Source: a virus
Length of the DNA: 64,000 nt
IMG/VR virus record: IMGVR_UViG_3300030104_002647
Span: 1-64,000 of that record
Direction: 5' to 3' (one strand)
In this document: positions 1 through 64,000 of the stretch, piece by piece
How the letters are laid out: each line of letters begins with the position of its first letter
Numbering within the stretch: position 1 is the first letter of the stretch
The notes under the pieces: model-generated
Told to the model about the DNA's origin: nothing
The model's database searches: none
Seen by the model: the letters and a program-made list of their open reading frames with translations, nothing else
Program-made: the position numbers and the translations under genes

Positions 1-1091
1 TCAGGACAAAATTTATAGAATCCATTGTCTTCCAAGTATTCTTTAAATAAAACATGAACTATTTTTATAGTACCCTTATCGTTTTTTACCCAAAAAGTCT
101 GATTGTTATTTGACTCTTCAGCTTTATTTAATACTGAATCTATAATTGCTTTGTCAAGCTTTGACTCTTCTAACTGAGTTCTTATTTCCTTTTTAGATAC
201 ACCTCTTCTTAACTTTCCTTTTACTTGGTTTACCTTTTCTTCATCCTCGTAAAATTTAGTTCCAAAGTTTTGAGTGTGTGAGTATGCAGAATCTACGGTT
301 CTTTCAATCTCTCTTGTTGTAAAATCTTTTGAACTAAACTGACCTAGTACATAGGATGCTAGACTTTTATTAACGCCAAAATCATTAAGTGCTGATGCTA
401 GTACATAAGCATTTTGATTTCTTTGACCTTCGTTCATTGGATACTTTTTTGTCCACCATTTTAAAAGTATATCGACTATCTTATTTTCATCTGTAATTGG
501 TATTGTTAATGGGTCTTTGTTAATGTTTACCTCTACATATTCCTCCTCCTCAATCTTATCCCATACTTTAGAATTTTTATTTATATGGATGATGGGGTCG
601 TATGATTCATAACATACTCTAGATAAATTTTTAGATGTTACATCAAAGTATTGTGAATTGAAATGTTTTTCAAGTGAATTAAAATACTTAGTATGATTCT
701 CAGGGTCAGCCGGAATCTTTACTAATACTTTTAAGCCGTTACCGGATGGAGAAACAAAGACAGCATACACATATTTATTAGAACTCAAAGTTTCTTTATC
801 TAACATAAGTGTTTTAAAATCAGGATAACCATCAAAATCTAAACAGATAATTCCACTATGTAAAATAAGTGAGCTGTCTGCTCTTTTGTTAAATGTTCCT
901 GAAAAACATATTGCCGGTAATTGTTTTTTTAATTCGTTTCTGTCAGTCTTTTTCTTCTCTTTTCTTATCTTCTGTACTAGCTCTTTAGAATCAGACCCTT
1001 CCTTGATTCTGTCTAGTATAGTTTCAATGCTGACATGGTATGGAGTAATGGTTTCTTTAATATTTTTAAAGATTGTTATATTTTGTGTCAT
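1..1091 (-). CDS. Primase-helicase, N-terminal part (runs off window)
   Basis: The reading frame is open from the ATG at 1091 to base 1 (about 363 residues), so the gene continues outside the window. Residues about 60-135 carry the block PAICFSGTFNKR ... ICLDFDG ... FVSPSGNGLKVLVKI, typical of the VirE/BT4734-type N-terminal domain of Bacteroidota mobile-element primases, where the DFDG and SPSGxGLK segments belong to the primase fold. A PriCT-like helical stretch follows. The last residues (KIVHVLFKEYLEDNGFYKF) resemble the linker that normally precedes an SF3/D5-type helicase domain. The matching C-terminal part appears to be at 63575-64000. Inferred role: primer synthesis and helicase loading. 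Tandem repeats lie directly upstream of the ATG. Confidence 0.75.
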   Translation of the reverse strand, partial: MTQNITIFKNIKETITPYHVSIETILDRIKEGSDSKELVQKIRKEKKKTDRNELKKQLPAICFSGTFNKRADSSLILHSGIICLDFDGYPDFKTLMLDKETLSSNKYVYAVFVSPSGNGLKVLVKIPADPENHTKYFNSLEKHFNSQYFDVTSKNLSRVCYESYDPIIHINKNSKVWDKIEEEEYVEVNINKDPLTIPITDENKIVDILLKWWTKKYPMNEGQRNQNAYVLASALNDFGVNKSLASYVLGQFSSKDFTTREIERTVDSAYSHTQNFGTKFYEDEEKVNQVKGKLRRGVSKKEIRTQLEESKLDKAIIDSVLNKAEESNNNQTFWVKNDKGTIKIVHVLFKEYLEDNGFYKFCP

Positions 1092-1096
1092 ATTAA

Positions 1097-1117
1097 TGTT
1101 GATTTTATGTTGATTTT
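1097..1117 (+). repeat. Tandem TGTTGATTTT pair upstream of primase
   Basis: Two exact copies of TGTTGATTTT start at 1097 and 1108, 11 bp (one helical turn) apart and only 6 bp from the primase ATG. A CGTTGATTATC and a TGTTGAAAA follow within 50 bp. The same tandem pair with the same spacing recurs at 10551-10571. This suggests binding sites for a phage or host protein (iterons or operators). The 219-bp gap 1092-1310 otherwise holds A-runs and the terminator at 1268-1290. Confidence 0.6.
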
Positions 1118-1267
1118 TTATTTATAACTCGTTGATTATCAATAGTTGTGTTGAAAATGTTATATATATTATTAATTTAAGATAAAAAAAAACAAAAAAA
1201 AATAAATAAAAACTATATAGCTGTATAGAGACTGCTAAAATTGACATTTCAACACAAAAAAAAGCTG

Positions 1268-1290
1268 AAAAAAGGAGGACGAATCCTCCT
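1268..1290 (-). terminator. Rho-independent terminator after SSB-like gene
   Basis: On the minus strand a perfect 7-bp stem AGGAGGA/TCCTCCT is closed by a TTCG tetraloop and followed by six T. It lies just past the end of the gene at 1311-1574, so the recombination operon ends here and the primase must have its own promoter in 1092-1267 or receive read-through. Confidence 0.85.
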
Positions 1291-1310
1291 AATTTCTATC
1301 AAAAACTAAA

Positions 1311-1574
1311 CTAAAAAGGAAGGTCATTGCTAACAGCTTTAGCTACCGGCTCTGACGCTTCTTCTTCTTTTACATAAGGTGTTTGAACCTTAATACTTAT
1401 GTACTTATCTCCTGATTGAGTAGTTGATACCCATCCGGCAAGTTCCCATTGAACTCCGTCAGGTGTACAGCATCCACCTTTGTAATCAGGTTGTGAATCT
1501 TTTTCTTTGTATTGGTTTTTAAATAGACTCCCACTCGATGCTTTGTGTACGTATTTCTTTTCTTGGTCTGACAT
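1311..1574 (-). CDS. SSB-like small protein with NDLPF tail
   Basis: An 87-residue protein. The core (QPDYKG, then WELAGWVSTTQSGDKYISIKV at about 28-63) resembles the short DUF736-like single-OB-fold proteins frequent in phages. The last five residues, NDLPF, resemble the acidic C-terminal tail (D-D-L/I-P-F) by which single-stranded DNA binding proteins recruit partners. It follows a nuclease and an annealing-type protein, which fits a ssDNA-binding role in replication or recombination. Function is inferred from the tail and context. It overlaps the preceding ORF by 56 bases and is followed by a strong terminator. Confidence 0.6.
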   Translation of the reverse strand: MSDQEKKYVHKASSGSLFKNQYKEKDSQPDYKGGCCTPDGVQWELAGWVSTTQSGDKYISIKVQTPYVKEEEASEPVAKAVSNDLPF

Positions 1575-1743
1575 GATTTTTAATTTTAATATTTCGTTCC
1601 AAATGATTAATTGTTGAGATGATTATATTAGTTTTCTCATCTGTACTATCAGCAGTCATCGGAACTTGAACCCACATGATAGTACCTTTAGGAGTTCTTC
1701 TTGGAAGAATATTCCTAATTTTTTTAAATAGTTTTTTTAACAT
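1519..1743 (-). CDS. Small basic protein, unknown
   Basis: A 74-residue ORF with a Lys/Arg-rich N-terminus (MLKKLFKKIRNILPRRTPKG). Its start overlaps the upstream nuclease gene by 20 bases and its tail overlaps the SSB-like gene by 56 bases. The last 20 residues are read out of frame with the next gene, so they look uninformative. Coupling with neighbours supports expression, but no family is recognised. Confidence 0.4.
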   Translation of the reverse strand: MLKKLFKKIRNILPRRTPKGTIMWVQVPMTADSTDEKTNIIISTINHLERNIKIKNHVRPRKEIRTQSIEWESI

Positions 1744-2464
1744 AATAATTATTTATATCCTCTACTGAAACATCTTTGTTAGCAAAGAATTGATTATATA
1801 TATTTACAGCTTGTTTAACTTTATCTTCGCCTTTTGCAAGAGCTATATCGCTAGTCTCAAACAATCCGCATATACCAAATCTTTCAGCACTTTTATCTAT
1901 TACTATAAAGATAACAGGTTTTCCAAAAAGGTGTTGGTATATATATGCTTGGCTGTCGTAATTATAATAATAACTATTAATATGAAATTTAGATATATCG
2001 CTTGTGCTTTTTAAATCTATAACGTACTCGTCAGATATAATATCTGCTTTTCCCTTCCACTCTACCCCAAACAATTCTTTTATCTGTGGTTGTTCGTATA
2101 CATTTTTTGGATTTTTTATCATGCTGAAAAGCTCTATGTTTTCAAACAGGATATCTACAAGCATTTCACATTCATCAGCTTCCTTTTGTAATAACCTTAT
2201 ATTACCATCCTCACATGCTTCCTTATAAACTTTTGTGTTACGGCTTGATGCATCTACTATATCAAAGTTTTTTGCCTTCTCCGGCTCTAAAATTAATTGA
2301 TGAAAGTATCTACCGTATAAAAAATTTTTATTGTCAGGTTGCTCTTGCATAAACAATTTGGGATGAGTTAGTAGTTGACTAATGTTTGAATTAGACAAAT
2401 ACTTACGACCAATTCCGTTATAATATTCTTGGTCGTCTTTAAGTTTCTCGATTATATCTCTCAT
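1724..2464 (-). CDS. RecE-like PD-(D/E)XK exonuclease
   Basis: 246 residues. The segment GRYFHQLILEPE (51-62), followed by GKADIISDEYVIDLKST (138-154) with Asp141 and the D-L-K at 150-152, matches the catalytic pattern of RecE/DUF3799 (PDDEXK_12) exonucleases. These degrade one strand of dsDNA to leave ssDNA for annealing. The length matches the nuclease domain alone. The start overlaps the stop of the putative annealing protein in an ATGA junction, the usual two-gene phage recombination module. Confidence 0.7.
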   Translation of the reverse strand: MRDIIEKLKDDQEYYNGIGRKYLSNSNISQLLTHPKLFMQEQPDNKNFLYGRYFHQLILEPEKAKNFDIVDASSRNTKVYKEACEDGNIRLLQKEADECEMLVDILFENIELFSMIKNPKNVYEQPQIKELFGVEWKGKADIISDEYVIDLKSTSDISKFHINSYYYNYDSQAYIYQHLFGKPVIFIVIDKSAERFGICGLFETSDIALAKGEDKVKQAVNIYNQFFANKDVSVEDINNYYVKKTI

Positions 2465-3015
2465 ACTAACTCCTTAAAGTTCTTAGCAATTGCTTCTGTA
2501 TAATCTTCATCGATTTCGTACATTTTTCTTAGCTCTGTACCGCACCACTTTAAACCTTTGGATTTATTTTTTGCAATAAACTCTAAAGCAACAGCATAAT
2601 TATCACCAAGCTGAATTGAAGGTAGCTTTGTAACTTGATTGAAATGTACAGCTTGTTTATTTGGAGATGAATTTAGTTTAGCATTAGCAACTTCTTCATA
2701 AGATGCTACTGCCGTATCTAATCCAATACCTAGATTACCTAAAGCTCTACCCCATGCTGATGTCTCACAATTTTCTACATATGAAGTTTTATTAATAAAG
2801 CTGCTGCCTTTGACTTCTTCAGCCAATCCGGTAGCTATTACTTTACCTTCCTCATTAGTGATTACTGCTTTTAACATAATAGAGTTGTCGGTTTTTTCGA
2901 CTACCTCAGTTATTAAAGAATGATTTTTATAATTAGTTCTGAAATACTTTAATCTTTCGTGAACTTCAACGTATTTTTTTCCTTTTACGTCAATAGTTTT
3001 TAATTTTTTACTCAT
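2461..3015 (-). CDS. Putative ssDNA-annealing recombination protein
   Basis: 184 residues. The region ATGLAEEVKGSSFINKTS followed by VENCETSAWGRALGNLGIG (about 61-99) is a conserved signature in a large set of phage proteins encoded beside exonucleases or SSBs and usually described as ssDNA-binding or annealing (Erf/Rad52-like) proteins. The family name is from memory and the assignment rests mainly on this motif and on ATGA coupling to the RecE-like gene. A core protein of the recombination pair is the best guess; a general ssDNA-binding protein is an alternative. Confidence 0.5.
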   Translation of the reverse strand: MSKKLKTIDVKGKKYVEVHERLKYFRTNYKNHSLITEVVEKTDNSIMLKAVITNEEGKVIATGLAEEVKGSSFINKTSYVENCETSAWGRALGNLGIGLDTAVASYEEVANAKLNSSPNKQAVHFNQVTKLPSIQLGDNYAVALEFIAKNKSKGLKWCGTELRKMYEIDEDYTEAIAKNFKELV

Positions 3016-3021
3016 AATATT

Positions 3022-3426
3022 TTATTTAAGTTGATTTAATTTTTGTGAAACTTTCGTAAACCTTTGCATAATCCTCTCACGATTTGCTTTGAGACTTTGA
3101 ATATGCTTTGCGTTCTTGCGGGAGTTCACTTCATCCCTTATTTTATTTTCTATTATCTCTAGCTTTGAACGATAATTAGACAAAGCTAATGAAAATACTC
3201 CATATCGCCACCCTTTTTCAAAAAAACTTTCTAAATTTTTTTCCGGTACTAGAGTATAATAATCCCCACCCTTTGTGGTATTATGTATATTAATTTTGCC
3301 TGTTATGTTTACTTTTTCAATACGAATCCCATATAATATATTGGCTTCATATCCATCTCCATCAAGTGATGCTGTATAGTCATCATCTTTTGCTTGTTGA
3401 AATATGTTTTCTAAAGTGAAACGCAT
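3022..3426 (-). CDS. Hypothetical protein, coiled-coil C-terminus
   Basis: 134 residues with no family recognised. The N-terminal half has an acidic stretch (QAKDDDYTASLDGDGYEA) and a mixed beta-like region; residues about 80-134 are Lys/Arg/Glu-rich and predicted helical. It sits 6 bp upstream of the annealing protein and overlaps the DnaA-IV-like gene by 16 bases, so it belongs to the replication/recombination operon. Confidence 0.6.
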   Translation of the reverse strand: MRFTLENIFQQAKDDDYTASLDGDGYEANILYGIRIEKVNITGKINIHNTTKGGDYYTLVPEKNLESFFEKGWRYGVFSLALSNYRSKLEIIENKIRDEVNSRKNAKHIQSLKANRERIMQRFTKVSQKLNQLK

Positions 3427-3719
3427 TCTTCAATACTTTGACACACTTTTACAAAATCTTTATCTCTTACTTTTGATTCTTTTACAGCATGTATTCCATG
3501 AATGATTGATGAGTGTCCTATATCATAGCCGCTCTCCTTCATAAATTGTTCGATGAAGGTTAACTTCATGGGTCTATTTTTACATAGATAATACAACATG
3601 TGCCTTGCATCTACAATCGCTCTAGTTTTATCTTTTGAAAATAATTTATCAGTTGTAATATTGTGAACTTCTGCTACTTTTTGAGCATACTTATTGAATA
3701 TTTCTTTTTTATAATTCAT
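3411..3719 (-). CDS. DnaA domain IV-like DNA-binding protein
   Basis: 102 residues. The pattern VAEVHNITTDKLFSKDKT, then R-A-I-V-D-A-R-H-M-L-Y-Y-L, then GHSSIIHGIHAVKE parallels bacterial DnaA domain IV: the basic loop, the R-x-V-x-A-R-Q-x-A-x-Y-L helix and the D-H-S-T-V-x-H-A motif that reads the DnaA box. No ATPase domain is present. It may bind origin-like sites in the phage genome or compete with host DnaA. A second protein with a similar motif is encoded at 60849-61415. Confidence 0.65.
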   Translation of the reverse strand: MNYKKEIFNKYAQKVAEVHNITTDKLFSKDKTRAIVDARHMLYYLCKNRPMKLTFIEQFMKESGYDIGHSSIIHGIHAVKESKVRDKDFVKVCQSIEECVSL

Positions 3720-3748
3720 TTATATTTAATTTGATTAAAAAATTTAAA

Positions 3749-3824
3749 GGGGGAGAAACAAAAACATTTAATATTATGGAACGCTCTTATACATCCCTCT
3801 AGATTAATAATAACAAACTCCCCC
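3749..3824. repeat. GGGGGAG/CTCCCCC inverted repeat in gene gap
   Basis: Exact 7-bp arms at 3749-3755 and 3818-3824 enclose 62 bases without a convincing gene. In the minus-strand transcript the second arm is followed by TTTAAATTTTTT, so it could be an attenuator or the base of a small structured leader for the gene at 3411-3719. G runs are rare in this AT-rich DNA. No known RNA family is recognised. Confidence 0.35.
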
Positions 3825-3846
3825 TCTAAACCAACATTATGAAACA

Positions 3847-3854
3847 CAAATATA
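3847..3854 (-). promoter_or_regulatory. TATATTTG -7-like element
   Basis: Minus-strand TATATTTG fits the Bacteroidota -7 box TAnnTTTG and lies in the 143-bp gap between the genes at 3863 and 3719. It would give the recombination genes a leader of about 120 nt containing the GGGGGAG inverted repeat. No clear -33 TTTG is seen. Confidence 0.35.
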
Positions 3855-3862
3855 GTCATTGT

Positions 3863-4186
3863 TTATTTCTTGTCCAAATTTTCTCGAGCAATAATCAATA
3901 AAATTATATACCCACACAAGTCAAACAATGTGTCCTCAGTTTCATCGGACAAACCTTTGTTTCTAATTCTAGCCAACTTGTCGTCTATCCTTGCAGATAG
4001 TCCTTCGATAGCATTAGCTTTAGAAAAAATATTAAGTGGAGTAAGTGCAGAGTTACCATAAGCTGTATTTTTGTCTAACAGCATCTTGTAAACTTTTGCA
4101 GTTACATCTTTTATTTTGTCGGTATTCGGATTTACCTTTTTTTTCGCCTTTAGGATTTCTTTACCCTCGTTCATGTAGTGATTCAT
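3863..4186 (-). CDS. DUF1599-like conserved phage protein
   Basis: 107 residues. The order L-L-x-K-N-x-x-Y-G-N-S (37-46), F-S-K at 53-55, R-I-D-D-K-L-A-R-I (66-74) and E-D-T-L-F-D-L-C-G-Y (83-92) matches a common phage family of all-helical proteins that I associate with DUF1599 (nucleotide modification associated domain 1). The domain is suspected to act on nucleotides, but the reaction is not established. It is coupled by ATGA to the gene at 4183-4581. Confidence 0.5.
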   Translation of the reverse strand: MNHYMNEGKEILKAKKKVNPNTDKIKDVTAKVYKMLLDKNTAYGNSALTPLNIFSKANAIEGLSARIDDKLARIRNKGLSDETEDTLFDLCGYIILLIIARENLDKK

Positions 4187-4581
4187 TGATTTGTAGCGTC
4201 TTTAATGTAGGGAGCTGTAATATGTGATGCTATAAGGTTATACAAAATTTTCTCCCCCTCTGCTTTAGATAAACAAGTGTGATAGTTATTATAATATCTG
4301 ATATAATATTTTTTACCTATTTGTTGTAACAGCATAGACCCTACATATCTGAAGATATATTCAGCATCTTTTTCTACCTCTAATCCCATGTCAATCAATG
4401 CGATATCTCTTTTATGATAGTTATCCATGTACGATTTATATTTCATTTTTCTACCTGTCGCTTTAAACTTAGTAAGAGACATAGGTTTTTTACCTTCATA
4501 TTGTTGTATCTTTTGGATATAACTTTTGTTAGGTTTTTTTTGTAGCTTTTCTGTAAGCACTTCGTGATTTAGTATATTCAT
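4183..4581 (-). CDS. Hypothetical protein
   Basis: 132 residues, strongly basic in the first third (many Lys, including KPNKSY and GRKMKYKSY), with no recognised domain. Its stop overlaps the next start as ATGA, so it is co-translated with the DUF1599-like protein. Confidence 0.55.
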   Translation of the reverse strand: MNILNHEVLTEKLQKKPNKSYIQKIQQYEGKKPMSLTKFKATGRKMKYKSYMDNYHKRDIALIDMGLEVEKDAEYIFRYVGSMLLQQIGKKYYIRYYNNYHTCLSKAEGEKILYNLIASHITAPYIKDATNQ

Positions 4582-4588
4582 ATTTTAT

Positions 4589-4771
4589 TTATTTTAATGC
4601 GTCTGTACTCTTTACCCACCAATGTCCATCGATGAGTTTTTTTTCAACATCTCCCCAATGATTCTTTACCTTGTCAGACAGGTGTCTGTGGAGGTGAAGT
4701 CGGAGCTTTCGATTCTGCTCCTTCTCGTTGAGGTATAGTTGAAATATTTTTTTGTCCTTTTCTATTGACAT
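4589..4771 (-). CDS. Hypothetical small basic protein
   Basis: 60 residues, Lys/His-rich in the middle (KLRLHLHRHL), ending in the plausible folded segment GHWWVKSTDALK. The ATG is preceded by the A/T-rich TTAAAATTAA leader seen at other starts in this phage. It overlaps the preceding ORF by 98 bases in another frame, so one of the two may be over-extended. Confidence 0.45.
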   Translation of the reverse strand: MSIEKDKKIFQLYLNEKEQNRKLRLHLHRHLSDKVKNHWGDVEKKLIDGHWWVKSTDALK

Positions 4772-4922
4772 TTAATTTTAATTTTTTATGGTCAACAAAA
4801 CGCTTTTTGTGATTAACCTTGCCACTATATTTGAAGTAGCAGTCTAGGTCAATCACATTGCGTTTGCGTACCTTATTAATCTCCTTTTGTATACGGAGAA
4901 ACTTGATTATTTGTTTGGTCAT
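4674..4922 (-). CDS. Hypothetical small basic protein
   Basis: 82 residues, very basic (pI clearly above 10 by inspection). The last 30 residues overlap the next gene and are low-information (Pro/Ser/Thr). The ATG at 4922 overlaps the TGA of a 32-aa membrane ORF in an ATGA junction, which supports its being translated. Confidence 0.4.
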   Translation of the reverse strand: MTKQIIKFLRIQKEINKVRKRNVIDLDCYFKYSGKVNHKKRFVDHKKLKLNVNRKGQKNISTIPQREGAESKAPTSPPQTPV

Positions 4923-5017
4923 ATCTTACTACGAATCCAAATGTAAATTAGGCACAAAATTGCACCCATGAAAGATACAAAGGTAGCAATATATTTGTCT
5001 CTCATTTTATTACTCAT
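4919..5017 (-). CDS. 32-aa single-span membrane mini-protein
   Basis: A short ORF of 32 residues: basic N-terminus MSNKMRDKY, then a hydrophobic span IATFVSFMGAILCLIYIWI, then a basic end RSKI. This charge arrangement suits a single inner-membrane helix. It overlaps the stop of the gene at 5010-5279 by 8 bases and the start of the next gene by ATGA. The tight coupling on both sides argues that it is real. Function unknown. Confidence 0.55.
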   Translation of the reverse strand: MSNKMRDKYIATFVSFMGAILCLIYIWIRSKI

Positions 5018-5279
5018 TTCTTTCAAAGATTGTATGGTCTTCAATATTTCTTTCAACCCTAAGTTTTAGTGAGGTGAGAATCAAGTCCTCAATCTCATCA
5101 TACTTCTTGTTAAAGAACTCCTGAGCTTCATCAGTATACTCGGTGCATATCACCTTGCCTGTTTCTAAATGCTTGACTTCTTTGATAGTGTTCATTCCAA
5201 ATTTCATAGTTGTAACTTCACATGCTAAGTCAGAAACTAATTCAATTAGTTTTTCGTTTTCAATAAATAATCTCATCAT
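5010..5279 (-). CDS. Hypothetical acidic protein
   Basis: 89 residues, Glu-rich, with no recognised domain. It is preceded by AAATATTATG, the leader style shared by the starts in this arm. It is the first gene after the structured gap at 5280-5416. Confidence 0.5.
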   Translation of the reverse strand: MMRLFIENEKLIELVSDLACEVTTMKFGMNTIKEVKHLETGKVICTEYTDEAQEFFNKKYDEIEDLILTSLKLRVERNIEDHTIFERNE

Positions 5280-5310
5280 AATATTTAAATTTAAATTAAT
5301 AATAATAGGC

Positions 5311-5415
5311 AGAGAGTAGGGCTACGTTAAACAACTGCGTGGGTTAGCTCTCTTTTAAAAGTTCCGCTCCTTTACTTACCTAAGTTTTTTGTAACACCTG
5401 TGTTACAAGTGTTAC
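5311..5415. other. Gap with nested inverted repeats
   Basis: The 137-bp gap between the genes at 5417 and 5279 holds several symmetric elements: AGAGAG (5311-5316) with CTCTCT (5348-5353) enclosing a second pairing CTACG/CGTGG across a 5x5 internal loop; the palindrome CTTTTAAAAG; and GTAACAC with GTGTTAC at 5391-5406, followed by a further GTGTTAC. No ORF or known RNA family is recognised. It may be a structured leader or protein-binding sites. Confidence 0.35.
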
Positions 5416-5416
5416 A

Positions 5417-5794
5417 TTAGTCAATCAGTTCTATATCTAATGTACTTATTTCATCCTCCTCACTATCCTCATCAACTAGCCATGCCGGAAGACTATCTCT
5501 CTCTTCATACATGCCGTCTAATGTATAGCTAATTTGATTGTGTTCAATAAGGTCTTGAATAAATCTATTACCCCAATATTGAATGTCTTCGTGGTCGGAG
5601 AACATCCACTCTGCAAACCTTTTGCGAGTAATTGTGTATCTCTTTTTTGCATGTGATTTTGTTACATGCTCTTCCACTTGCTTTAAGTAATCTTCCCATG
5701 AATAAGGAACACCCTTAACACCGCCAACATCAGCGTTATATAATTCTCTGTGTCTCTTTTTTTGCTCGAGACCGAGCCATCTTTTTTCTCTCAT
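5417..5794 (-). CDS. Hypothetical protein with acidic tail
   Basis: 125 residues, basic and tryptophan-containing in the first half (MREKRWLGLEQKKRHRELY), strongly acidic at the end (VDEDSEEDEIS). The middle (KRFAEWMF ... IQYWGNRFIQDLIEHNQ) looks helical. No family recognised. It belongs to the accessory part of the early operon. Confidence 0.55.
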   Translation of the reverse strand: MREKRWLGLEQKKRHRELYNADVGGVKGVPYSWEDYLKQVEEHVTKSHAKKRYTITRKRFAEWMFSDHEDIQYWGNRFIQDLIEHNQISYTLDGMYEERDSLPAWLVDEDSEEDEISTLDIELID

Positions 5795-5805
5795 AATATT
5801 TGGTT

Positions 5806-6363
5806 TTAATTAAAAACTGTTGTCATATAATTGTCAACTGCATTCCCTTCCCTACTATTAGTAATATAGCTTGGAACTGACGTATGGTAGGAGTATTTTG
5901 AAATCCTGTCTAATATCCCATCCAATTCGTTAAATACATTGTAAATTTTTAGAACAGTAATGCTCACATCTTTCCACTCTTTTTCATTACCACCTTTTTG
6001 TCGTGTGGTTTGTATGTGTGCAGTTATGATTCCGCAATCATTTACATCCTCACCGCTGAAACGAATCTTACCTTGCAGATATATTCCTTTGGGGGTGAGA
6101 AATTCTTTGACTATCAGCTCTAGCCAAGCGTAGTAGCCGTAGAACTTTTCTTGGTCTGTCCATTCTAGATAGTGTTCTCCTCCTACCTCGTATATGTTCC
6201 ACTTCAGCCAAATACTTGGAGCGTCTTCTCTTCCGGTTGTATATTTGTCATCGTGAATTGTGTGTCTTGGCTCTAGCCAATTGTTGTGGTAGTCGATTAA
6301 CTCGCTGTCTGTTAATTTTTTAGACAGTTTCATCCTACCGATAAACTCTGTTGTGTATCCCAT
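5806..6363 (-). CDS. Conserved phage protein of unknown function
   Basis: 185 residues. The pattern MGYTTEFIGRMKL ... L-T-D-S-E near the N-terminus, then PSIWLKWNI, then LEWTDQEKFYGYYAWLELI, then GEDVNDCGII is that of a widespread but uncharacterised family in phages and Bacteroidota. It is probably a small beta-rich soluble protein. It is the gene immediately downstream of the tRNA-like RNA and hairpin, with an AAACATTATG start context. Confidence 0.6.
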   Translation of the reverse strand: MGYTTEFIGRMKLSKKLTDSELIDYHNNWLEPRHTIHDDKYTTGREDAPSIWLKWNIYEVGGEHYLEWTDQEKFYGYYAWLELIVKEFLTPKGIYLQGKIRFSGEDVNDCGIITAHIQTTRQKGGNEKEWKDVSITVLKIYNVFNELDGILDRISKYSYHTSVPSYITNSREGNAVDNYMTTVFN

Positions 6364-6395
6364 AATGTTTGGATTTAATTAATATTTAATTTAGT

Positions 6396-6416
6396 GAACA
6401 CTTTGAAATCTTGTTC
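6396..6416 (-). repeat. Intergenic hairpin, homologue of the ribozyme-associated hairpins
   Basis: On the minus strand GAACA and TGTTC pair across an 11-base loop. With the preceding TAATCCT the element aligns at about 22 of 28 positions with the hairpin before hammerhead 1 (7401-7428). Here it follows the tRNA-like RNA and no ribozyme core follows it. Confidence 0.5.
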
Positions 6417-6427
6417 AGGATTATAGA

Positions 6428-6544
6428 ACGCAGACGAGGATTCGAACCTCATTTTATTAACCTAACGTCATGTGTCAAATTAGTAAGGTAGTTATGATTC
6501 TCCTTACCTATAACCACTTCCGAGCACCATGCTATCATCTGCGT
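6428..6544 (-). ncRNA. tRNA-like RNA with non-canonical interior
   Basis: The minus strand gives a perfect 7-bp acceptor stem (ACGCAGA with TCTGCGT) and a T arm TGAGG/CCTCG around the canonical loop TTCGAAT, with TG at the position 8-9 equivalent. The interior is 86 nt, about 30 nt longer than even a class II tRNA. Helices possible there are GGTAAGG/CCTTACT with a 13-nt loop, an alternative 8-bp helix GTGGTTAT/ATAACTAC that competes with it, and a variable-arm-like hairpin with loop ACATGAC. No normal anticodon loop or D arm can be assigned and no CCA is encoded. It could be an aberrant or intron-containing tRNA, or a tRNA mimic. Confidence 0.6.
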
Positions 6545-6602
6545 TTCAATTGCAATATTACGAATTAATAATTTAATAAACAAATTTTAGACGAACTATT
6601 TT

Positions 6603-7325
6603 TTATTTCTCCGGTTTATAATTAGGATTTGGAGCGTTCTCAGTCGTTAAAACTTGTAACATTATTGCATCCATAAACTGCTCTAAAATGTACCCAAACT
6701 TGTCATCAAAATTGTGGTCTTCTCGCCAATTGTGTAGCCACCTTTTAAAGTCATTAAGCACCTTATAATCAGTCATATATCTGCTTATCCAAGACAGCAT
6801 TCTCTCATAGTATTCAGTAACTACATACTCGTCATGGACGGTACAATTACCACCACAATAGGAGCAATCTTCTGCAATCTCATCATAATCTTGGTCATCA
6901 TCATGCGAATTATAACATCTGCTAGACTCCCAACCACTTCCACCGCACTCACAACAATCCGTAAATCGTTCCTCAATCACATTGCAGTTTCCGTTGTTGA
7001 AGTAGTCGTAATAGAATCTATTAGCTACTCGAATCAGCTCACCATGAATGGTCTCAGCTTCCGCAGAAGATGGAACTAGCTTTTTATACAGCTCGTTATG
7101 TTCTTTTTGGTAAGCTCCTTCATCGTTCCAATACCTTTTGCCTAGCGGTGTTGATTTACCCTGATGCTCTGCTGTTTTTTCCATCCAAGCCATCCAATCG
7201 ACTAATATTTTACGAGCATCGATTTTGCTCATACCGAATCTGCGTTGTAGGTAGGGGGTCGCACCTAGCATATTTGTCTCCCCTGACATCTGCAAATCGC
7301 AGAGGTAATTAAAATGTGTGTTCAT
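6603..7325 (-). CDS. Zinc-finger-like conserved phage protein
   Basis: 240 residues. The N-terminus (YLCDLQMSGETNMLGA, then YLQRRFGMSKIDARKILVDWM) is a recognisable helical phage domain of unknown role. The middle has two cysteine clusters, CCECGGSG (about 124-131) and CSYCGGNC (about 154-161), like the CxxCxGxG units of DnaJ-type zinc modules. A zinc-stabilised binding protein is likely. Its ATG is 26 nt downstream of hammerhead ribozyme 1, so its mRNA should carry the cleaved ribozyme at its 5' end. Confidence 0.6.
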   Translation of the reverse strand: MNTHFNYLCDLQMSGETNMLGATPYLQRRFGMSKIDARKILVDWMAWMEKTAEHQGKSTPLGKRYWNDEGAYQKEHNELYKKLVPSSAEAETIHGELIRVANRFYYDYFNNGNCNVIEERFTDCCECGGSGWESSRCYNSHDDDQDYDEIAEDCSYCGGNCTVHDEYVVTEYYERMLSWISRYMTDYKVLNDFKRWLHNWREDHNFDDKFGYILEQFMDAIMLQVLTTENAPNPNYKPEK

Positions 7326-7351
7326 AATGTTTACATTTTTAATTAATAAAT

Positions 7352-7400
7352 CTGTTTCGACCTTTTGGTCTCATCAGCGATAGTACACACTACCGGACAG
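7352..7400 (-). ncRNA. Type III hammerhead ribozyme 1
   Basis: On the minus strand: stem III CTGT/ACAG (7397-7400 and 7352-7355); cleavage-site C at 7396; stem I CGGTAG/CTATCG with loop TGTGTA; core CTGATGA (7371-7377); stem II GACC/GGTC with loop AAAA; and core GAA then A15.1. All invariant hammerhead core bases are present, with scission predicted between 7396 and 7395. The open end is stem III, hence type III. It ends 26 nt before the ATG at 7325. Confidence 0.9.
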
Positions 7401-7421
7401 GAGCAGTTTAAAATCATGCTC
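7401..7421 (-). repeat. Hairpin abutting hammerhead 1
   Basis: Minus-strand GAGCA/TGCTC closes an 11-nt loop and ends exactly at the first base of ribozyme stem III. Equivalent hairpins precede the other two ribozymes, so this is part of a repeated unit. Confidence 0.55.
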
Positions 7422-7440
7422 AGGATTACACTTACTGAAT

Positions 7441-7851
7441 CTACTCTACGCAGTAGCCATCTTCATCGACTTCTACGACAAAGTAATCTGAGTGATTATC
7501 GACTAGCTCCGCAAGGGTTTCATCATCAATATCATCAATCATATCATCGGATAAGATATCTGAAGATATGGAGGTGTTAAATAACATTCCATCTTCAAAC
7601 ATACTCTGAACCTCTGACATCATTTCATATTCATCGGTGAACAGCTCATCACAAGGGTAATACGCTCCTTTGTCTGCGTCTCTTCTATCGGTGATAATGT
7701 AGATATCAAATCCATCTTTTGAAGTTTCACACAGAATGTGAATCTCTGTTGATTGGTGATAGGGGGTCTCGATTGAACTTCCAAATACATCTTTTAAAAT
7801 GGTTTCAATTCCCATATCTCGAAGCTCTTGAATTTTTACTTTTTTTCTCAT
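7441..7851 (-). CDS. Acidic hypothetical protein
   Basis: 136 residues, very acidic in the C-terminal half (DILSDDMIDDIDDETLAEL and VEVDEDGYCVE). No family recognised. Its net charge and place in the early accessory block would suit a host-interaction or DNA-mimic role, but this is only a guess. Hammerhead 1 and its hairpin follow its stop codon. Confidence 0.5.
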   Translation of the reverse strand: MRKKVKIQELRDMGIETILKDVFGSSIETPYHQSTEIHILCETSKDGFDIYIITDRRDADKGAYYPCDELFTDEYEMMSEVQSMFEDGMLFNTSISSDILSDDMIDDIDDETLAELVDNHSDYFVVEVDEDGYCVE

Positions 7852-7852
7852 T

Positions 7853-8086
7853 TTAGTTTTGATTTAAATTAGACATTCTTTCTTTATGCTCTGCATACAA
7901 TAGAGCGATTATAAGGCACGAACAAAATCCGTACAGGCATACACACGCAATCCAAACAATAACACCGGTAAAAGTGCTTATATCGGTTTTTAGAATGTGG
8001 ATGAATAAATTGCCTACCATAAAAATTATTGGTAAACTGACTAGAGCGTATATTAACGACTCTGAATAAATTAATAGTTTTTTCAT
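7853..8086 (-). CDS. Two-span membrane protein
   Basis: 77 residues with hydrophobic spans at about 9-32 and 41-66 and a charged C-terminus (EHKERMSNLNQN). It is an inner-membrane protein of unknown role. The ATG lies 25 nt downstream of hammerhead ribozyme 2. It is spaced by one base from the next gene. Confidence 0.55.
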   Translation of the reverse strand: MKKLLIYSESLIYALVSLPIIFMVGNLFIHILKTDISTFTGVIVWIACVCLYGFCSCLIIALLYAEHKERMSNLNQN

Positions 8087-8111
8087 AATGTTTATTAATT
8101 AATTATTATTT

Positions 8112-8160
8112 CTGTTTCGTTCTTTTGAACTCATCAGGTAAGGTACACACCTTACGACAG
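8112..8160 (-). ncRNA. Type III hammerhead ribozyme 2
   Basis: Minus-strand elements: stem III CTGT/ACAG (8157-8160, 8112-8115); cleavage C at 8156; stem I GTAAGG/CCTTAC with loop TGTGTA; CTGATGA (8131-8137); stem II GTTC/GAAC with loop AAAA; core GAA. Compared with ribozyme 1, stems I and II change on both sides so pairing is kept, while core and loops are unchanged. This is strong covariation support. It ends 25 nt before the ATG at 8086. Confidence 0.92.
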
Positions 8161-8176
8161 GGGAGCGTTAGCTCCC
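8161..8176 (-). repeat. Hairpin abutting hammerhead 2
   Basis: Minus-strand GGGAGC/GCTCCC with a TAAC tetraloop, ending exactly where ribozyme stem III begins. It may protect the 3' end of the upstream cleavage product. Confidence 0.6.
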
Positions 8177-8186
8177 TTTGTGTTAG

Positions 8187-8423
8187 TTAATTTATTTGTA
8201 TTCTACTTTGTAATATGTTGCGTTCTTCAATTGCTTTTTCAATCTCGTAATCCATTAAACCTTCTAATTGATTTAAGCTGTTATTTAACCTGTTAATATG
8301 TGCTACATTTGTGCATATATTTAAATGCCCATTAGCTATTAAAGTTTCATGTTGAAACACTTCTATTCCTCTGTTTTCGGAATCAATTTGTTCTGTAAAA
8401 TACACTTCTAGATTATATCTCAT
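8187..8423 (-). CDS. Hypothetical protein
   Basis: 78 residues with a beta-like N-terminal half and a helical C-terminal half (LNNSLNQLEGLMDYEIEKAI). No family recognised. The gene is 4 bp from its upstream neighbour, and its transcript end would be generated by hammerhead 2 cleavage. Confidence 0.5.
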   Translation of the reverse strand: MRYNLEVYFTEQIDSENRGIEVFQHETLIANGHLNICTNVAHINRLNNSLNQLEGLMDYEIEKAIEERNILQSRIQIN

Positions 8424-8427
8424 AATT

Positions 8428-8718
8428 TTATTTATTTAAGTTAGTAAGTTTGTAAATGCCGTCTTTTATTTTCTCTCTAGTTTCTTCTATATATTCGCCT
8501 AGAAAAGCATTTCTATATTTCCCTGTTGTTCTTGAATAATCCCAATAATATTCATCTAATTCAATCGGTTTACTTCCGTTAGGAATAAAGGCAATTATCG
8601 AATTATAGCTTTGAAAATAGCTACCCTTTTTAGTGTGAATTTTAAATTGATTTGCAACAGGGTTTCCTGAGTTGCTGTAAAAGTTTCGTACTCTGTAAAA
8701 ATCTTTTAAATTTTTCAT
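8428..8718 (-). CDS. Conserved small phage protein
   Basis: 96 residues. The pattern ANQFKIHTKKGSYFQSYNS, then IAFI, then LDEYYWDYSRTTGKYRNAFL is that of a recurrent uncharacterised family in Bacteroidota phages and mobile DNA. It is likely a compact soluble protein. Start context is AAACATTATG. Function is unknown. Confidence 0.6.
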   Translation of the reverse strand: MKNLKDFYRVRNFYSNSGNPVANQFKIHTKKGSYFQSYNSIIAFIPNGSKPIELDEYYWDYSRTTGKYRNAFLGEYIEETREKIKDGIYKLTNLNK

Positions 8719-8729
8719 AATGTTTAGTT

Positions 8730-8924
8730 TTAGTTATTATATTCTTCGCAATTCTCATCTCGAAGCTCTTGTATTTCTTGCTCAATAAACGATTCTAATC
8801 TGCAAACTAGCTCTTGTATATCGTTATCGTTTAATAATTCTTCAGATTCAATTTGTTCTGCCAAGTAGTTGTAAAAACCGCTTTCGTTTCCAAATTCTGA
8901 AATGTTTTGAATTAATTCTCTCAT
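8730..8924 (-). CDS. Small acidic protein
   Basis: 64 residues, strongly acidic and helical (SEELLNDNDIQELVCRLESF). No family recognised. The ATG at 8924 follows hammerhead 3 by 24 nt. Confidence 0.5.
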   Translation of the reverse strand: MRELIQNISEFGNESGFYNYLAEQIESEELLNDNDIQELVCRLESFIEQEIQELRDENCEEYNN

Positions 8925-8948
8925 AATGTTTGTTATTAAATTTATAAT

Positions 8949-8995
8949 CTGTTTCTGCTTTCGCTTCTTCAGGTAAGGCGCACACCTTACGACAG
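8949..8995 (-). ncRNA. Type III hammerhead ribozyme 3 (divergent stem II)
   Basis: Minus-strand stem III CTGT/ACAG (8992-8995, 8949-8952), cleavage C at 8991, stem I GTAAGG/CCTTAC with loop TGTGCG, core CTGAAGA (8966-8972) and GAA. Position 7 is A instead of T, which the fold tolerates. Stem II is only a G-C and a C-G pair under a GAAA loop, with an A/A mismatch where the usual G10.1-C11.1 pair should be, so cleavage may be slow or lost. It ends 24 nt before the ATG at 8924. Confidence 0.78.
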
Positions 8996-9019
8996 GAGCA
9001 GTTTTTTCTCGACTTGCTC
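8996..9019 (-). repeat. Hairpin abutting hammerhead 3
   Basis: Minus-strand GAGCA/TGCTC around a 14-nt loop, adjoining ribozyme stem III as in the other two copies. Confidence 0.5.
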
Positions 9020-9031
9020 AGGTCGGTTCTG

Positions 9032-9094
9032 TTATACAAAGACAATCTCAAATTCTTGAGATATATCCTGTATTGCTATATCATATGCATTCAT
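9032..9094 (-). CDS. Possible 20-aa mini-ORF
   Basis: The reading frame MNAYDIAIQDISQEFEIVFV begins at an ATG preceded by TAAACATT, the same start context as the confirmed neighbours, and ends before hairpin and hammerhead 3. It may be a leader peptide or the remnant of a longer gene. Only the start context supports it. Confidence 0.35.
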   Translation of the reverse strand: MNAYDIAIQDISQEFEIVFV

Positions 9095-9119
9095 AATGTT
9101 TAGTATTAAATTAATATTT

Positions 9120-9728
9120 TTATTCACCGCCTGTTATCTCTTCTTCTCTGATGCGGTCTTCAATCTCTTCTTCGCTCATGTACTCATACAAGTAATGATT
9201 TATAATCATTTCAGGACATTTGAACAGTTTCGCATCTGTGTAACCTCCTCTGACATCGCATCCGTTGTGTATCTGTAAGAGTAAATATTCTTCGCCGTTG
9301 ATTGTCAACCATCCGCCCTGAAGGGTCTGCGATAGGTCAGAATCGCCGTTGTATGTGTTGAAGGTTCGACCCTCTTCAATCTCGTTGCCCTCTGTTAAAT
9401 CGTTCCACGCTTCGAGAGAAACTCCCCACGCTTCAGAATCGCCGTTCCAATCTGTTGCTCCTGATTGAATATCGTTAAAATTGTTGCAAATGTAATCTAG
9501 TTCTAACGCTGAATCATCACCGGCTAAGAAGTGAAATACTGATACTTCTCTGTTAATCCATCCGTTTTCATCTGTTATGGTTTCCGGTTGGTCATTCTCG
9601 AAATCTGACTGACTGCGTTTTTGGTTTCGTTCCCAATGTCTACCGTAAGCACCGCCTGAATCTAGCATGTGCGAACCTGTTGACTCTGTTAACATTTCGT
9701 AAATTAATTCTTTTAAATAAGTGTTCAT
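9120..9728 (-). CDS. First gene of the early operon, unknown
   Basis: 202 residues, acidic (pI near 4 by inspection). It begins MNTYLKELIYEMLTESTGSHMLDSGG, continues YGRHWERNQKR and carries ISVFHFL-like and EYLLLQIHNGCDVRGGYT blocks. I recall similar proteins in phages and plasmids but no assigned function. As the promoter-proximal early gene it is a candidate host-takeover or anti-defence factor. The start follows a promoter-like box by 41 bp and a small GCC-GAAA-GGC hairpin. Confidence 0.55.
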   Translation of the reverse strand: MNTYLKELIYEMLTESTGSHMLDSGGAYGRHWERNQKRSQSDFENDQPETITDENGWINREVSVFHFLAGDDSALELDYICNNFNDIQSGATDWNGDSEAWGVSLEAWNDLTEGNEIEEGRTFNTYNGDSDLSQTLQGGWLTINGEEYLLLQIHNGCDVRGGYTDAKLFKCPEMIINHYLYEYMSEEEIEDRIREEEITGGE

Positions 9729-9769
9729 TTTAAGTAAATTTTAGTGCCTTTCGGCTGTTAATAATACAG

Positions 9770-9777
9770 CAAAGATA
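9770..9777 (-). promoter_or_regulatory. Early minus-strand promoter (-7 box TATCTTTG)
   Basis: Minus-strand TATCTTTG matches the Bacteroidota -7 box TAnnTTTG and is embedded in very AT-rich DNA upstream of the first gene of the left arm. It is the best candidate for driving the long minus-strand operon. The -33 element is not clear. Confidence 0.55.
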
Positions 9778-9841
9778 TAAACTTTTTTTTAATTCTCGTA
9801 TAATTTTAGTTTTTTTTTCGTTTAATTATTTTCTCTTTGTG

Positions 9842-9891
9842 TTGATAACTCTGTAACTTGCTGAGGTTCAACGCTTTACATGTTGATAATT
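9842..9891. repeat. Two TGTTGATAA motifs (DnaA-box-like)
   Basis: TGTTGATAA occurs at 9842-9850 and 9883-9891. Its complement TTATCAACA differs at one base from the E. coli DnaA box TTATCCACA. These sites, in the gap between the divergent arms, are candidates for binding by the phage DnaA-IV-like proteins or host DnaA. Confidence 0.4.
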
Positions 9892-9974
9892 CACGCAAAT
9901 TTATTTAATCTTTTTTGATTGGGTTCGGTTGCTCTCTTTATTCTTTGTGTCTCTGTTCACAAAAATAAATATTT

Positions 9975-10176
9975 GGGGGAAGGTTTAGAGGTTATCCGGT
10001 GGGGGTGTGGGGTGTGTGTGGTGTGTGATGAGGGAAGGCAGGAAGGAGGGCAGGAGGTCGGGCAGGTAGCCGGACAAAATTTGTAAAAAATTAGACAGGA
10101 ACGAGTCAAAACACTAAGGGGGGTCAAAAATAAATCTGACTTTTTTTTTGCGGCACACAAACGCATAACGGGGGGG
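9975..10176 (+). other. G-rich tract in the divergent intergenic region
   Basis: The 506-bp gap 9729-10234 has no credible gene. From 9975 to about 10073 the plus strand is nearly all G, T and A with G runs of 2-5 (GGTGGGGGTGTGGGG, then GAGGGAAGGCAGGAAGGAGG). A G6 run lies at 10118-10123 and a G7 run at 10170-10176. This is extreme for an AT-rich genome and could fold as G-quadruplexes, mainly two-tier. It separates the two transcription units, so an origin, packaging start or promoter-insulating element is possible. Confidence 0.6.
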
Positions 10177-10212
10177 AGTCTAAACAGTACATATAACTAA
10201 ATAAAATTTTTG

Positions 10213-10220
10213 TATCTTTA
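10213..10220 (+). promoter_or_regulatory. -7-like box TATCTTTA
   Basis: TATCTTTA, one base from TAnnTTTG, lies 14 bp before the ATG at 10235. It would give a very short leader. Likely promoter of the first rightward gene. Confidence 0.45.
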
Positions 10221-10234
10221 CAAAAAAAATTATT

Positions 10235-10471
10235 ATGGGCAAACCTTACAAACAATTACAAAAGGACGGAAAGATTTCCAACTTTGTAGACGGACTGTAT
10301 ATTCAGAACGGTAGAGAAATGAATGCAAGAGCAGATGGTATGACAGGTATTGCACGTGCTTCTATGTATAGACAACAAATGAAGAAGCAATATAAAATAG
10401 ATTGTATCGCTGATGGAATAGAGAGAGCTAAAATGAGAATGGATGGCGATAAAGATATATATGAGTTTTAG
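10235..10471 (+). CDS. Hypothetical basic protein, first rightward gene
   Basis: 78 residues, basic, rich in Met, Arg and Lys (MTGIARASMYRQQMKKQYK). No family recognised. It is a single-gene unit: a promoter-like box immediately upstream and a strong terminator immediately downstream. Confidence 0.5.
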   Translation: MGKPYKQLQKDGKISNFVDGLYIQNGREMNARADGMTGIARASMYRQQMKKQYKIDCIADGIERAKMRMDGDKDIYEF

Positions 10472-10497
10472 TTGATGATGAGTATGTGTGTTGATTG

Positions 10498-10528
10498 AAA
10501 GGGGGATTCTAACGAATCCCTTTTTTTT
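10498..10528 (+). terminator. Rho-independent terminator
   Basis: GGGATTC/GAATCCC with a TAAC loop, flanked by A on the left and eight T on the right. It terminates the 78-aa gene, isolating it from groEL. Confidence 0.85.
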
Positions 10529-10550
10529 ATGTTGTAATTTAACAAAGTTG

Positions 10551-10629
10551 TGTTGATTTTGTGTTGATTTTAAAATTGATAATTAATTACAAATCAATAA
10601 CTTATAAAAATAAATGTTGAAATGTTGAT
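10551..10629 (+). repeat. Second TGTTGATTTT tandem pair plus related copies
   Basis: TGTTGATTTT at 10551 and 10562 (11-bp spacing, identical to the pair at 1097/1108), followed by an ATTGATAATTAATT stretch, TGTTGAA at 10615 and TGTTGAT at 10623. A single TGTTGAT also lies at 10491. The rest of the 298-bp gap to groEL is AT-rich, with an (AG)7 run at 10677-10690. Candidate operator or iteron cluster. Confidence 0.6.
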
Positions 10630-10740
10630 TTGAAAAAGGAACTGTAGTCAGAAAAAAACATATGCGTTAAATAAAAAGAGAGAGAGAGAGTAGACGACAA
10701 TTAAATTCAGCATTGCAGCATAAAGTATAAATAGTTTTTA

Positions 10741-10748
10741 TATCTTTG
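10741..10748 (+). promoter_or_regulatory. groEL promoter (-7 box TATCTTTG)
   Basis: TATCTTTG lies 21 bp before the groEL ATG in an AT-rich context. The -33 region is not obvious. Confidence 0.55.
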
Positions 10749-10769
10749 CCTAAATTAAATACACTTTAA

Positions 10770-12383
10770 ATGAATCCAATTAAAATGCCATCCGGCTTTA
10801 ATCCAAAGGAATTATCTTTTGGAGATGAAGGGAGAAATAAACTTATCTCCGGTATTACCCAAATCGCAAATGCAGTAAAGAGCACTTTAGGTCCTAGAGG
10901 GAATACAGTATTAATAGAATCACAATATGTAACGGGAGGATTAACTGTAACTAAAGACGGTGTAACCGTAGCTAAGGCAGTTGATTTACTCGACCCTGTA
11001 GAGAACCTAGCGGTTCGTATGATGAAACAGGCGGCAGACAATACAGCATCCTCAGCAGGAGACGGAACAACTACAGCTATCGTATTGACTGAAGAGTTAG
11101 TGAAGCAGGGTAATGAATTAATGGATGATACCACAAACAGAGCTGAGGTTCTGCGTGAGATAGTGAGTGAGACTGAGAGAGTGATTGAGCGATTAAAGAA
11201 AGCATCAAAGAAGATTACAAATAAAAGACTGAAAGATGTTGCTGTTATCTCAGCAAACAATGACAAGGTTATAGGTAAAGTAATTGCAGATACATATAAG
11301 AAAGTAGGCAAGAACGGAATCGTTACTGTAGAAAAGTCAGAGTCTAGTGAAACATATAGTGAAACCACAAACGGTATTAAAATAGATAGAGGTTGGACTT
11401 CTCCTTTATTTGTAAACAATCAAAAGAAAGACGAGTCTATATTAGAAAATGTACATGTACTTGTAAGCGATGCTGAGATTAATAATGTATTGGCAATTGA
11501 AGGAATACTAAAACCAATTATCAACGAACAAAAGAAATTATTAATTATTGCACCAATGTCTGTTAATGTAGTAAACACTTTAGCTGCGAATGTAGTAAAG
11601 AATGGATTACAGTTATGTGTGATAGGTCCTCCGCAGTTTGGATACAAACAACACGAGCTTATGCAAGACATAGCAGTTTCGGTGGGTGCGAAATACTTTT
11701 CAGAAAAAACAGGAGATGATTTATCATTAATAACATTTGCTGACTTAGGTCATGCTGATAAATGTATAGTAGGTCAAGAGTCTTCTATATTAATTAAATC
11801 ATCCACACAAGAAACTGATGTTAGTGAACGAGTATCTCAACTATGGGATGCACACAAGATAACATCAAAGAAAGAAGATAAAGAGTTTATACTTTCAAGA
11901 ATAGCATCCCTTAGTGGTGGTATAGGTGTAATCTATGTTGGAGGACAAACTGATATTGAACAAAAAGAATTGTTCGATAGAGTAGATGATGCAGTATGTG
12001 CAGTTCGTTCCGCACTACAAGAAGGAATATTACCGGGAGGTGGAATAGCATTATATGATATTGCTGCAGCTCCAAGACAAGAGTCAGAAAAAAAATCCAA
12101 AAAAATTGCTGACGCAATTTTGTATAATTCTCTAATAGCTCCTTTAGCACAAATTTTAAAAAATGCCGGACTAGACCCTGAAGAACTATATTGTTGTTCA
12201 AAAGAAGACGGAAAAGGATTTGATGTAAAGAATGAAAAATGGGGGAGTATGATTGATATGGGAATTATTGACCCAATGAAAGTAACTAAGAGTGCTTTAC
12301 AAAATGCAGTTTCAGTAGCAGTAACAATATTATCAACCAATGCCATAATAACAATGGCACGAACATACGAACAGAAAGATTAA
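10770..12383 (+). CDS. groEL: Chaperonin GroEL (phage-encoded)
   Basis: 537 residues, close to the 548 of E. coli GroEL and collinear with it. Key elements: TLGPRGNTV (39-47), GDGTTT (97-102) of the ATP site, VDDAVCAVRSALQEG containing the catalytic Asp equivalent of D398, and LPGGGIAL. The apical segment is divergent (VIGPPQFGYKQHELMQDIAV replaces the usual APGFGDRR block), and the C-terminus (MARTYEQKD) lacks the GGM repeat tail. It presumably folds phage proteins such as capsid or fibre subunits. The order groEL then groES is the reverse of bacterial operons. Confidence 0.96.
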   Translation: MNPIKMPSGFNPKELSFGDEGRNKLISGITQIANAVKSTLGPRGNTVLIESQYVTGGLTVTKDGVTVAKAVDLLDPVENLAVRMMKQAADNTASSAGDGTTTAIVLTEELVKQGNELMDDTTNRAEVLREIVSETERVIERLKKASKKITNKRLKDVAVISANNDKVIGKVIADTYKKVGKNGIVTVEKSESSETYSETTNGIKIDRGWTSPLFVNNQKKDESILENVHVLVSDAEINNVLAIEGILKPIINEQKKLLIIAPMSVNVVNTLAANVVKNGLQLCVIGPPQFGYKQHELMQDIAVSVGAKYFSEKTGDDLSLITFADLGHADKCIVGQESSILIKSSTQETDVSERVSQLWDAHKITSKKEDKEFILSRIASLSGGIGVIYVGGQTDIEQKELFDRVDDAVCAVRSALQEGILPGGGIALYDIAAAPRQESEKKSKKIADAILYNSLIAPLAQILKNAGLDPEELYCCSKEDGKGFDVKNEKWGSMIDMGIIDPMKVTKSALQNAVSVAVTILSTNAIITMARTYEQKD

Positions 12384-12397
12384 TTAAATTAAATAAA

Positions 12398-12526
12398 ATG
12401 GTAATACATAATTATATATTCGATAGCTTTAGACAAGACAAAGCTGAAATTGAAAAAGCTATAAAGTTATTAGAAAAAAATGGCTATATAGTATACAACA
12501 AAGATAAAGTATATGATAGCGATTAA
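12398..12526 (+). CDS. 42-aa ORF between groEL and groES
   Basis: Reads MVIHNYIFDSFRQDKAEIEK followed by a helical Lys/Glu segment and a short beta-like end (NGYIVYNKDKVYDSD). It starts 14 bp after the groEL stop with an AAATAAA leader and overlaps the groES start by 14 bases, so all three are coupled. No family recognised. Confidence 0.5.
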   Translation: MVIHNYIFDSFRQDKAEIEKAIKLLEKNGYIVYNKDKVYDSD

Positions 12527-12770
12527 TAAGTATATAATAGTAGAGAATGTAAAGGAAGAATTAAAAACTGAATCCGGTTTATTATTATCTGAGCAAGATG
12601 CAGAACAATTTCGTTACAGAAAAGCTAAAGTAGTCACACCGGGTACTGAAGTAAAATCTATTAATAAAGACGATATAATATATTACGACAAAAGAGCCGG
12701 ATACCAAATGGTGCTTGAAGGTTTAACTTGTTCTATTATTAGGGAGCAAGATGTCGTTGTTGTCTTATAA
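12513..12770 (+). CDS. groES: Co-chaperonin GroES
   Basis: 85 residues, slightly shorter than the usual 95-100. It has the cpn10 pattern: a central mobile-loop equivalent LKTESGLLLSE (17-27), then KAKVVTPGTEVKSINKDDIIYYDKRAG (33-59) matching the G-x-G ... V-K-x-G-D-x-V-x-F strand order, and a C-terminal I-I-x-E-Q-D-V-V-V-V-L like the D-I-L-A-x-I end of GroES. It caps the phage GroEL encoded just upstream. Confidence 0.85.
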   Translation: MIAINKYIIVENVKEELKTESGLLLSEQDAEQFRYRKAKVVTPGTEVKSINKDDIIYYDKRAGYQMVLEGLTCSIIREQDVVVVL

Positions 12771-13170
12771 ACTTATTCATTTCTTTTATCATGTTTCTAT
12801 ATACTTTGTCAGTATAACTAACATTAGATTTAAACATAGGATTGCTTGTAGGACTTTCAGGTATTTGTTCTCCATTTAATTTTTTATAAATAGAATCAAT
12901 CATTCGATTAGCTTTAAAGCTTAAAGAATAAAGTGTTTTGTGTTTTCCTACTCGTTTACGAAAAACTTCAATCCAACCTTTTTTAAGTAATTGGTCAAAG
13001 CGATTTACATTCCAACTTAATAGTTCGTTAAACTCTTTGAATTTTTCTTTACCAAAATATTTCTCAGAATAAAGAAATAACAACATATCAAGCTCACCTG
13101 TACTAATACCATATTTAATTTTTATAAAATATCGGACAACTCTCCAATACTTAAGATAATCATTTTGCAT
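12739..13170 (-). CDS. Winged-helix DNA-binding protein (MarR-like)
   Basis: 143 residues. The pattern YLKYWRVVRYFIKIKYGIST, then LDMLLFLYSEKYF, then KEFNELLSWNVNRFDQLLKKGW and a basic wing (RKRVGKHKTLY) is a MarR-type winged helix. The tail YTDKVYRNMIKEMN ... RQQRHL is conserved in flavophage homologues as I recall them. It is the only minus-strand gene between 10 kb and 59 kb and overlaps the end of groES by 32 bases. A transcriptional switch regulator is a reasonable inference. A -7-like box for the next gene starts 13 bp past its start codon on the opposite strand, making this a divergent control region. Confidence 0.7.
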   Translation of the reverse strand: MQNDYLKYWRVVRYFIKIKYGISTGELDMLLFLYSEKYFGKEKFKEFNELLSWNVNRFDQLLKKGWIEVFRKRVGKHKTLYSLSFKANRMIDSIYKKLNGEQIPESPTSNPMFKSNVSYTDKVYRNMIKEMNKFIRQQRHLAP

Positions 13171-13183
13171 TTAATTTAATTTG

Positions 13184-13191
13184 TATCTTTG
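13184..13191 (+). promoter_or_regulatory. -7 box TATCTTTG
   Basis: TATCTTTG lies 17 bp before the ATG at 13209 and within 40 bp of the start of the oppositely oriented winged-helix gene. Probable promoter of the late small-protein cluster and possible target of that regulator. Confidence 0.55.
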
Positions 13192-13208
13192 TGTAAAAGT
13201 AATAAATT

Positions 13209-13460
13209 ATGGCAGACGAGAAAGACCCAAAGGAAAAAAATATAGTTAATCCTAACGATAACTTTAAAAACATTATATCATCTTATTTGTTATCACAAAT
13301 GAATCAAGATAAAGATGACCCGTCAAAAAAACCAAATAACACAAACACAGAAAATCAAAAGAAGACTACGAAGATGCGTGTTACAGGTTTGAGACAACTA
13401 GGAGATGTAAAGAGTAAGCTTAAAAATTCTATAAGAAATAGAAAAAATAGATATGCCTAG
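13209..13460 (+). CDS. Hypothetical hydrophilic protein
   Basis: 83 residues, with long disordered Asp/Lys/Asn/Thr stretches and a basic C-terminus (KSKLKNSIRNRKNRYA). No family recognised. First gene after the promoter box in the small-protein cluster. Confidence 0.5.
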   Translation: MADEKDPKEKNIVNPNDNFKNIISSYLLSQMNQDKDDPSKKPNNTNTENQKKTTKMRVTGLRQLGDVKSKLKNSIRNRKNRYA

Positions 13461-13545
13461 TCCGTTTCATACTCCTATAAATAATAATGAAGTAAGAGAT
13501 TTATCTATTTATCTTGTTAACTTTTTTATTATTATTTTTGTGTAA
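13453..13545 (+). CDS. Possible 30-aa hydrophobic-tailed ORF
   Basis: Reads MPSPFHTPINNNEVRDLSIY and ends LVNFFIIIFV. It overlaps the previous stop by 8 bases and ends TAATG into the next gene. However, its hydrophobic tail is encoded by a T-rich stretch that also contains a -7-like box, so the frame may be incidental. Confidence 0.3.
   Translation: MPSPFHTPINNNEVRDLSIYLVNFFIIIFV
13533..13540 (+). promoter_or_regulatory. -7-like box TATTTTTG
   Basis: TATTTTTG fits TAnnTTTG and ends 4 bp before the ATG at 13545, implying a leaderless transcript if used. It is a lower-complexity match than the others. Confidence 0.3.
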
Positions 13546-13673
13546 TGGCAAGAAGAGCTAATGTAGTAACCTACAGGAAACCTAAAAGAAAGTCGCACCC
13601 TCATTGCAAGAATGCTAGTAGAGGTCAATCAAAATATAAAAAACCATATAGAGGACAAGGAAGAAATGGCTAA
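13545..13673 (+). CDS. 42-aa basic protein
   Basis: Starts MARRANVVTYRKPKRKSHPH and is mostly Lys/Arg/Gly/Ser. It forms TAATG and 8-base overlaps with the ORFs on either side. Highly basic character suggests nucleic-acid or capsid-interior binding. No family recognised. Confidence 0.5.
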   Translation: MARRANVVTYRKPKRKSHPHCKNASRGQSKYKKPYRGQGRNG

Positions 13674-13821
13674 GAAAGGAAGAACAAAAGGAAACAAAAT
13701 ATGTCCGGCAGGAATAGCTTGGGCTAAAAGAACATTCGATAAGTATCCATCTGCGTATGCAAACATGGCTGCAAGTAAATATTGTAAAGACCCTAATTAC
13801 GGTAAAGGAAAAAAGAAATGA
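13666..13821 (+). CDS. Small basic protein, KGNKICPAGIAWA type
   Basis: 51 residues, starting at the ATG at 13666 (MAKKGRTKGNKICPAGIAWA). An upstream in-frame start at 13612 would overlap the previous gene by over 60 bases and is unlikely. The folded core (AWAKRTFDKYPSAYANMAAS) with two Cys and basic ends is recurrent in marine phages. Coupled by ATGA to the next ORF. Possibly a virion-associated DNA-binding protein. Confidence 0.6.
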   Translation: MAKKGRTKGNKICPAGIAWAKRTFDKYPSAYANMAASKYCKDPNYGKGKKK

Positions 13822-13934
13822 GCAAGTTAAGTAAAAAACAAAGAAAGATAGCAAGAGCTGCAATGCCTTTTGATAGAATCACAGGTGCAGACTTTAAAGC
13901 TATAAAGATGAAAAAGAAACGTAAGAAGAAGTAA
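13818..13934 (+). CDS. 38-aa lysine-rich protein
   Basis: Reads MSKLSKKQRKIARAAMPFDR and ends in KMKKKRKKK. ATGA overlap upstream and TAATG overlap downstream show tight coupling. Basic peptide of unknown role. Confidence 0.5.
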   Translation: MSKLSKKQRKIARAAMPFDRITGADFKAIKMKKKRKKK

Positions 13935-14176
13935 TGGGCGAACTAGCTAAATGGAGAAAACAAAAATGGGTACGCATAGGAACGGATGGAAAGATTAAAG
14001 GTCCATGTGGTACTAGCAAAAATAAAAAAAACCCTGACAGATGTTTGCCACTATCTAAAGCTAGACGACTTTCAAAAAAACAATTATCTGCTACAGCTAA
14101 GAAAAAGAAAAGAGCAGGTAGCAGAGGTAAACAATTTGTAAGTAATACAAAAGCAGCTAAAGTTAGAAACTCATAA
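13934..14176 (+). CDS. DUF6321-like basic protein
   Basis: 80 residues. The pattern KWVRIGTDGKIKGPCGTSK, then KKNPDRCLPLSKARRLSKKQ, then SATAKKKKRAG matches the PCG...KCLP motif I associate with DUF6321, a small phage family. It is very basic, with two conserved Cys. The next gene is its neighbour in many phages, which suggests a shared virion or DNA-packaging function. Confidence 0.6.
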   Translation: MGELAKWRKQKWVRIGTDGKIKGPCGTSKNKKNPDRCLPLSKARRLSKKQLSATAKKKKRAGSRGKQFVSNTKAAKVRNS

Positions 14177-14460
14177 TGGCAAAAGCAATAAGCAGAACAA
14201 CGGGTAAAGGCGGTAACTATCGTTCTACTAAGTCAGGAGCAGGAATGACTAAGAAAGGTGTTGCTGCATATAGAAGAAAAAATCCCGGCTCAAAATTAAA
14301 AACAGCAGTCACAGGTAAAGTAAAACCCGGAAGTAAAGCTGCCAAGAGAAGAAAGTCATATTGTGCTAGAAGTCTCGGTCAACTTAAGAGAAGTAGTGCA
14401 AAAACAAGAAACAATCCTAACTCTAGAATCAGACAAGCTAGACGTAGATGGAAGTGTTAA
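14176..14460 (+). CDS. DUF6321-like basic protein
   Basis: 94 residues. The sequence GAGMTKKGVAAYRRKNPGSK, then LKTAVTGKVKPGSKAAKRRK, then YCARSLGQLKR ... N-S-R-I-R-Q-A-R-R-R-W-K-C is a highly conserved phage pattern. Over 30% Lys plus Arg. A capsid-internal DNA-binding or condensing role is plausible but not established. Starts TAATG after its neighbour. Confidence 0.7.
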   Translation: MAKAISRTTGKGGNYRSTKSGAGMTKKGVAAYRRKNPGSKLKTAVTGKVKPGSKAAKRRKSYCARSLGQLKRSSAKTRNNPNSRIRQARRRWKC

Positions 14461-14481
14461 ATACATAAAGAAAAATAATAT

Positions 14482-14489
14482 TATCTTTG
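14482..14489 (+). promoter_or_regulatory. -7 box TATCTTTG
   Basis: TATCTTTG lies 17 bp before the ATG at 14507 in a 46-bp gap; likely internal late promoter. Confidence 0.5.
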
Positions 14490-14506
14490 TAAAATAAATT
14501 TAAAGC

Positions 14507-14659
14507 ATGGGAGCGTTTAAAGACATGGTTAAAAAGCTGATTGCTCAAGGTAAGAGTCCTGAAGCTGCAAGAAGAATAGCATACTCTATTGGTGTTAATA
14601 AGTATGGAAAAAAAGGCATGGCTAGAAAAGCGAAAGCCGGAATGCGAAGTAAAAAATAA
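14507..14659 (+). CDS. 50-aa basic protein
   Basis: Starts MGAFKDMVKKLIAQGKSPEA, with a helix-turn-like middle (AARRIAYSIGVNKYGKKGM), and is basic throughout. It resembles the short KSPEAARRIAYSIG segment found in several phage small proteins. Function unknown. Confidence 0.55.
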   Translation: MGAFKDMVKKLIAQGKSPEAARRIAYSIGVNKYGKKGMARKAKAGMRSKK

Positions 14660-14677
14660 TTTTAAAAAATAAAAAAA

Positions 14678-14875
14678 ATGGCACAAGGTTATAACGACAG
14701 ATTAGACGAATCTTTAGGCATGAAGCATAAAGGTAAGCACAAACAAAGTATGAAAGATAGAAGAGACGAAAGTAAAGCTATGTCCAAGAAAATGTATGGA
14801 CATGCTTACGGGGGAGACCATCATATGAAATATGAGGAGCACCTAGGTTCAAATTCTAAAAACTTTAGAAAGTAA
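14678..14875 (+). CDS. Small conserved marine-phage protein
   Basis: 65 residues, beginning MAQGYNDRLDESLGMKHKGK and continuing KQSMKDRRDESKAMSKKM, with a His-rich tail (GGDHHMKYEEH). The GYxxRLDESLGM start is recurrent in marine podovirus and flavophage small proteins. Function unknown. Confidence 0.6.
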   Translation: MAQGYNDRLDESLGMKHKGKHKQSMKDRRDESKAMSKKMYGHAYGGDHHMKYEEHLGSNSKNFRK

Positions 14876-14881
14876 TCAGGT

Positions 14882-14989
14882 ATGAAAAATATATGGTGTA
14901 AATTTCAATGCATGTGGAATTGGCTATTAGACAAAATTTCATTTGAAGTCAAAAGCTGTCCGAATAAACTTTGTACTTGTAATAAATGA
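14882..14989 (+). CDS. 35-aa cysteine-containing mini-protein
   Basis: Reads MKNIWCKFQCMWNWLLDKIS and ends CPNKLCTCNK. The terminal C-P-x-x-L-C-x-C motif, with two further cysteines near the start, could bind a metal. It overlaps the next ATG by 4 bases. Confidence 0.55.
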   Translation: MKNIWCKFQCMWNWLLDKISFEVKSCPNKLCTCNK

Positions 14990-15150
14990 AAAAAAGTAGA
15001 GGATTAGGAGATTCGATTGAGAAGGCGACTAAAGCTACCGGAATCAAACACTTAGTAGGTGCTACAGCTAAAGCTGTAGGAATTAGAGATTGCGGATGTA
15101 ATAATCGCAGAGATACTTTGAATAGACTTTTTCCATATAAGAATAACTAA
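14986..15150 (+). CDS. 54-aa conserved flavophage protein
   Basis: Starts MKKSRGLGDSIEKATKATGI, with a C-terminal DCGCNNRRDTLNRLFPYKN. The GLGDxIxKxTKATGI plus CGCxxRxxxLNxLFPY pattern is widespread in phages of Bacteroidota next to structural or lysis genes. Role unknown. Confidence 0.6.
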   Translation: MKKSRGLGDSIEKATKATGIKHLVGATAKAVGIRDCGCNNRRDTLNRLFPYKNN

Positions 15151-15178
15151 TATATAAAAACCCTTAAATAATTAAAAC

Positions 15179-15958
15179 ATGGCAACAATACCAAGCGGTC
15201 AAAAATTCCATACTGTAGCAAGTACGGTAGACACAGAAAACAAAGGTTCTGCAGGACTTAACGCCCAAAGAACAATTTTTACAATGCAAGATATCCAAGA
15301 CACTATCACAGTAGGTGGCGGGGTTGACGGTTCAGGAACAGCAAATTCGCTGTCTAGATGGTTAGACTCAAACACTTTACAGGATGCAGGAGTAACAGAT
15401 GATGGTTCTACAATAGCTGTAGCAAGACCATTAGACGTAACAGGAACAGTTACATCTTCAGTCAACTTAGTTGGTGTAGATGCAGTTATGTCCGGTAATG
15501 TAACTGCAGTAGATATGGTAGCATCAGGAAATCTTTTAGTAGGAGATAATACAGGAGAAAACCCTGTAGGTATCAACGTACAACAAGATAAAGGAAACTT
15601 AGCAATCGGAGTATTAATTCACAATCAAAATACAGGAGCAGACGCAGATGCGAAGATTTCTTTCGAAACTCAATCAGCGGCTGACGTTTCAATTGGAATT
15701 GATAGAGGAGATTCAAACAAATTTAAAATTTCAAGAAGTGGAAACTTAGGAGTTAATGATGAAATGTCTGTTGACTCAAGTGGTGTGACAGCTAATACTG
15801 CAGTAACTTCAGCTACATTTAATGTATCTGCATTAGAAACTGCACCGGCTTCAGCTTCAGCTACAGGAGTAGCAGGAGACATTAGATTTGCAACTGATGC
15901 AATTTATGTTTGTACAGCTACAGATACTTGGAAAAAAGTAGCAATAGCAACATTCTAA
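15179..15958 (+). CDS. Virion/tail fibre-like structural protein
   Basis: 259 residues, low in Cys, Ser/Thr/Ala/Gly/Asp-rich and repetitive, with GGVDGSGTANSLSRWLDSNT, the common start of fibre-type beta repeats, and DVTGTVTSSVNLVGV. The C-terminal GDIRFATDAIYVCTATDTWK is a typical module of phage fibre and appendage proteins. A structural decoration or fibre component is likely. Confidence 0.6.
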   Translation: MATIPSGQKFHTVASTVDTENKGSAGLNAQRTIFTMQDIQDTITVGGGVDGSGTANSLSRWLDSNTLQDAGVTDDGSTIAVARPLDVTGTVTSSVNLVGVDAVMSGNVTAVDMVASGNLLVGDNTGENPVGINVQQDKGNLAIGVLIHNQNTGADADAKISFETQSAADVSIGIDRGDSNKFKISRSGNLGVNDEMSVDSSGVTANTAVTSATFNVSALETAPASASATGVAGDIRFATDAIYVCTATDTWKKVAIATF

Positions 15959-15969
15959 AATTAAAGATT

Positions 15970-16128
15970 ATGCCAACAGTAGGTAAAAGGGTATTTCCAT
16001 ATAATGCAGTAGGTAGAGCTCAAGCGGATTCTTATGCAAGAATGACAAAGGGCAAGATTAAATATAATCCTACCTACGGCATGGAAAATTCTACTAAGAG
16101 TAGTAAACCCAAAATGAAGAAATATTAA
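15970..16128 (+). CDS. 52-aa basic protein
   Basis: Starts MPTVGKRVFPYNAVGRAQAD at 15970. The longer in-frame start at 15910 would overlap the previous gene by 49 bases. Basic C-terminus (KSSKPKMKKY). The MPxVGxxxFPY start is recurrent in marine phage small proteins near structural genes. Confidence 0.55.
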   Translation: MPTVGKRVFPYNAVGRAQADSYARMTKGKIKYNPTYGMENSTKSSKPKMKKY

Positions 16129-16145
16129 TAAATAAATAAATAGAT

Positions 16146-17009
16146 ATGTCGTACTTAAAGAATATGATTAGTGGAATGAACGCTATTGAAATCGTTCCTC
16201 ATAATACTATATATGTTCCAAATCCGGCTTTTTTAATTGTAAGAGATAGTAACTCAAATACAGTAGCTGATAAATTATATGATTCATCAATTACTACGCA
16301 AATATGGCAGGGTACAACAGATGGTGCGGCTACAGGTCAATTAGTTGATGGTACACAAAATTTTTTACTAAACTCTACACAAACACAAGCAGGTAGTGCT
16401 GCAGGTGCGGGAAAGTTTATTAAAGAAGGTAATGTAATTTTAAATTCAACAGATGCAACAGAGCATATAGTTTTAAATCCTGCATTTGTAAATCCAAATG
16501 CTCAGGTACAAAATGCAATACTCGTTAATGTTGCTGTACCTTTTAATAAAGCTTATACAATAGAAGCCGAAGGTTTTAAATCTAAACTTGGTGTGAAGGC
16601 AGGAGATATTGTAGTAAACGAAGCTACCAAAAAGATGGCTTTAGTTACTGCTGTAACTGATGACCGTACTCTAGAACTTGATGCAGACATTTTTCAGTCG
16701 ACAGCTGAGAAATATAGTATATACGGTGCTAATCCACCATCATCAAAAGGACAAGGTAATCCAAGCTATGTGGGTAATGCAGAGGGTTGTTTAATATATG
16801 TGGGAACTACTACAGAATTTAAACAAGATATTGATGCGTCACCTAGTGGTACTGATGACCCAAGATATGTAGATATTAAAGTTAAAACAGTTGGAGGAGA
16901 AGATGTGCAATTTAATAACTTCCCTGTAGGAGAAGTATTGCCTGTACAGGTTGTTCAAGTTTTTGAAACACCAACAATAACTAATGCAAGATTAATAGCA
17001 ATTTGGTAA
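16146..17009 (+). CDS. Structural protein (capsid decoration or fibre-like)
   Basis: 287 residues. The N-terminus (MNAIEIVPHNTIYVPNPAFL) and the body of small beta-strand and Gly/Ala/Thr stretches suggest a virion surface protein. The end VGGEDVQFNNFPVGEVLPVQ, then VVQVFETPTITNARLIAIW, is a motif I recall for head-decoration or vertex-type proteins in T4-like and marine phages. Assignment is tentative. Confidence 0.5.
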   Translation: MSYLKNMISGMNAIEIVPHNTIYVPNPAFLIVRDSNSNTVADKLYDSSITTQIWQGTTDGAATGQLVDGTQNFLLNSTQTQAGSAAGAGKFIKEGNVILNSTDATEHIVLNPAFVNPNAQVQNAILVNVAVPFNKAYTIEAEGFKSKLGVKAGDIVVNEATKKMALVTAVTDDRTLELDADIFQSTAEKYSIYGANPPSSKGQGNPSYVGNAEGCLIYVGTTTEFKQDIDASPSGTDDPRYVDIKVKTVGGEDVQFNNFPVGEVLPVQVVQVFETPTITNARLIAIW

Positions 17010-17019
17010 ATATAATAAA

Positions 17020-17082
17020 ATGATATACACACAAACTAATACATGGTCGAATGATATAGCGTTTACATACGTTATGAAATAA
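17020..17082 (+). CDS. Possible 20-aa ORF
   Basis: Reads MIYTQTNTWSNDIAFTYVMK, with an AATAAA leader between two certain genes. No other evidence of coding. Confidence 0.25.
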   Translation: MIYTQTNTWSNDIAFTYVMK

Positions 17083-17094
17083 AAGAAAAAAAAG

Positions 17095-17397
17095 ATGGCA
17101 CATAAGATATCCGAAGATACAAATGTAACTTTAGATTTAAAAACTATAGGAATGATTGTAGGATTTACGATATCTCTTGTGACCATGTATTTTACTTTAA
17201 AAGCTGACATTGCCAATGCAGCTGAACTACCAAAACCTGAAGTTACTCAGGTTGAATTTTCATATAAAGACCAATTGACGAGAACGGTTGTTGAGGGGGT
17301 TCAAGCCGACATGACAACAATCAAAGAAGACGTTAAAGAAATAAAACTTCAACTAGACAAAATGGATGAAAGATTATATGAAATTAGCAAGAAATGA
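17095..17397 (+). CDS. Single-span membrane protein of lysis region
   Basis: 100 residues. One transmembrane helix at about 18-36 (IGMIVGFTISLVTMYFTLKA), then a long coiled-coil-like helix to the end (DMTTIKEDVKEIKLQLDKMD). This topology fits an i-spanin or pinholin-type accessory lysis protein. Coupled by ATGA to the next gene and grouped with endolysin and holin. Confidence 0.55.
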   Translation: MAHKISEDTNVTLDLKTIGMIVGFTISLVTMYFTLKADIANAAELPKPEVTQVEFSYKDQLTRTVVEGVQADMTTIKEDVKEIKLQLDKMDERLYEISKK

Positions 17398-17729
17398 GAC
17401 TATGGATACTATTATTGATTTTATTTACTTCTACCGCTCACGCTCAGTATAAAGACGGAATAGTTGTTGTTCAATATAGTGCTGACTTCGTAAAAGCTGC
17501 TGAAGTAAATCTAGACGACCTAGATGGTGCAGACCAATTTAGATTTTACCTTACAGACCATCCCAAAATATTTAAAAAAGATAAGATAGTTTATCTTCCT
17601 ACCGTAATATTATATCACAATAGAAAAGAAATTATCAGAGTAGAAAGCAATATATCGCTTACTCTACCTGAAAATACATTAGAAGTAATTCAAGAACATA
17701 TAAACAAAATTAAAAAAAGTAAGTTTTAA
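17394..17729 (+). CDS. Exported thioredoxin-fold-like protein
   Basis: 111 residues. The signal peptide MRLWILLLILFTSTAHAQ has a signal-peptidase-type end at AHA-Q. The mature part has the beta-alpha-beta order VVVQYSADFVKAAEVNL ... IVYLPTVILYHNRKEI, where the Y-L-P-T-V segment matches the cis-Pro loop of thioredoxin folds. The active-site CxxC is absent. Probably a periplasmic or envelope protein with the fold but not the redox activity. It lies in the lysis cluster. Confidence 0.55.
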   Translation: MRLWILLLILFTSTAHAQYKDGIVVVQYSADFVKAAEVNLDDLDGADQFRFYLTDHPKIFKKDKIVYLPTVILYHNRKEIIRVESNISLTLPENTLEVIQEHINKIKKSKF

Positions 17730-17730
17730 A

Positions 17731-18987
17731 ATGGATAGAAAAGAAAAAACAGAAAGGTTTTCATTGAACGCTATATTATACATGGTAATAATTTTTTTAT
17801 TAGCAGCATTTACATATGGAGCACAAGCACAAGTTATAGTACAAGAGGATATTAAAATAAAAAAAGATAACATATTCAAAAAAGTATATAATGATTTTTT
17901 TAAATATGGAACTTTCTATGTTGCAGGTAATGTAAATAATCCGTATCAAAAACAATCAATTGATTATGTAGTAAGAACTAATCCTAGCGGAAGTTTATAT
18001 GATGTGCCGGTAGTTCAAGATGCTACTGAATATCATGAATTTGATTACAGATATGGATTAGGAATTAGACGTATAGCAAGATTCGATTATGAAAATAAAG
18101 AAAAAGCTTATTACGATGGTACGGAAAAAAATGTAGCATTATCTTCTCCTACAGCTGCATTTGATGGATGGGAATATTTATTTCATTGGGAGAAAGAAAG
18201 GGAAAGAGGTGAGGTGTTTACTAATCACCGTTACTTTCTTAGGCATACGGGTAATCATCACATTGTTAAAGTAGAGTCAAGAGCTGAAGGTAATGTAGGT
18301 TTTGAATACAATTCGGCAGAAGTTAGGGGAAGACTACCAATAGGTAAAAAGTTTAGTATATCAGCGGGTGTTATAGCAAGAACTCATGACCAAGCATTTG
18401 GATACAATCCTGTAGAAATTTGGTTAAATGAAACTAATGAAAGCGGATATGCATTGAATCCATGGTATACACTTGGATTCCAATACGGCTATGATGATAT
18501 AGCATATACCCAACAGGATGAGTTTGGGAATACAGTATATGATTGGTATTGGATTGACCCTGAAGGAAACATCGTAGCCGATAGTGATTTAGAGTTTCGT
18601 GAGACAGTCTTTGCTGACCTGATGAACAGATTTAACAGAGAGCAATGGGATTTACTTGATGCATTTGCAGAAGTAGCACCTATTGTCGGAATGGATTGGT
18701 ATAGTTATACAGATAAGGTATGGATTCATGCATATGCAAACTATATATTACCATATCATAAATACTTTAAAGGGGATGAAGCGTTTAGTTATTTAAATAG
18801 AAATAATTGGGGATTAGGTGGATTAAGACAAGATTCTGAATTAGAACAATGGGATGACTATCAGTTTGGTTTAATTAGTGGGTGGTACATTACTTCAAAA
18901 TTGAGTATATTTGTAGAAGGAGAGTATACCAAATTTTGGGATACTGAAATTTTTAAATCTACTATAGGACTAAACATTGAATTATGA
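17731..18987 (+). CDS. Outer-membrane-like envelope protein
   Basis: 418 residues. Basic N-terminus and hydrophobic segment (ILYMVIIFLLAAFTYGAQAQ at about 16-35) look like a signal sequence. The rest alternates aromatic beta strands (RYGLGIRRIARFDYENK; WYTLGFQYGYDDIAY; KLSIFVEGEYTKFWDTE) and ends in a strand T-I-G-L-N-I-E-L, as outer-membrane barrels often do. Homologues sit beside endolysins in flavophages, as I recall. It could alter the host surface or aid lysis. ATGA overlap with the endolysin. Confidence 0.5.
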   Translation: MDRKEKTERFSLNAILYMVIIFLLAAFTYGAQAQVIVQEDIKIKKDNIFKKVYNDFFKYGTFYVAGNVNNPYQKQSIDYVVRTNPSGSLYDVPVVQDATEYHEFDYRYGLGIRRIARFDYENKEKAYYDGTEKNVALSSPTAAFDGWEYLFHWEKERERGEVFTNHRYFLRHTGNHHIVKVESRAEGNVGFEYNSAEVRGRLPIGKKFSISAGVIARTHDQAFGYNPVEIWLNETNESGYALNPWYTLGFQYGYDDIAYTQQDEFGNTVYDWYWIDPEGNIVADSDLEFRETVFADLMNRFNREQWDLLDAFAEVAPIVGMDWYSYTDKVWIHAYANYILPYHKYFKGDEAFSYLNRNNWGLGGLRQDSELEQWDDYQFGLISGWYITSKLSIFVEGEYTKFWDTEIFKSTIGLNIEL

Positions 18988-19442
18988 AAATAAGCGAACA
19001 TATTACATACGCAGAAGCAATACACTCAAACACAGCTAAAAGAAAAAGAATAGACAACACACCAAATCCAACTCAAGTTGATACAATGAAGATGACTGCA
19101 GAAATGGTTTTTGAACCATTGAGAACATGGGTAGGCGGACCTATTAAAGTAAATTCATTTTTTAGGTCGGCTGAATTGAATGAAGCCATTCGGGGAGCAG
19201 CATCCTCGCAACATTGTAAGGGTCAAGCAATTGATATCGATGACGTATACGGACATAAAACAAATGCAGATATGTTTATGTATATAAGAGAAAACCTAGA
19301 CTTTGACCAATTAATATGGGAATTTGGTACGGATATGAATCCCAATTGGATTCATGTTTCATATGTATCTAAAGAAGAAAATAGAAATAGATGTTTAAAA
19401 GCATATAAACAAGATGGTAGAACTAAATATAAAGTAATATGA
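18984..19442 (+). CDS. Endolysin, peptidase M15 family
   Basis: 152 residues. The sequence KVNSFFRSAELNEAIRGAAS (55-74), then SQHCKGQAIDID (75-86) with His and Asp zinc ligands, and W-I-H-V-S-Y (122-127) with the second His, match M15 D-Ala-D-Ala peptidase or L-Ala-D-Glu endolysins. It cleaves peptidoglycan peptide bonds. No signal peptide, so it needs the holin encoded next, with which it shares an ATGA overlap. Confidence 0.85.
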   Translation: MKISEHITYAEAIHSNTAKRKRIDNTPNPTQVDTMKMTAEMVFEPLRTWVGGPIKVNSFFRSAELNEAIRGAASSQHCKGQAIDIDDVYGHKTNADMFMYIRENLDFDQLIWEFGTDMNPNWIHVSYVSKEENRNRCLKAYKQDGRTKYKVI

Positions 19443-19852
19443 AAGAAATACTAGCAAAAATATTTGGAGGTAGTGCAGGTGAAGTAGGCGATAAATTATC
19501 TAACATTGTAGACAGATTTGTTAGAACTAAAGATGAAAAAGCAGAATTTGAAAAAGAAATGACAGAGATACTAATAAATGCGGAAGCTGCTATGCAAAAA
19601 AATGTAACTGATAGATGGAAAGCAGATATGACCTCTGACAATAAATTGTCTAAATCTGTAAGACCATTAGTTTTAATTTTTGTTATTGTATGTACTATGT
19701 TGTTAATTTTTATTGATTCAGGATTTATTAACTTTGCAGTTGAAGAAAAATGGTCGGATTTATTGCAGATGCTTCTCATAACAATTGTTGCAGCATACTT
19801 CGGAGGACGCTCATACGAAAAAGGAAATAAAATAAAGAATGGCAAAAATTGA
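19439..19852 (+). CDS. Holin (3TM-holin-like)
   Basis: 137 residues. N-terminal amphipathic segment, then KSVRPLVLIFVIVCTMLLIF (72-91) and SDLLQMLLITIVAAYFGGRS (106-125), with a basic tail. The S-V-R-P-L-x-L-I-F motif and the F-G-G-R-S end are typical of 3TMs holins, which form the inner-membrane hole that releases endolysin. Adjacent to the M15 endolysin. Confidence 0.8.
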   Translation: MKEILAKIFGGSAGEVGDKLSNIVDRFVRTKDEKAEFEKEMTEILINAEAAMQKNVTDRWKADMTSDNKLSKSVRPLVLIFVIVCTMLLIFIDSGFINFAVEEKWSDLLQMLLITIVAAYFGGRSYEKGNKIKNGKN

Positions 19853-20558
19853 AACATACCCTCTATCTACACCTGTAGTTCCTGCGGATAAATGGATTGG
19901 TACTGATGTAACTAATAATACAAAAAACTTTTCTGCAGCTGAGGTAGCTATATTTATGAATAAATATAATCGTATTGAATCTCAATCTTTAAGATATCAA
20001 TATCAAGATTTAGAACCCGGTGATGCTAGATTAGCCGGAACTATCTCTTTCGATTCTACAAATACAGGAACAGTTCCTTTGAGTTCAATTACATCTTTTA
20101 AATTAAGCAAACAACAAATAAACAATGCTGTTGATGTGAGCACATATTATACAAACCCATTATTACAATCTACAGTATTAGTTTCACGAAGTGACGACCC
20201 TTCTACCTTTGCAATTTATGAATGGGATTCAGCTGCTCAAGATGGTGTAGAAACTAATTTTTGGAACATTGGGGTTACTTACGCCACAGGGTATGGGAGT
20301 TTAGTTGATAGTGAAGATTATTTTATATCTTTGCTAACATATAAGTCTGACCCTGCAACGACCTACATTCATACACAAGGTGTAGCTTCAGCAACATGGA
20401 CTATCACACATAATTTAAATTCGTTTCCTTCAGTTACGGTAACGGATTCAGCTAACACTCCATATAGTGTTGCACAAGGACAGATTGTATATAACAACTC
20501 AAATCAGTTGACAGTTTCATTTTCAGCTGCATTTGCAGGAAAAGCATTTTTAAATTAA
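19839..20558 (+). CDS. Tail fibre-like protein
   Basis: 239 residues. Starts MAKIETYPLSTPVVPADKWI with a head shared by several fibre proteins here (compare 26728). The C-terminal block (THTWTITHNL-like region ATWTITHNLNSFPSVTVTD, then LTVSFSAAFAGKAFLN) is a well-known terminal beta module of marine phage fibres. Probably a receptor-binding or fibre-chaperone component. Confidence 0.65.
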   Translation: MAKIETYPLSTPVVPADKWIGTDVTNNTKNFSAAEVAIFMNKYNRIESQSLRYQYQDLEPGDARLAGTISFDSTNTGTVPLSSITSFKLSKQQINNAVDVSTYYTNPLLQSTVLVSRSDDPSTFAIYEWDSAAQDGVETNFWNIGVTYATGYGSLVDSEDYFISLLTYKSDPATTYIHTQGVASATWTITHNLNSFPSVTVTDSANTPYSVAQGQIVYNNSNQLTVSFSAAFAGKAFLN

Positions 20559-20573
20559 TAAAAGAAAGAAAAC

Positions 20574-22934
20574 ATGGCAATAAGATATTTGACTAACATT
20601 GATTTGACGGAAAATGAAATACAGAACGTCAAAGCTCAAAACCTAGCATCTGACCCTACGGGTTATGCAGGTCAATTTATATTCAACACAACTTCTAATA
20701 CTTTTAAGTATTACAATGGTTCTAGTTGGATAAGTTTAGATGGTACAGGAGATATTGCCGGTGTTACTGCAGGTGCAGGTCTATCAGGAGGTGGTACAAG
20801 TGGTACTGTAACTTTAGCGGTAGATTACGCAGGTTCAGACAATGTCATATTAGAAGCTACTAATGCAGAGGGAAGTGCTATTGCAAGTAGTGATGTTATC
20901 ATGTATTCTGATTCTAATGATAGTGATAATGTAAAACATGGTCTTGTATCTGACTTACCATTCACAAATACTTCAGGTACAGTTACAAGTGTCGCATTAA
21001 CTGAAACAGGTAGTGCATTAACTATAACAGGTTCACCAATTACATCATCAGGAACTTTAAATATTGCAGGAGCAGGAACATCTTCACAAGTTATTTGTGG
21101 TGATTTATCTTTAGCGACTTTAACAGATGGTACGGTAACTTCTGTAGGTATTACAGCAGGTTCAGGTATTTCTGTATCAGGTTCACCAATTACATCAAGT
21201 GGTAGTATAACTGTTACCAACTCAGGTGTTACTTCTATTGTAGCAGGTACTAATGTAACTATTAGTGGGGCAACAGGTGCTGTAACAATAAATGCAGATA
21301 CGCAAGGTGATATAACAGCAGTAAACGCAGGTACAGGTTTATCAGGCGGTGGCTCTACAGGTTCTGTTACTTTAAATGTTGATTATTCAGGTTCTGATAA
21401 TGTTGTTTTAGCTGCCTCTGATGGAACATCAGTTACTTTAGCTGATACAGATGATATTTTATTCTCTGATGCTACTGATTCTGAGGTAAAATATGCTAAC
21501 TTAACTCAGTTAGCAACTTACATTAATGCAGGAGCAGGTTCTGTTACTAGTGTAGCAGCAACTGCAGCTAACGGATTAACAGTAAGTGGTTCGCCAATTA
21601 CATCTTCAGGAACACTAGCTTTTGGAATATCTGCAGGTGGAATTAATAACGATAGATTAGCTAACTCAACTATAAGTGGTGTTTCTTTAGGAAGTAACTT
21701 AAATTCTTTAAGTGCTTCTACAGGTTTAACAATGACATCTTATAATGGTTCAGCTGCTGTTAGTGATTTAAAAATAGATTACTTAGGAACTAACAATGCC
21801 ATCGAAGCGGCTACCGATTTAGAAGGTACAGCTATAGCATCAGCAGATGTAATATGGTATAGTGATTCTGATGACAATAATATTAAGAAAGGTTTAGTTT
21901 CAGACTTACCTTTCGATGCTTCAGGTGGTACAGTCACATCCATTGCAACTCCGGCAGACGGAGGTTTAACGGGTGGTACAATAACTACTTCAGGAAGTTT
22001 AAGACTAAAAAATTATGGTTCTTTAAGTGCTAACAAAGTATTAAAGTGGGATAATTCAAATAATCAATTAACTGACTCGTTAATGACTGACGATGGTTCA
22101 ACAGTAACTATTGCAGGTAACTTAACAGTTAATGGTACAACTACAACAATCGATAGTACAACTGTATCCATCAAAGATAATATGATGGAGTACGCTAATG
22201 GCAATGATGTTGCCGGTGGTGGTGCAAACTCAGTTGATATTGGATGGTTCGGTAACTATGTAATATCTTCAACTGACTATTATCCGGTTATGTTCTATGA
22301 TGCATCAGCATCATCAAGTGCAAGTGCACCGGTCTTTAGACTAGGTAATGCTACTACTAAACCGGGAAGTACAGCTGCAATTGCAAATGTTGGTAAGCTA
22401 TTCGCAAACATTGAAGGTACTATAACAGGTAATGCAGATACAGCTTCAGCTTTAGAAACAGCGAGAACAATAGCGTTGACAGGCGATGGTTCATGGTCAG
22501 TTACTTTTGATGGTTCAGCAAATGTTACAGGTGCTTTAACTTTAGCAACAGTAAATTCAACGGAAACTACTTCACAAGGTGGTGCGAGTAAATCTTTGAC
22601 TATTACAGCTAACGCTAAAGGTTTAGTTACTTCAATTGCGGAACAAGCTATATCTATTACAGCATCACAAGTAAGTGATTTTTGTACAGCTGTTGCAACT
22701 TGTATAGGTGATAATCATAGTTATGCACAAAATATTGGAAATGGTTCAGCTACTTCATATACTGTAACTCATAACTTAGGAACAAGAGATGTTTCTGTTC
22801 AATGTTATGATAATAGTTCATATGATACAGTTTATTTGGATGTTGTGAGAACAAATACAAATTCACTAACCTTATCAACAACTTCAGCAATTGCATCGAA
22901 TGATGTTAGGGTTTTAGTTAGTAAGGTTGGGTAA
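20574..22934 (+). CDS. Large repetitive tail fibre
   Basis: 786 residues. At least four units of the form G-T-V-T-S-V ... S-G-S-P-I-T-S-S-G-T-L (about 140-170, 196-220, 325-350 and a weaker one) alternate with GAGLSGGGTSGTVTLAVDY blocks. Such beta-rich repeats form fibrous shafts. The C-terminus has the T-V-T-H-N-L-G-T-R module seen in other fibres. A shaft of a host-recognition fibre is the likely role; several repeats are also nearly identical in DNA. Confidence 0.75.
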   Translation: MAIRYLTNIDLTENEIQNVKAQNLASDPTGYAGQFIFNTTSNTFKYYNGSSWISLDGTGDIAGVTAGAGLSGGGTSGTVTLAVDYAGSDNVILEATNAEGSAIASSDVIMYSDSNDSDNVKHGLVSDLPFTNTSGTVTSVALTETGSALTITGSPITSSGTLNIAGAGTSSQVICGDLSLATLTDGTVTSVGITAGSGISVSGSPITSSGSITVTNSGVTSIVAGTNVTISGATGAVTINADTQGDITAVNAGTGLSGGGSTGSVTLNVDYSGSDNVVLAASDGTSVTLADTDDILFSDATDSEVKYANLTQLATYINAGAGSVTSVAATAANGLTVSGSPITSSGTLAFGISAGGINNDRLANSTISGVSLGSNLNSLSASTGLTMTSYNGSAAVSDLKIDYLGTNNAIEAATDLEGTAIASADVIWYSDSDDNNIKKGLVSDLPFDASGGTVTSIATPADGGLTGGTITTSGSLRLKNYGSLSANKVLKWDNSNNQLTDSLMTDDGSTVTIAGNLTVNGTTTTIDSTTVSIKDNMMEYANGNDVAGGGANSVDIGWFGNYVISSTDYYPVMFYDASASSSASAPVFRLGNATTKPGSTAAIANVGKLFANIEGTITGNADTASALETARTIALTGDGSWSVTFDGSANVTGALTLATVNSTETTSQGGASKSLTITANAKGLVTSIAEQAISITASQVSDFCTAVATCIGDNHSYAQNIGNGSATSYTVTHNLGTRDVSVQCYDNSSYDTVYLDVVRTNTNSLTLSTTSAIASNDVRVLVSKVG

Positions 22935-22952
22935 TAATTAAATACAACCTTT

Positions 22953-25694
22953 ATGAATTTTTTAGCCAAAATTGATTCTAAAAGAATTGATGCTGCAGGT
23001 GATGTAAATATTACTGCAGGTGCTTTATCTATTACTACCGATGGCTCTAATAAAGCAACCCTTACTGAAAGCGGTAGTGGCGATTTCGAAATACATGCTG
23101 CTGATGACTTAAGACTAAACGCTGATGGTCACGATATAGTTTTAAAAGGAGCAAGTAATGAATTTGGTAGATTAGCAAATGAGTCTCAAAATTTTATTAT
23201 AAAAAATATAACTGCTGATAAAGATATTATTTTTCGAGCAGATGATGGTGCAGGTTCAACAGAAACTTATTTTTACATAGATGGTAGTGCAAGTAAAAAC
23301 GTCTCCAATAAAGATTTAAGAATAATAGACAGTAAAGATTTATCTCTTGGTTCTTCTGATGATATGCAGTTGCTACATAATGGAACAAATTCTTATATAC
23401 AAAATTACACAGGGGATTTACAAATAAATAGCCATGTTAATGGTGGAGATATATTATTTAGAGCTGATGACGGAACAGGTTCATTAACCACATATTTTTA
23501 TTTAAATGGTGACGATACAAATACTAACTTTCAAAAAGATGCTCTTTTTCCTGATAGCGTAAAAGCAAAGTTTGGGACTAGTGCGGATTTAACCATATAT
23601 CACGATGGTAGTCATAGTTACATCCAAGATGTAGGTACAGGAGATTTAAAAATTACAACAAGTGGTGGTGCAGTTAGAATAGATAAAGGAGTTTCTGAAA
23701 GTATTGCTGCATTTATTCCTGATGGTGCAGTAGAACTTTATTACGACAATAGTAAAAAGTTAGAAACTACAAGTGGTGGAGTAGAAGTAACAGGTAAAGT
23801 AGTAACTACTGAAATAGAATCAGCAAGTACAATACTTTTAGATGCTGCAGCTGATATAACAATAGATGCAGGTGGTCAAGATATTATTTTAAGTCAGGAT
23901 GCTACTATATTTGGAACTATAAGTAATTCAAGTGGTCTTCAAATTAGGTCAAGAGTAAACGATGCAGATATGTTCTTGCGAGGTGTGGATGGAGGAGTAG
24001 AATTTAACGCTCTTCAATTGGATATGTCTTCGGAGGGTGATGCATATTTCAACAGAAATATTGCTCTTAATGGTAAAATGGTGTTTAATAACAACCAAGA
24101 ACTTAGATGGGAAGATAGTAGTGGTACTGAAAGAACTGTACTTGAATTAGATTCATCAAACAACTGTTATTTAGGTACTTCAGCAGGTGGTAATTTATAT
24201 TTAGTTAATGGTTCAAGTTACACAACAGCAGTAACTATTGATTCTTCTCAAAACGCAACTTTTGCAGGTGATATAACCTCAGGTAATATTAGTATAAATA
24301 AATCCACAAATCCAAATATTCAATTATATAGAGAAAGTGCTACAACACAGTTATGGGAATTAAGTATTGATAGTAGCGGTAGGTTATTATTCCAAGAAGC
24401 TGCAAGTTCAGGTGGTACACAATACACAAGATTACAAATAGACGATACAGGTGAAGTTGATATTTACAATACACTTACAGCTACCGGCAATGTAACAGCT
24501 CCTGCTTTTTATATTTCAGGAGGTACAGGTAGTAATTATATTGATGTTATAAGTAATGATTTATACATTGTTGCAGCTGAAAAAAATATTATATATTCAG
24601 GTAATCAAGAAACAATAAGACTTGAAACTACAGGTCAAGTAGAGTTTGATAAGTATGGTGCACAAACTTTTACAGGTACTTCTGCATCATACTTAATTGC
24701 AACATCTGCAGGTGACATAATAGAAAAAACTCCGGCTCAAGTTAGAAGTGATATAGGAGCAGGTACAGGAAGTGGTAGCGTAACCTCTGTTGCGGTTACA
24801 GTAGGTACAGGACTAGATGTTAGTGGTTCACCAATAACCTCAAGTGGCACAATCGATATTGATTTAGATTTAAGTGAATTAACATCAGCTACAGGTGCTA
24901 TGGGTTCTTCAGATAATTTTGTGTTAAGCACAAGTGGTGGAAACAATAGAAAATCTACACCTAATTTAATAGGATTGTCTTTATTTAATAATGACTCAGG
25001 TTTTACAACTAATACAGGAACAGTAACAGGTACAGGTTCTAGTGGTAGAATAGCTCTTTGGAATAGTAGCACAGGTCTTACAAGTGATAGTGATTTAGCA
25101 TGGAATAGTTCAACAAATAAATTAATTTTTGCTGATAACTCAGGGTATTCTCTTAAAAACAATAGCGGAGTTTTTGAGTTTAATACAGACCAAGATGATA
25201 CATCTACTAAAATTAATGGCTTTGGAGGCACAGGTTCATTAACGATAGGAGAAGGAACTATATTTACAGCAGGAAGTGGATTCTATGTTCCTTCAGGATA
25301 TGGTATATCAGCAGGAACAACAGCAACAGCAAGTGGTACTATTAGAGCGACAGGTAATATCGTAGCATACTATTCAGACGAAAAATTAAAAGATTTTAAA
25401 GGAACTATACCTAATGCTTTAGATAAAGTGTGTAAATTAAATGGTTATTATTATACACAAAATGAAAAAGCAGCAGAACTTGGATACGAAAATTATGAAA
25501 GGCAAGTAGGAGTTAGTGCACAGGAAGTGGAAAAGGTTATGCCTGAAGTGGTGGAAACTGCACCTATCTCTTACAACAATGACGAAGATTATTTAACAGT
25601 AGATTATGGTAGATTAGTACCGCTTCTTATTGAATCAATCAAAGAATTAAAAAATGAAATAGAAATTTTAAAAAATAAATCATGTGGAAATTAA
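22953..25694 (+). CDS. Tail fibre with S74 intramolecular chaperone
   Basis: 913 residues. The body contains beta repeats of the DITLNADGHDIVLKGASN, then FRADDG type found in phage fibre shafts, and one GSVTSVAVTVGTGLDVSGSP unit shared with the previous gene. Residues about 805-913 form a Peptidase_S74 domain: YYSDEKLKDF with the Ser-Lys dyad, then VGVSAQEVEKVMPEVV and the trimer helix LVPLLIESIKELKNEI. The domain guides trimer folding and then self-cleaves. Probably the main receptor-binding fibre. Confidence 0.85.
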   Translation: MNFLAKIDSKRIDAAGDVNITAGALSITTDGSNKATLTESGSGDFEIHAADDLRLNADGHDIVLKGASNEFGRLANESQNFIIKNITADKDIIFRADDGAGSTETYFYIDGSASKNVSNKDLRIIDSKDLSLGSSDDMQLLHNGTNSYIQNYTGDLQINSHVNGGDILFRADDGTGSLTTYFYLNGDDTNTNFQKDALFPDSVKAKFGTSADLTIYHDGSHSYIQDVGTGDLKITTSGGAVRIDKGVSESIAAFIPDGAVELYYDNSKKLETTSGGVEVTGKVVTTEIESASTILLDAAADITIDAGGQDIILSQDATIFGTISNSSGLQIRSRVNDADMFLRGVDGGVEFNALQLDMSSEGDAYFNRNIALNGKMVFNNNQELRWEDSSGTERTVLELDSSNNCYLGTSAGGNLYLVNGSSYTTAVTIDSSQNATFAGDITSGNISINKSTNPNIQLYRESATTQLWELSIDSSGRLLFQEAASSGGTQYTRLQIDDTGEVDIYNTLTATGNVTAPAFYISGGTGSNYIDVISNDLYIVAAEKNIIYSGNQETIRLETTGQVEFDKYGAQTFTGTSASYLIATSAGDIIEKTPAQVRSDIGAGTGSGSVTSVAVTVGTGLDVSGSPITSSGTIDIDLDLSELTSATGAMGSSDNFVLSTSGGNNRKSTPNLIGLSLFNNDSGFTTNTGTVTGTGSSGRIALWNSSTGLTSDSDLAWNSSTNKLIFADNSGYSLKNNSGVFEFNTDQDDTSTKINGFGGTGSLTIGEGTIFTAGSGFYVPSGYGISAGTTATASGTIRATGNIVAYYSDEKLKDFKGTIPNALDKVCKLNGYYYTQNEKAAELGYENYERQVGVSAQEVEKVMPEVVETAPISYNNDEDYLTVDYGRLVPLLIESIKELKNEIEILKNKSCGN

Positions 25695-25915
25695 CAAAAC
25701 AATATTGGAAAGATATGTGGAAAGCTCTATGGAGTAAAACCACAATAGATGAAAAAGCTGTTGCGACAGTTAAAGAAATAAAAAAAAGATACAAATTAAC
25801 TGCAGCAGAATTAGCTGATGTAGCTGATGCAATAAAAGAAGTTGGAAATCAACTTGGTGATATTGATGACGCAGTTAAAGGAAAAGCACGAAAGGGCAGA
25901 AAAGCTAAAAAATAA
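25682..25915 (+). CDS. Small helical basic protein after fibre
   Basis: 77 residues: tryptophan-rich start (MWKLTKQYWKDMWKALWSKT), two helices (AAELADVADAIKEVGNQLGD) and a basic tail (KARKGRKAKK). Overlaps the fibre stop by 13 bases and the next gene by TAATG. Recurrent beside structural genes in marine phages. Role unknown. Confidence 0.55.
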   Translation: MWKLTKQYWKDMWKALWSKTTIDEKAVATVKEIKKRYKLTAAELADVADAIKEVGNQLGDIDDAVKGKARKGRKAKK

Positions 25916-26388
25916 TGGCAATACCATCGTCAGGAGCATTAGATTTTTTAAATATGGCTCGAGAATGTGCGTATGGTACATGGGGGTCGGGAAGTATAAC
26001 GGGAGCTATATCTATTAGAGATTTAGTTGCCGGTGGTGATACATATGGGTCAGGTCAATCTTACCCATCTATTAACACATCAAGTGCTTCTTATCCTCCT
26101 AATTCAACTCCTGTTCAGGCAAATTCATTTTACAGTTATGATAAAGATGCTTCATCATTGACTAGTTTTAATGGAAGTACAGGTGGAGGAAGTGGAAAAG
26201 CGGTTTGCGGTTCATCTACAGGTGTAACCTACTATCATGATGGTTCAGGAACTTATCCACAGGCAGGTGACAATGTTTACACCAACTCATCGGGAACTAC
26301 ACCTATGGCTGATAACTATTATAAAATGGCAAACGGTGGACTATTGTTAGTTGAAGACGAACAGGCAAGTAGCGTAGGAGAATGTTAG
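25915..26388 (+). CDS. Fibre-associated structural protein
   Basis: 157 residues, Ser/Thr/Gly/Tyr-rich, low charge. It opens MAIPSSGALDFLNMARECAY, similar to the ubiquitous phage A-I-P-S-S-G-x-I opening, and ends in YYKMANGGLLLVEDEQASS. A short fibre tip or adhesin-like protein is plausible; two Cys near the ends could be structural. Confidence 0.5.
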   Translation: MAIPSSGALDFLNMARECAYGTWGSGSITGAISIRDLVAGGDTYGSGQSYPSINTSSASYPPNSTPVQANSFYSYDKDASSLTSFNGSTGGGSGKAVCGSSTGVTYYHDGSGTYPQAGDNVYTNSSGTTPMADNYYKMANGGLLLVEDEQASSVGEC

Positions 26389-26400
26389 ATAATAATTTAT

Positions 26401-26408
26401 TATCTTTG
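26401..26408 (+). promoter_or_regulatory. -7 box TATCTTTG
   Basis: TATCTTTG in the 60-bp gap, 40 bp before the ATG at 26449. Probable late promoter for the second fibre block. Confidence 0.5.
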
Positions 26409-26448
26409 TAACAATTAAAATAATTATAAACACTTAAAATTAAATGAA

Positions 26449-26727
26449 ATGAGTAAAAAATTAACAGACGCAGAATTAGAATCAATTCAAAAATCACAAA
26501 ACGACTTTACAAAAGCTAAATTAGTTATTGCTGACGTAGAGATGCGTAAAGTAGAAGTTCTAAAAGAAATCAACCAAATTAAGGAAGACTTCGCTAAAGT
26601 AGAACAAGAATTGATTAAGAAGTATGGAAAGGATAGTAGCATTAATATGCAAACCGGTGAAGTTAGAACCGCTGAGGATATAAAAGCTGAATCCGAAAAA
26701 GAAAACGAATCAGAAAAAAAAGAGTAA
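26449..26727 (+). CDS. Coiled-coil protein
   Basis: 92 residues, Lys/Glu-rich, with heptad-like leucine and valine positions (LVIADVEMRKVEVLKEINQI) and an acidic C-terminus. It may be an oligomeric scaffold or fibre accessory. Start of the fibre gene at 26728 follows directly after its stop. Confidence 0.5.
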   Translation: MSKKLTDAELESIQKSQNDFTKAKLVIADVEMRKVEVLKEINQIKEDFAKVEQELIKKYGKDSSINMQTGEVRTAEDIKAESEKENESEKKE

Positions 26728-29700
26728 ATGGCAAAAATTAGCGACACTACGAGTTATCCAAATATAGCACCTGTTGGAGATGATTATTTAATATTAACAG
26801 ATAAAGATTCATCTTTAGCAACTAAAACAGTTTTAGTTTCAGCATTAGCAACTTATTTATTTGGAAACATTTCGTATTCGCTAATACCCGCTATTGATGA
26901 CACATATGATATAGGTTCATCAAGTAAAGAGTGGAAAGATTTATATCTAGATGGTATAGCATACATAGATGAGATACGAGCTGACCTAGGAGAAATTATT
27001 ACTTTAACTGTTCCTACTAACTTAACAGTTAGTGGTATACTTACTTTAACAGGAACAGTTGGAGGTTCTTCTTTAATTGTGTCGACTAGTTTATTAGGAG
27101 CTACTGATAATAATATAGCTAGTACGTTAGCTATTAAAACTTATGTAGACGATGCAATAGCAACTGTAGATGATTTGTCTTGTTTTTATGACACAAGTTC
27201 CACATCAGTAAATATACCAACACAATCATTAAGGATATTAGGTACAGCTAACCAACTAACAACAGTAGGTGATGGAGCACAAACTATGCAGCTTTCATTT
27301 ACTGCTAACATGGTAGCACCGGGAAATATTACAATTACCGGAAGTTCTTTCAAACCATTAACTGACAGTAACACAAACATAGGGAATGGAACTGATAAGT
27401 TTTTAAATCTTTATGTAGATGCTATTGCCGATGATACAAATGCATTTGGTGCAGCAAACCAAGTTTTATCGGCAGGAACAGGGGGTGGTTCTTTGTCTTG
27501 GATAGATATTCCAAATGAAGATTTATCAGTTAGAGTAGGAAGTTCAGGAGGAGCTACATTTGTAGTGGATTTAGCAACTGAAATGATTTCGTTTGTTGGT
27601 ACAACAGATGAAATAGAAGTTTTATCTCCGGTATCAGAAACTGTTGCATTCAGATTACCTACAACTATAACTACTAGAGGAGCTCTTAATTCACAAGATA
27701 TTAAACCTCAAGCCGATATGACTTACGATATTGGTACAAGTTCTACTAAATATAAAGACTTATATGTTAGGTCTATTGCAGATGGAGCAGATAGTTTGGG
27801 TGGAGCTAATATGGTTTTAGCAAAAAATGCAGCAAATACAGCATTAGAGTGGACTACACCTGATGATTCTTCATTAGAATTTTTAGGCGATTCTAACACA
27901 GGTACACCATCAGTAGACTTAAATTCTCAATCTTTCTCTGTTCTTGGAACATCAAGTGAGATTGTAACTACAGGTAGTGCACAAACTTTAACTTTATCGT
28001 TACCTACAGCATTAGTTGCTCCGGGTTCTGTAAAAGCTACTACAAATTTAATAGCTACAGGAGATGTAGTTCCTGTTGCAGATAGTACAAGTAATTTAGC
28101 TTCAGCTACAGAAAAGTTTTTAGCTTTATATGCTGATTTAATTTATGACGCATCTAACTCAGCAGGTACTGCAGGACAAGTATTATCATCTACAGGTTCA
28201 GGATTATCATGGGTAGCAAACACAGGTACAGACGATTTACAAATTGCAGGTGACACAGGAACAGGAGTAGTTGACCTTCCAACACAAACATTAACTGTTG
28301 CCGGAACAGCAAATGAAATTGTAACAGTTGGAGGTTCACAAACAATAACAGTTGCATTCCCAACGGACATAACTACTAAAAACGATATTAATGTAACAGG
28401 AGATGCTTTACCTGTTACTGACAGCACTAGCAAATTAGGTAGTAGTACAAAAAAATGGCTATCTCTAGCTACTGATGATATTTTAGATGGCTCTAACAGT
28501 ACAGGTACAGAGTATCAAGTATTAAGAAAAAATTCAGGTAATACGGCTTTAGAGTGGTATGTACCTACGGTTTATTTTGCAGGTGATACAGGCACAGGTT
28601 CTATTAATATAGGTCATAGTGATTCGACAAGTCCAATAAGATTATTGGGAACAACTAATCAAATAACCACATTAGGAGATGGCACAAGAACTGTTACATA
28701 CAGTATCCCGTCAACATTTATAGCTCCGGGCAGTATAGAATCAACAACAACAATGAAAGCTACTACTTCATTTGAAGTGGGTACAGATATAAAAGCTACA
28801 ACTGACCTAACTACAAAAATTGGTGGTACAGCTACAAGAATTTTAAGATTATATTTAAGTGAATTGTATGACCATTCTAACTCAGGGGGTACAAGTGGTC
28901 AAGTGTTATCTTCAGATGCTTCCGGTCAATTAGCATGGGTTGCACAAAATAACAGTACGTTAAATTTTGATGATGGTACAACTTCAGGTAGTGTTGATTT
29001 ACCAACACAAAGCTTGAGTATTCAGGGTACTACAAATGAAATTACGGCAACAGCATTAAACCAACGCCTTACTTTATCATTACCCTCTACTATTACTGTA
29101 CCGGGAGAAATGGCAATTACTACTTCATTAACTCCGGCTTCAAATGGTGCAGTACCTCTAGGTGGTAGTTCTCTAAGATGGTCAAAAATATTTGTTAATG
29201 ATATAGACGCAGTTAGTGGAGGTGTTGGAACAGCAGGACAATATTTAGTTAAAAATTCTTCTAACGAATTAGCTTGGTCATCTATAACTTCTAATTCTTT
29301 AGAATTTTTAGGTGATTCAAATACAGGAACACCAACAGTTGCATTAGGTTCGCAATCTTTAACTATTGCAGGTACAGCTAATGAAATTGTAACTGCAGGT
29401 AATGCACAAGCATTAACTATAGCTTTCCCAACAGATATAACTACAAAAGGAGAAGTTAATAGTGTTGGTATTGTAAAACCAACTACTGACCAAGCTATTG
29501 ACTTAGGTACATCCGCATTAAGATGGAAAGATATATATGTAAAAGAAATTAGAGATGCAGGTGACAATGTAGGTACATCAGGACAGGTTTTAGCAAAAAA
29601 TCCTGCAAACACCGGATTGATATGGGTTAATAGTGGAACAGCAAATGTTGTTGAAGTAGTAACTACTGTATCAAATGCAGAAATGATGGCTTTAGCTACA

Positions 29701-30054
29701 ACGCCAATAGAATTAGTTCCTGCTCCGGGTGCAGGTAAAATGATTAGTGTTGTTGAATGTTTATGGAAACTTAATCATACAGCTCCAAACTTTGACTTTA
29801 CCAATGACGTTGCAGTAAGATTTAATGGTAGTGGAACTAATATTCAATTTCAACCATTCTTAAATTTTGATAATGGTATGTTAAATTCAGGTAGTGATTT
29901 TTACCAAACTATTCCACCGGCACAAAGCAATGGAAATGCAAATGGACAAATTAAAGTAAATGCTGCATTAGAATTATTTGCTGACACAAATCCAACGCAA
30001 GGTGGAGGGTCAACAAAATTTAAAATAAAATATAGAATAGAAGACGCATTCTAG
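26728..30054 (+). CDS. Very large repeat fibre protein
   Basis: 1108 residues. A unit of about 125-130 residues repeats about eight times: DIGSSSKEWKDLYLDGIA-type opening, G-T-A-G-Q-V-L-S-like middle, G-D-T-G-T-G-x-V-D-L-P-T-Q-x-L-T-I-x-G-T-x-N-E-I and P-T-D-I-T-T-K. The N-terminal MAKISDTTSYPNIAPVGDDY head is shared in style with the other fibres. The end (FRFN-GSGTNIQFQPFLNFD) is distinct. Likely a long shaft of a virion fibre, subject to repeat expansion and loss. Confidence 0.75.
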   Translation: MAKISDTTSYPNIAPVGDDYLILTDKDSSLATKTVLVSALATYLFGNISYSLIPAIDDTYDIGSSSKEWKDLYLDGIAYIDEIRADLGEIITLTVPTNLTVSGILTLTGTVGGSSLIVSTSLLGATDNNIASTLAIKTYVDDAIATVDDLSCFYDTSSTSVNIPTQSLRILGTANQLTTVGDGAQTMQLSFTANMVAPGNITITGSSFKPLTDSNTNIGNGTDKFLNLYVDAIADDTNAFGAANQVLSAGTGGGSLSWIDIPNEDLSVRVGSSGGATFVVDLATEMISFVGTTDEIEVLSPVSETVAFRLPTTITTRGALNSQDIKPQADMTYDIGTSSTKYKDLYVRSIADGADSLGGANMVLAKNAANTALEWTTPDDSSLEFLGDSNTGTPSVDLNSQSFSVLGTSSEIVTTGSAQTLTLSLPTALVAPGSVKATTNLIATGDVVPVADSTSNLASATEKFLALYADLIYDASNSAGTAGQVLSSTGSGLSWVANTGTDDLQIAGDTGTGVVDLPTQTLTVAGTANEIVTVGGSQTITVAFPTDITTKNDINVTGDALPVTDSTSKLGSSTKKWLSLATDDILDGSNSTGTEYQVLRKNSGNTALEWYVPTVYFAGDTGTGSINIGHSDSTSPIRLLGTTNQITTLGDGTRTVTYSIPSTFIAPGSIESTTTMKATTSFEVGTDIKATTDLTTKIGGTATRILRLYLSELYDHSNSGGTSGQVLSSDASGQLAWVAQNNSTLNFDDGTTSGSVDLPTQSLSIQGTTNEITATALNQRLTLSLPSTITVPGEMAITTSLTPASNGAVPLGGSSLRWSKIFVNDIDAVSGGVGTAGQYLVKNSSNELAWSSITSNSLEFLGDSNTGTPTVALGSQSLTIAGTANEIVTAGNAQALTIAFPTDITTKGEVNSVGIVKPTTDQAIDLGTSALRWKDIYVKEIRDAGDNVGTSGQVLAKNPANTGLIWVNSGTANVVEVVTTVSNAEMMALATTPIELVPAPGAGKMISVVECLWKLNHTAPNFDFTNDVAVRFNGSGTNIQFQPFLNFDNGMLNSGSDFYQTIPPAQSNGNANGQIKVNAALELFADTNPTQGGGSTKFKIKYRIEDAF

Positions 30055-30066
30055 AAATTAAATGTA

Positions 30067-30291
30067 ATGGATATAAGAAAAATTTCAGTAGGACCTGACT
30101 ATAAATCAGGTGCTATGCATTATTTAGTTGGGCAAGAGGTATTAGGAGGAAATTATGTTATCCATTTAATTAAATTTGAATCTTCTACAAATAATTATAA
30201 CATATATATTATTCAAAAAAATGAAATTAAATTATGGAAATCGTTTAATAGTGTGATGCCGGTTTCTATAGAATACAATATAAATTTTTAA
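30067..30291 (+). CDS. Hypothetical small protein
   Basis: 74 residues, beta-rich (YLVGQEVLGGNYVIHLIKFE; NNYNIYIIQKNEIKLWK). No family recognised. It lies between the fibre block and packaging genes. Confidence 0.5.
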   Translation: MDIRKISVGPDYKSGAMHYLVGQEVLGGNYVIHLIKFESSTNNYNIYIIQKNEIKLWKSFNSVMPVSIEYNINF

Positions 30292-30304
30292 ACAATGAAT
30301 CAAA

Positions 30305-30868
30305 ATGCAATCCCCTCACAGCTTCATCGTACAACCACAAAAAGGAAAAAGGTACGACAATACTAAAAAATTTGGTGAGGTAGATTTTATTGTTAGCTCT
30401 TCACAGGAAGACCATAAGTTTTCAAATCGTTATGGAACAGTCATATCTTTACCATTAAATTATTGCGGACCTATTGAAATAGGTGACACATTAATAGTTC
30501 ATCATAATGTTTTTAAATATTATTATGATATGAAAGGCATACAAAAAAGCGGTAAAAGTTTTTTTAAAGATGATTTGTTTTTTATAGACAACGACCAATT
30601 TTTTTTGTATAATAAAAATGGAGAGTGGTTTGCTCACGATAAATATTGTTTTGTAGAGCCCATTGCTGCTAAAGATTATTATTTAAACAAAGCTATAAAA
30701 CATGAGCCATTAATAGGTGTTATGAAATATCCAAATGCTGAGTTAATAAAACATGGCGTAAATAAAGGAGATGAAGTAGCATTTCAACCTGAAAGCGAAT
30801 ATGAGTTTAGAATAGATGGTGTATTAATGTATAGAATTATGTCTGAATTTATAACAGTTAAATTATGA
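30305..30868 (+). CDS. Tandem GroES-like protein, putative
   Basis: 187 residues. The first half (RYGTVISLPLNYCGPIEIGD then TLIVHHNVFKYY) and the second half (PLIGVMKYPN, GVNKGDEVAFQPESEYEFRI, then MSEFITVKL) each follow the cpn10 strand order: GxV ... G-D-x-V/L-x-V/F ... and a final V-x-L. Similar proteins are frequent in Bacteroidota phages; relation to GroES is inferred from pattern, not established. It may help the phage GroEL or serve as a virion protein. ATGA coupling to the next gene. Confidence 0.5.
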   Translation: MQSPHSFIVQPQKGKRYDNTKKFGEVDFIVSSSQEDHKFSNRYGTVISLPLNYCGPIEIGDTLIVHHNVFKYYYDMKGIQKSGKSFFKDDLFFIDNDQFFLYNKNGEWFAHDKYCFVEPIAAKDYYLNKAIKHEPLIGVMKYPNAELIKHGVNKGDEVAFQPESEYEFRIDGVLMYRIMSEFITVKL

Positions 30869-31140
30869 GTAATATTGAAATTAAATTAAGAATTATTGAA
30901 GCAGGACAAAAGGCAGTTGATGAATTAATTAGTGTTGCTAAAGAAAAAATAGTTAGAGGAGAGGAAGATGATTTATCTGCTGACAGATTAAAAAATGCTG
31001 CTGCTACAAAAAAATTAGCAATTTTTGATGCATTTGAGATTTTAAATCGCATACAAACTGAAAAAGATTTAATTGAATTAGAAAGTAAAGGTATAACACA
31101 AACGACAAATCAAGGTTTTGCAGAAAGACGTTCAAAATAA
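30865..31140 (+). CDS. Putative small terminase subunit-like protein
   Basis: 91 residues, helical and charged (AGQKAVDELISVAKEKIVRG; AATKKLAIFDAFEILNRIQT). Position directly before TerL and overlap of 23 bases with it suggest a TerS-type DNA-recognition partner; no helix-turn-helix is evident by eye. Assignment by context only. Confidence 0.45.
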   Translation: MSNIEIKLRIIEAGQKAVDELISVAKEKIVRGEEDDLSADRLKNAAATKKLAIFDAFEILNRIQTEKDLIELESKGITQTTNQGFAERRSK

Positions 31141-33364
31141 ATTATATACTACATTATCTGATGTAATTCCTAAATCTGTACTTACAAATAAAAACAAAAG
31201 TGCAACATGGAAATACGGTTACAACGAAAAATATGATATTGTTGTAATTTCAAAAACAGGTCAAATAGGCGAAATTATTAGAATTAATAATATTAGTATT
31301 GCTTTACCATTAGCACCAAAAAAAATAATAAAGCGAGACCCTTCTACCAAGCTTCAATATTGGGAAAGAAAAGAATATCCTAAACAATTAAAACGCATAT
31401 CTACTATTTTTCAATGGAACGAACAACCTGCAGTATTTAAAAATCAATGGGTAGATTACATAGAACAAGAATTTGATTACAGAGAAGAAGGATATTGGTT
31501 TTATAATAATGGTATTCCTACTTACTTAACAGGTTCTCATTATATGTATTTACAATGGACAAAAATAGATGTTGGATATCCTGATTTTAGAGAAGCCAAT
31601 AGATTGTTTTTTATTTTTTGGGAAGCATGTAGAGCTGATGTAAGAAGTTTTGGATTGTGTTATTTAAAAATAAGACGTTCAGGGTTTTCATTTATGGGTT
31701 CTTCAGAATGTATTAATACCGGAACATTAGCAAAAGATTCAAGAGTTGGAATTTTATCTAAAACAGGTTCTGATGCTAAAAAAATGTTTACAGATAAAGT
31801 AGTACCGATTGGAAGTAATTTACCGTTTTTTTTCAAACCTATACAAGACGGTATGGATAAACCAAAAACTGAATTAGCATTTAGAGTACCTGCATCTAAA
31901 ATTACAAAAAAAAACATGTATACTGTTGAAGAAGAAGAGCTTGACGGTTTAGATACTACAATAGATTGGAAAAACACAGATGATAACTCTTATGATGGTG
32001 AAAAATTATTATTATTAGTACATGACGAAAGTGGTAAATGGTTAAAACCTAATAACATATTGAATAATTGGCGTGTAACTAAAACCTGCTTAAGGTTGGG
32101 TAGTAAAATTATTGGTAAATGCATGATGGGCTCAACTTCAAACGCATTAAGTAAAGGGGGTAACAACTTCAAAAGTTTATATGAAGATTCGGATACTACG
32201 AAAAGAAATGCTAACGGTCAAACAAAAAGCGGTTTGTATAATTTGTTTATACCTATGGAATGGAATATGGAAGGATTTATAGACAGGTATGGTATGCCTG
32301 TGCTAGAAACTCCTGCTTCGCCTGTATTAGGTATCGATAATGAAAAAATAAAAGTTGGTGCTGTAGAGTATTGGCAAAATGAAGTTGACTCGTTAAAATC
32401 TGACCCTGACGCATTAAATGAATATTACAGACAATTTCCTCGTTCTGAGTCACATGCATTCAGAGATGAAAGCAAACAATCATTATTTAATTTGACAAAA
32501 ATTTATCAGCAAATAGATTATAATGATTCTTTAATATTACAACATCATGTAACACAAGGAAGTTTCTATTGGAAAGATGGTATAAAGGATAGTGAAGTAA
32601 TTTTTAGACCTGATAAGCGTGGTAGATTTTTAGTCGGATGGACTCCCAATAAACAATTACAAAATAAATATTATATTAAAAATGGTAAAAAATATCCGGG
32701 CAATGAACATATAGGTTCGTTTGGTTGTGATTCATATGACATATCAGGAGTTGTAGGAGGTGGAGGTTCTAACGGCTCTTTACATGGTATGACTAAATTT
32801 AATATGGATGATGCTCCAAGTAATGAGTTTTTTTTAGAATATATAGCTCGTCCACAAACAGCTGAAATATTTTTTGAAGAAGTATTGATGGCTTGTATAT
32901 TTTATGGTATGCCAATATTATGTGAAAACAATAAACCAAGATTATTATATCATTTTAAAAATAGAGGATATCGAGGATACAGTATGAATCGTCCCGATAA
33001 AGTATATAATAAATTATCAAAAACAGAAAGAGAATTAGGTGGTATCCCCAACTCTAGTGAAGATGTAAAACAATCTCATGCAGCAGCAATTGAATCGTAT
33101 ATTGAAAAATATGTAGGATTAGATTTTGAAGGAACATTTAGAGATTCAGAAGACATGGGTACAATGTATTTTACAAGAACATTAGAAGATTGGGCAAAGT
33201 TTGATATATCAAATAGAACTCGTTTTGATGCGACTATAAGTTCAGGATTGGCTGTTATGGCGAATCAAAAACACTTATATTTACCTACCAAAAAAGAGTC
33301 AAAAATAAGCATTAACTTTGCAAGATACACAAACACAGGAACTTTAAGCAAAATATTACAATGA
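31118..33364 (+). CDS. terL: Terminase large subunit
   Basis: 748 residues, longer than the usual 500-650. Start is a TTG at 31118; no ATG occurs until far inside the ATPase domain and a stop lies 27 bases upstream. The ATPase A-site region is atypical (YLKIRRSGFSFMGSSE, residues about 183-198), as in crAss-like terminases. Walker-B-type LLLLVHDESGK is near 297. The C-terminal nuclease has C-D-S-Y-D near 536 and ILCENN near 600. It cuts and pumps DNA into proheads. ATGA overlap with portal. Confidence 0.85.
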   Translation: MQKDVQNKLYTTLSDVIPKSVLTNKNKSATWKYGYNEKYDIVVISKTGQIGEIIRINNISIALPLAPKKIIKRDPSTKLQYWERKEYPKQLKRISTIFQWNEQPAVFKNQWVDYIEQEFDYREEGYWFYNNGIPTYLTGSHYMYLQWTKIDVGYPDFREANRLFFIFWEACRADVRSFGLCYLKIRRSGFSFMGSSECINTGTLAKDSRVGILSKTGSDAKKMFTDKVVPIGSNLPFFFKPIQDGMDKPKTELAFRVPASKITKKNMYTVEEEELDGLDTTIDWKNTDDNSYDGEKLLLLVHDESGKWLKPNNILNNWRVTKTCLRLGSKIIGKCMMGSTSNALSKGGNNFKSLYEDSDTTKRNANGQTKSGLYNLFIPMEWNMEGFIDRYGMPVLETPASPVLGIDNEKIKVGAVEYWQNEVDSLKSDPDALNEYYRQFPRSESHAFRDESKQSLFNLTKIYQQIDYNDSLILQHHVTQGSFYWKDGIKDSEVIFRPDKRGRFLVGWTPNKQLQNKYYIKNGKKYPGNEHIGSFGCDSYDISGVVGGGGSNGSLHGMTKFNMDDAPSNEFFLEYIARPQTAEIFFEEVLMACIFYGMPILCENNKPRLLYHFKNRGYRGYSMNRPDKVYNKLSKTERELGGIPNSSEDVKQSHAAAIESYIEKYVGLDFEGTFRDSEDMGTMYFTRTLEDWAKFDISNRTRFDATISSGLAVMANQKHLYLPTKKESKISINFARYTNTGTLSKILQ

Positions 33365-35796
33365 AAGATATAAAAATAGATATAACTGCCGCAGGTTTCC
33401 CAAGTCAATTTGTGTCTGATGCTAAAAAAGCAACAGTTGAGTTTGGGTTACAAATAGGTCAAGCAATACAATATGAGTGGTTTAGAAAAGATGGTGTAGG
33501 ATGTAGATACTATAATCAATGGGGTAATTTTAACCGATTAAGATTGTATGCTAGAGGTGAGCAATCTGTAGGTAAATATAAAAATGAATTAGCTATTGAT
33601 GGTGATTTATCTTATTTAAATTTAGATTGGTCGATAGTACCGGTTATTCCTAAATTTGTTGACATTGTTGTTAACGGAATGTCTGATAGATTATTTAAAG
33701 TTGAAGCATACGCACAAGATGCTATGTCTCAAGCAAAGCGTTCTAAGTATCAAGATATGGTAGAAGGTCAAATGTCTGCAAAACCTATTCTTGAAAATAT
33801 ATCTAAAAATTTTGGAGTTGACCCTTTTGTAGTTGAAGCTGATAGTTTGCCTGAAACTGATGATGAACTGCAGTTGTTTATGAATTTAAATTATAAACCT
33901 GCTATTGAAATTGCGGAAGAAGAAGCAATAAATACTTTGTTTGAAGACAATCATTATCAAGACATTAGAAAAAGATTAGACTACGATATTACTGTTTGTG
34001 GTATTGCATGTGCAAAACATGAATTTCTTGAGGGTAATGGAGTTACTATATCTTATGTAGACCCTGCAAATCTTGTTTATAGTTATACTGAAGATAAGCA
34101 TTTTAAAGATTGTTTTTATTGGGGAGAAATAAAAACTTTACCCATAATAGAGTTAATTAAAATTGACCCTACATTAACAAATGAAGATTTAGAAGAAATA
34201 AGCAAATACAGTCAAACTTGGTATGATTATTTTAATACAGCACAGTATTATCAAAACAGTATTTTTTATAGAGATACAGCTACGGTTATGTATTTTAATT
34301 ATAAGACTACTAAAGAGTATGTATACAAAAAGAAAAAACTAGATGGTGGCGGAGCTAGAGTAATTGAAAAAGATGACCAATTTAATCCTCCTGATGAAAT
34401 TCAACAAGAAGGTAATTTTGAAAAAATAAGTAAACGAATTGATGTTTGGTATGAAGGGGTTATGGTTATGGGTACTAATTTTATTTTAAAATGGGAATTG
34501 TCTAAAAATATGGTTAGACCAAAGTCAGCATCTCAACATGCAATGCCTAATTATGTAGCGGTTGCTCCTCGAATGTATAAGGGAAGTATCGAGTCTTTAA
34601 CTAGAAGAATGATACCTTTTGCAGATTTAATACAGATAACTCATTTAAAGCTACAGCAAGTTATCGCTAAAACAGTCCCTGATGGTGTTTATATTGACGC
34701 TGACGGACTTAATGAGGTCGACCTAGGGACGGGTAACGCTTATAACCCTGAAGACGCTCTACGGCTTTATTTTCAAACAGGTAGCGTTGTAGGTAGAAGT
34801 TATACTCAAGATGGTGAATTTAACAACGGTAGAATACCAATCCAACAACTTACATCTAATAGCGGAGCAAGTAAAACACAAATGCTTTTAACTAATTATA
34901 ATCATTATATGGATATGATTAGAACAGTAACAGGATTAAATGAAGCGAGAGATGGTTCAACACCAAACCCTGATGCTTTAGTAGGGGTACAAAAACTTGC
35001 TGCATTAAATTCTAATACAGCTACTAGGCACATACTAGATGCAAGTTTATATTTATATAGAACTCTTGCTGAAGCGTTATCTTACAGAGTAGCTGATGTT
35101 TTAGAATATTCATCATATAAAGAAGAATTTATAAATCAGATAGGTAAATACAATGTTTCAATATTAAATGAAATAAAAGATTTATATATATATGATTTCG
35201 GTATTTTCATTGAGGTATCTCCTGACGAAGAAGAAAAAGCTATGTTAGAACAAAATATACAAATGGCTTTATCAAAACAAGATATAAACTTAGAAGATGC
35301 TATTGATATTAGAGGTTTAAGGAATATAAAACTTGCTAATCAATTACTCAAAATGAAACGAAAAAGAAAAAAAGAGGATGATGAAAAGCGAGAAATGACT
35401 AAACAAGCAGTCTTAGCTAAACAGCAGCAAATGTCGCAACAAATGGCAGCTCAAACTGCTATGCAAAAAATTCAAGCAGAAGGTCAAATGAAAATGCAAT
35501 ATCGACAAGCGGACATAGCATTTGAAATAGAAAAAATGAAAGTTGAAGCTCAATTAAAACAAAGCTTAATGGCAGAAGAGTTTGAATACAATATGCAATT
35601 AAAAGGACAACAAGATGCTGCTTTGTCTCAAAGAGAAAAAGATAGAGAAAAAGCTAAAGCAAATAGGATTAGTCAACAAAATACTGAACAGTCTAATTTG
35701 ATAAATCAAAAGAAAAATAATCTTCCTCCACAAAGTTTTGAATCTAATGAGGATAGCTTAGACGGCTTTAATTTATCAGAATTTGACCCTAGATAA
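33361..35796 (+). CDS. Portal protein
   Basis: 811 residues. It contains the portal-like block SLDWS-type LNLDWSIVPVIPKFVDIVVN and the central VTGLNEARDGSTPNPDALVG (about 525-545), a good crAss/flavophage portal signature, and ends in a long Gln/Lys/Glu-rich coil (KQQQMSQQMAAQTAMQKIQA). It forms the ring for DNA entry at the capsid vertex. Position between TerL and capsid genes agrees. Confidence 0.8.
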   Translation: MKDIKIDITAAGFPSQFVSDAKKATVEFGLQIGQAIQYEWFRKDGVGCRYYNQWGNFNRLRLYARGEQSVGKYKNELAIDGDLSYLNLDWSIVPVIPKFVDIVVNGMSDRLFKVEAYAQDAMSQAKRSKYQDMVEGQMSAKPILENISKNFGVDPFVVEADSLPETDDELQLFMNLNYKPAIEIAEEEAINTLFEDNHYQDIRKRLDYDITVCGIACAKHEFLEGNGVTISYVDPANLVYSYTEDKHFKDCFYWGEIKTLPIIELIKIDPTLTNEDLEEISKYSQTWYDYFNTAQYYQNSIFYRDTATVMYFNYKTTKEYVYKKKKLDGGGARVIEKDDQFNPPDEIQQEGNFEKISKRIDVWYEGVMVMGTNFILKWELSKNMVRPKSASQHAMPNYVAVAPRMYKGSIESLTRRMIPFADLIQITHLKLQQVIAKTVPDGVYIDADGLNEVDLGTGNAYNPEDALRLYFQTGSVVGRSYTQDGEFNNGRIPIQQLTSNSGASKTQMLLTNYNHYMDMIRTVTGLNEARDGSTPNPDALVGVQKLAALNSNTATRHILDASLYLYRTLAEALSYRVADVLEYSSYKEEFINQIGKYNVSILNEIKDLYIYDFGIFIEVSPDEEEKAMLEQNIQMALSKQDINLEDAIDIRGLRNIKLANQLLKMKRKRKKEDDEKREMTKQAVLAKQQQMSQQMAAQTAMQKIQAEGQMKMQYRQADIAFEIEKMKVEAQLKQSLMAEEFEYNMQLKGQQDAALSQREKDREKAKANRISQQNTEQSNLINQKKNNLPPQSFESNEDSLDGFNLSEFDPR

Positions 35797-35824
35797 TACC
35801 TTAAAATAAATATTAGAGAATGTT

Positions 35825-35832
35825 TAACTTTG
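35825..35832 (+). promoter_or_regulatory. -7 box TAACTTTG
   Basis: TAACTTTG fits TAnnTTTG and lies 22 bp before the ATG at 35855. Probable promoter for scaffold and capsid genes. Confidence 0.45.
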
Positions 35833-35854
35833 TACCAAATTAAAATTAAATCAA

Positions 35855-36940
35855 ATGAATTTAGAAAATATTAAAGTAAGAGAAGTAAGTTCGCCTGAAA
35901 AAGGTAAAGCTGAAATAGAGCAAGAGCTGTTAGATAAAAAAGCTCAACAAGATGCTCAAGAATCACAAGTTGTTGAAGAACAAGTTGTTGAAGAAACTAA
36001 ACCTGTAGAACTTGATGACAATTCAGTTCTAGAGTATTTAGGAAAAAGATATAATAAAACCATTAATTCATTTGATGAGTTAATGCAGGAAAGAGAAGAA
36101 CAAGAGGTTTTACCTGAAGATGTTTCATCTTTTCTAAAATATAAAAAAGAAACAGGTAGGGGAATCGAAGATTATGTTCGATTGAACAGAAACTTTGATG
36201 ACATGCAACCTGATAATTTGTTAGCTGAGTATTACCTAGCAACTGATGAAGCTATAGATTCAGAAGATGTAGACGATTTGTTAGATGAGTTTAGATGGGA
36301 TGATGATGTAGATGATGAAAAAGTTGTTAAGAAAAAAAAGTTAGCAAAGAAGAGAGCTGTTGTTCAAGCTAAGAAATATTTTAACGAACAGAAAGAACAG
36401 TATAAACAACCCCTTGAGTCAAGTACGGTTGTTAGTTCTGATGAGAGTAAAAAAATTGAAGAGTATGAACAATATCTCAAGAGTGTAAGAAGTAATGAGG
36501 AAGAGACTAGAAAAAAACAAGATTGGTTTTCTAAAAAAACTGACGAGGTTTTTTCAAGTGAGTTCAAAGGTTTTGAGTTTACCGTAGGCGATAAAAATGT
36601 TACCTATAGTCCCGGTGATGCATCCGAAATGAAATCGAAACAATCTAATGTTTTAAACTTTATAAATAAGTTTATAGACCAAGATACAGGTTTGATGAAA
36701 GATGCACAAGGTTACCACAGAGCTTTATCACTAGCTATGAATCCTGAGAAGTTTGCTAAATTCTTTTATGAATTAGGTCAAGCGGAAGGAGTTGAAGATG
36801 TAGTCCGTAAAACAAAAAATGTTAGTATGGATATTCGTAAGACTCCTGAAACTGCAACAACTCAAGGAGGAATGAAAGTTAGAGCTTTAAATACCGACTC
36901 AGGTCGAGGTTTAAAGATAAAAAGTATGAGAAAAAAATAA
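35855..36940 (+). CDS. Putative scaffolding protein
   Basis: 361 residues, highly charged with Glu/Asp and Lys/Arg alternating, strongly helical (VVEEQVVEETKPVELDDN; DDLLDEFRWDDDVDDEKVV). It sits between portal and major capsid gene, the usual scaffold position, and lacks enzymatic motifs. The C-terminal stretch KMRALNTDSGRGLKIKSMRK-like basic end may contact the capsid. Role inferred by position and composition. Confidence 0.6.
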   Translation: MNLENIKVREVSSPEKGKAEIEQELLDKKAQQDAQESQVVEEQVVEETKPVELDDNSVLEYLGKRYNKTINSFDELMQEREEQEVLPEDVSSFLKYKKETGRGIEDYVRLNRNFDDMQPDNLLAEYYLATDEAIDSEDVDDLLDEFRWDDDVDDEKVVKKKKLAKKRAVVQAKKYFNEQKEQYKQPLESSTVVSSDESKKIEEYEQYLKSVRSNEEETRKKQDWFSKKTDEVFSSEFKGFEFTVGDKNVTYSPGDASEMKSKQSNVLNFINKFIDQDTGLMKDAQGYHRALSLAMNPEKFAKFFYELGQAEGVEDVVRKTKNVSMDIRKTPETATTQGGMKVRALNTDSGRGLKIKSMRKK

Positions 36941-36963
36941 GTAACAATTAAAAATTATTAATT

Positions 36964-38418
36964 ATGGCAGTATTAGCAAGTCCAACGTATCAGTTGCAGC
37001 CAAGTGCACAACAGGTAGCGTTGTCGTCAAACTATATTACTAATGCTCAATTTAACTTTTTGAATCAGTATCTTCCTGATACTTATGAAAAAGAGTTTGA
37101 GAGATATGGTAATAGAACTGTTTCATCATTCTTAAGAATGGTAGGAGCAGAAATGCCTTCTAACTCTGACCTTATCAAATGGGCAGAGCAAGGTAGATTA
37201 CATATTAAATATGTAAACTGTACTTTAGGTGGTGCAGGTGGTGGTGCAGCTTCAGAAACTTTTACAGTTCCTGCAGCACAAATTGACCCTGCAAGACAAC
37301 CTTCAGGTTCAGTAGCACCGGCAGGTGCAGCAGGACAAATCGGTATCAGAAAAGGTCAAACAGTAATGATTTCTGATGATACAGCAGGTTCTGCATTAAA
37401 CAACAAAGGTATCGTAACTGCAGTTACAGCAACTACTTTTACAGTAGCGATGTACGAAGCAGCAGGTTTAGCAGCTTACGCAGGTACAGTATCAGTTTTC
37501 ATTTATGGTTCTGAATTTAAAAAAGGAGTAAATGGAATGGAAGGTGGATTAATTTCTAACGATTTCATTTTTGAAAATTCTCCAATTATCTTAAAAGATA
37601 AGTACCAAGTATCAGGTTCTGATATGGCACAAATCGGATGGATAGAAGTTCAAACTGAGGATGGAGCGTCAGGATACTTATGGTATCTAAAATCAGAGCA
37701 CGAAACTAGATTACGTTTCGATGATTATCTAGAAACAGCAATGGTAGAAGCTGTACCGGCAGAAGCAGGTTCAGGTGTTGCTACACAAGCTGTATATGCA
37801 GATGCAGGTAACAAAGGTTCTGAAGGTGTATTCTACGTTGTAGAAGCTAGAGGAAATGTTTGGGGTGCAGGTAATCCTTCTGATTTAGCAGGATTTGACA
37901 GCATTATTTCAAGATTAGACAAGCAAGGTTCAATTGAAGAAAATGTAATTTTCGTTAATAGAGCGTTCTCGTTTGATATTGATGATATGTTAGCAGCTCA
38001 AAATTCTTATGGTGCAGGTGGTTCTTCATATGGACTATTTGACAATGATGAAGAAATGGCGTTAAATTTAGGATTTACAGGATTTAGAAGAGGTTATGAC
38101 TTCTATAAGTCTGAGTGGAAATACTTAAATGACCCAACAATGAGAGGTGGATTAGTAGGTGGAGCAATAAATGGACTATTAGTTCCTGCAGGTTCTACTA
38201 CAGTTTATGACCAAATTTTAGGTAAAAACGCTAAAAGACCTTTCTTACATGTTAGATATAGAGCTTCAGAAGCTGAAGATAGACGCTATAAGTCTTGGAT
38301 TACAGGTTCTGCAGGTGGAGCTTCAAACAAAGATTTAGATGCAATGGAAGTTAACTTCCTTTCTGAAAGATGTGTTTGTACTCTAGGTGCTAACAACTTC
38401 TTCTTATTTAAATCATAA
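36964..38418 (+). CDS. Major capsid protein
   Basis: 484 residues. Features are the N-terminal LNQYLPDTYEKEFERYGNRT, a beta insertion (about 75-180, rich in Gly/Ala/Thr), and the C-terminal DRRYKSWITGSAGG and C-V-C-T-L-G-A-N-N-F-F-L-F-K. Size, position after the scaffold-like gene and pattern fit the crAss-like/flavophage HK97-fold major capsid protein. It is followed by a strong terminator, consistent with very high expression. Confidence 0.8.
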   Translation: MAVLASPTYQLQPSAQQVALSSNYITNAQFNFLNQYLPDTYEKEFERYGNRTVSSFLRMVGAEMPSNSDLIKWAEQGRLHIKYVNCTLGGAGGGAASETFTVPAAQIDPARQPSGSVAPAGAAGQIGIRKGQTVMISDDTAGSALNNKGIVTAVTATTFTVAMYEAAGLAAYAGTVSVFIYGSEFKKGVNGMEGGLISNDFIFENSPIILKDKYQVSGSDMAQIGWIEVQTEDGASGYLWYLKSEHETRLRFDDYLETAMVEAVPAEAGSGVATQAVYADAGNKGSEGVFYVVEARGNVWGAGNPSDLAGFDSIISRLDKQGSIEENVIFVNRAFSFDIDDMLAAQNSYGAGGSSYGLFDNDEEMALNLGFTGFRRGYDFYKSEWKYLNDPTMRGGLVGGAINGLLVPAGSTTVYDQILGKNAKRPFLHVRYRASEAEDRRYKSWITGSAGGASNKDLDAMEVNFLSERCVCTLGANNFFLFKS

Positions 38419-38435
38419 GGAGTATATATAATTAA

Positions 38436-38464
38436 GGGAGGATTAACCTCCTCCCTTTTTTTTT
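38436..38464 (+). terminator. Terminator after major capsid gene
   Basis: GGGAGGA/TCCTCCC stem with TTAACC loop and a T9 tract. It separates the capsid gene from its downstream neighbour. Confidence 0.85.
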
Positions 38465-38486
38465 AATCTAATTAAATTATAATAAA

Positions 38487-39236
38487 ATGAAAAAGACAAA
38501 AGAATTTGTAGACAAAGTCTACCGCCTAGTTGGCGAGAAATATCCCTTAGCTTTTATGTTGGCTACTCAACATAGTAGAAGATTTCCCTTAATGTATTTT
38601 GATAATGATACAGGTGTTAACAAACCTCTTCGTTATGCAAGAAACCAAAAATCACCATTTGTTGATGAACAAGACGGTAATGTTATTTTAGAACCGATTG
38701 TGTTCGAAGATGGAATGCTAGTTGTTCCTAAAGAAAACCAAGTGTTACAAGAGTTTCTTTCAATTCATCCACAGAACGGTGGTGTATTTGAAGAAGTAGA
38801 TAAAGGTAAAGAAGCTGCTGAAGATGTAGAAACATTATATGCTGAGGTTGATGCATTAATTCTTGCTAGAGAAATGACATTAAATCAATTAGAAACAATT
38901 GGAAGAGTGTTGTTTGGTGATATAAGCAAATTAACTACTGCTGAATTAAAAAGAGATATGTTAGTTTTTGCAAGAAAATATCCTACTGATTTAGTAAATA
39001 TGGTTAATGACCCCATGTTAAAATTATATTCTAAGGTTCAATTATTTTTTGACAATAGACTATTAGTTTATAAAAATGGAAAAAAAGACGTACATTTTAA
39101 TACCACTTCAAATAAAAAGAGAATGGTAAGTATTCCGTATGGAGAAGACCCTATATATATTGTGTCTTCTTTTCTTCAATCTGACGATGGTATAGAAGCT
39201 TTAAAGCTACTAGAAAAACGGCTAGAAGACAAGTAA
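38487..39236 (+). CDS. Conserved head-completion-region protein
   Basis: 249 residues. Recognisable blocks PLAFMLATQHSRRFPLMYFD, then RYARNQKSPFVDEQDG, LEPIVFEDGMLVVPKENQVL and IPYGEDPIYIVSSFLQSDDG are conserved directly after the capsid gene in T4-like and marine Bacteroidota phages as I recall, but without an assigned structure. Could be a capsid decoration or head-closure factor. Own terminator follows. Confidence 0.6.
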   Translation: MKKTKEFVDKVYRLVGEKYPLAFMLATQHSRRFPLMYFDNDTGVNKPLRYARNQKSPFVDEQDGNVILEPIVFEDGMLVVPKENQVLQEFLSIHPQNGGVFEEVDKGKEAAEDVETLYAEVDALILAREMTLNQLETIGRVLFGDISKLTTAELKRDMLVFARKYPTDLVNMVNDPMLKLYSKVQLFFDNRLLVYKNGKKDVHFNTTSNKKRMVSIPYGEDPIYIVSSFLQSDDGIEALKLLEKRLEDK

Positions 39237-39244
39237 TTTAAGAA

Positions 39245-39275
39245 GGGGATGAAAAAATCATCCTCTTTTTTTTTT
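39245..39275 (+). terminator. Rho-independent terminator
   Basis: GGGGATGA/TCATCCTC (one G-T pair) with an A5 loop and a T10 tract, 9 bp after the stop at 39236. Confidence 0.8.
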
Positions 39276-39278
39276 CCT

Positions 39279-39286
39279 TATCTTTG
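39279..39286 (+). promoter_or_regulatory. -7 box TATCTTTG
   Basis: TATCTTTG right after the terminator T-tract and 15 bp before the ATG at 39302; starts the tail-gene operon. Confidence 0.55.
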
Positions 39287-39301
39287 TAAAAAAGATAACA
39301 G

Positions 39302-40039
39302 ATGATACAACAGGTTTATGACGCTGTTCTTGCTATTTTAAATAAAAATAACTATGGTTATTTATCACCGGCAGATTTTAATTTATATGCTCAACAAGCT
39401 CAATTAGATTTGTTTGAAGATATATTTTATCAGTTTAATAATCAAGTTAATAAAGAAAATTTAAGAGGTTCAGGAACAGGTTATGCAGATATTAAAAAAG
39501 GAATTGTAGAAGTAATTGATATGTTTTCTGTTACTGCAGCATTAACACATATTGCTGACAATACTTTTAATATGCCGTCAACTGTTACTACAGGGTCTGA
39601 TTTTTATTTTATAAATAAAGTTTTGTGTTATGATGCTGCCGGTACTACATTTACAGGAGAAGCTGAAAGAGTAAGTCAAAGCAAAATAACAATGTTAAAT
39701 AATTCTTTATATACTGCTCCAACCACAACTTTTCCGGCATACACAACTCAAGGTAGTACAATGACTGTATTTCCTAACACTATTAATGCAACAAATATGG
39801 TACAATCACAATACATTAGATATCCTAAAACTCCCCAATGGACATATGTATCACTAGGTGCAGCTCAACAACCACAATTTAGCGTAACAGCTAGTTATCA
39901 AGATTTTGAACTCCCTCTAGATTATTTTCAAGATTTAGTAAATAAAATATTACAATTTGCAGGTATGGAGATTAGAGAAGGGGATGTAGTTCAATTTGCT
40001 TTAGGACAAGAACAGATAGAAAACCAAGATGAACAATAA
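39302..40039 (+). CDS. Head-tail adaptor / ring protein 1-like
   Basis: 245 residues. N-terminal helical opening (YGYLSPADFNLYAQQAQLDL then FEDIFYQFNNQVNKE) and C-terminal DFELPLDYFQDLVNKILQFA are typical of the first connector gene after the head block in crAss-like and marine phages. It probably sits beneath the portal. TAATG junction with the next gene. Confidence 0.6.
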   Translation: MIQQVYDAVLAILNKNNYGYLSPADFNLYAQQAQLDLFEDIFYQFNNQVNKENLRGSGTGYADIKKGIVEVIDMFSVTAALTHIADNTFNMPSTVTTGSDFYFINKVLCYDAAGTTFTGEAERVSQSKITMLNNSLYTAPTTTFPAYTTQGSTMTVFPNTINATNMVQSQYIRYPKTPQWTYVSLGAAQQPQFSVTASYQDFELPLDYFQDLVNKILQFAGMEIREGDVVQFALGQEQIENQDEQ

Positions 40040-40962
40040 TGGCTTATATTACAGATTATCAATATTATACAAATAACAATACCAACCCCGAAGATGCAAA
40101 TTGGGGTTCATATCAGTACATTAGTTTAGACGATGTGGTGACTAATTTTCTATTAATGTATAATGGAAACCATTCTTTAGTGAATAATGAAGAAAGATAT
40201 AAAATATTATTTCATGCAAAAAGAGCAATTCAAGAATTAAACTACGATGCATTTAAAGAAATAAAAGCTTTAGAACTACAGGTTACAGATTCATTACGAT
40301 ATATATTACCTGCTGACTATGTAAATTGGGTAAGGGTTTCTATGTATTATGATGGATATTTAAGACCGCTTGTTGAAAATATACAAATTAATTCTGCAAG
40401 TGCGTATTTACAAGACCATCAAGGTAATATTTTATTTGACCATTTAGGTAATATTTTAAAACCTCAGTATTCTGAGCTAACAAGACAAAGATTAACGGGT
40501 GTTCAAAAAACACAATATTTAAATCAAGGTGCTCCTTATGATGGTTATTGGGGGTGGCAAGTAGACGGAGTATGGTATTTTGATATGGCTATAGGTGCGT
40601 CTTGGGGTTTAAATACAGAAACAGCTAATGCTAATCCTACATTTACTATTGACAAAAAAGCCGGTGTAATAAACTTTAGTTCTGCGATGAATGATAAACT
40701 AGCAATTTTAGAATATATTTCAGACGGAATGGAAAACGGTGATGATTCAAAAATAACAGTAAATAAATTATTTGAAGAATATATATATGCGGCTATTGAA
40801 TTTTCTATATTAAATAGTAAACTTGGTGTTCAGGAATATATTGTAAATAGAACTCGAAAAAGAAAATCTGCTTTATTAAGAAATGCAAAAATAAGATTAA
40901 GTAATATACATCCGGGTCGTTTATTACAAAATCTGAGAGGTCAAGATAAATGGATAAAGTAA
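40039..40962 (+). CDS. Ring / tail adaptor protein 2-like
   Basis: 307 residues. The segment ERYKILFHAKRAIQELNYDA, then FKEIKALELQVTDSLRYILP and LQDHQGNILFDHLGNILKP is a hallmark of a crAss-like structural family. It forms a connector ring between portal and tail hub. The next gene begins 1 bp later. Confidence 0.7.
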   Translation: MAYITDYQYYTNNNTNPEDANWGSYQYISLDDVVTNFLLMYNGNHSLVNNEERYKILFHAKRAIQELNYDAFKEIKALELQVTDSLRYILPADYVNWVRVSMYYDGYLRPLVENIQINSASAYLQDHQGNILFDHLGNILKPQYSELTRQRLTGVQKTQYLNQGAPYDGYWGWQVDGVWYFDMAIGASWGLNTETANANPTFTIDKKAGVINFSSAMNDKLAILEYISDGMENGDDSKITVNKLFEEYIYAAIEFSILNSKLGVQEYIVNRTRKRKSALLRNAKIRLSNIHPGRLLQNLRGQDKWIK

Positions 40963-40963
40963 G

Positions 40964-43900
40964 ATGGGTAAAATACAAAGAAATTTCGTACAGGGAAAAA
41001 TGAATAAAAGCGTTGATGAACGCTTAGTTCCTAATGGACAATATATTGACGCATTAAATGTAAGACTTGGTTCAACTGAAAATTCAGAAATAGGTTCAGT
41101 TGAAAATTCTAAAGGTAACACACCACTTACTACATTAAATTTTAGCGAAGACCTTAGTAATCAAGCAAAATGTATTGGTGCTTATGAGGACGGAGCAAAT
41201 CAAACAATTTATTGGTTTGTACATGACCCTGCATTTACTGTAGGTGCAACAGGAAAAATAGACATGATTGTTTCTTACGATGTAGAATTTGATAGTTTAA
41301 CCTATCATGTTATTAGTATGGATGATGCAACCGGTAATCAAAAAACTATTTTAAACTTTAATCCTACATATTTAATTCACAGTATAAATAAAGTAGAAGA
41401 CATGTTGTTTTTTACAGATAATTATAATCCTCCTCGTTTTATTAATGTAAAAAGAAATTATCCAATTCCTATAGGTAATGTTGACCAAATAACAGCTGAG
41501 TCTTTATTGGTAATTAAAAAACCACCTATTATCAGTCCTCCAATATCTATGTATAATGGAGCAGGAGAAAATACTTTTTTAGAAAACAAAATACTTTGTT
41601 TTGCATATAGATACGAGTATGGAGATAATGATTTTTCAGCAACTTCACAATGGTCAAAACCTGCGTTTATTCCTAAAACATTTGGGCTAAGTAGTTCTGA
41701 TTATACCAATGAAGGAATGGAGAATAGTAGAAATGGTGTAGAGATAACATTTAATACCGGAGGACCTTTAGTAAAAGGAGTAGAAGTTTTATTTAAAAAT
41801 TCAGGAGATTCTGTAATTAAAGTTATTGATAATTTTAATAAATCTGAATATGGGTATGTTGACAATCAAGACGTAACTATAACTTTTGATAGCAATCAAA
41901 TTTTTACTGTATTACCAACCGACCAAATAGGGAGATTATATGACAATGTTCCTTTAAAAGCGGTTACACAAACTTTAATGGGTAATAGATTGATTTATGG
42001 TAATTATTTTGAACAATATAATTTAGTAGATTATCAAGGTGTAGCTGTAGATTTAGATTATACTATAGAATTAAAAAGCGAAGATATTGGTTCGTTTGAC
42101 TTAACAGAAACTAAAATAAGTTCTGACTATACATTTGACTCAACTTCAGGAACTCAAAGCGTTGCCGATTCTGCTGTTACTATTGATTTAACAGAAATGA
42201 ATTTAGTTGCAGGTGGATTATTAGAAATGGATATTATATTTCAACACGCTCAATTTACAGGTTCAGGAGGTCCTTCTGCTCAAACCTCTAGCACAAATAT
42301 ATCTTTTTCATTTAATCTAGTTTTAAATTACCCTAATGCTTTTGCTTTAGCTACTTCTACAGAATTTATTAATACTGTTGGAACATCATCAACAGTTTCA
42401 ACTATTGCAAATTCTTGTACCGGAAGCACATGGACAGACACATGGAATTGCGATATGCCAAACAATTTAGACACATATTTTGCATACAACTCAGGTATAA
42501 CGCCTGAAGCATATCCTAATGTTGGTCCTATCAATATAATAACCGACCCTACAAATGTTAATATTTTTACTTTGCAATTTCCTGCAATGGCTTGGTCGGA
42601 TTGTGATGCTTCAAGTTGTACGCCTACAAATATTGTATATGAATATTTTAAAATTTCTACTGTACAAGCTACATATAGAGAAAAAGGTGAAACTGAAAGT
42701 TTACATAGTGATTTTGATTATGCTGTAGGAATAGTATACATGGATGATTTTAACAGGTCATCAACTGCTTTACTTGCACCTAACGCAAGTTTACACGTGC
42801 CTTGTAGTGAAGCTGAAAGAAAAAACAGAGTTGAAGTATCTATACCTTCTAATATGAAACCACCTTATTGGGCACATAGATACAAGTTTGTTCTCAAACC
42901 AACAAATACCACATACAATACTATATATGCTAATATATTTTTTAATGACCCCGCTACTAGTGCGACTTACATTTTATTAGAAGGTGAAAATAATGAAAAG
43001 GTAAGCGAAGGTCAAAGACTTAGAGTGAAAGCCGATACCAATGGTGCTTTACAAAGATGTGCATACGCTACCATATTAGAAAAGAAATCACAAGCTGCAG
43101 GATTTATAACGATACCTTCTAGCATAGGTTCAGGTAATACTGTGGATATACCTGCGGGTACATACGCAAAAGTTATAGCTAATGATTTTACAACAGTTGC
43201 TTTAAATCAAGATGGTACAGCAGCATCTGATTTAGCAATAATAGAAATAGACAGGACAACATATACAGATAGTGGAGGAAATTCTGTATTTAATGCTGTA
43301 GGGGTAAATGTGCTTGATACTACTACAAGTCTATATGTTGATTACGACATTCCACAAGGAACTAGAATTACTATGTTTATAAAATTTACTAGATTAGGAC
43401 CGGGTGGAGGTAATGGAAATTGTGAAAGAAGAATTTATACTTTAGATTTTAATTTCACATCAAGTCAAACATACGCAAATTTTGCAGATTGGTTTAATGG
43501 AGATAACATACAACAATATTTAGATGATGGTACTTGGGTTGGTGGAGGTAGTCCTGCAGCAGCTGCTCCAACTAACGAGTATGATTCTACTTTGTTTACT
43601 GCCGCTTTTGCAGGTACTCCTAATAGTATAGAAGCAGCTATGTCAGCAAATTATGTAACTATTAATAAATATAAATTTGTTAGGAGTTCAACTGACAATG
43701 GACTTTATTTTTGCTGTACAGGAACAGAAAGTTGTTCCGGTCTTTTTTCTAAGAAAAAAAGAAGGTCTACAGCTGAAGTTCAATTTGTAATTTTTAGAGC
43801 TGAAAGCACATTAATATTTGAAACCGAGCCACAGGAAGCGTTGCCTGATGTGTTTTATGAGGGTGACCAAAGTTACCCAATATTAAATCCGGGATTAACA

Positions 43901-45532
43901 AATGCAAGACATGGTGGTGGAACTGCCCAACAAATTGCTGATGGTAATGTTAATCAAACAGATTCAGTATCAGGATTAATTAAAAGCACTTTATTTAATT
44001 GCTATGCTTTTGGAAATGGAGCAGAAAGTTATAAAATATTAGATAGAGTAGGAGGAGCAGAATTATCTCCCGGCAATAGAGTTACTACAGTTTCAAATCA
44101 AAATTATAGAGAAATGCATAGATTTGCAGACCTTACATATAGTGGAAGATTTAGTGACGAATCTAATGTTAATAGATTAAATGAATTTAATCTTAGCACA
44201 TCAAACTTTAAAGTATTAGAAGATTCATTTGGCTCAGTACAAAAATTATTTGGTAGAGAAACAGATGTATTAGTGTTACAACAAGATAAAATTTCTTATG
44301 TTTTAGCGGGTAAAAATTTATTATCCGATTCTACGGGTGGTGGTCAAATTGCATCTGTTCCTGAAATTCTTGGAACACAAATCGCTAGAGTTGAAGAATA
44401 CGGTATCAGCAATAATCCTGAAAGTTTTGTTTGTTATGGAAGTGAAAAATATTTTACCGACTCAAAAAGAGGTGCAGTAATTTTATTATCAGGAGTAAGT
44501 GCTAAAGCTGAAAAACTAGATGTTGTTTCTGAAATGGGAATGAGAGGATGGTTTAGAGATTTATTTATAAATAGTTTTAACACACAAAAGTTAGGCGGTT
44601 ACGACCCATACATGAATGAATATGTTTTATCTAGTAATTGTATAGAATTGCCTGTTTCACCTCAAGTAGAAAACTGTGGTATACAATTAACTTACAGTAA
44701 ACTAACAGCTTCTAATACTCCTAGAAACTTAACTGTAGAATTAGGTCAACCCCTTGGAGAAGTTACAATAACATATACTGCTCCGATGTTAGCTGCAGGA
44801 TTAACATTTAAAATAGATGCGACATATGATGGTACTACAGGAACAACCGGTGATGTAACTACATCCGGTACACTTACTTTTCAAAAAAATAATTTACAAG
44901 TAAATACTGCCGCTATTAGTCTTACTGTAGGAGATGTAGGTTCAACCGGTAATGAAATAAATAATTTAGAAGTAGGAATTAGTTGTCCTTCTCCTGATAC
45001 AATAACTGTAAAAGCTATTGTAATTACTACTGATGCAAACGCAGGTTTATTAATTAGAAGAGGTTACAATTATAATGACGGAAGTGTTACATTACCTTCT
45101 ACTAGCGAACAAATTATAATGGTATCAGGAACATCATCTCCTTTAGTTTCAAGTTTTACTTCTATAACAGGGTTTCAAGGAATAAATTCAATTCCTACTA
45201 ATGCTTCTACAGTACAAATGTATACCCTTAAAAAACCTGATGACACATATACGTTTGACCCAACAAGTGACAGATTTGGGTATTTAAGAAGTGCAACAAA
45301 TTATAATAACAATTCTACTGATATGAATAATTTATTAACAGCAATAACTACTGCAAGTAATTGGTTGACCACAAATCAATCTCAAGCACCCGGCAAATAT
45401 TATGCTGATTTTACTATGCCAAGTACAACTGATGATTATTTATATTTAGTATACGATTTAAGAACTACAACCAATGTGAGTTTATGTTACTCAAACACAT
45501 CATTTAATGATGCTTGTTGTGGTTGTTCATAA
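40964..45532 (+). CDS. Large tail hub / muzzle-like protein
   Basis: 1522 residues. Opens MGKIQRNFVQGKMNKSVDER, then LVPNGQYIDALNVRLGSTEN, the conserved start of P22 gp10-like stabilisation and crAss muzzle-type proteins. Middle is beta-rich; a segment AEKLDVVSEMGMRGWFRDLF with S-G-V-S near 1180 is typical of beta-propeller-containing tail hubs. The C-terminal ends F-N-D-A-C-C-G-C-S with clustered Cys. It probably forms the short-tail exit gate. Confidence 0.7.
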   Translation: MGKIQRNFVQGKMNKSVDERLVPNGQYIDALNVRLGSTENSEIGSVENSKGNTPLTTLNFSEDLSNQAKCIGAYEDGANQTIYWFVHDPAFTVGATGKIDMIVSYDVEFDSLTYHVISMDDATGNQKTILNFNPTYLIHSINKVEDMLFFTDNYNPPRFINVKRNYPIPIGNVDQITAESLLVIKKPPIISPPISMYNGAGENTFLENKILCFAYRYEYGDNDFSATSQWSKPAFIPKTFGLSSSDYTNEGMENSRNGVEITFNTGGPLVKGVEVLFKNSGDSVIKVIDNFNKSEYGYVDNQDVTITFDSNQIFTVLPTDQIGRLYDNVPLKAVTQTLMGNRLIYGNYFEQYNLVDYQGVAVDLDYTIELKSEDIGSFDLTETKISSDYTFDSTSGTQSVADSAVTIDLTEMNLVAGGLLEMDIIFQHAQFTGSGGPSAQTSSTNISFSFNLVLNYPNAFALATSTEFINTVGTSSTVSTIANSCTGSTWTDTWNCDMPNNLDTYFAYNSGITPEAYPNVGPINIITDPTNVNIFTLQFPAMAWSDCDASSCTPTNIVYEYFKISTVQATYREKGETESLHSDFDYAVGIVYMDDFNRSSTALLAPNASLHVPCSEAERKNRVEVSIPSNMKPPYWAHRYKFVLKPTNTTYNTIYANIFFNDPATSATYILLEGENNEKVSEGQRLRVKADTNGALQRCAYATILEKKSQAAGFITIPSSIGSGNTVDIPAGTYAKVIANDFTTVALNQDGTAASDLAIIEIDRTTYTDSGGNSVFNAVGVNVLDTTTSLYVDYDIPQGTRITMFIKFTRLGPGGGNGNCERRIYTLDFNFTSSQTYANFADWFNGDNIQQYLDDGTWVGGGSPAAAAPTNEYDSTLFTAAFAGTPNSIEAAMSANYVTINKYKFVRSSTDNGLYFCCTGTESCSGLFSKKKRRSTAEVQFVIFRAESTLIFETEPQEALPDVFYEGDQSYPILNPGLTNARHGGGTAQQIADGNVNQTDSVSGLIKSTLFNCYAFGNGAESYKILDRVGGAELSPGNRVTTVSNQNYREMHRFADLTYSGRFSDESNVNRLNEFNLSTSNFKVLEDSFGSVQKLFGRETDVLVLQQDKISYVLAGKNLLSDSTGGGQIASVPEILGTQIARVEEYGISNNPESFVCYGSEKYFTDSKRGAVILLSGVSAKAEKLDVVSEMGMRGWFRDLFINSFNTQKLGGYDPYMNEYVLSSNCIELPVSPQVENCGIQLTYSKLTASNTPRNLTVELGQPLGEVTITYTAPMLAAGLTFKIDATYDGTTGTTGDVTTSGTLTFQKNNLQVNTAAISLTVGDVGSTGNEINNLEVGISCPSPDTITVKAIVITTDANAGLLIRRGYNYNDGSVTLPSTSEQIIMVSGTSSPLVSSFTSITGFQGINSIPTNASTVQMYTLKKPDDTYTFDPTSDRFGYLRSATNYNNNSTDMNNLLTAITTASNWLTTNQSQAPGKYYADFTMPSTTDDYLYLVYDLRTTTNVSLCYSNTSFNDACCGCS

Positions 45533-45541
45533 AATAAAAAA

Positions 45542-46492
45542 ATGGGATTAACAGTATCGAAATATTTAGACGGACCTACATTTGCTACAGCAACATCTGT
45601 ATACGATGATGCTACTTTAAGCACACTAGCTGCTGATGGATGGTATATGGAAAATAATAAATACAGAAGACAAAGCGGTGGGGTTCTTCAACCAATTGTA
45701 AATTGTCCAAGCTGTAATGAACTTTGTAGAACAAATGGTCAAACACCATTATCTCCGGGTGAAGGAACTATTGCTATAGACCAAGGTGCAGGTGTATACT
45801 ACATGACATTTCAAACAGGAACAGGCATTGGTGTTATAAGAGCTTTTATTGATGATTTATCTTCTAAAGCTTATGGTATTCAAATATCACACAACAGCAC
45901 CTTATATAATGAATGGACTGATGTTGCTAATGGATATCAATCACCCGGTGGCTTGAATCCAATATGGCTAGGAGATTCAACGGTAGGACCTACTGCAGGA
46001 ACTGCATATACAAGTCAACCAACATTTACTTGGGATGGTGCAGCATGGGTTTCAGGAAGTACAGTCGGATATACTGTTAATAGTGCAGGTACTAATTATA
46101 CAGCAAATCCCGGTATAGCATTCGCACCCGTACCTAAAACATTTTCAAGCAACACCACGATAACACTAACAGTATTTAGACCACCAATAGGGGGTATGGG
46201 AGATACTCAAGTAGGACTAATGTGTCCTGACTTATTACCTCCAATACTATATAACACTACTGTATTTGCTAATTCAACTGATGCATGTAATGCAACCGGA
46301 ACAACTGCATCTTTTTATTCTGCAGGATTTGGTGCTTCAAATGCACTAGCACAAACCAATGGATTTGTATTTACAAACAACTTTGGCACAACAGCTTTAG
46401 GTGCAGGATTTTATAAAATAAGTAGTGGAGGTAACGGATATATGCAAGTTGATAGCAACGGAACAATAGTATTAATAGGAAGTTGTCCTTAA
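45542..46492 (+). CDS. Tail structural protein, Cys-containing
   Basis: 316 residues. CPSCNELCRTNG near residue 57 is a cysteine cluster; the rest is beta-rich and low-charge. It resembles, in composition and end (V-L-I-G-S-C-P), the C-terminus of the large protein before it (45532), suggesting paralogous modules. Starts 9 bp after the hub gene. Probable tail appendage. Confidence 0.5.
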   Translation: MGLTVSKYLDGPTFATATSVYDDATLSTLAADGWYMENNKYRRQSGGVLQPIVNCPSCNELCRTNGQTPLSPGEGTIAIDQGAGVYYMTFQTGTGIGVIRAFIDDLSSKAYGIQISHNSTLYNEWTDVANGYQSPGGLNPIWLGDSTVGPTAGTAYTSQPTFTWDGAAWVSGSTVGYTVNSAGTNYTANPGIAFAPVPKTFSSNTTITLTVFRPPIGGMGDTQVGLMCPDLLPPILYNTTVFANSTDACNATGTTASFYSAGFGASNALAQTNGFVFTNNFGTTALGAGFYKISSGGNGYMQVDSNGTIVLIGSCP

Positions 46493-46502
46493 AATAAAAA
46501 TT

Positions 46503-47336
46503 ATGGCATGTCAAAATTATACATTAAGTTATAGCGGGGGAGTACAAGGATTTCCATCTTTTTACTCTTATTACGCTGATTACATGATTGGAATGAATAA
46601 TTATTTTTATTCATTTAATAAAGGTAATTTATACAGGCATAACACTAATGAAGTAAGAAACCAATATTATGGTGTAAACTATAGTTCTACTATTACTAGT
46701 GTATTTAATGAATCACCTTTAGAAAGTAAATTGTTTAAAACTATAGTTTTAGAATCAGATTCAGCATGGGATGTTGATTTTATTAGTGATATTCAGTTAA
46801 CAGGATTTATACAAGACGAATCATTTGAAAAAAAAGAAGCAGCATTTTTTGCATATTTAAGAACTGAAGGTTCAACTACAGGTGCGGGAACGCCTATAGG
46901 TTCAGAACAATATCCATTACGTTCTATTCAAGGAATAATGAATAGTGATACAAGAAGCGGAACAGTTGCTAATCCTGTTGTACAGTTTGACATTGGTATA
47001 AATTCTAGCTTATCTACATACATAAATCCACAAATAGCTGTAAATGACTATTTATATTGGAGTGATGTAACTCAAGCAAATCCTCAATTAACTTATGCAG
47101 GACAGATTACAGCTATAGCATATACTCCTGTAAATGGTATTGTAAAAATAGAAATAGATGCAGCAGGAGCTGCTGCTATACCGGCAGGAAACTTATATTT
47201 TGCTGCGGTTAAAGACCAAATAGCTGAATCATATGGTATAGTAGGACATTATGGAGAATTTAAATTAACAAGTAATACGAGACAAGCAACAGAATTATTT
47301 GCTGTTCAGTCAGATGTTATGAAAAGTTATCCTTAA
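46503..47336 (+). CDS. Tail protein
   Basis: 277 residues. The pattern GGVQGFPSFYSYYADYMIGM, then NNYFYSFNKGNLYRHNTNEV, then ESPLESKLFKTIVLESDS is found in the distal part of crAss-like and flavophage tail-hub proteins, and in other phages is fused to them. Here it is a separate gene. Likely part of the tail hub or its attachment. Confidence 0.65.
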   Translation: MACQNYTLSYSGGVQGFPSFYSYYADYMIGMNNYFYSFNKGNLYRHNTNEVRNQYYGVNYSSTITSVFNESPLESKLFKTIVLESDSAWDVDFISDIQLTGFIQDESFEKKEAAFFAYLRTEGSTTGAGTPIGSEQYPLRSIQGIMNSDTRSGTVANPVVQFDIGINSSLSTYINPQIAVNDYLYWSDVTQANPQLTYAGQITAIAYTPVNGIVKIEIDAAGAAAIPAGNLYFAAVKDQIAESYGIVGHYGEFKLTSNTRQATELFAVQSDVMKSYP

Positions 47337-47342
47337 AATTAG

Positions 47343-47350
47343 TATCTTTG
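47343..47350 (+). promoter_or_regulatory. -7 box TATCTTTG, 6 bp before a start codon
   Basis: TATCTTTG ends only 6 bp before the ATG at 47357, so a transcript from it would be leaderless or nearly so. Confidence 0.45.
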
Positions 47351-47356
47351 TGCTAA

Positions 47357-47767
47357 ATGAAATTTAATGTAAGGGTACTTAGTAAAAATGACTATGATGA
47401 TATCTTAGTTGGATGGTGGAAAGATTGGGGTTGGACACCTCCTATAAGAGATTTTTTACCTCTTAATGGGCTTGGTGGTATTATGATAGAATGGCAAGGT
47501 ACACCTGTTTGTGCAGGTTTTGTAATTTCAACAGACTCTAAGGTTTCTTGGGTCGATTGGATTATTTCTAGTAAAACATTTAGAGAAAAACCACACAGAA
47601 AGGATGCTCTTCATTTATTGGTACAAACATTAACTGATGTAGCAAAAGAAAGAGGAAGCACATATGTTTATGCATTAATTAAAAACTCCCCTTTAGTTGA
47701 TGTTTATCTTAACAACGGATATGTAAAAGGGGAAAATTATAATTTTGAAATGATAAAAGCATTATAA
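47357..47767 (+). CDS. GNAT-like acetyltransferase
   Basis: 136 residues. The pattern RVLSKNDYDDILVGWWKDWG, then GLGGIMIEWQGTPVCAGFVI, then W-V-D-W-I-I-S and LNNGYVKGENYNFEMIK gives the GNAT-fold strand order; the acetyl-CoA-binding Q/RxxGxG/A motif is not obvious. Embedded in the virion block, so it may modify virion or host proteins. It follows a promoter-like box with almost no leader. Confidence 0.55.
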   Translation: MKFNVRVLSKNDYDDILVGWWKDWGWTPPIRDFLPLNGLGGIMIEWQGTPVCAGFVISTDSKVSWVDWIISSKTFREKPHRKDALHLLVQTLTDVAKERGSTYVYALIKNSPLVDVYLNNGYVKGENYNFEMIKAL

Positions 47768-47768
47768 T

Positions 47769-48761
47769 ATGGCATTAACAACTACAGCATCTATATTAGC
47801 AGCAACGGCATTAGCACTATCAACAGGAACGACTATTGCTTCAGGTATACAAGCAGGTAAATCAAAAAAAGCTGCAGAAAATGCAGAGGATAGAGCAGAC
47901 CAATACATGCAGGAAGCAAGAGGAAAACTAGAAGTAAATGAGTTTGACGAACTTGCATTAAGGACAGAAGTTTTTGATAAGCAACGAGACCAATTAGCTG
48001 CATTAGGTTCAAATATTGTAGCGGCTGTAAGCCAAAGTGATAGACCTATGGCTAACATACAAAATGTAGTTGATGCTGTAATGAAATCAGAAGACAAAAT
48101 AACTGACAAAGAAGTTAAAGAATTACAAGATTTAGATTTAGTACAAGCAGAAGAGGAATCAAGATTAAAAGACATTGGTATACAACTAGATTTAGGGGAA
48201 GTTGCAGGTGCACAAAAAGAAATAGCAGACGCAAAAATGAGAGCTGCTCAATTTAAAAAAGATTTTGCTTCAGGATTAACAAGTACAGTTATGCAAGGTG
48301 TTCAATTAGGTGTACCATTATTTCAAAAATCTGCACAGATAAAAGGTATTGAAGGTTTTGAATTTGATGGCTTAACAGGTTCTGACGCTTTAAAAGCTAA
48401 ATTAACTGATACAGACTTTATAGCAAGTTTAGAAAAAGATAAAGGTTTTGGAGCTTTGACTAGAGATGATTTAACAACTTTAGGAGGTTTAGAAGGCGAT
48501 GAATTAACAGGGTTCTTAAGAAACAAACTGTCAGCCGGAAACATAAAATATTTAACTGACCCGAGTAAAGGAAATGTAAATCCTTTTGTTCCTCAAACTG
48601 TTTCTTCTGTAAACAAAACCATGTCTGATTTAAGTATGAATCCTTACAATATAGCTGCAGGTAGCACTACCTCTCCAACCGATTTAAAGTTGTTAGCTAA
48701 CTCACTTGGTGTGACAGTTGAATCATTGAAAGCGTTAATAAGTTCACAACAAACAAAATAA
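47769..48761 (+). CDS. Internal virion protein (gp14-like)
   Basis: 330 residues. N-terminal Ala/Thr/Gly-rich membrane-like stretch (SILAATALALSTGTTIASGI), then a long Lys/Glu/Asp helical region (KKAAENAEDRADQYMQEARG). This matches the short internal proteins ejected into the host by short-tailed phages (T7 gp14-like in organisation). Precedes two larger internal-type proteins. Confidence 0.6.
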   Translation: MALTTTASILAATALALSTGTTIASGIQAGKSKKAAENAEDRADQYMQEARGKLEVNEFDELALRTEVFDKQRDQLAALGSNIVAAVSQSDRPMANIQNVVDAVMKSEDKITDKEVKELQDLDLVQAEEESRLKDIGIQLDLGEVAGAQKEIADAKMRAAQFKKDFASGLTSTVMQGVQLGVPLFQKSAQIKGIEGFEFDGLTGSDALKAKLTDTDFIASLEKDKGFGALTRDDLTTLGGLEGDELTGFLRNKLSAGNIKYLTDPSKGNVNPFVPQTVSSVNKTMSDLSMNPYNIAAGSTTSPTDLKLLANSLGVTVESLKALISSQQTK

Positions 48762-48764
48762 AAT

Positions 48765-50669
48765 ATGGCAACTAGTTTTGGATATGTAAGAGAAGACAGA
48801 GAGGATAGAGTCAATTGGGCAAAAATTGGTAAAGATGCAAGTCAAGCTATTCTAGATGAAAGACAACGAAGACTTGATGAAAAGGATAGAATAAGAACCG
48901 AATCAAAAGAGTTTGACGACTCTCTTTATGATTTGCCACTAACTGACAATAATTTAGTTCGTAGTCAAGCGTTAGATATGGCTAATCTGATGTCACAAGA
49001 AAGACTACAACAAGACAGAGACTTGCAGGATGGTATACTATCTGTAAGAGACTACACTATTCAAAGACAAAATTTATATAATACTGCAGAGATGGCGGGT
49101 GACATAAATTCAAAAAAAGCCGAAGCGTATAAATTATATATTGAAGCAGTTAATGAAGGAAACTTATCACCTGAAAGTTCTGCGGTAAAAGCTTATTATG
49201 AAAAATTTACTTCACTTGACAATTATGGTTTACAACTAGACCAACAAGGAAATGGATATTTTGCTCCAAAATTATTTGATGATAATAATGTAATGCTTGG
49301 ATACTCAGACAATCCTGCTGATTTTGTAGGAATGAAAGGATATCAATCAAATTTATTTGCATTAAAACCGGCTGTAGATTTAGAAGCAGATGATAGTATT
49401 GTTGACATGATAATAGGTGCAGCTGCAGAAACATGGAAGATTGCAGGGGGTGGTTTTAAAACAGTAAATGATGCGTTTAAAAATCCTGCTTTTCAAGAAG
49501 AATTAAAAAATATTATAAGTAGTCAAATAGTAAATCCTGATGTAGCTTCAGCTATTGCGGGTAAATATCTTGGATACGATTATGAATTTTTAAAAGGTGG
49601 AGAAATATCTAAGGGTGGGAAAGTAGTTCCTTTAATTTTAAATCCTAACAATGGACAATGGGAGTTTGATGATGAAAGTGAACAAGGCATAAAAGTAAAA
49701 GCTCAAATTACTGAGATGTTAATTAACAGAGCAAGAGCTAAAATGAGCAGAACTGAAGACCCATATAGTGCATCTGAAATAAAAACATTTGATGAAATAA
49801 AACAAAAGAAAAAAGGTAAAGAAGAAGTTGCAAATCAATTATTTGCATTGCAACAAGGAGATGCTGATGCAGTAAAAGCAGCTGTTAGATTCTTTGAGGG
49901 TAACAACAATATTACAAACTTTACTATTGTGGATAATGGCACTTCATTTACTTATGATGTTACAGATTCTAATGGTAATACATTCCAAAGAGAAATTGAT
50001 AGAAGTGTAAGTCCTGATTTATTCTTTACTCAAGTAGGAGAGAAGTTTAGTAAATTTACCTTAGGTGAATTAAAAGGAACAAATACATTCAAGAAAAGAA
50101 AAGGCGATACTGTAGCTGATGCTTCTAATCCTGATAATCAACTATTTTATAGTAACCTTAGCTCACCAATAGAGTTTGAAGCTATTGATGTAACACCTCC
50201 TGATACAAGTGAAATAAAAAGTATATTAACAGATACATATTTAAAAGGTCAAACAATTACATCAGTAAAAGAAAGATTTAAAGAAAACTTTGACCTTGGT
50301 TTTGAAGAAGCAATAAACGTAGAGTTAAGTTCTTCCGGTGTAGGTTCAGCACAAGTTATAGGTGAAGATGGTGATTTTGCTGTAATAAATATACCAAATG
50401 TAACTGCAGGAAATATTATAATTAGAAAAGATAGCGAAGATGATTTAATTAGAGCTATTGCAAAAATACAAGACGCAGCTAAGAGAGGTGGCAAAGTATC
50501 TAATAAAGACATGATAAAATTATTTGACATTGACTTAGCTAGAGCAAAAGTATTTTACGGAACAATTACAGGAGCTGATACTCAAGCTGTAGAAGATGCG
50601 TTTGGAGCTGATGGCTCAGGAGCAGGTAGTACAGGTGGCGGTGGCATCAATGGTTCAGAATTTAATTAA
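48765..50669 (+). CDS. Internal virion protein, putative
   Basis: 634 residues, helical and charged at the start (ILDERQRRLDEKDRIRTESK), with a Gly/Ser-rich end (GAGSTGGGGINGSEFN). No catalytic motif seen. Its place between the gp14-like and giant genes suggests an ejected cargo or core protein. Confidence 0.5.
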   Translation: MATSFGYVREDREDRVNWAKIGKDASQAILDERQRRLDEKDRIRTESKEFDDSLYDLPLTDNNLVRSQALDMANLMSQERLQQDRDLQDGILSVRDYTIQRQNLYNTAEMAGDINSKKAEAYKLYIEAVNEGNLSPESSAVKAYYEKFTSLDNYGLQLDQQGNGYFAPKLFDDNNVMLGYSDNPADFVGMKGYQSNLFALKPAVDLEADDSIVDMIIGAAAETWKIAGGGFKTVNDAFKNPAFQEELKNIISSQIVNPDVASAIAGKYLGYDYEFLKGGEISKGGKVVPLILNPNNGQWEFDDESEQGIKVKAQITEMLINRARAKMSRTEDPYSASEIKTFDEIKQKKKGKEEVANQLFALQQGDADAVKAAVRFFEGNNNITNFTIVDNGTSFTYDVTDSNGNTFQREIDRSVSPDLFFTQVGEKFSKFTLGELKGTNTFKKRKGDTVADASNPDNQLFYSNLSSPIEFEAIDVTPPDTSEIKSILTDTYLKGQTITSVKERFKENFDLGFEEAINVELSSSGVGSAQVIGEDGDFAVINIPNVTAGNIIIRKDSEDDLIRAIAKIQDAAKRGGKVSNKDMIKLFDIDLARAKVFYGTITGADTQAVEDAFGADGSGAGSTGGGGINGSEFN

Positions 50670-50674
50670 TAACT

Positions 50675-53600
50675 ATGAACGAAAAAGCATTTAAGCAGTT
50701 ATACGAGGAGTTCGTAAACACCGGATATAAAGGTGATAGGCAAGAGTTCATGGAGCTTCTATCCACAAACACCGATGCATTCATGCAAGGTTTCAATGCT
50801 TTTACCTCAACAGGTTATAATGGCGATGAAGATGCATTCGCTGAATTGATAGGGGTTACATCTCCTCTAAAAAAAAAAGACGAACCTCAAGAGAGTGGCG
50901 ATTCTCCTTTGGAAGATGGTCAATTACCATCAGATACTCCTCCTGAAACAACTGCAATTAATGAAAGAAACATTCCTCAAATGCTTGAGAGAGTGGAAAC
51001 CACAGTTAATGGTCAACCATTATGGGAAGTAGTTGGTGCTAGGTCTGCTGATGAATTGATAGAAGCCATAAATGTTAATGTTGATTACGAGAAAAGAGTT
51101 CAAGAAGCTAATACAAGTGAGGTTGCAGATGACGCAGATAAGTTAGCTGAGTTCATAAAAAACTTTCCTGCACCAACCGAAAGACAACTAGACCTTTATC
51201 AAGAATATTCAGGAGGTAACTTCGATGAAATCTTATATAACTTTGATGAAGAAAAAGGAACAGGTAGTGCGATTCCTGTAGACTTACCTGAAGTTGCTCT
51301 CGAAAAAGAAGCAAAGAAAAGAGCGAAAAAAGAAGTTATAGATACCAAGGATGTGCTGCTTGAAGATATAATAGGTGAAAGTGAACAGTCACCACAAGAT
51401 GTTAAAGATAAAGTTGACAACCTAGATAAAGAAGCAAGAGCTAAAGTTACTGAACAATTAGGTGCTGATTTAAGTAATGCTTCATATTATAATGAAGATG
51501 GTACTGTTAATTTAGATAAAGTAAATTTTGAAAGACAAGTTGAAATTGCTAAAGAAGAAATAAACCCTGACTTTGATGAGTTTGAAGAAGGCGTTACTGC
51601 AAGGCAAAGAGAATTAAGAAACCAAAGATATAAAGCTAGTAAAACCTTACAAGCTGAGTTTGACAAAGTTGTATCAAGAGATGATTTAAGCGTTGAAGAT
51701 TTAACATTATTAAACAATATGTTAAATGAAGACCTTCCATTTATTACAGGTGAACTGATAAATAATGATGACAATGAACAAACCATAGATTTTTTAAATG
51801 AAAAGTTTGGAAAATATAATTTAGTTTTTACTCCAACATCCTTCGGTGGCATGAGAGTTACTAGAGCAGACGGTAAAGCTGATATAGCTATTGATATAGA
51901 CCCTAATATAGGGTCTACCGTAAAATTGAAACAAGCATTGACTAATTTTATTGGATTAAATGCTGATGTTCCTAATGTTGAGCTAATGGATGTTGAAGGT
52001 TACCAACAAAAAGCTAAAAGAGCTCAGGACATGAGAAGAGGAGCTAAAAATGGCATTGATGGATATGAAATGGTAATGAATGAAAAAGATGGTGAGTTCT
52101 TGGTATACCCTACATTGTTTCCAAAAAACTATGATGACCAATCTAGCTTTCCAAGTTCATGGGAAAAACTTGACAATGACGATGCATATATATTTGCGTT
52201 ACAACAAAACGAAGTGTTTAAATTTAAATCTCAAAAAGATGCAGAAAAATTTATGTTGGATTTTCAGGGAGTGTCAACTGTTGACGGTGAAGCTGACGCA
52301 TTCTACAGAGATAGAGGTTTAGATTATACAGCAGTCAAAGCTGCTATGGATGAGTATGAGCAAGTGCGTGATGAGATTATATTTATTGAAGAATTATATT
52401 TTAATACTGTACAAGAATATCAAGGTCCGGGAGTTGGACCTATGGGATTGTTTAAACAGGGTAGTTTTTTACCTGAAAATTTAAGAGACCCAAGTACAGA
52501 AGATGTAGTTACTCCACAAGTTAGAGAGTTAAAAGATTTATCACTTGCTGACCAAAAAAGATTCGGTCACCTTTTTGTTAATGGTTTACCTGTAGGAGAA
52601 CTACAAAACCGTCTTCCTGAATTATACAGGCGAAGAGATATATTATTTGAAGCTAACTTTAGTGATGATATTACTAGAGCTCGAGAAGACTTTGATGTTT
52701 ACTTGAGAAAACAATATGATGAAAGAAGTAAGAAAAGTTTGGACAACAACAACAAAGTAAAAGAAGCATATGAAAATCTTGAAAAAGAATCTTTGTTAGA
52801 GTTTCAGGTTAAGTTAGAAGATTTACCTGAGTATGTTCGTGGTAATTTAGATAAGCTAGAACCTTTTCAGGTTAACATGGCAAGTAAAATATATGGAGAT
52901 TATTTAATGTTGCAGAATGAACAACAAGTATTAAGAGTTGAATATGATATAGCTTCTAATTATTTCAATGCAATGGAAAATAAAAATGTAAAAGGCGAGT
53001 ATATAGATAATCATTTTGGTTTCGTTAATGAGTTTCGGAAAGGATTAGAACAAGGTAATGCATTAAATGCTATTCTTCAATATGCAATGGGTATTGATAT
53101 GTTTGATTATTTTTCAGATACTGTTGACCCTGATGACTCTATGTCAGTAGCACTAGCTATTGTATCAAGTGCAAAAGCTAAAGCAGAAATGGGTGACAGT
53201 AGAACTATGTTAGCATGGAATGATTCAAAAACTGCTCAAGAATCTTGGGAGGTTTTTTTAGATAATCCTTTTGAATGGGCTACACAATTATCAGCAAACA
53301 GCGTTGGACAAATGTTAGAGTTTGGCTCACAAATTATACCTGCTGCAGGAGCAACAGGATTTGGAGTAGGTGCTCTTACAGGACCGGGAGGAGCTTTGAC
53401 AGGAGCAGGTTATGGTTTAAGAACAGGTTATGCAGCAACAGGGTATGCTGTTGAATATACTAATTCAATTTTTGAAGCAATAAGTGAAGCAGGTTATGAT
53501 ATACACAATCCTTATTCTGTAGAGTTAGCTCTTCAAGATGAAGCCATGTGGGAAGCAGCTGCAGCTAGAGGTAATCAACGAGGTATACCAATTGCTGTTG

Positions 53601-56600
53601 TAAACTATTTTACTGCCGGTCTTGCAGGTAAATTAATAAATAAAACAGGACCTGTAATATCTTTGAAGTCAGGTTTGGTTAAAACAGGTGCTATTGGTGC
53701 AGAGATAGGTATTCAAACTACAGGTGAAGCATTGAGTGAAGTTGCAGGTCAAGGAAGTGAATTACTTTTAGGTGAAGACTTAGGTGGTGTAAATTTAGAA
53801 ACCAATGAGCCATACATTATACGTTCACGAAAAAGTTTTGATGGAAAAGAAATTGCAGCTGAAGCAGGTGGTTCGTTAGGTAGTGGTAGTTCTGTTACCA
53901 ACTATATGGTTAATACATATATGATATCTAGAAACAAACAGTTTGATACTTTCATTCAAAACCTAACCAACCCTGAATTTTTATCTAATTATAATTATGC
54001 TACTGAAGAGCAGATTATGGATTATGTAAATAAAGCTGTAAAAAATAAAAAACTAACTGAAAAGGAAGCACAAAATATAAAAAAGAATTTAGGATTAAAA
54101 AGAGATGCACAAAATGCCGCAGGTGAAGGTGCACCTAAAAATGTTATTTCTAGATTGATGCAGTTAATAAATGCACAAGAATTATTATCAAGTGATAGAA
54201 ATAGAAAACAAATATATAATAAAAAGCTACAAGAGATTGCTGATGAAATTAGCACACTTGTTACCACACATAAATTATCTGATAATCCTACCAACATTAC
54301 TGAAGGTTTAGTAGGATTGGATGTAGGAAGAATCAAAAGATTTAACAGAGCTAGAAACCAATTTCAAATAGGTAGCTTTGTAACAACAGACTATGAAAAA
54401 TTTAAAAAGAAACTGAATAGAGTTACAGACCCTGATGCATTATTTGCTATACAGGTCTATGACGATATGAACCTAAGTGAAGAAGCAAGTAACTTAGTGG
54501 CAGAAAAAATTAATGAGCTTAAGAAAAAACGAGCAGCTCAAATGGGGATTGAGTTAGACCCCTCTGAACTTCTAACCGTAACTACAGATATTAAAGAAGA
54601 TGCCGGTACGCAGCAAACGACAGATGAGGTGGTTGGCAGCCAACAGGAAGGACCTGTTGAAAAAGTGGACGAGAGAGTATCCCGTCAACCTAAAAAAACT
54701 ACCCGAGAAAGTCAAGAAAAAAATGAGATAACTAAACCCGAAGAAATAGAGGTTGGTTCAAATCCTATAACATTTACAAAGTCTACAAAAACTAGAGGTC
54801 AAACCTTTACTGAAGAGGTAGAAGATTTAACTGAAGAAAACAACGAACAAACTACAGGTGTAAAAAAAGTTACTTTCTCTTCTGAAATAGAAAACAAAAA
54901 ATCAGGAAGAAAAATAAAGAAAAAATCATCCTCTGTTCCTATACAAGAAACTAGATTTAAAAACTTTGAAGAATCTATACGAGAAGAACTTAGAGACAGA
55001 GAGATTATAGATGATAGTGTTGAAACAGAAATAGAAATTGAAGAAGTTACACTTGTACCTGAAACAACAGAGTCCAATGCAGCGGGGAATACTATATTTA
55101 CAGTAAAAGTAAAAGCCAAAGGTGCTCCCGGTATTACTGCTGTTAGTATTGATGGTATCATTGCTGAAGAATCTGTTGACCAAGTAACAGAGCAGATAGA
55201 TGAAGAAGCTATAGAAGGGTTTGAAGCATCGTTAGAAGAAGACAGTAAAGTAGACTTTAGAGCAGAAGAGGAACAAAGCGATAATTATTTTGAAAGACTA
55301 TCTAAAGATGAGCAGGAGAATGTAAACAAGTTAGTTGATTTTGCTAACAAATCTTTTCCGGGTACAATGATTAATGTAGACTCTGAAACCTTTCAAAATG
55401 TATTAAATGAACCCGGCACACAAAAGTATTTAAAAGGTAATGAAGTTGTATATGGTATTACTAAGGACGGTGATATATATATAAACCCTGATGTGCATAA
55501 AAATCAAAGCTCTCTCTTCAATACAGCAATTCACGAGATGGGTCACATATGGATTGATTACTTAAAAACCACACCACAGGGGGTTAAGATATATAACAGA
55601 GGTAAAGAGCTTGTAAGTAAAACAGAGGAGTATAAAAAACAATTAAAAAGATTTAATGGTGATGAGCAAAAAGCTATAGATGAAACAATGGCTGTACTTA
55701 TTGGTAACAAAGGTGAGTCGATTGTAAATAAAACTCTGCAACAAAAATTCAAAGATTGGTTAAAAGGTATGTGGGCATACATAAAGAAAACATTCAAGAT
55801 GTCCAAAGATTTAACTGAGCAAGAAATACAGGATTTAAACTTAGATGGTTTCTTAAATACAGCAATAGCTGATATATTTAGTGGTGAGCCAATAGAACTT
55901 ACCGATGTGCAAAAGAAGCAACTTAAGAATCCTGATGTATTATTTAAAAAAGATTTATCAATTGAAGAAATAATATATAGAGGTAGACAACAAGGACTAG
56001 CTGAAATAAACATTCAGGAAGTTTTAAGAAGAAGACATGGTTTAAGTAAAAAAGAAGCTGTAGCTGCGATGCAAGAAGAAAGAGCAGCTGTACCTAGAGC
56101 TTTCGGTAATGTTGAAGGGGGGATTAATGTTGGTAGACAAATCCTTGCAGAAGTACAAGAAACAGAAAATAAAAGAAAAACAAAAGAAAAACGAGAAGGT
56201 AAAATTGTAACGACAAAAGACGAAAGAGCTCAACGTATACAAGAGTTAAAAGATAATCCTACATTCAAAAAACTTTCTGAACTAGACCAACAAAGATTGA
56301 TAGTAGCTTATGATAAAGAGTTTGGTAGTGTAGCAGGTGTAGAAACTCAGCGTGAGATTCAGTCTATACTTAATGAATTAAAAGGTAGAAAAAAACAGGA
56401 TAAGCTATCACAAGGTATACGAAACAGGTTAACTAATATTATTAAAGGTTTGATACCTAGGTCTGATAATATCACAAAGCAGACATTGACAAGTTTAAAC
56501 AAAAGAGTAGCTGAGGTTAGCCAAGAAAACTTTGATGCTGTTGTACAGGAGGTGCAAGATATAGCTAAAACTGTAGAGCAAAAAGATATACAGCAACAAC

Positions 56601-59482
56601 GTAAAAAAATTCAAGATTACGTTGATAAGAAAAAGAAAACTAGAAAAGGCACAACAAAAAAACCTGAAGCCGGTACTATAGAGTATAGAGGTATTACATA
56701 TTTTTCAGCTGTCGATAAAATAATTAACATGACTCCTGACGAGTTAGCTGCAAAGCAAGAAGAACTAGATGCAAAAGAAGCTCAGATAGATGCAGCGTTG
56801 AAGAAAGAAGCTGAGGGAATTGATTTAACTTTAGATGAAGCTATTCTTCTAGGTGAGGTTGAAGCAGTTGCTCGTTTCGGTAATATTGAGCAGATGAATG
56901 TTTCAGAACTTCAAGAAGTTTTAAAAGCATTGCGAGAGGATAGTAAAGAGTCTACAGAAAGATTATTCCAAAGAAGACAAAAGAGAAGAGAAGAAGCTGA
57001 AAAATTAAATGAACAAGCTGATTCAGATATTCAAAGCAATAACCCATCTTTATTTAATGAAGATGGTTCTGTTAAAACCAATCAAGAGTTTGAAAATGAG
57101 CGTATGAACTTTCTTTCTTCTTTGAAGAAAAGAGGTGTAATGAAAACCATAACTAAAGGTTTTGAATCTGTAATGAAGGGTTATGTAGATTTATTTGGTT
57201 CTAAAAATCCATTTAGAGGTATAAGACAAATGGTAGATGCTACAGTTAGTAACTCAAGAACTATATTTAACATGCTTGATGGTGTGTATGGAACTAAATT
57301 TTTTGAAAAACAGTTTCATCAGCGTTTAGCAAGAGCCAACTTTAATAGAGAACAAGGTGAAAGAAGAGTTAAAACTATACTAGATAACATAGCAAAAAAA
57401 GCAGGTATAAAAGAAGGTAGAGAAATAGGTATACCTAGATTATTTCAAACTAAAGGACCTTTAGAAATTAAAAACACAAAGGGTAAACTCATTAGTTATA
57501 GTCCACAAATGTTGATGTATCAATATGCAATGAGTTTAAATGAAGACACAAGAAAGAGAATAGCTGAACAAGGAATTACTGATGAGGTAATTGAACAAAT
57601 AAAAACCCACCTTGGTCCTGAAGCTATTGCATATGTTGATGGTGTGGTTGAATATTTATCGGATACTTACTTTGATGAAGTAAACGAAGTTTACATTAGA
57701 AACAATGATGTTAGTTTAGGAAAAATAGATAATTACTTTCCGGTAAGAATTGACACAACAGAGTCTGTTCAAAAAGCTGATATGGTATCTACTAAATCAC
57801 CTTTTATGGATGGCTTTAGAGCTGCATCACCTAAATCATTGAGAGCAAGGGGTAAAACAGGGGTTATAGCTTTAAACACTTTGTTTGATAGCACATTGGA
57901 TACTCATGTCGAATCTAACGAAAGATACAAAGCATATGCAGATGATGTTAAAACATTCAACAAAATGTTAGAGTTTGACTCAGTAAAACTTTTATTACGA
58001 GCTACAGGAACAGAAGGGATTGTAAATGAAACTTTAAATTATGCTGTTAACGGTGCGGTTGCATTTAAAAACAATTCATTGAAAGACCAATTTATAAATA
58101 ATTTGTTAGGTAGTTTTGTTGCTTATATATTAAATAATAAGTTATGGCAGATACCAAAACAAGCAAGTTCCTTGGTTATGGGTTTTACAAACATGGATGT
58201 AAAGGGTGGCAAATTAGGTGCACTAGGTAGAGCTAGAGCTAAAGGTGGAATTAAAGGTGCTCTAGCACAAGTTCCTGCTACAATGGTTGATGCAACGGTA
58301 TTTGTAAGTAGATATTTACAATTACTTTTAGCTAGTTTACTTGGAAAAGAAGGCGGACTTAAAACAGCAAGAAGAATATCAGCAGGTTTTGAAAACAGAC
58401 TACAAGACGCATTAAAAGGTAGAAACTTAACGCAGCTATCATCAGGACAGGAAATGGGTTCTAATATTACAGTTGATGTTGGAGAAGGTGTAATGAATTT
58501 TATTTTTAAAATACCGGGTGTTAAAGGCAATATAAACATGACACCTAAACAAGTATCAGAAAGAATTTCTTCTATTATGGGTGCGGGTACGAGTATTGGA
58601 GATTTACTTGGTGTGTTAGGATATTTAGCGGTCTATAATCAAGACATTGCAAACGGTATGACAGAAACAGAAGCTGCATTGAGATTTGTTGAATACAATT
58701 TAACTCAGCAGTCTCGAAGAGATATGGATAAAGGAGGTTTACAAAGGGAAGCCGGTTTACTTAAATTATTTACTACGTTTGGAAGCACAATGTTACTTCA
58801 GCTAAATGATACTGCATATAGAGGTAGAAACATATCTAGAGCAATACAAAGGCAGATAGCGGCTCTCAAAGAAGGTAATATTAAAAAAGCAATTGATGAA
58901 GCTCCTACTAAAGAGGACGTAAGAGGATTTACTTTATCAGGTGCACTTGCTAACATGGCTTTCATTGCAGTTGCCAACCTGATGATATTGTTCAGGGGTG
59001 ATGACAAAGAAAAAGAAAAAGCACTACAAGAAATAAAACTACAAAGATTTGGTGTAACACAAATGGCAGAACTACCAATCTTCGGAACATACTTTGTTGA
59101 TTTAGCATACTATTTGGACACAGGAAAACAGCGTCCTCCTTTTAAAAGAAGCTCACAAGTTGACCCGATTGCAAGAATAGGTAGAGAAGTTTCAAAAGAC
59201 TTTGGTGAAGGAAACTATGGTAAAGTTGCGGAAACCGTATTAGAATTTATGATAATAAAAGCTCAAGTTGACCCAATAGAAGCTAGTTATGACCTCATCA
59301 TGGGTGAAGGTGATATGGAGCAAAATATATATGAAATACTTGGTATTCCGAAAACACAAAGACCCGGTGATGGTAAAAGCGGTGGTTTAAATAAAACCGA
59401 AATGTTAAAATGGGCAAAAGAAAACAATCCTGATTTATATAAACAGCTTCTTGAAATTAGAAAATTAAAATCTAAAAATTAA
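50675..59482 (+). CDS. Giant internal virion protein with zinc metallopeptidase
   Basis: 2935 residues. Two N-terminal repeats of the form F..xxFVxTGYKGDRQEFMELL (about residues 8-30 and 37-58). A hydrophobic Gly/Ala-rich stretch lies near 890-930 (GVGALTGPGGALTGAGYGL). A zincin motif HEMGH is at 1620-1624, with a likely third ligand in DETMAVLIGN about 50 residues on. Large coiled regions follow, then a hydrophobic segment near 2750-2770 (LANMAFIAVANLMILF). Such polyvalent proteins are ejected with the genome; the peptidase may act on the cell wall or on the protein itself. No DxDGD polymerase motif was seen. Confidence 0.75.
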   Translation: MNEKAFKQLYEEFVNTGYKGDRQEFMELLSTNTDAFMQGFNAFTSTGYNGDEDAFAELIGVTSPLKKKDEPQESGDSPLEDGQLPSDTPPETTAINERNIPQMLERVETTVNGQPLWEVVGARSADELIEAINVNVDYEKRVQEANTSEVADDADKLAEFIKNFPAPTERQLDLYQEYSGGNFDEILYNFDEEKGTGSAIPVDLPEVALEKEAKKRAKKEVIDTKDVLLEDIIGESEQSPQDVKDKVDNLDKEARAKVTEQLGADLSNASYYNEDGTVNLDKVNFERQVEIAKEEINPDFDEFEEGVTARQRELRNQRYKASKTLQAEFDKVVSRDDLSVEDLTLLNNMLNEDLPFITGELINNDDNEQTIDFLNEKFGKYNLVFTPTSFGGMRVTRADGKADIAIDIDPNIGSTVKLKQALTNFIGLNADVPNVELMDVEGYQQKAKRAQDMRRGAKNGIDGYEMVMNEKDGEFLVYPTLFPKNYDDQSSFPSSWEKLDNDDAYIFALQQNEVFKFKSQKDAEKFMLDFQGVSTVDGEADAFYRDRGLDYTAVKAAMDEYEQVRDEIIFIEELYFNTVQEYQGPGVGPMGLFKQGSFLPENLRDPSTEDVVTPQVRELKDLSLADQKRFGHLFVNGLPVGELQNRLPELYRRRDILFEANFSDDITRAREDFDVYLRKQYDERSKKSLDNNNKVKEAYENLEKESLLEFQVKLEDLPEYVRGNLDKLEPFQVNMASKIYGDYLMLQNEQQVLRVEYDIASNYFNAMENKNVKGEYIDNHFGFVNEFRKGLEQGNALNAILQYAMGIDMFDYFSDTVDPDDSMSVALAIVSSAKAKAEMGDSRTMLAWNDSKTAQESWEVFLDNPFEWATQLSANSVGQMLEFGSQIIPAAGATGFGVGALTGPGGALTGAGYGLRTGYAATGYAVEYTNSIFEAISEAGYDIHNPYSVELALQDEAMWEAAAARGNQRGIPIAVVNYFTAGLAGKLINKTGPVISLKSGLVKTGAIGAEIGIQTTGEALSEVAGQGSELLLGEDLGGVNLETNEPYIIRSRKSFDGKEIAAEAGGSLGSGSSVTNYMVNTYMISRNKQFDTFIQNLTNPEFLSNYNYATEEQIMDYVNKAVKNKKLTEKEAQNIKKNLGLKRDAQNAAGEGAPKNVISRLMQLINAQELLSSDRNRKQIYNKKLQEIADEISTLVTTHKLSDNPTNITEGLVGLDVGRIKRFNRARNQFQIGSFVTTDYEKFKKKLNRVTDPDALFAIQVYDDMNLSEEASNLVAEKINELKKKRAAQMGIELDPSELLTVTTDIKEDAGTQQTTDEVVGSQQEGPVEKVDERVSRQPKKTTRESQEKNEITKPEEIEVGSNPITFTKSTKTRGQTFTEEVEDLTEENNEQTTGVKKVTFSSEIENKKSGRKIKKKSSSVPIQETRFKNFEESIREELRDREIIDDSVETEIEIEEVTLVPETTESNAAGNTIFTVKVKAKGAPGITAVSIDGIIAEESVDQVTEQIDEEAIEGFEASLEEDSKVDFRAEEEQSDNYFERLSKDEQENVNKLVDFANKSFPGTMINVDSETFQNVLNEPGTQKYLKGNEVVYGITKDGDIYINPDVHKNQSSLFNTAIHEMGHIWIDYLKTTPQGVKIYNRGKELVSKTEEYKKQLKRFNGDEQKAIDETMAVLIGNKGESIVNKTLQQKFKDWLKGMWAYIKKTFKMSKDLTEQEIQDLNLDGFLNTAIADIFSGEPIELTDVQKKQLKNPDVLFKKDLSIEEIIYRGRQQGLAEINIQEVLRRRHGLSKKEAVAAMQEERAAVPRAFGNVEGGINVGRQILAEVQETENKRKTKEKREGKIVTTKDERAQRIQELKDNPTFKKLSELDQQRLIVAYDKEFGSVAGVETQREIQSILNELKGRKKQDKLSQGIRNRLTNIIKGLIPRSDNITKQTLTSLNKRVAEVSQENFDAVVQEVQDIAKTVEQKDIQQQRKKIQDYVDKKKKTRKGTTKKPEAGTIEYRGITYFSAVDKIINMTPDELAAKQEELDAKEAQIDAALKKEAEGIDLTLDEAILLGEVEAVARFGNIEQMNVSELQEVLKALREDSKESTERLFQRRQKRREEAEKLNEQADSDIQSNNPSLFNEDGSVKTNQEFENERMNFLSSLKKRGVMKTITKGFESVMKGYVDLFGSKNPFRGIRQMVDATVSNSRTIFNMLDGVYGTKFFEKQFHQRLARANFNREQGERRVKTILDNIAKKAGIKEGREIGIPRLFQTKGPLEIKNTKGKLISYSPQMLMYQYAMSLNEDTRKRIAEQGITDEVIEQIKTHLGPEAIAYVDGVVEYLSDTYFDEVNEVYIRNNDVSLGKIDNYFPVRIDTTESVQKADMVSTKSPFMDGFRAASPKSLRARGKTGVIALNTLFDSTLDTHVESNERYKAYADDVKTFNKMLEFDSVKLLLRATGTEGIVNETLNYAVNGAVAFKNNSLKDQFINNLLGSFVAYILNNKLWQIPKQASSLVMGFTNMDVKGGKLGALGRARAKGGIKGALAQVPATMVDATVFVSRYLQLLLASLLGKEGGLKTARRISAGFENRLQDALKGRNLTQLSSGQEMGSNITVDVGEGVMNFIFKIPGVKGNINMTPKQVSERISSIMGAGTSIGDLLGVLGYLAVYNQDIANGMTETEAALRFVEYNLTQQSRRDMDKGGLQREAGLLKLFTTFGSTMLLQLNDTAYRGRNISRAIQRQIAALKEGNIKKAIDEAPTKEDVRGFTLSGALANMAFIAVANLMILFRGDDKEKEKALQEIKLQRFGVTQMAELPIFGTYFVDLAYYLDTGKQRPPFKRSSQVDPIARIGREVSKDFGEGNYGKVAETVLEFMIIKAQVDPIEASYDLIMGEGDMEQNIYEILGIPKTQRPGDGKSGGLNKTEMLKWAKENNPDLYKQLLEIRKLKSKN

Positions 59483-59885
59483 TAGTTTTAAAAGGCGAGT
59501 CCTTTTTATCTAGGTAAACCATCAGCTCTAAATCATTATAAGATTCCGGTCTTGGTTTTCTTCCACCCCAAGTAATATTACCCTTGATATGTTTTACCTT
59601 ACAATAAACGATTCCATCGAGACATGCCCATATCATTACAGGATTTAATCTTTTGTCAGCTAACTTAACTAACTTTCGTGCAGCAACCGGTAGAGGAAAT
59701 GCATCTTTAATCATACGCAGTCTACCCTTGACCTCAGCATATGCTATATGTATTCCCTTTGAATCAAATACTTTGTAGTCAATATCTTCAGGGTCTAGCT
59801 TTTTAAAACTACCATTAAATTTTTCTACGAATGTATTGATTGCCTGTTTCTCTCTCTTTAAATCTTGTTCAGATTCAAACCACAT
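59472..59885 (-). CDS. PD-(D/E)XK nuclease-like protein
   Basis: 138 residues from the ATG at 59885 (a TTG two codons earlier is also possible). The pattern I-D-Y-K-V-F-D-S-K-G-I-H-I-A-Y-A-E-V-K-G-R gives D...E-x-K as in the nuclease superfamily, preceded by a helical head. It would cut DNA or act as a small endonuclease. Convergent with the giant plus-strand gene by 11 bases. Confidence 0.6.
   Translation of the reverse strand: MWFESEQDLKREKQAINTFVEKFNGSFKKLDPEDIDYKVFDSKGIHIAYAEVKGRLRMIKDAFPLPVAARKLVKLADKRLNPVMIWACLDGIVYCKVKHIKGNITWGGRKPRPESYNDLELMVYLDKKDSPFKTINF
59490..59508 (+). terminator. Weak hairpin at the convergent junction
   Basis: AAAAGG/CCTTTT with a 5-base loop CGAGT and T-rich flank, inside the end of the nuclease gene; may serve as terminator for the long plus operon. 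Only 6 bp and A/T-rich. Confidence 0.35.
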
Positions 59886-59892
59886 ATTCAAT

Positions 59893-60651
59893 TTATAAAT
59901 CCATTAAACAATTTATTGCGGTGTGTCCACCTAAAACTACACCACACCCTATGGCTTGTTTCTTAAAATTTTTTGCGTATGCTGCCGCATATGTTTTAGC
60001 ATCTATTCCACATCCTACTTGCATTGCAAAAACTCTAAACTTTTTTCCTACAAACCATTGCACATATGCTTCAGTATGGGTGTGTCCACATACACTAGAC
60101 ATCATGTTATTTTTAGCTTTGGTTTTAGCTTGTGAACCCTCGCCATGCTCATACAATACATTATCATATGTTATATTCTCTACCCAATTCCATTTAGGAG
60201 TGCCTAAGACATCGTTATACGACCTTATCCATGCTGAGGGTACTCCCCCTGTCATTGCCTTCCTTGAAGCCATCCTATCGTGGTTTCCTATACATACATC
60301 AGCAACAGGAAAAGATTTGTACCATTTTTTTATTCTTTTAACGGCTAATGTTAACTCGTGTCCTGCTGATAATCCATCAGGGTCTTGCTCATGATATGAG
60401 AATCCATGCGAGTCGAGTATATCTCCAATAAAAATAACATGATTACAATTATATGTAGCATAAATTTGCTCACAAAACTCTAAATAACCGTCTAAACAAA
60501 AGGGTTCATGTAAATCTCCTACGATTAAAATTCTTCTTTCTTTTCTGTTTATGTTTTCAAACGCTATTCGTTTGTTTCCACTTAGGCGTGGACGTATCTC
60601 ATCATAGTGGTTCTTATCACCACTAGGTTCATAAGGACTATTATATTTCAT
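59893..60651 (-). CDS. Calcineurin-like metallophosphoesterase
   Basis: 252 residues. Motifs in order: GDLH (45-48), GDILD (76-80), GNHD (122-125), a His later and GHTH (189-192): the two-metal site of the calcineurin superfamily. Substrates may be nucleotides, DNA ends or phosphoproteins; members related to Mre11/SbcD act on DNA. Overlaps the upstream gene by 11 bases. Starts with ATG in an A/T leader. Confidence 0.85.
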   Translation of the reverse strand: MKYNSPYEPSGDKNHYDEIRPRLSGNKRIAFENINRKERRILIVGDLHEPFCLDGYLEFCEQIYATYNCNHVIFIGDILDSHGFSYHEQDPDGLSAGHELTLAVKRIKKWYKSFPVADVCIGNHDRMASRKAMTGGVPSAWIRSYNDVLGTPKWNWVENITYDNVLYEHGEGSQAKTKAKNNMMSSVCGHTHTEAYVQWFVGKKFRVFAMQVGCGIDAKTYAAAYAKNFKKQAIGCGVVLGGHTAINCLMDL

Positions 60652-60829
60652 CTTCTAAGTTTTCTAGTATAGAACGAAGCATACGAATGTTGTTCACTAC
60701 TTCAACACGAAGTTCAGGGTATTGTTGGTCTACAAAGAGCTCGTAGATGGTGTTGTTGGAGTTGTGAATCTCATTCATCACAAAATTGATGTGCTTGATT
60801 CTTTCGTTTTCAACTCCTCTTATTGGCAT
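60641..60829 (-). CDS. Small helical protein
   Basis: 62 residues, helical, with an acidic tail (RSILENLEDEI) and Asn/His-rich middle. No family recognised. Its end overlaps the phosphoesterase start by 11 bases. Confidence 0.5.
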   Translation of the reverse strand: MPIRGVENERIKHINFVMNEIHNSNNTIYELFVDQQYPELRVEVVNNIRMLRSILENLEDEI

Positions 60830-60848
60830 AATTTTTTATTTGGATAAC

Positions 60849-61415
60849 CTAGTCGTATACTCCATTAAATATTGTATTTAATTTTTTTTCTATTACCTCT
60901 TCAGTATCCGGCTTCGTTCTGTTTCTTATTAAATCAAACAGTCTTTTAAATCTTTTATCTCTGATTTCGGTAGTGTGAATAGTCTCTTGGAGACTCTGTA
61001 TTTCCAAAGATAGCAATTTATTTCTATCTTCCAAAACCAATATATGTCCTTTGAGTTCGTGTGGACGCAAATCATCTATCCTTGGGTCGGCTAATTTATA
61101 GTATCTAAGACAGGTTTGATATTGTGAATCAAGTTCTTTGTCATATTTTAAAATAAAATTTATATTTTTTAAATAATGTAAAACCGAAGCATGACTTTCT
61201 AGATTTAAAAAGGATGCAATGGTGTTAACTTTAGCTCCATCTTCTCTCATCATTTTTGTAAACAACATTCTAGCGTTAACAAAGTTTCTTTGTCTACACT
61301 TGTGCGTTAAATCAATGTTGAAAACTTGGTTAATAATTTTTTTAAATAGGTTGGCTCGTGTAGATTCTCTGTAGTATTGCTTCATTTGATTGTAGTATTT
61401 GATTTTTTGACACAT
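60849..61415 (-). CDS. DnaA domain IV-like / replication-initiator-like protein
   Basis: 188 residues. The pattern RQRNFVNARMLFTKMMREDG, then ASFLNLESHASVLHYLKNIN (about residues 40-85) parallels the DnaA-C helices, including the S-x-V-x-H segment corresponding to D-H-S-T-V-x-H. An N-terminal basic part and a C-terminal coil (LEIQSLQETIHTTEIRDKRF) are extra. An alternative start at 61385 would reduce the overlap with the gene at 61342-61704. Candidate origin binder. Confidence 0.5.
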   Translation of the reverse strand: MCQKIKYYNQMKQYYRESTRANLFKKIINQVFNIDLTHKCRQRNFVNARMLFTKMMREDGAKVNTIASFLNLESHASVLHYLKNINFILKYDKELDSQYQTCLRYYKLADPRIDDLRPHELKGHILVLEDRNKLLSLEIQSLQETIHTTEIRDKRFKRLFDLIRNRTKPDTEEVIEKKLNTIFNGVYD

Positions 61416-61704
61416 AATCTAAGTAGGTGTCGCAGTCAATTTGATTTACACTAATAAAGATAGGAAAATCTTTTGGTTCATGAATATATTCTACTTCAAA
61501 AAAATATGGATTGTCATATTTTAAAACACCACCTATCTTTTGCGTGTATCCCTCTAGCATAGGAAGCATGTAAGCATTACATTCTATTAAAACCGCAATA
61601 GGAACTGCAATGTAGTCTGCCATATTTTGCATATCCTCTACTAAGTTTTCGTCAAACTCGTAGTAAGTATCAATCCCCTCTATATATTTCTGTAATGCAT
61701 CCAT
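61342..61704 (-). CDS. Hypothetical protein
   Basis: 120 residues from the ATG at 61704 (a TTG at 61713 is the longer possibility). Acidic, with no recognised domain; YFEVEYIHEPKDFPIFISVN looks like a beta hairpin. It overlaps genes on both sides, by 35 bases upstream and by 44-74 downstream depending on start choice. Confidence 0.5.
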   Translation of the reverse strand: MDALQKYIEGIDTYYEFDENLVEDMQNMADYIAVPIAVLIECNAYMLPMLEGYTQKIGGVLKYDNPYFFEVEYIHEPKDFPIFISVNQIDCDTYLDYVSKNQILQSNEAILQRIYTSQPI

Positions 61705-61912
61705 GTTCTTCAAGCTCTTTTAATCTATACTTTTGCAAGGTGGTTAACCTACCCTTGTTAGTTTTTACTTCGCTAAATAATACTTGTGTGTTTGGTGGTA
61801 TAGCAATTAAATCCGGTATACCGTTTTTATTTGTTTTTACAAGCTTTAAAACATAGTAACCTTTTGACTCAAGCTCCTTTATTCTTTTGCTTTGTATCTG
61901 CTGTTCTGTCAT
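61670..61912 (-). CDS. VRR-NUC domain protein
   Basis: 80 residues: a minimal VRR-NUC. The pattern NKNGIPDLIAI (28-38), V-L-F-S-E-V-K-T (44-51) and QKYRLKELEEHGC (58-70) gives the G-x-P-D ... E-x-K and Q-...-L-x-x-L of the family, which cuts branched or flap DNA. Length matches stand-alone phage VRR-NUC proteins. Confidence 0.8.
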   Translation of the reverse strand: MTEQQIQSKRIKELESKGYYVLKLVKTNKNGIPDLIAIPPNTQVLFSEVKTNKGRLTTLQKYRLKELEEHGCITEIYRGD

Positions 61913-62084
61913 TTTTATAGTCTAAGTAAAATCCAATTCCCACAATTAAGTTCATTCCAATAGATGAAAAAATCTCAACTAAATCATGAAACGAGTGTAT
62001 AGATAAATGAACATGCCCTACCACCCAAAATGGAATTGCTAAATTTTCACTTATCCAAATCAAAGTAAATTTAACAAACCTCAT
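61869..62084 (-). CDS. Membrane-associated small protein
   Basis: 71 residues with hydrophobic segments near the N-terminus (FTLIWISENLAIPFWVVGHV) and at 37-52 (IFSSIGMNLIVGIGFYL), then a polar tail. Probable inner-membrane protein of unknown role. The tail overlaps the VRR-NUC gene by 44 bases. Confidence 0.45.
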   Translation of the reverse strand: MRFVKFTLIWISENLAIPFWVVGHVHLSIHSFHDLVEIFSSIGMNLIVGIGFYLDYKNDRTADTKQKNKGA

Positions 62085-62085
62085 A

Positions 62086-63321
62086 CTACAAATTTAAGAA
62101 ATCTCTTTTGAAGTGTTTTAAAGTATAGTCCTTCTTACGAGTAACAGCTTTATAGATTTTATCTTCAATTCCTGCCGAAGTAAACACCCAAAATATTTTA
62201 TTGTGAAGTCTATTTTTGGTTGTCATCCTATCACGAGATTGCCAATAGGAGGTAGCAGAAAAATCTATGTTATAGTAAATTAATGCATCGGCTTTGCGTA
62301 AACTTATACCTTCCCTCCCACTAACAATCTGCAAAGCTATACTTTTATCTGTCTCATTGAAGACGCTTAGTTCCGTTGAAATGGTCTCCCCATAAACTTC
62401 CTTAATTGCTTTTAATTCTTCTTTGAACTTATAAAAGATAGCAATCTTTTTACCTGAAAATTTATTTTTAATAAACTCAGCTTTTGTTAAGTCTAACACC
62501 ATTGAACTACCGCTTTCAAATTTAACAGTACCGGAAAAGATTTGGTGTAGCTTTGACATTAGCTTCACAGGTGTATCACCCATGATTACCTCATCTTTAC
62601 CCTCTACTACTAAATGTTTTTGTAGTTTCTTAGCAAGACTATAAGTCGCATCTTTCATGCGAACATACAAAATTTCTTCTGTAGTTTGCACTTCAAAACC
62701 TGCGTTTTTTTGACTAAAGTTTATTGTAAATGGTCGCATCATTTCAAGGATGCTTTCGTGTCCGGCAGAGTAATCTCGAATCTGAAGTCCACCGATTGGT
62801 TTGATTCTGACATTAACATAGTCATCAGAAAACCTATAAAAATTTTTATAATGAGCAAATGGATTTGTAGGGATTCCATACACTTGATGATACATTTGAC
62901 TGAATGACTCAGGTGTTGGAGTTCCTGACAAAAGAATTACAAATGGTTTTGTTTTGTCTATTAGCTCCTTTACTTGCTTTGCTCTTTTGCTTGGCTTAGG
63001 AAACGCACCCATTGAATGAGCTTCATCACAGATGATGACATCCCATTGCGTGTCAGGAATCTTGTGAATGCTTTCGTAATTGATTGTGATTAAATTAAAG
63101 GAAGGATTGAGTAGTTGATAGTCATCTTCAATACTTGAGATGGCTTTCTTTTTTGTAACGAACAAAACATTTACAGCTTTTACTCGGTCTGCTATACCTA
63201 AACTAGTTAGGGTCTTGCCTGTTCGTACCTCCATAGCAAGGTAGACAAACCCCCTACTCAATAAGGTTTGACTACCTAAGTCTATGATGGTTTTTTGATA
63301 TGGTCTTAGCTCACAGCTCAA
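62086..63321 (-). CDS. SNF2-like DEAD/DEAH helicase
   Basis: 411 residues. The Q-motif-type start RPYQKTIIDLG is followed by motif I EVRTGKTLTSLG (Walker A RTGKT at 33-37), motif II DEAHS (99-103), motif III SGTPTP (132-137), motif V S-G-R-E-G-I-S and motif VI QSRDRM (about 370-376). A compact SF2/SNF2-like ATPase, here acting as DNA helicase or translocase in replication. Start is TTG, overlapping the upstream stop as TTGA. Confidence 0.85.
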   Translation of the reverse strand: MSCELRPYQKTIIDLGSQTLLSRGFVYLAMEVRTGKTLTSLGIADRVKAVNVLFVTKKKAISSIEDDYQLLNPSFNLITINYESIHKIPDTQWDVIICDEAHSMGAFPKPSKRAKQVKELIDKTKPFVILLSGTPTPESFSQMYHQVYGIPTNPFAHYKNFYRFSDDYVNVRIKPIGGLQIRDYSAGHESILEMMRPFTINFSQKNAGFEVQTTEEILYVRMKDATYSLAKKLQKHLVVEGKDEVIMGDTPVKLMSKLHQIFSGTVKFESGSSMVLDLTKAEFIKNKFSGKKIAIFYKFKEELKAIKEVYGETISTELSVFNETDKSIALQIVSGREGISLRKADALIYYNIDFSATSYWQSRDRMTTKNRLHNKIFWVFTSAGIEDKIYKAVTRKKDYTLKHFKRDFLNL

Positions 63322-63578
63322 ATTTTTCGATGCTTATTTTCCGTCCAAGAATCTAAGATTGCTGTGATTTTTCCACACTTCTCGTAATGCTCTATTTCAG
63401 TAAAATAATCTAACATGTTTTCAAGAACTACTTTATCTACCGGCTGAAGTACATCATGTATATATACACCTTTGTCTGTACCAACAAGTGTATTATCAAA
63501 TCGTTCTTCAACTATAACATTGTATGAATTAATCATAGCGTGGTATACTGTTAATTCATTGTCTTGTTCTTCTTTCAT
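63318..63578 (-). CDS. Hypothetical small acidic protein
   Basis: 86 residues, acidic (KEEQDNELTVYH; FTEIEHYEKCGK). No family recognised. Overlaps by four bases with both neighbours (TTGA and ATGA), so it is translated between the primase and the helicase. Confidence 0.5.
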   Translation of the reverse strand: MKEEQDNELTVYHAMINSYNVIVEERFDNTLVGTDKGVYIHDVLQPVDKVVLENMLDYFTEIEHYEKCGKITAILDSWTENKHRKI

Positions 63579-64000
63579 ATATCTAATTTACTATTATATT
63601 CTAATTCATGTTTACTTCTAAATCTAATCCATTTACCCATAGCATCTCTTCCTTCTTCCGGTGGTACACCTTGTTTGAAAACTCCGTATGCAGTTAACCA
63701 CTTATAAAATCTAGTCCTAGATATAGTCATTTTAGCTTTCGGTCCATAGTCAGGATTCTCTTCTATAAAGTTAAAATATAAATCTTGCTTACGCAATTGT
63801 ATATTTGGTTTTAATAAATCATTTGGTTCATGACCTGTAACTAATCCACACCATTCAATAAAATCATGAGATGTTTCAGCTGACAGCTGTCGAACTTTTA
63901 AATTTACAAAAACTGATTGCATTAAACCTTTTTCTAAATAAAGTTGTAAACAGGATATCATATAGTTATCAAACTCACACCACATATCTTCATCCCAATC
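63575..64000 (-). CDS. Primase-helicase C-terminal part (runs off window)
   Basis: The frame is open through base 64000 (142 codons, with the first ATG at 63985 not the true start). DWDEDMWCEFDNYMISCLQL resembles the end of D5/SF3-type helicase domains in Bacteroidota phage primases, and SRTRFYKWLTAYGVFKQGVP with GKWIRFRSKHE resembles the C-terminal wing that follows. It is on the same strand as the N-terminal part at 1-1091. Confidence 0.6.
   Translation of the reverse strand, partial: DWDEDMWCEFDNYMISCLQLYLEKGLMQSVFVNLKVRQLSAETSHDFIEWCGLVTGHEPNDLLKPNIQLRKQDLYFNFIEENPDYGPKAKMTISRTRFYKWLTAYGVFKQGVPPEEGRDAMGKWIRFRSKHELEYNSKLDI

Follow-up and report, generated by a model that had tools for sequence, protein, structure and literature searches.

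The DNA analysed here (hereafter the window) comprises positions 1 to 64,000 of the 65,006-base IMG/VR virus record IMGVR_UViG_3300030104_002647. Between positions 6603 and 9094 its minus strand carries a series of small open reading frames (ORFs), among which lie three predicted type III hammerhead ribozymes (HH1, HH2 and HH3), each adjoined upstream by a hairpin. In order of transcription, the features are:

9032–9094, minus strand: possible 20-codon ORF (MNAYDIAIQDISQEFEIVFV), the last ORF ahead of HH3
8996–9019, minus strand: hairpin GAGCA-(14 nt)-UGCUC, adjoining HH3 upstream
8949–8995, minus strand: HH3, a type III variant; stem I GUAAGG/CCUUAC with loop UGUGCG; stem II an A.A at 10.1/11.1 plus two G-C pairs, with a GAAA loop; predicted cut after the C at 8991
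8730–8924, minus strand: ORF of 64 aa, 24 nt downstream of HH3
8428–8718, minus strand: ORF of 96 aa, PHROG 21575, a family without assigned function
8187–8423, minus strand: ORF of 78 aa, the last gene ahead of HH2
8161–8176, minus strand: hairpin GGGAGC-UAAC-GCUCCC, adjoining HH2 upstream
8112–8160, minus strand: HH2, a type III hammerhead; stem I GUAAGG/CCUUAC with loop UGUGUA; stem II GUUC/GAAC with loop AAAA; predicted cut after the C at 8156
7853–8086, minus strand: ORF of 77 aa, 25 nt downstream of HH2
7441–7851, minus strand: ORF of 136 aa, the last gene ahead of HH1, function not assigned
7401–7421, minus strand: hairpin GAGCA-(11 nt)-UGCUC, adjoining HH1 upstream
7352–7400, minus strand: HH1, a type III hammerhead; stem I CGGUAG/CUAUCG with loop UGUGUA; stem II GACC/GGUC with loop AAAA; predicted cut after the C at 7396
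6603–7325, minus strand: ORF of 240 aa, 26 nt downstream of HH1, without a family match

The structural genes are transcribed in the other direction, and an exonuclease-like gene shares the strand of this region; an early operon is a plausible reading, and the gene layout suggests that a single RNA would span all three ribozyme sites. A megablast search found no close DNA relatives among named phage records. The host is likely to belong to the Bacteroidota, because relatives of the portal protein in named phages come from phages that infect Flavobacterium, Cellulophaga, Tenacibaculum and Maribacter. The window also encodes a GroEL-like chaperonin (10770–12383, plus strand; PHROG 5725, E 1e-131), and groEL and/or groES genes are present in the relatives MW202828 and Maribacter phage Panino.

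All three elements share a stem III of CUGU/ACAG, a core of the form CUGANGA ... GAAA with an NUH cleavage triplet (here GUC) and an arrangement of three helices in which stems I and II are closed by loops and stem III is open, stem II of HH3 being marginal. The core is complete in HH1 and HH2 (CUGUC, stem I, CUGAUGA, stem II, GAAACAG). Both also have the G10.1-C11.1 pair at the base of stem II, where HH3 has A.A. Stems I and II of HH1 and HH2 are fully paired and differ in sequence, with identical loops (UGUGUA and AAAA); the conserved loops of this class (UGUGUA or UGUGUG, and AAAA) are compatible with a tertiary contact between loops I and II. A preliminary description of this locus had placed three minus-strand hammerheads at these positions, 24–26 nt ahead of start codons, with core bases and both loops kept between the first two. 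The positions held, HH1 and HH2 being recovered by Rfam and HH3 by the covariance model R1 (below); the measured distances to the ATGs at 7325, 8086 and 8924 are 26, 25 and 24 nt for HH1, HH2 and HH3, respectively, and the core and loops of the first two read as described.

When 3.3 kb was compared with 4227 Rfam families at a relaxed threshold, HH2 and HH1 were the two top matches among all families, both to Hammerhead_3 (RF00008; 36.4 bits, E 1.9e-5, and 33.4 bits, E 1.3e-4, respectively), and the whole virus record returned the same two (E 8.7e-8 and E 6.1e-7). This covariance-model search, which the preliminary description had proposed, thus bore it out at the relaxed threshold and not at the gathering threshold, at which Rfam reported nothing in the window: HH1 and HH2 share topology, core bases and cleavage site with the family, and score 33–36 bits against its cut-off of 48.5. 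HH3 was missed by Rfam. R1, whose training set included HH1 and HH2 and left out HH3, scored the three at 70.6, 73.7 and 47.0 bits (E 2.1e-10 for HH3), the next match in the window reaching 11 bits. A loose core-plus-stems descriptor matched the window twice, against 0.015 matches per shuffled window.

Viral contigs were scanned with the pattern CTGTC N16–20 CTGANGA N10–16 CGAAACAG, which leaves pairing in stems I and II unspecified, and at least 120 stretches with the pattern were found, on contigs that may share ancestry, duplicates having been removed by sequence alone. The same hairpin–hammerhead element occurs in 45 stretches from bacterial genomes (L207–L251), many of them Patescibacteria bins; these are metagenome bins, in which phage contigs may be misassigned. 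Because CUGU/ACAG is the only stem III that either scan admits and the viral figure is a lower bound, these counts are not prevalences. Both stems can form in 108 of the 111 distinct viral pattern matches listed, compared with 0.1% when the variable segments were shuffled. In an alignment of 52 ribozymes, which were picked for having stems and are therefore biased towards pairing, 99.6% of cells pair, the covariation score is 0.75 (0.19 shuffled, at most 0.12 slid) and double-changed cells number 217 against 61 shuffled; R1 was built from this alignment. The covariation of stems I and II proposed earlier from HH1 and HH2, which differ and still pair, is thus a property of the larger set. A relaxed descriptor gave 162 matches, and none in reversed sequence. 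Chance matches are ruled out by the covariation and by the shuffled-segment, reversed-sequence and shuffled-window controls, and on this sequence evidence we judge the three hammerheads of the window to be genuine.

Among the 108 viral ribozymes listed, 99 have, within 150 nt downstream, an ORF that starts with ATG and spans 30 codons or more (median 25 nt) and 93 have a stop codon within 150 nt upstream (median 34 nt); an ORF start lies within 60 nt of 89% of the viral ribozymes listed, against 35% of random same-strand positions. The order is stop codon, about 34 nt that include the hairpin, hammerhead, about 25 nt and start codon, and the spacing to starts in the window is typical of the class, given its median of 25 nt. 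Twenty virus records chosen for containing a match hold one to five copies each, often two or more, mostly clustered within a few kb. Fourteen phage or genome loci hold about twenty copies, one of which reaches the 48.5 bits that RF00008 requires for gathering; most such phage ribozymes thus escape the curated thresholds of Rfam, so that their abundance is underestimated. In many of the bacterial-genome stretches the motif GTTCTTT lies a few nucleotides past the ribozyme; neighbouring genes there are in some cases viral-looking (a helicase in L217) and in others chromosomal-looking (RhuM family in L232).

In all three window copies the last base of the upstream hairpin is the base immediately before CUGUC, a feature absent from the preliminary description. 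Under a strict definition (uninterrupted helix, loop of at most 14 nt, end 0–4 nt before CUGUC), such a hairpin precedes 65 of the 110 viral ribozymes listed, against 2.3% of random positions and 2.8% of positions at a comparable distance before other ORFs; for independently fetched ribozymes from bacterial genomes the figures are 27 of 49, against 4.3% and 3.4%. The enrichment reaches background level about 16 nt upstream and, in the same viral and genomic sets, has no downstream counterpart. The hairpin sequences are nearly all distinct (61 of 65 viral, 26 of 27 genomic), and the lower helix covaries in one homologous subfamily. Once stem III is lengthened by its Watson–Crick pairs, the most frequent distance between it and the hairpin is 0 nt. 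Since about 40% of ribozymes are without a strong simple hairpin by the strict criterion, the hairpin is common and not essential. A hairpin motif of the form ATCCTGARCANGAT...AAACTGCTC recurs before ribozymes at 7401–7430 of the window and in stretches L256 and L101, and a hairpin resembling it occurs without a ribozyme near position 2001 of L123.

Conservation of the paired stems in related phages, set beforehand as a test of the preliminary description, was observed at two orthologous gene boundaries. In one relative (L123), 80% identical over the hammerhead stretch, the ortholog of the 240-aa gene (75% protein identity) is still preceded by a hammerhead; relative to HH1, its core, loop I (UGUGUA) and 3′ leader are nearly unchanged, stems I and II are changed and still paired, and stem III is CCGU/ACGG against CUGU/ACAG, with another hairpin possible upstream. 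In the other (G009, stretch L256) the 77-aa gene has a 43% identical ortholog, likewise preceded by a hammerhead whose stems have changed and still pair, the MAFFT alignment of the two HH2 leaders being unreliable outside the ribozyme. A single-sequence scan found no relatives of the 77-aa protein; the G009 ortholog emerged from the locus comparison. Three named relatives were scanned, and one gave a match: Flavobacterium phage elemoA_13-1A, a cultivable phage of Flavobacterium sp. BAL314. The match (38 bits, E 4.5e-8) occupies 18492–18542 and is separated by 16 nt from the annotated CDS 18260–18475.

The element is retained in some lineages and absent from others. Any hammerhead match was found in two of 13 portal relatives and one of 13 records with the 96-aa gene, so the element is dispensable for this lifestyle. 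A tie between the ribozyme and one gene family was rejected, as nearly all of the 68 viral relatives of the 96-aa gene are without a nearby hammerhead (two have one).

Among the three copies, the putative activity of HH3 is the least certain. Its classification as a type III hammerhead in the preliminary description is favoured by its R1 score, with the qualification that stem II has only two G-C pairs above A.A and that the copy is absent from the Rfam matches. HH3 may be a dead copy; against this, an HH3-type stem II (AGC-AAAA-GCA) with A.A at 10.1/11.1, and a loop unlike that of HH3, occurs at 2277–2323 of L261, and related mismatches at this position (U.U) occur in L123 (1019–1067) and L256 (1687–1735, minus strand). 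These parallels suggest that HH3 is a tolerated variant. This phage group is thus repeatedly mismatched at 10.1/11.1, a position that is normally G-C.

Phage hammerhead arrays were already known. Clusters of hammerheads that flank genes or gene blocks have been reported in prophages, where processing into gene-length mRNAs was proposed, native arrays of about 2 kb were found to cleave in vitro and a triple array to cleave in E. coli (Perreault et al., 2011; PMC3088659). The window resembles these arrays in having several hammerheads around small genes in one transcript direction, and differs in phage lineage, its portal relatives infecting Flavobacteriia. Of the preliminary interpretation, the type III assignment, the paired stems in relatives and the co-directional placement therefore stand, and the suggestion that such an array was new does not, since these prophage clusters and the same mRNA processing had already been reported. 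The accessible portion of Perreault et al. (2011) mentions neither an abutting 5′ hairpin nor a general spacing to start codons. That portion also describes the HHphage hammerhead of haloviruses HF1 and HF2, likewise a viral hammerhead just upstream of a start codon (13 nt), for which the 5′ end of an mRNA agrees with cleavage in vivo; it differs in belonging to an archaeal virus and in being a structural variant, and no array is mentioned there (PMC3088659). Theta ribozymes of gut phages are also self-cleaving elements in phage genomes, whereas their fold is HDV-like and they are associated with tRNAs and not with start codons (PMC10879173). The role of phage hammerheads has been in question since 2011, and a 2017 review still called that of prokaryotic hammerheads an open question (PMC6155905). 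We found no account of an abutting 5′ hairpin of hammerheads in a search that was thin on subscription journals, preprints and supplements, so that this absence is weak evidence; to our knowledge, the hairpin-plus-hammerhead unit has apparently not been described before.

Each element in the window is probably a two-part mRNA-punctuation cassette at a gene boundary of one polycistronic phage transcript. From the observed motifs, covariation, positions, hairpin enrichment and conservation at orthologous boundaries, we infer cleavage in the cell, the chemistry of the ends and effects on mRNA stability and expression. The first part would be a short stem-loop just past the upstream gene; the second, the adjoining type III hammerhead, would cut the transcript after CUGUC (predicted after 7396, 8156 and 8991). 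Given the placement between co-directional genes, cleavage would split the polycistronic mRNA and, as the preliminary description had it, is predicted to leave the ribozyme remnant as a 5′-OH leader. The released RNAs would measure about 835 nt (three genes) and about 760 nt (two genes), and the 240-aa protein would be left with a downstream mRNA of its own. Towards its 3′ end the upstream product would carry the stem-loop, then the five nucleotides CUGUC with a 2′,3′-cyclic phosphate (CUGUC>p), an end that would resemble the one left by an intrinsic terminator; the downstream product would begin with a 5′-OH at the opening pair of stem I, followed by stem II; a further 25 nt or so would precede the start codon, a distance that would leave the ribosome landing site open. 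The order of the elements thus gives a specific prediction for both mRNA ends. In well-studied bacteria an mRNA decays more slowly when it has a terminal hairpin or lacks a 5′ phosphate, which makes stabilising punctuation the simplest reading, and the likely gain would be individual phage mRNAs separated and stabilised without recourse to host RNases or transcription termination. Host RNase III cuts the early polycistronic RNA of phage T7 at gene boundaries, yielding mRNAs with terminal hairpins (Dunn and Studier, 1973, as listed among the references of PMC5371410). T7 processing works alike and is not a member of the same class, depending on a host enzyme where the RNA here is predicted to cut itself.

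The zero-gap geometry fits both protection of the upstream mRNA and support of ribozyme folding by the hairpin. It is possible, if somewhat doubtful, that folding is the whole story, with the hairpin stacking coaxially on the short (4–6 bp) stem III, shielding that stem from upstream sequence or trailing ribosomes and raising cleavage efficiency, and with protection of the upstream mRNA incidental. The peak of the gap to extended stem III at 0 nt and the shortness of that stem both speak for such an aid; gaps of 1–2 nt are nevertheless common, many intact-looking ribozymes have no hairpin, and stem III is only slightly longer in those that lack one. Alternatively, the hairpins could be intrinsic terminators of the upstream genes, with the ribozymes trimming read-through or beginning new transcription units. 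Their location just past stop codons, and the short T run that follows the hairpin in some relatives (for example L261), would suit this; no minus-strand terminator-like site was called at the window hairpins, however, and most hairpins are followed by only two or three T in the next 8 nt, so that the combination of a GC-rich hairpin and a U tract by which Rho-independent terminators are recognised is unsupported. Moreover, promoters would fit poorly into gaps of 26–40 nt, and sequences that resemble promoters are about as numerous in the region as after shuffling. We thus consider termination unlikely.

It is very improbable that the cleavage products are joined again into circles or spliced RNAs in the manner of viroid-like hammerheads. 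The type III topology would give each released RNA a 5′-OH, a cyclic phosphate and complementary stem III halves at its two ends, and CUGU/ACAG is common to all three window copies; in several multi-copy contigs (for example L032 and L031), however, neighbouring copies differ in stem III, and earlier work sought circular or spliced products without finding any (Perreault et al., 2011; PMC3088659). Equally remote is the idea that these motifs have no current role in gene expression and survive as relics or as selfish mobile segments, which would account for their patchiness among relatives and the want of a fixed gene partner. It sits poorly with the strong covariation, with the persistence of the ribozyme before orthologous genes whose proteins are 43% and 75% identical, while the stems changed, and with the tight spacing to start codons, which together indicate selection for both structure and place.

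Punctuation by hairpin and hammerhead may extend beyond the window: we tentatively propose, as a good possibility still short of probable, that the unit is a modular, self-encoded form of mRNA punctuation in many phages, as well as in phages or islands of Patescibacteria, in which a protective hairpin would end one mRNA and a 5′-OH hairpin just outside the ribosome landing site would start the next, replacing terminators and host RNase sites.

A tRNA-like stretch is located further downstream in the window, at 6427–6544 (minus strand), within the leader of the ORF at 5806–6363. It combines an acceptor-like helix and a T arm (GAGGTTCGAATCCTC) with an oversized middle; Rfam scores it as tRNA at 18.1 bits, under the cut-off, and ARAGORN finds no tRNA. 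Similar stretches occur in L123 near 200–300 and near 1870–2000.
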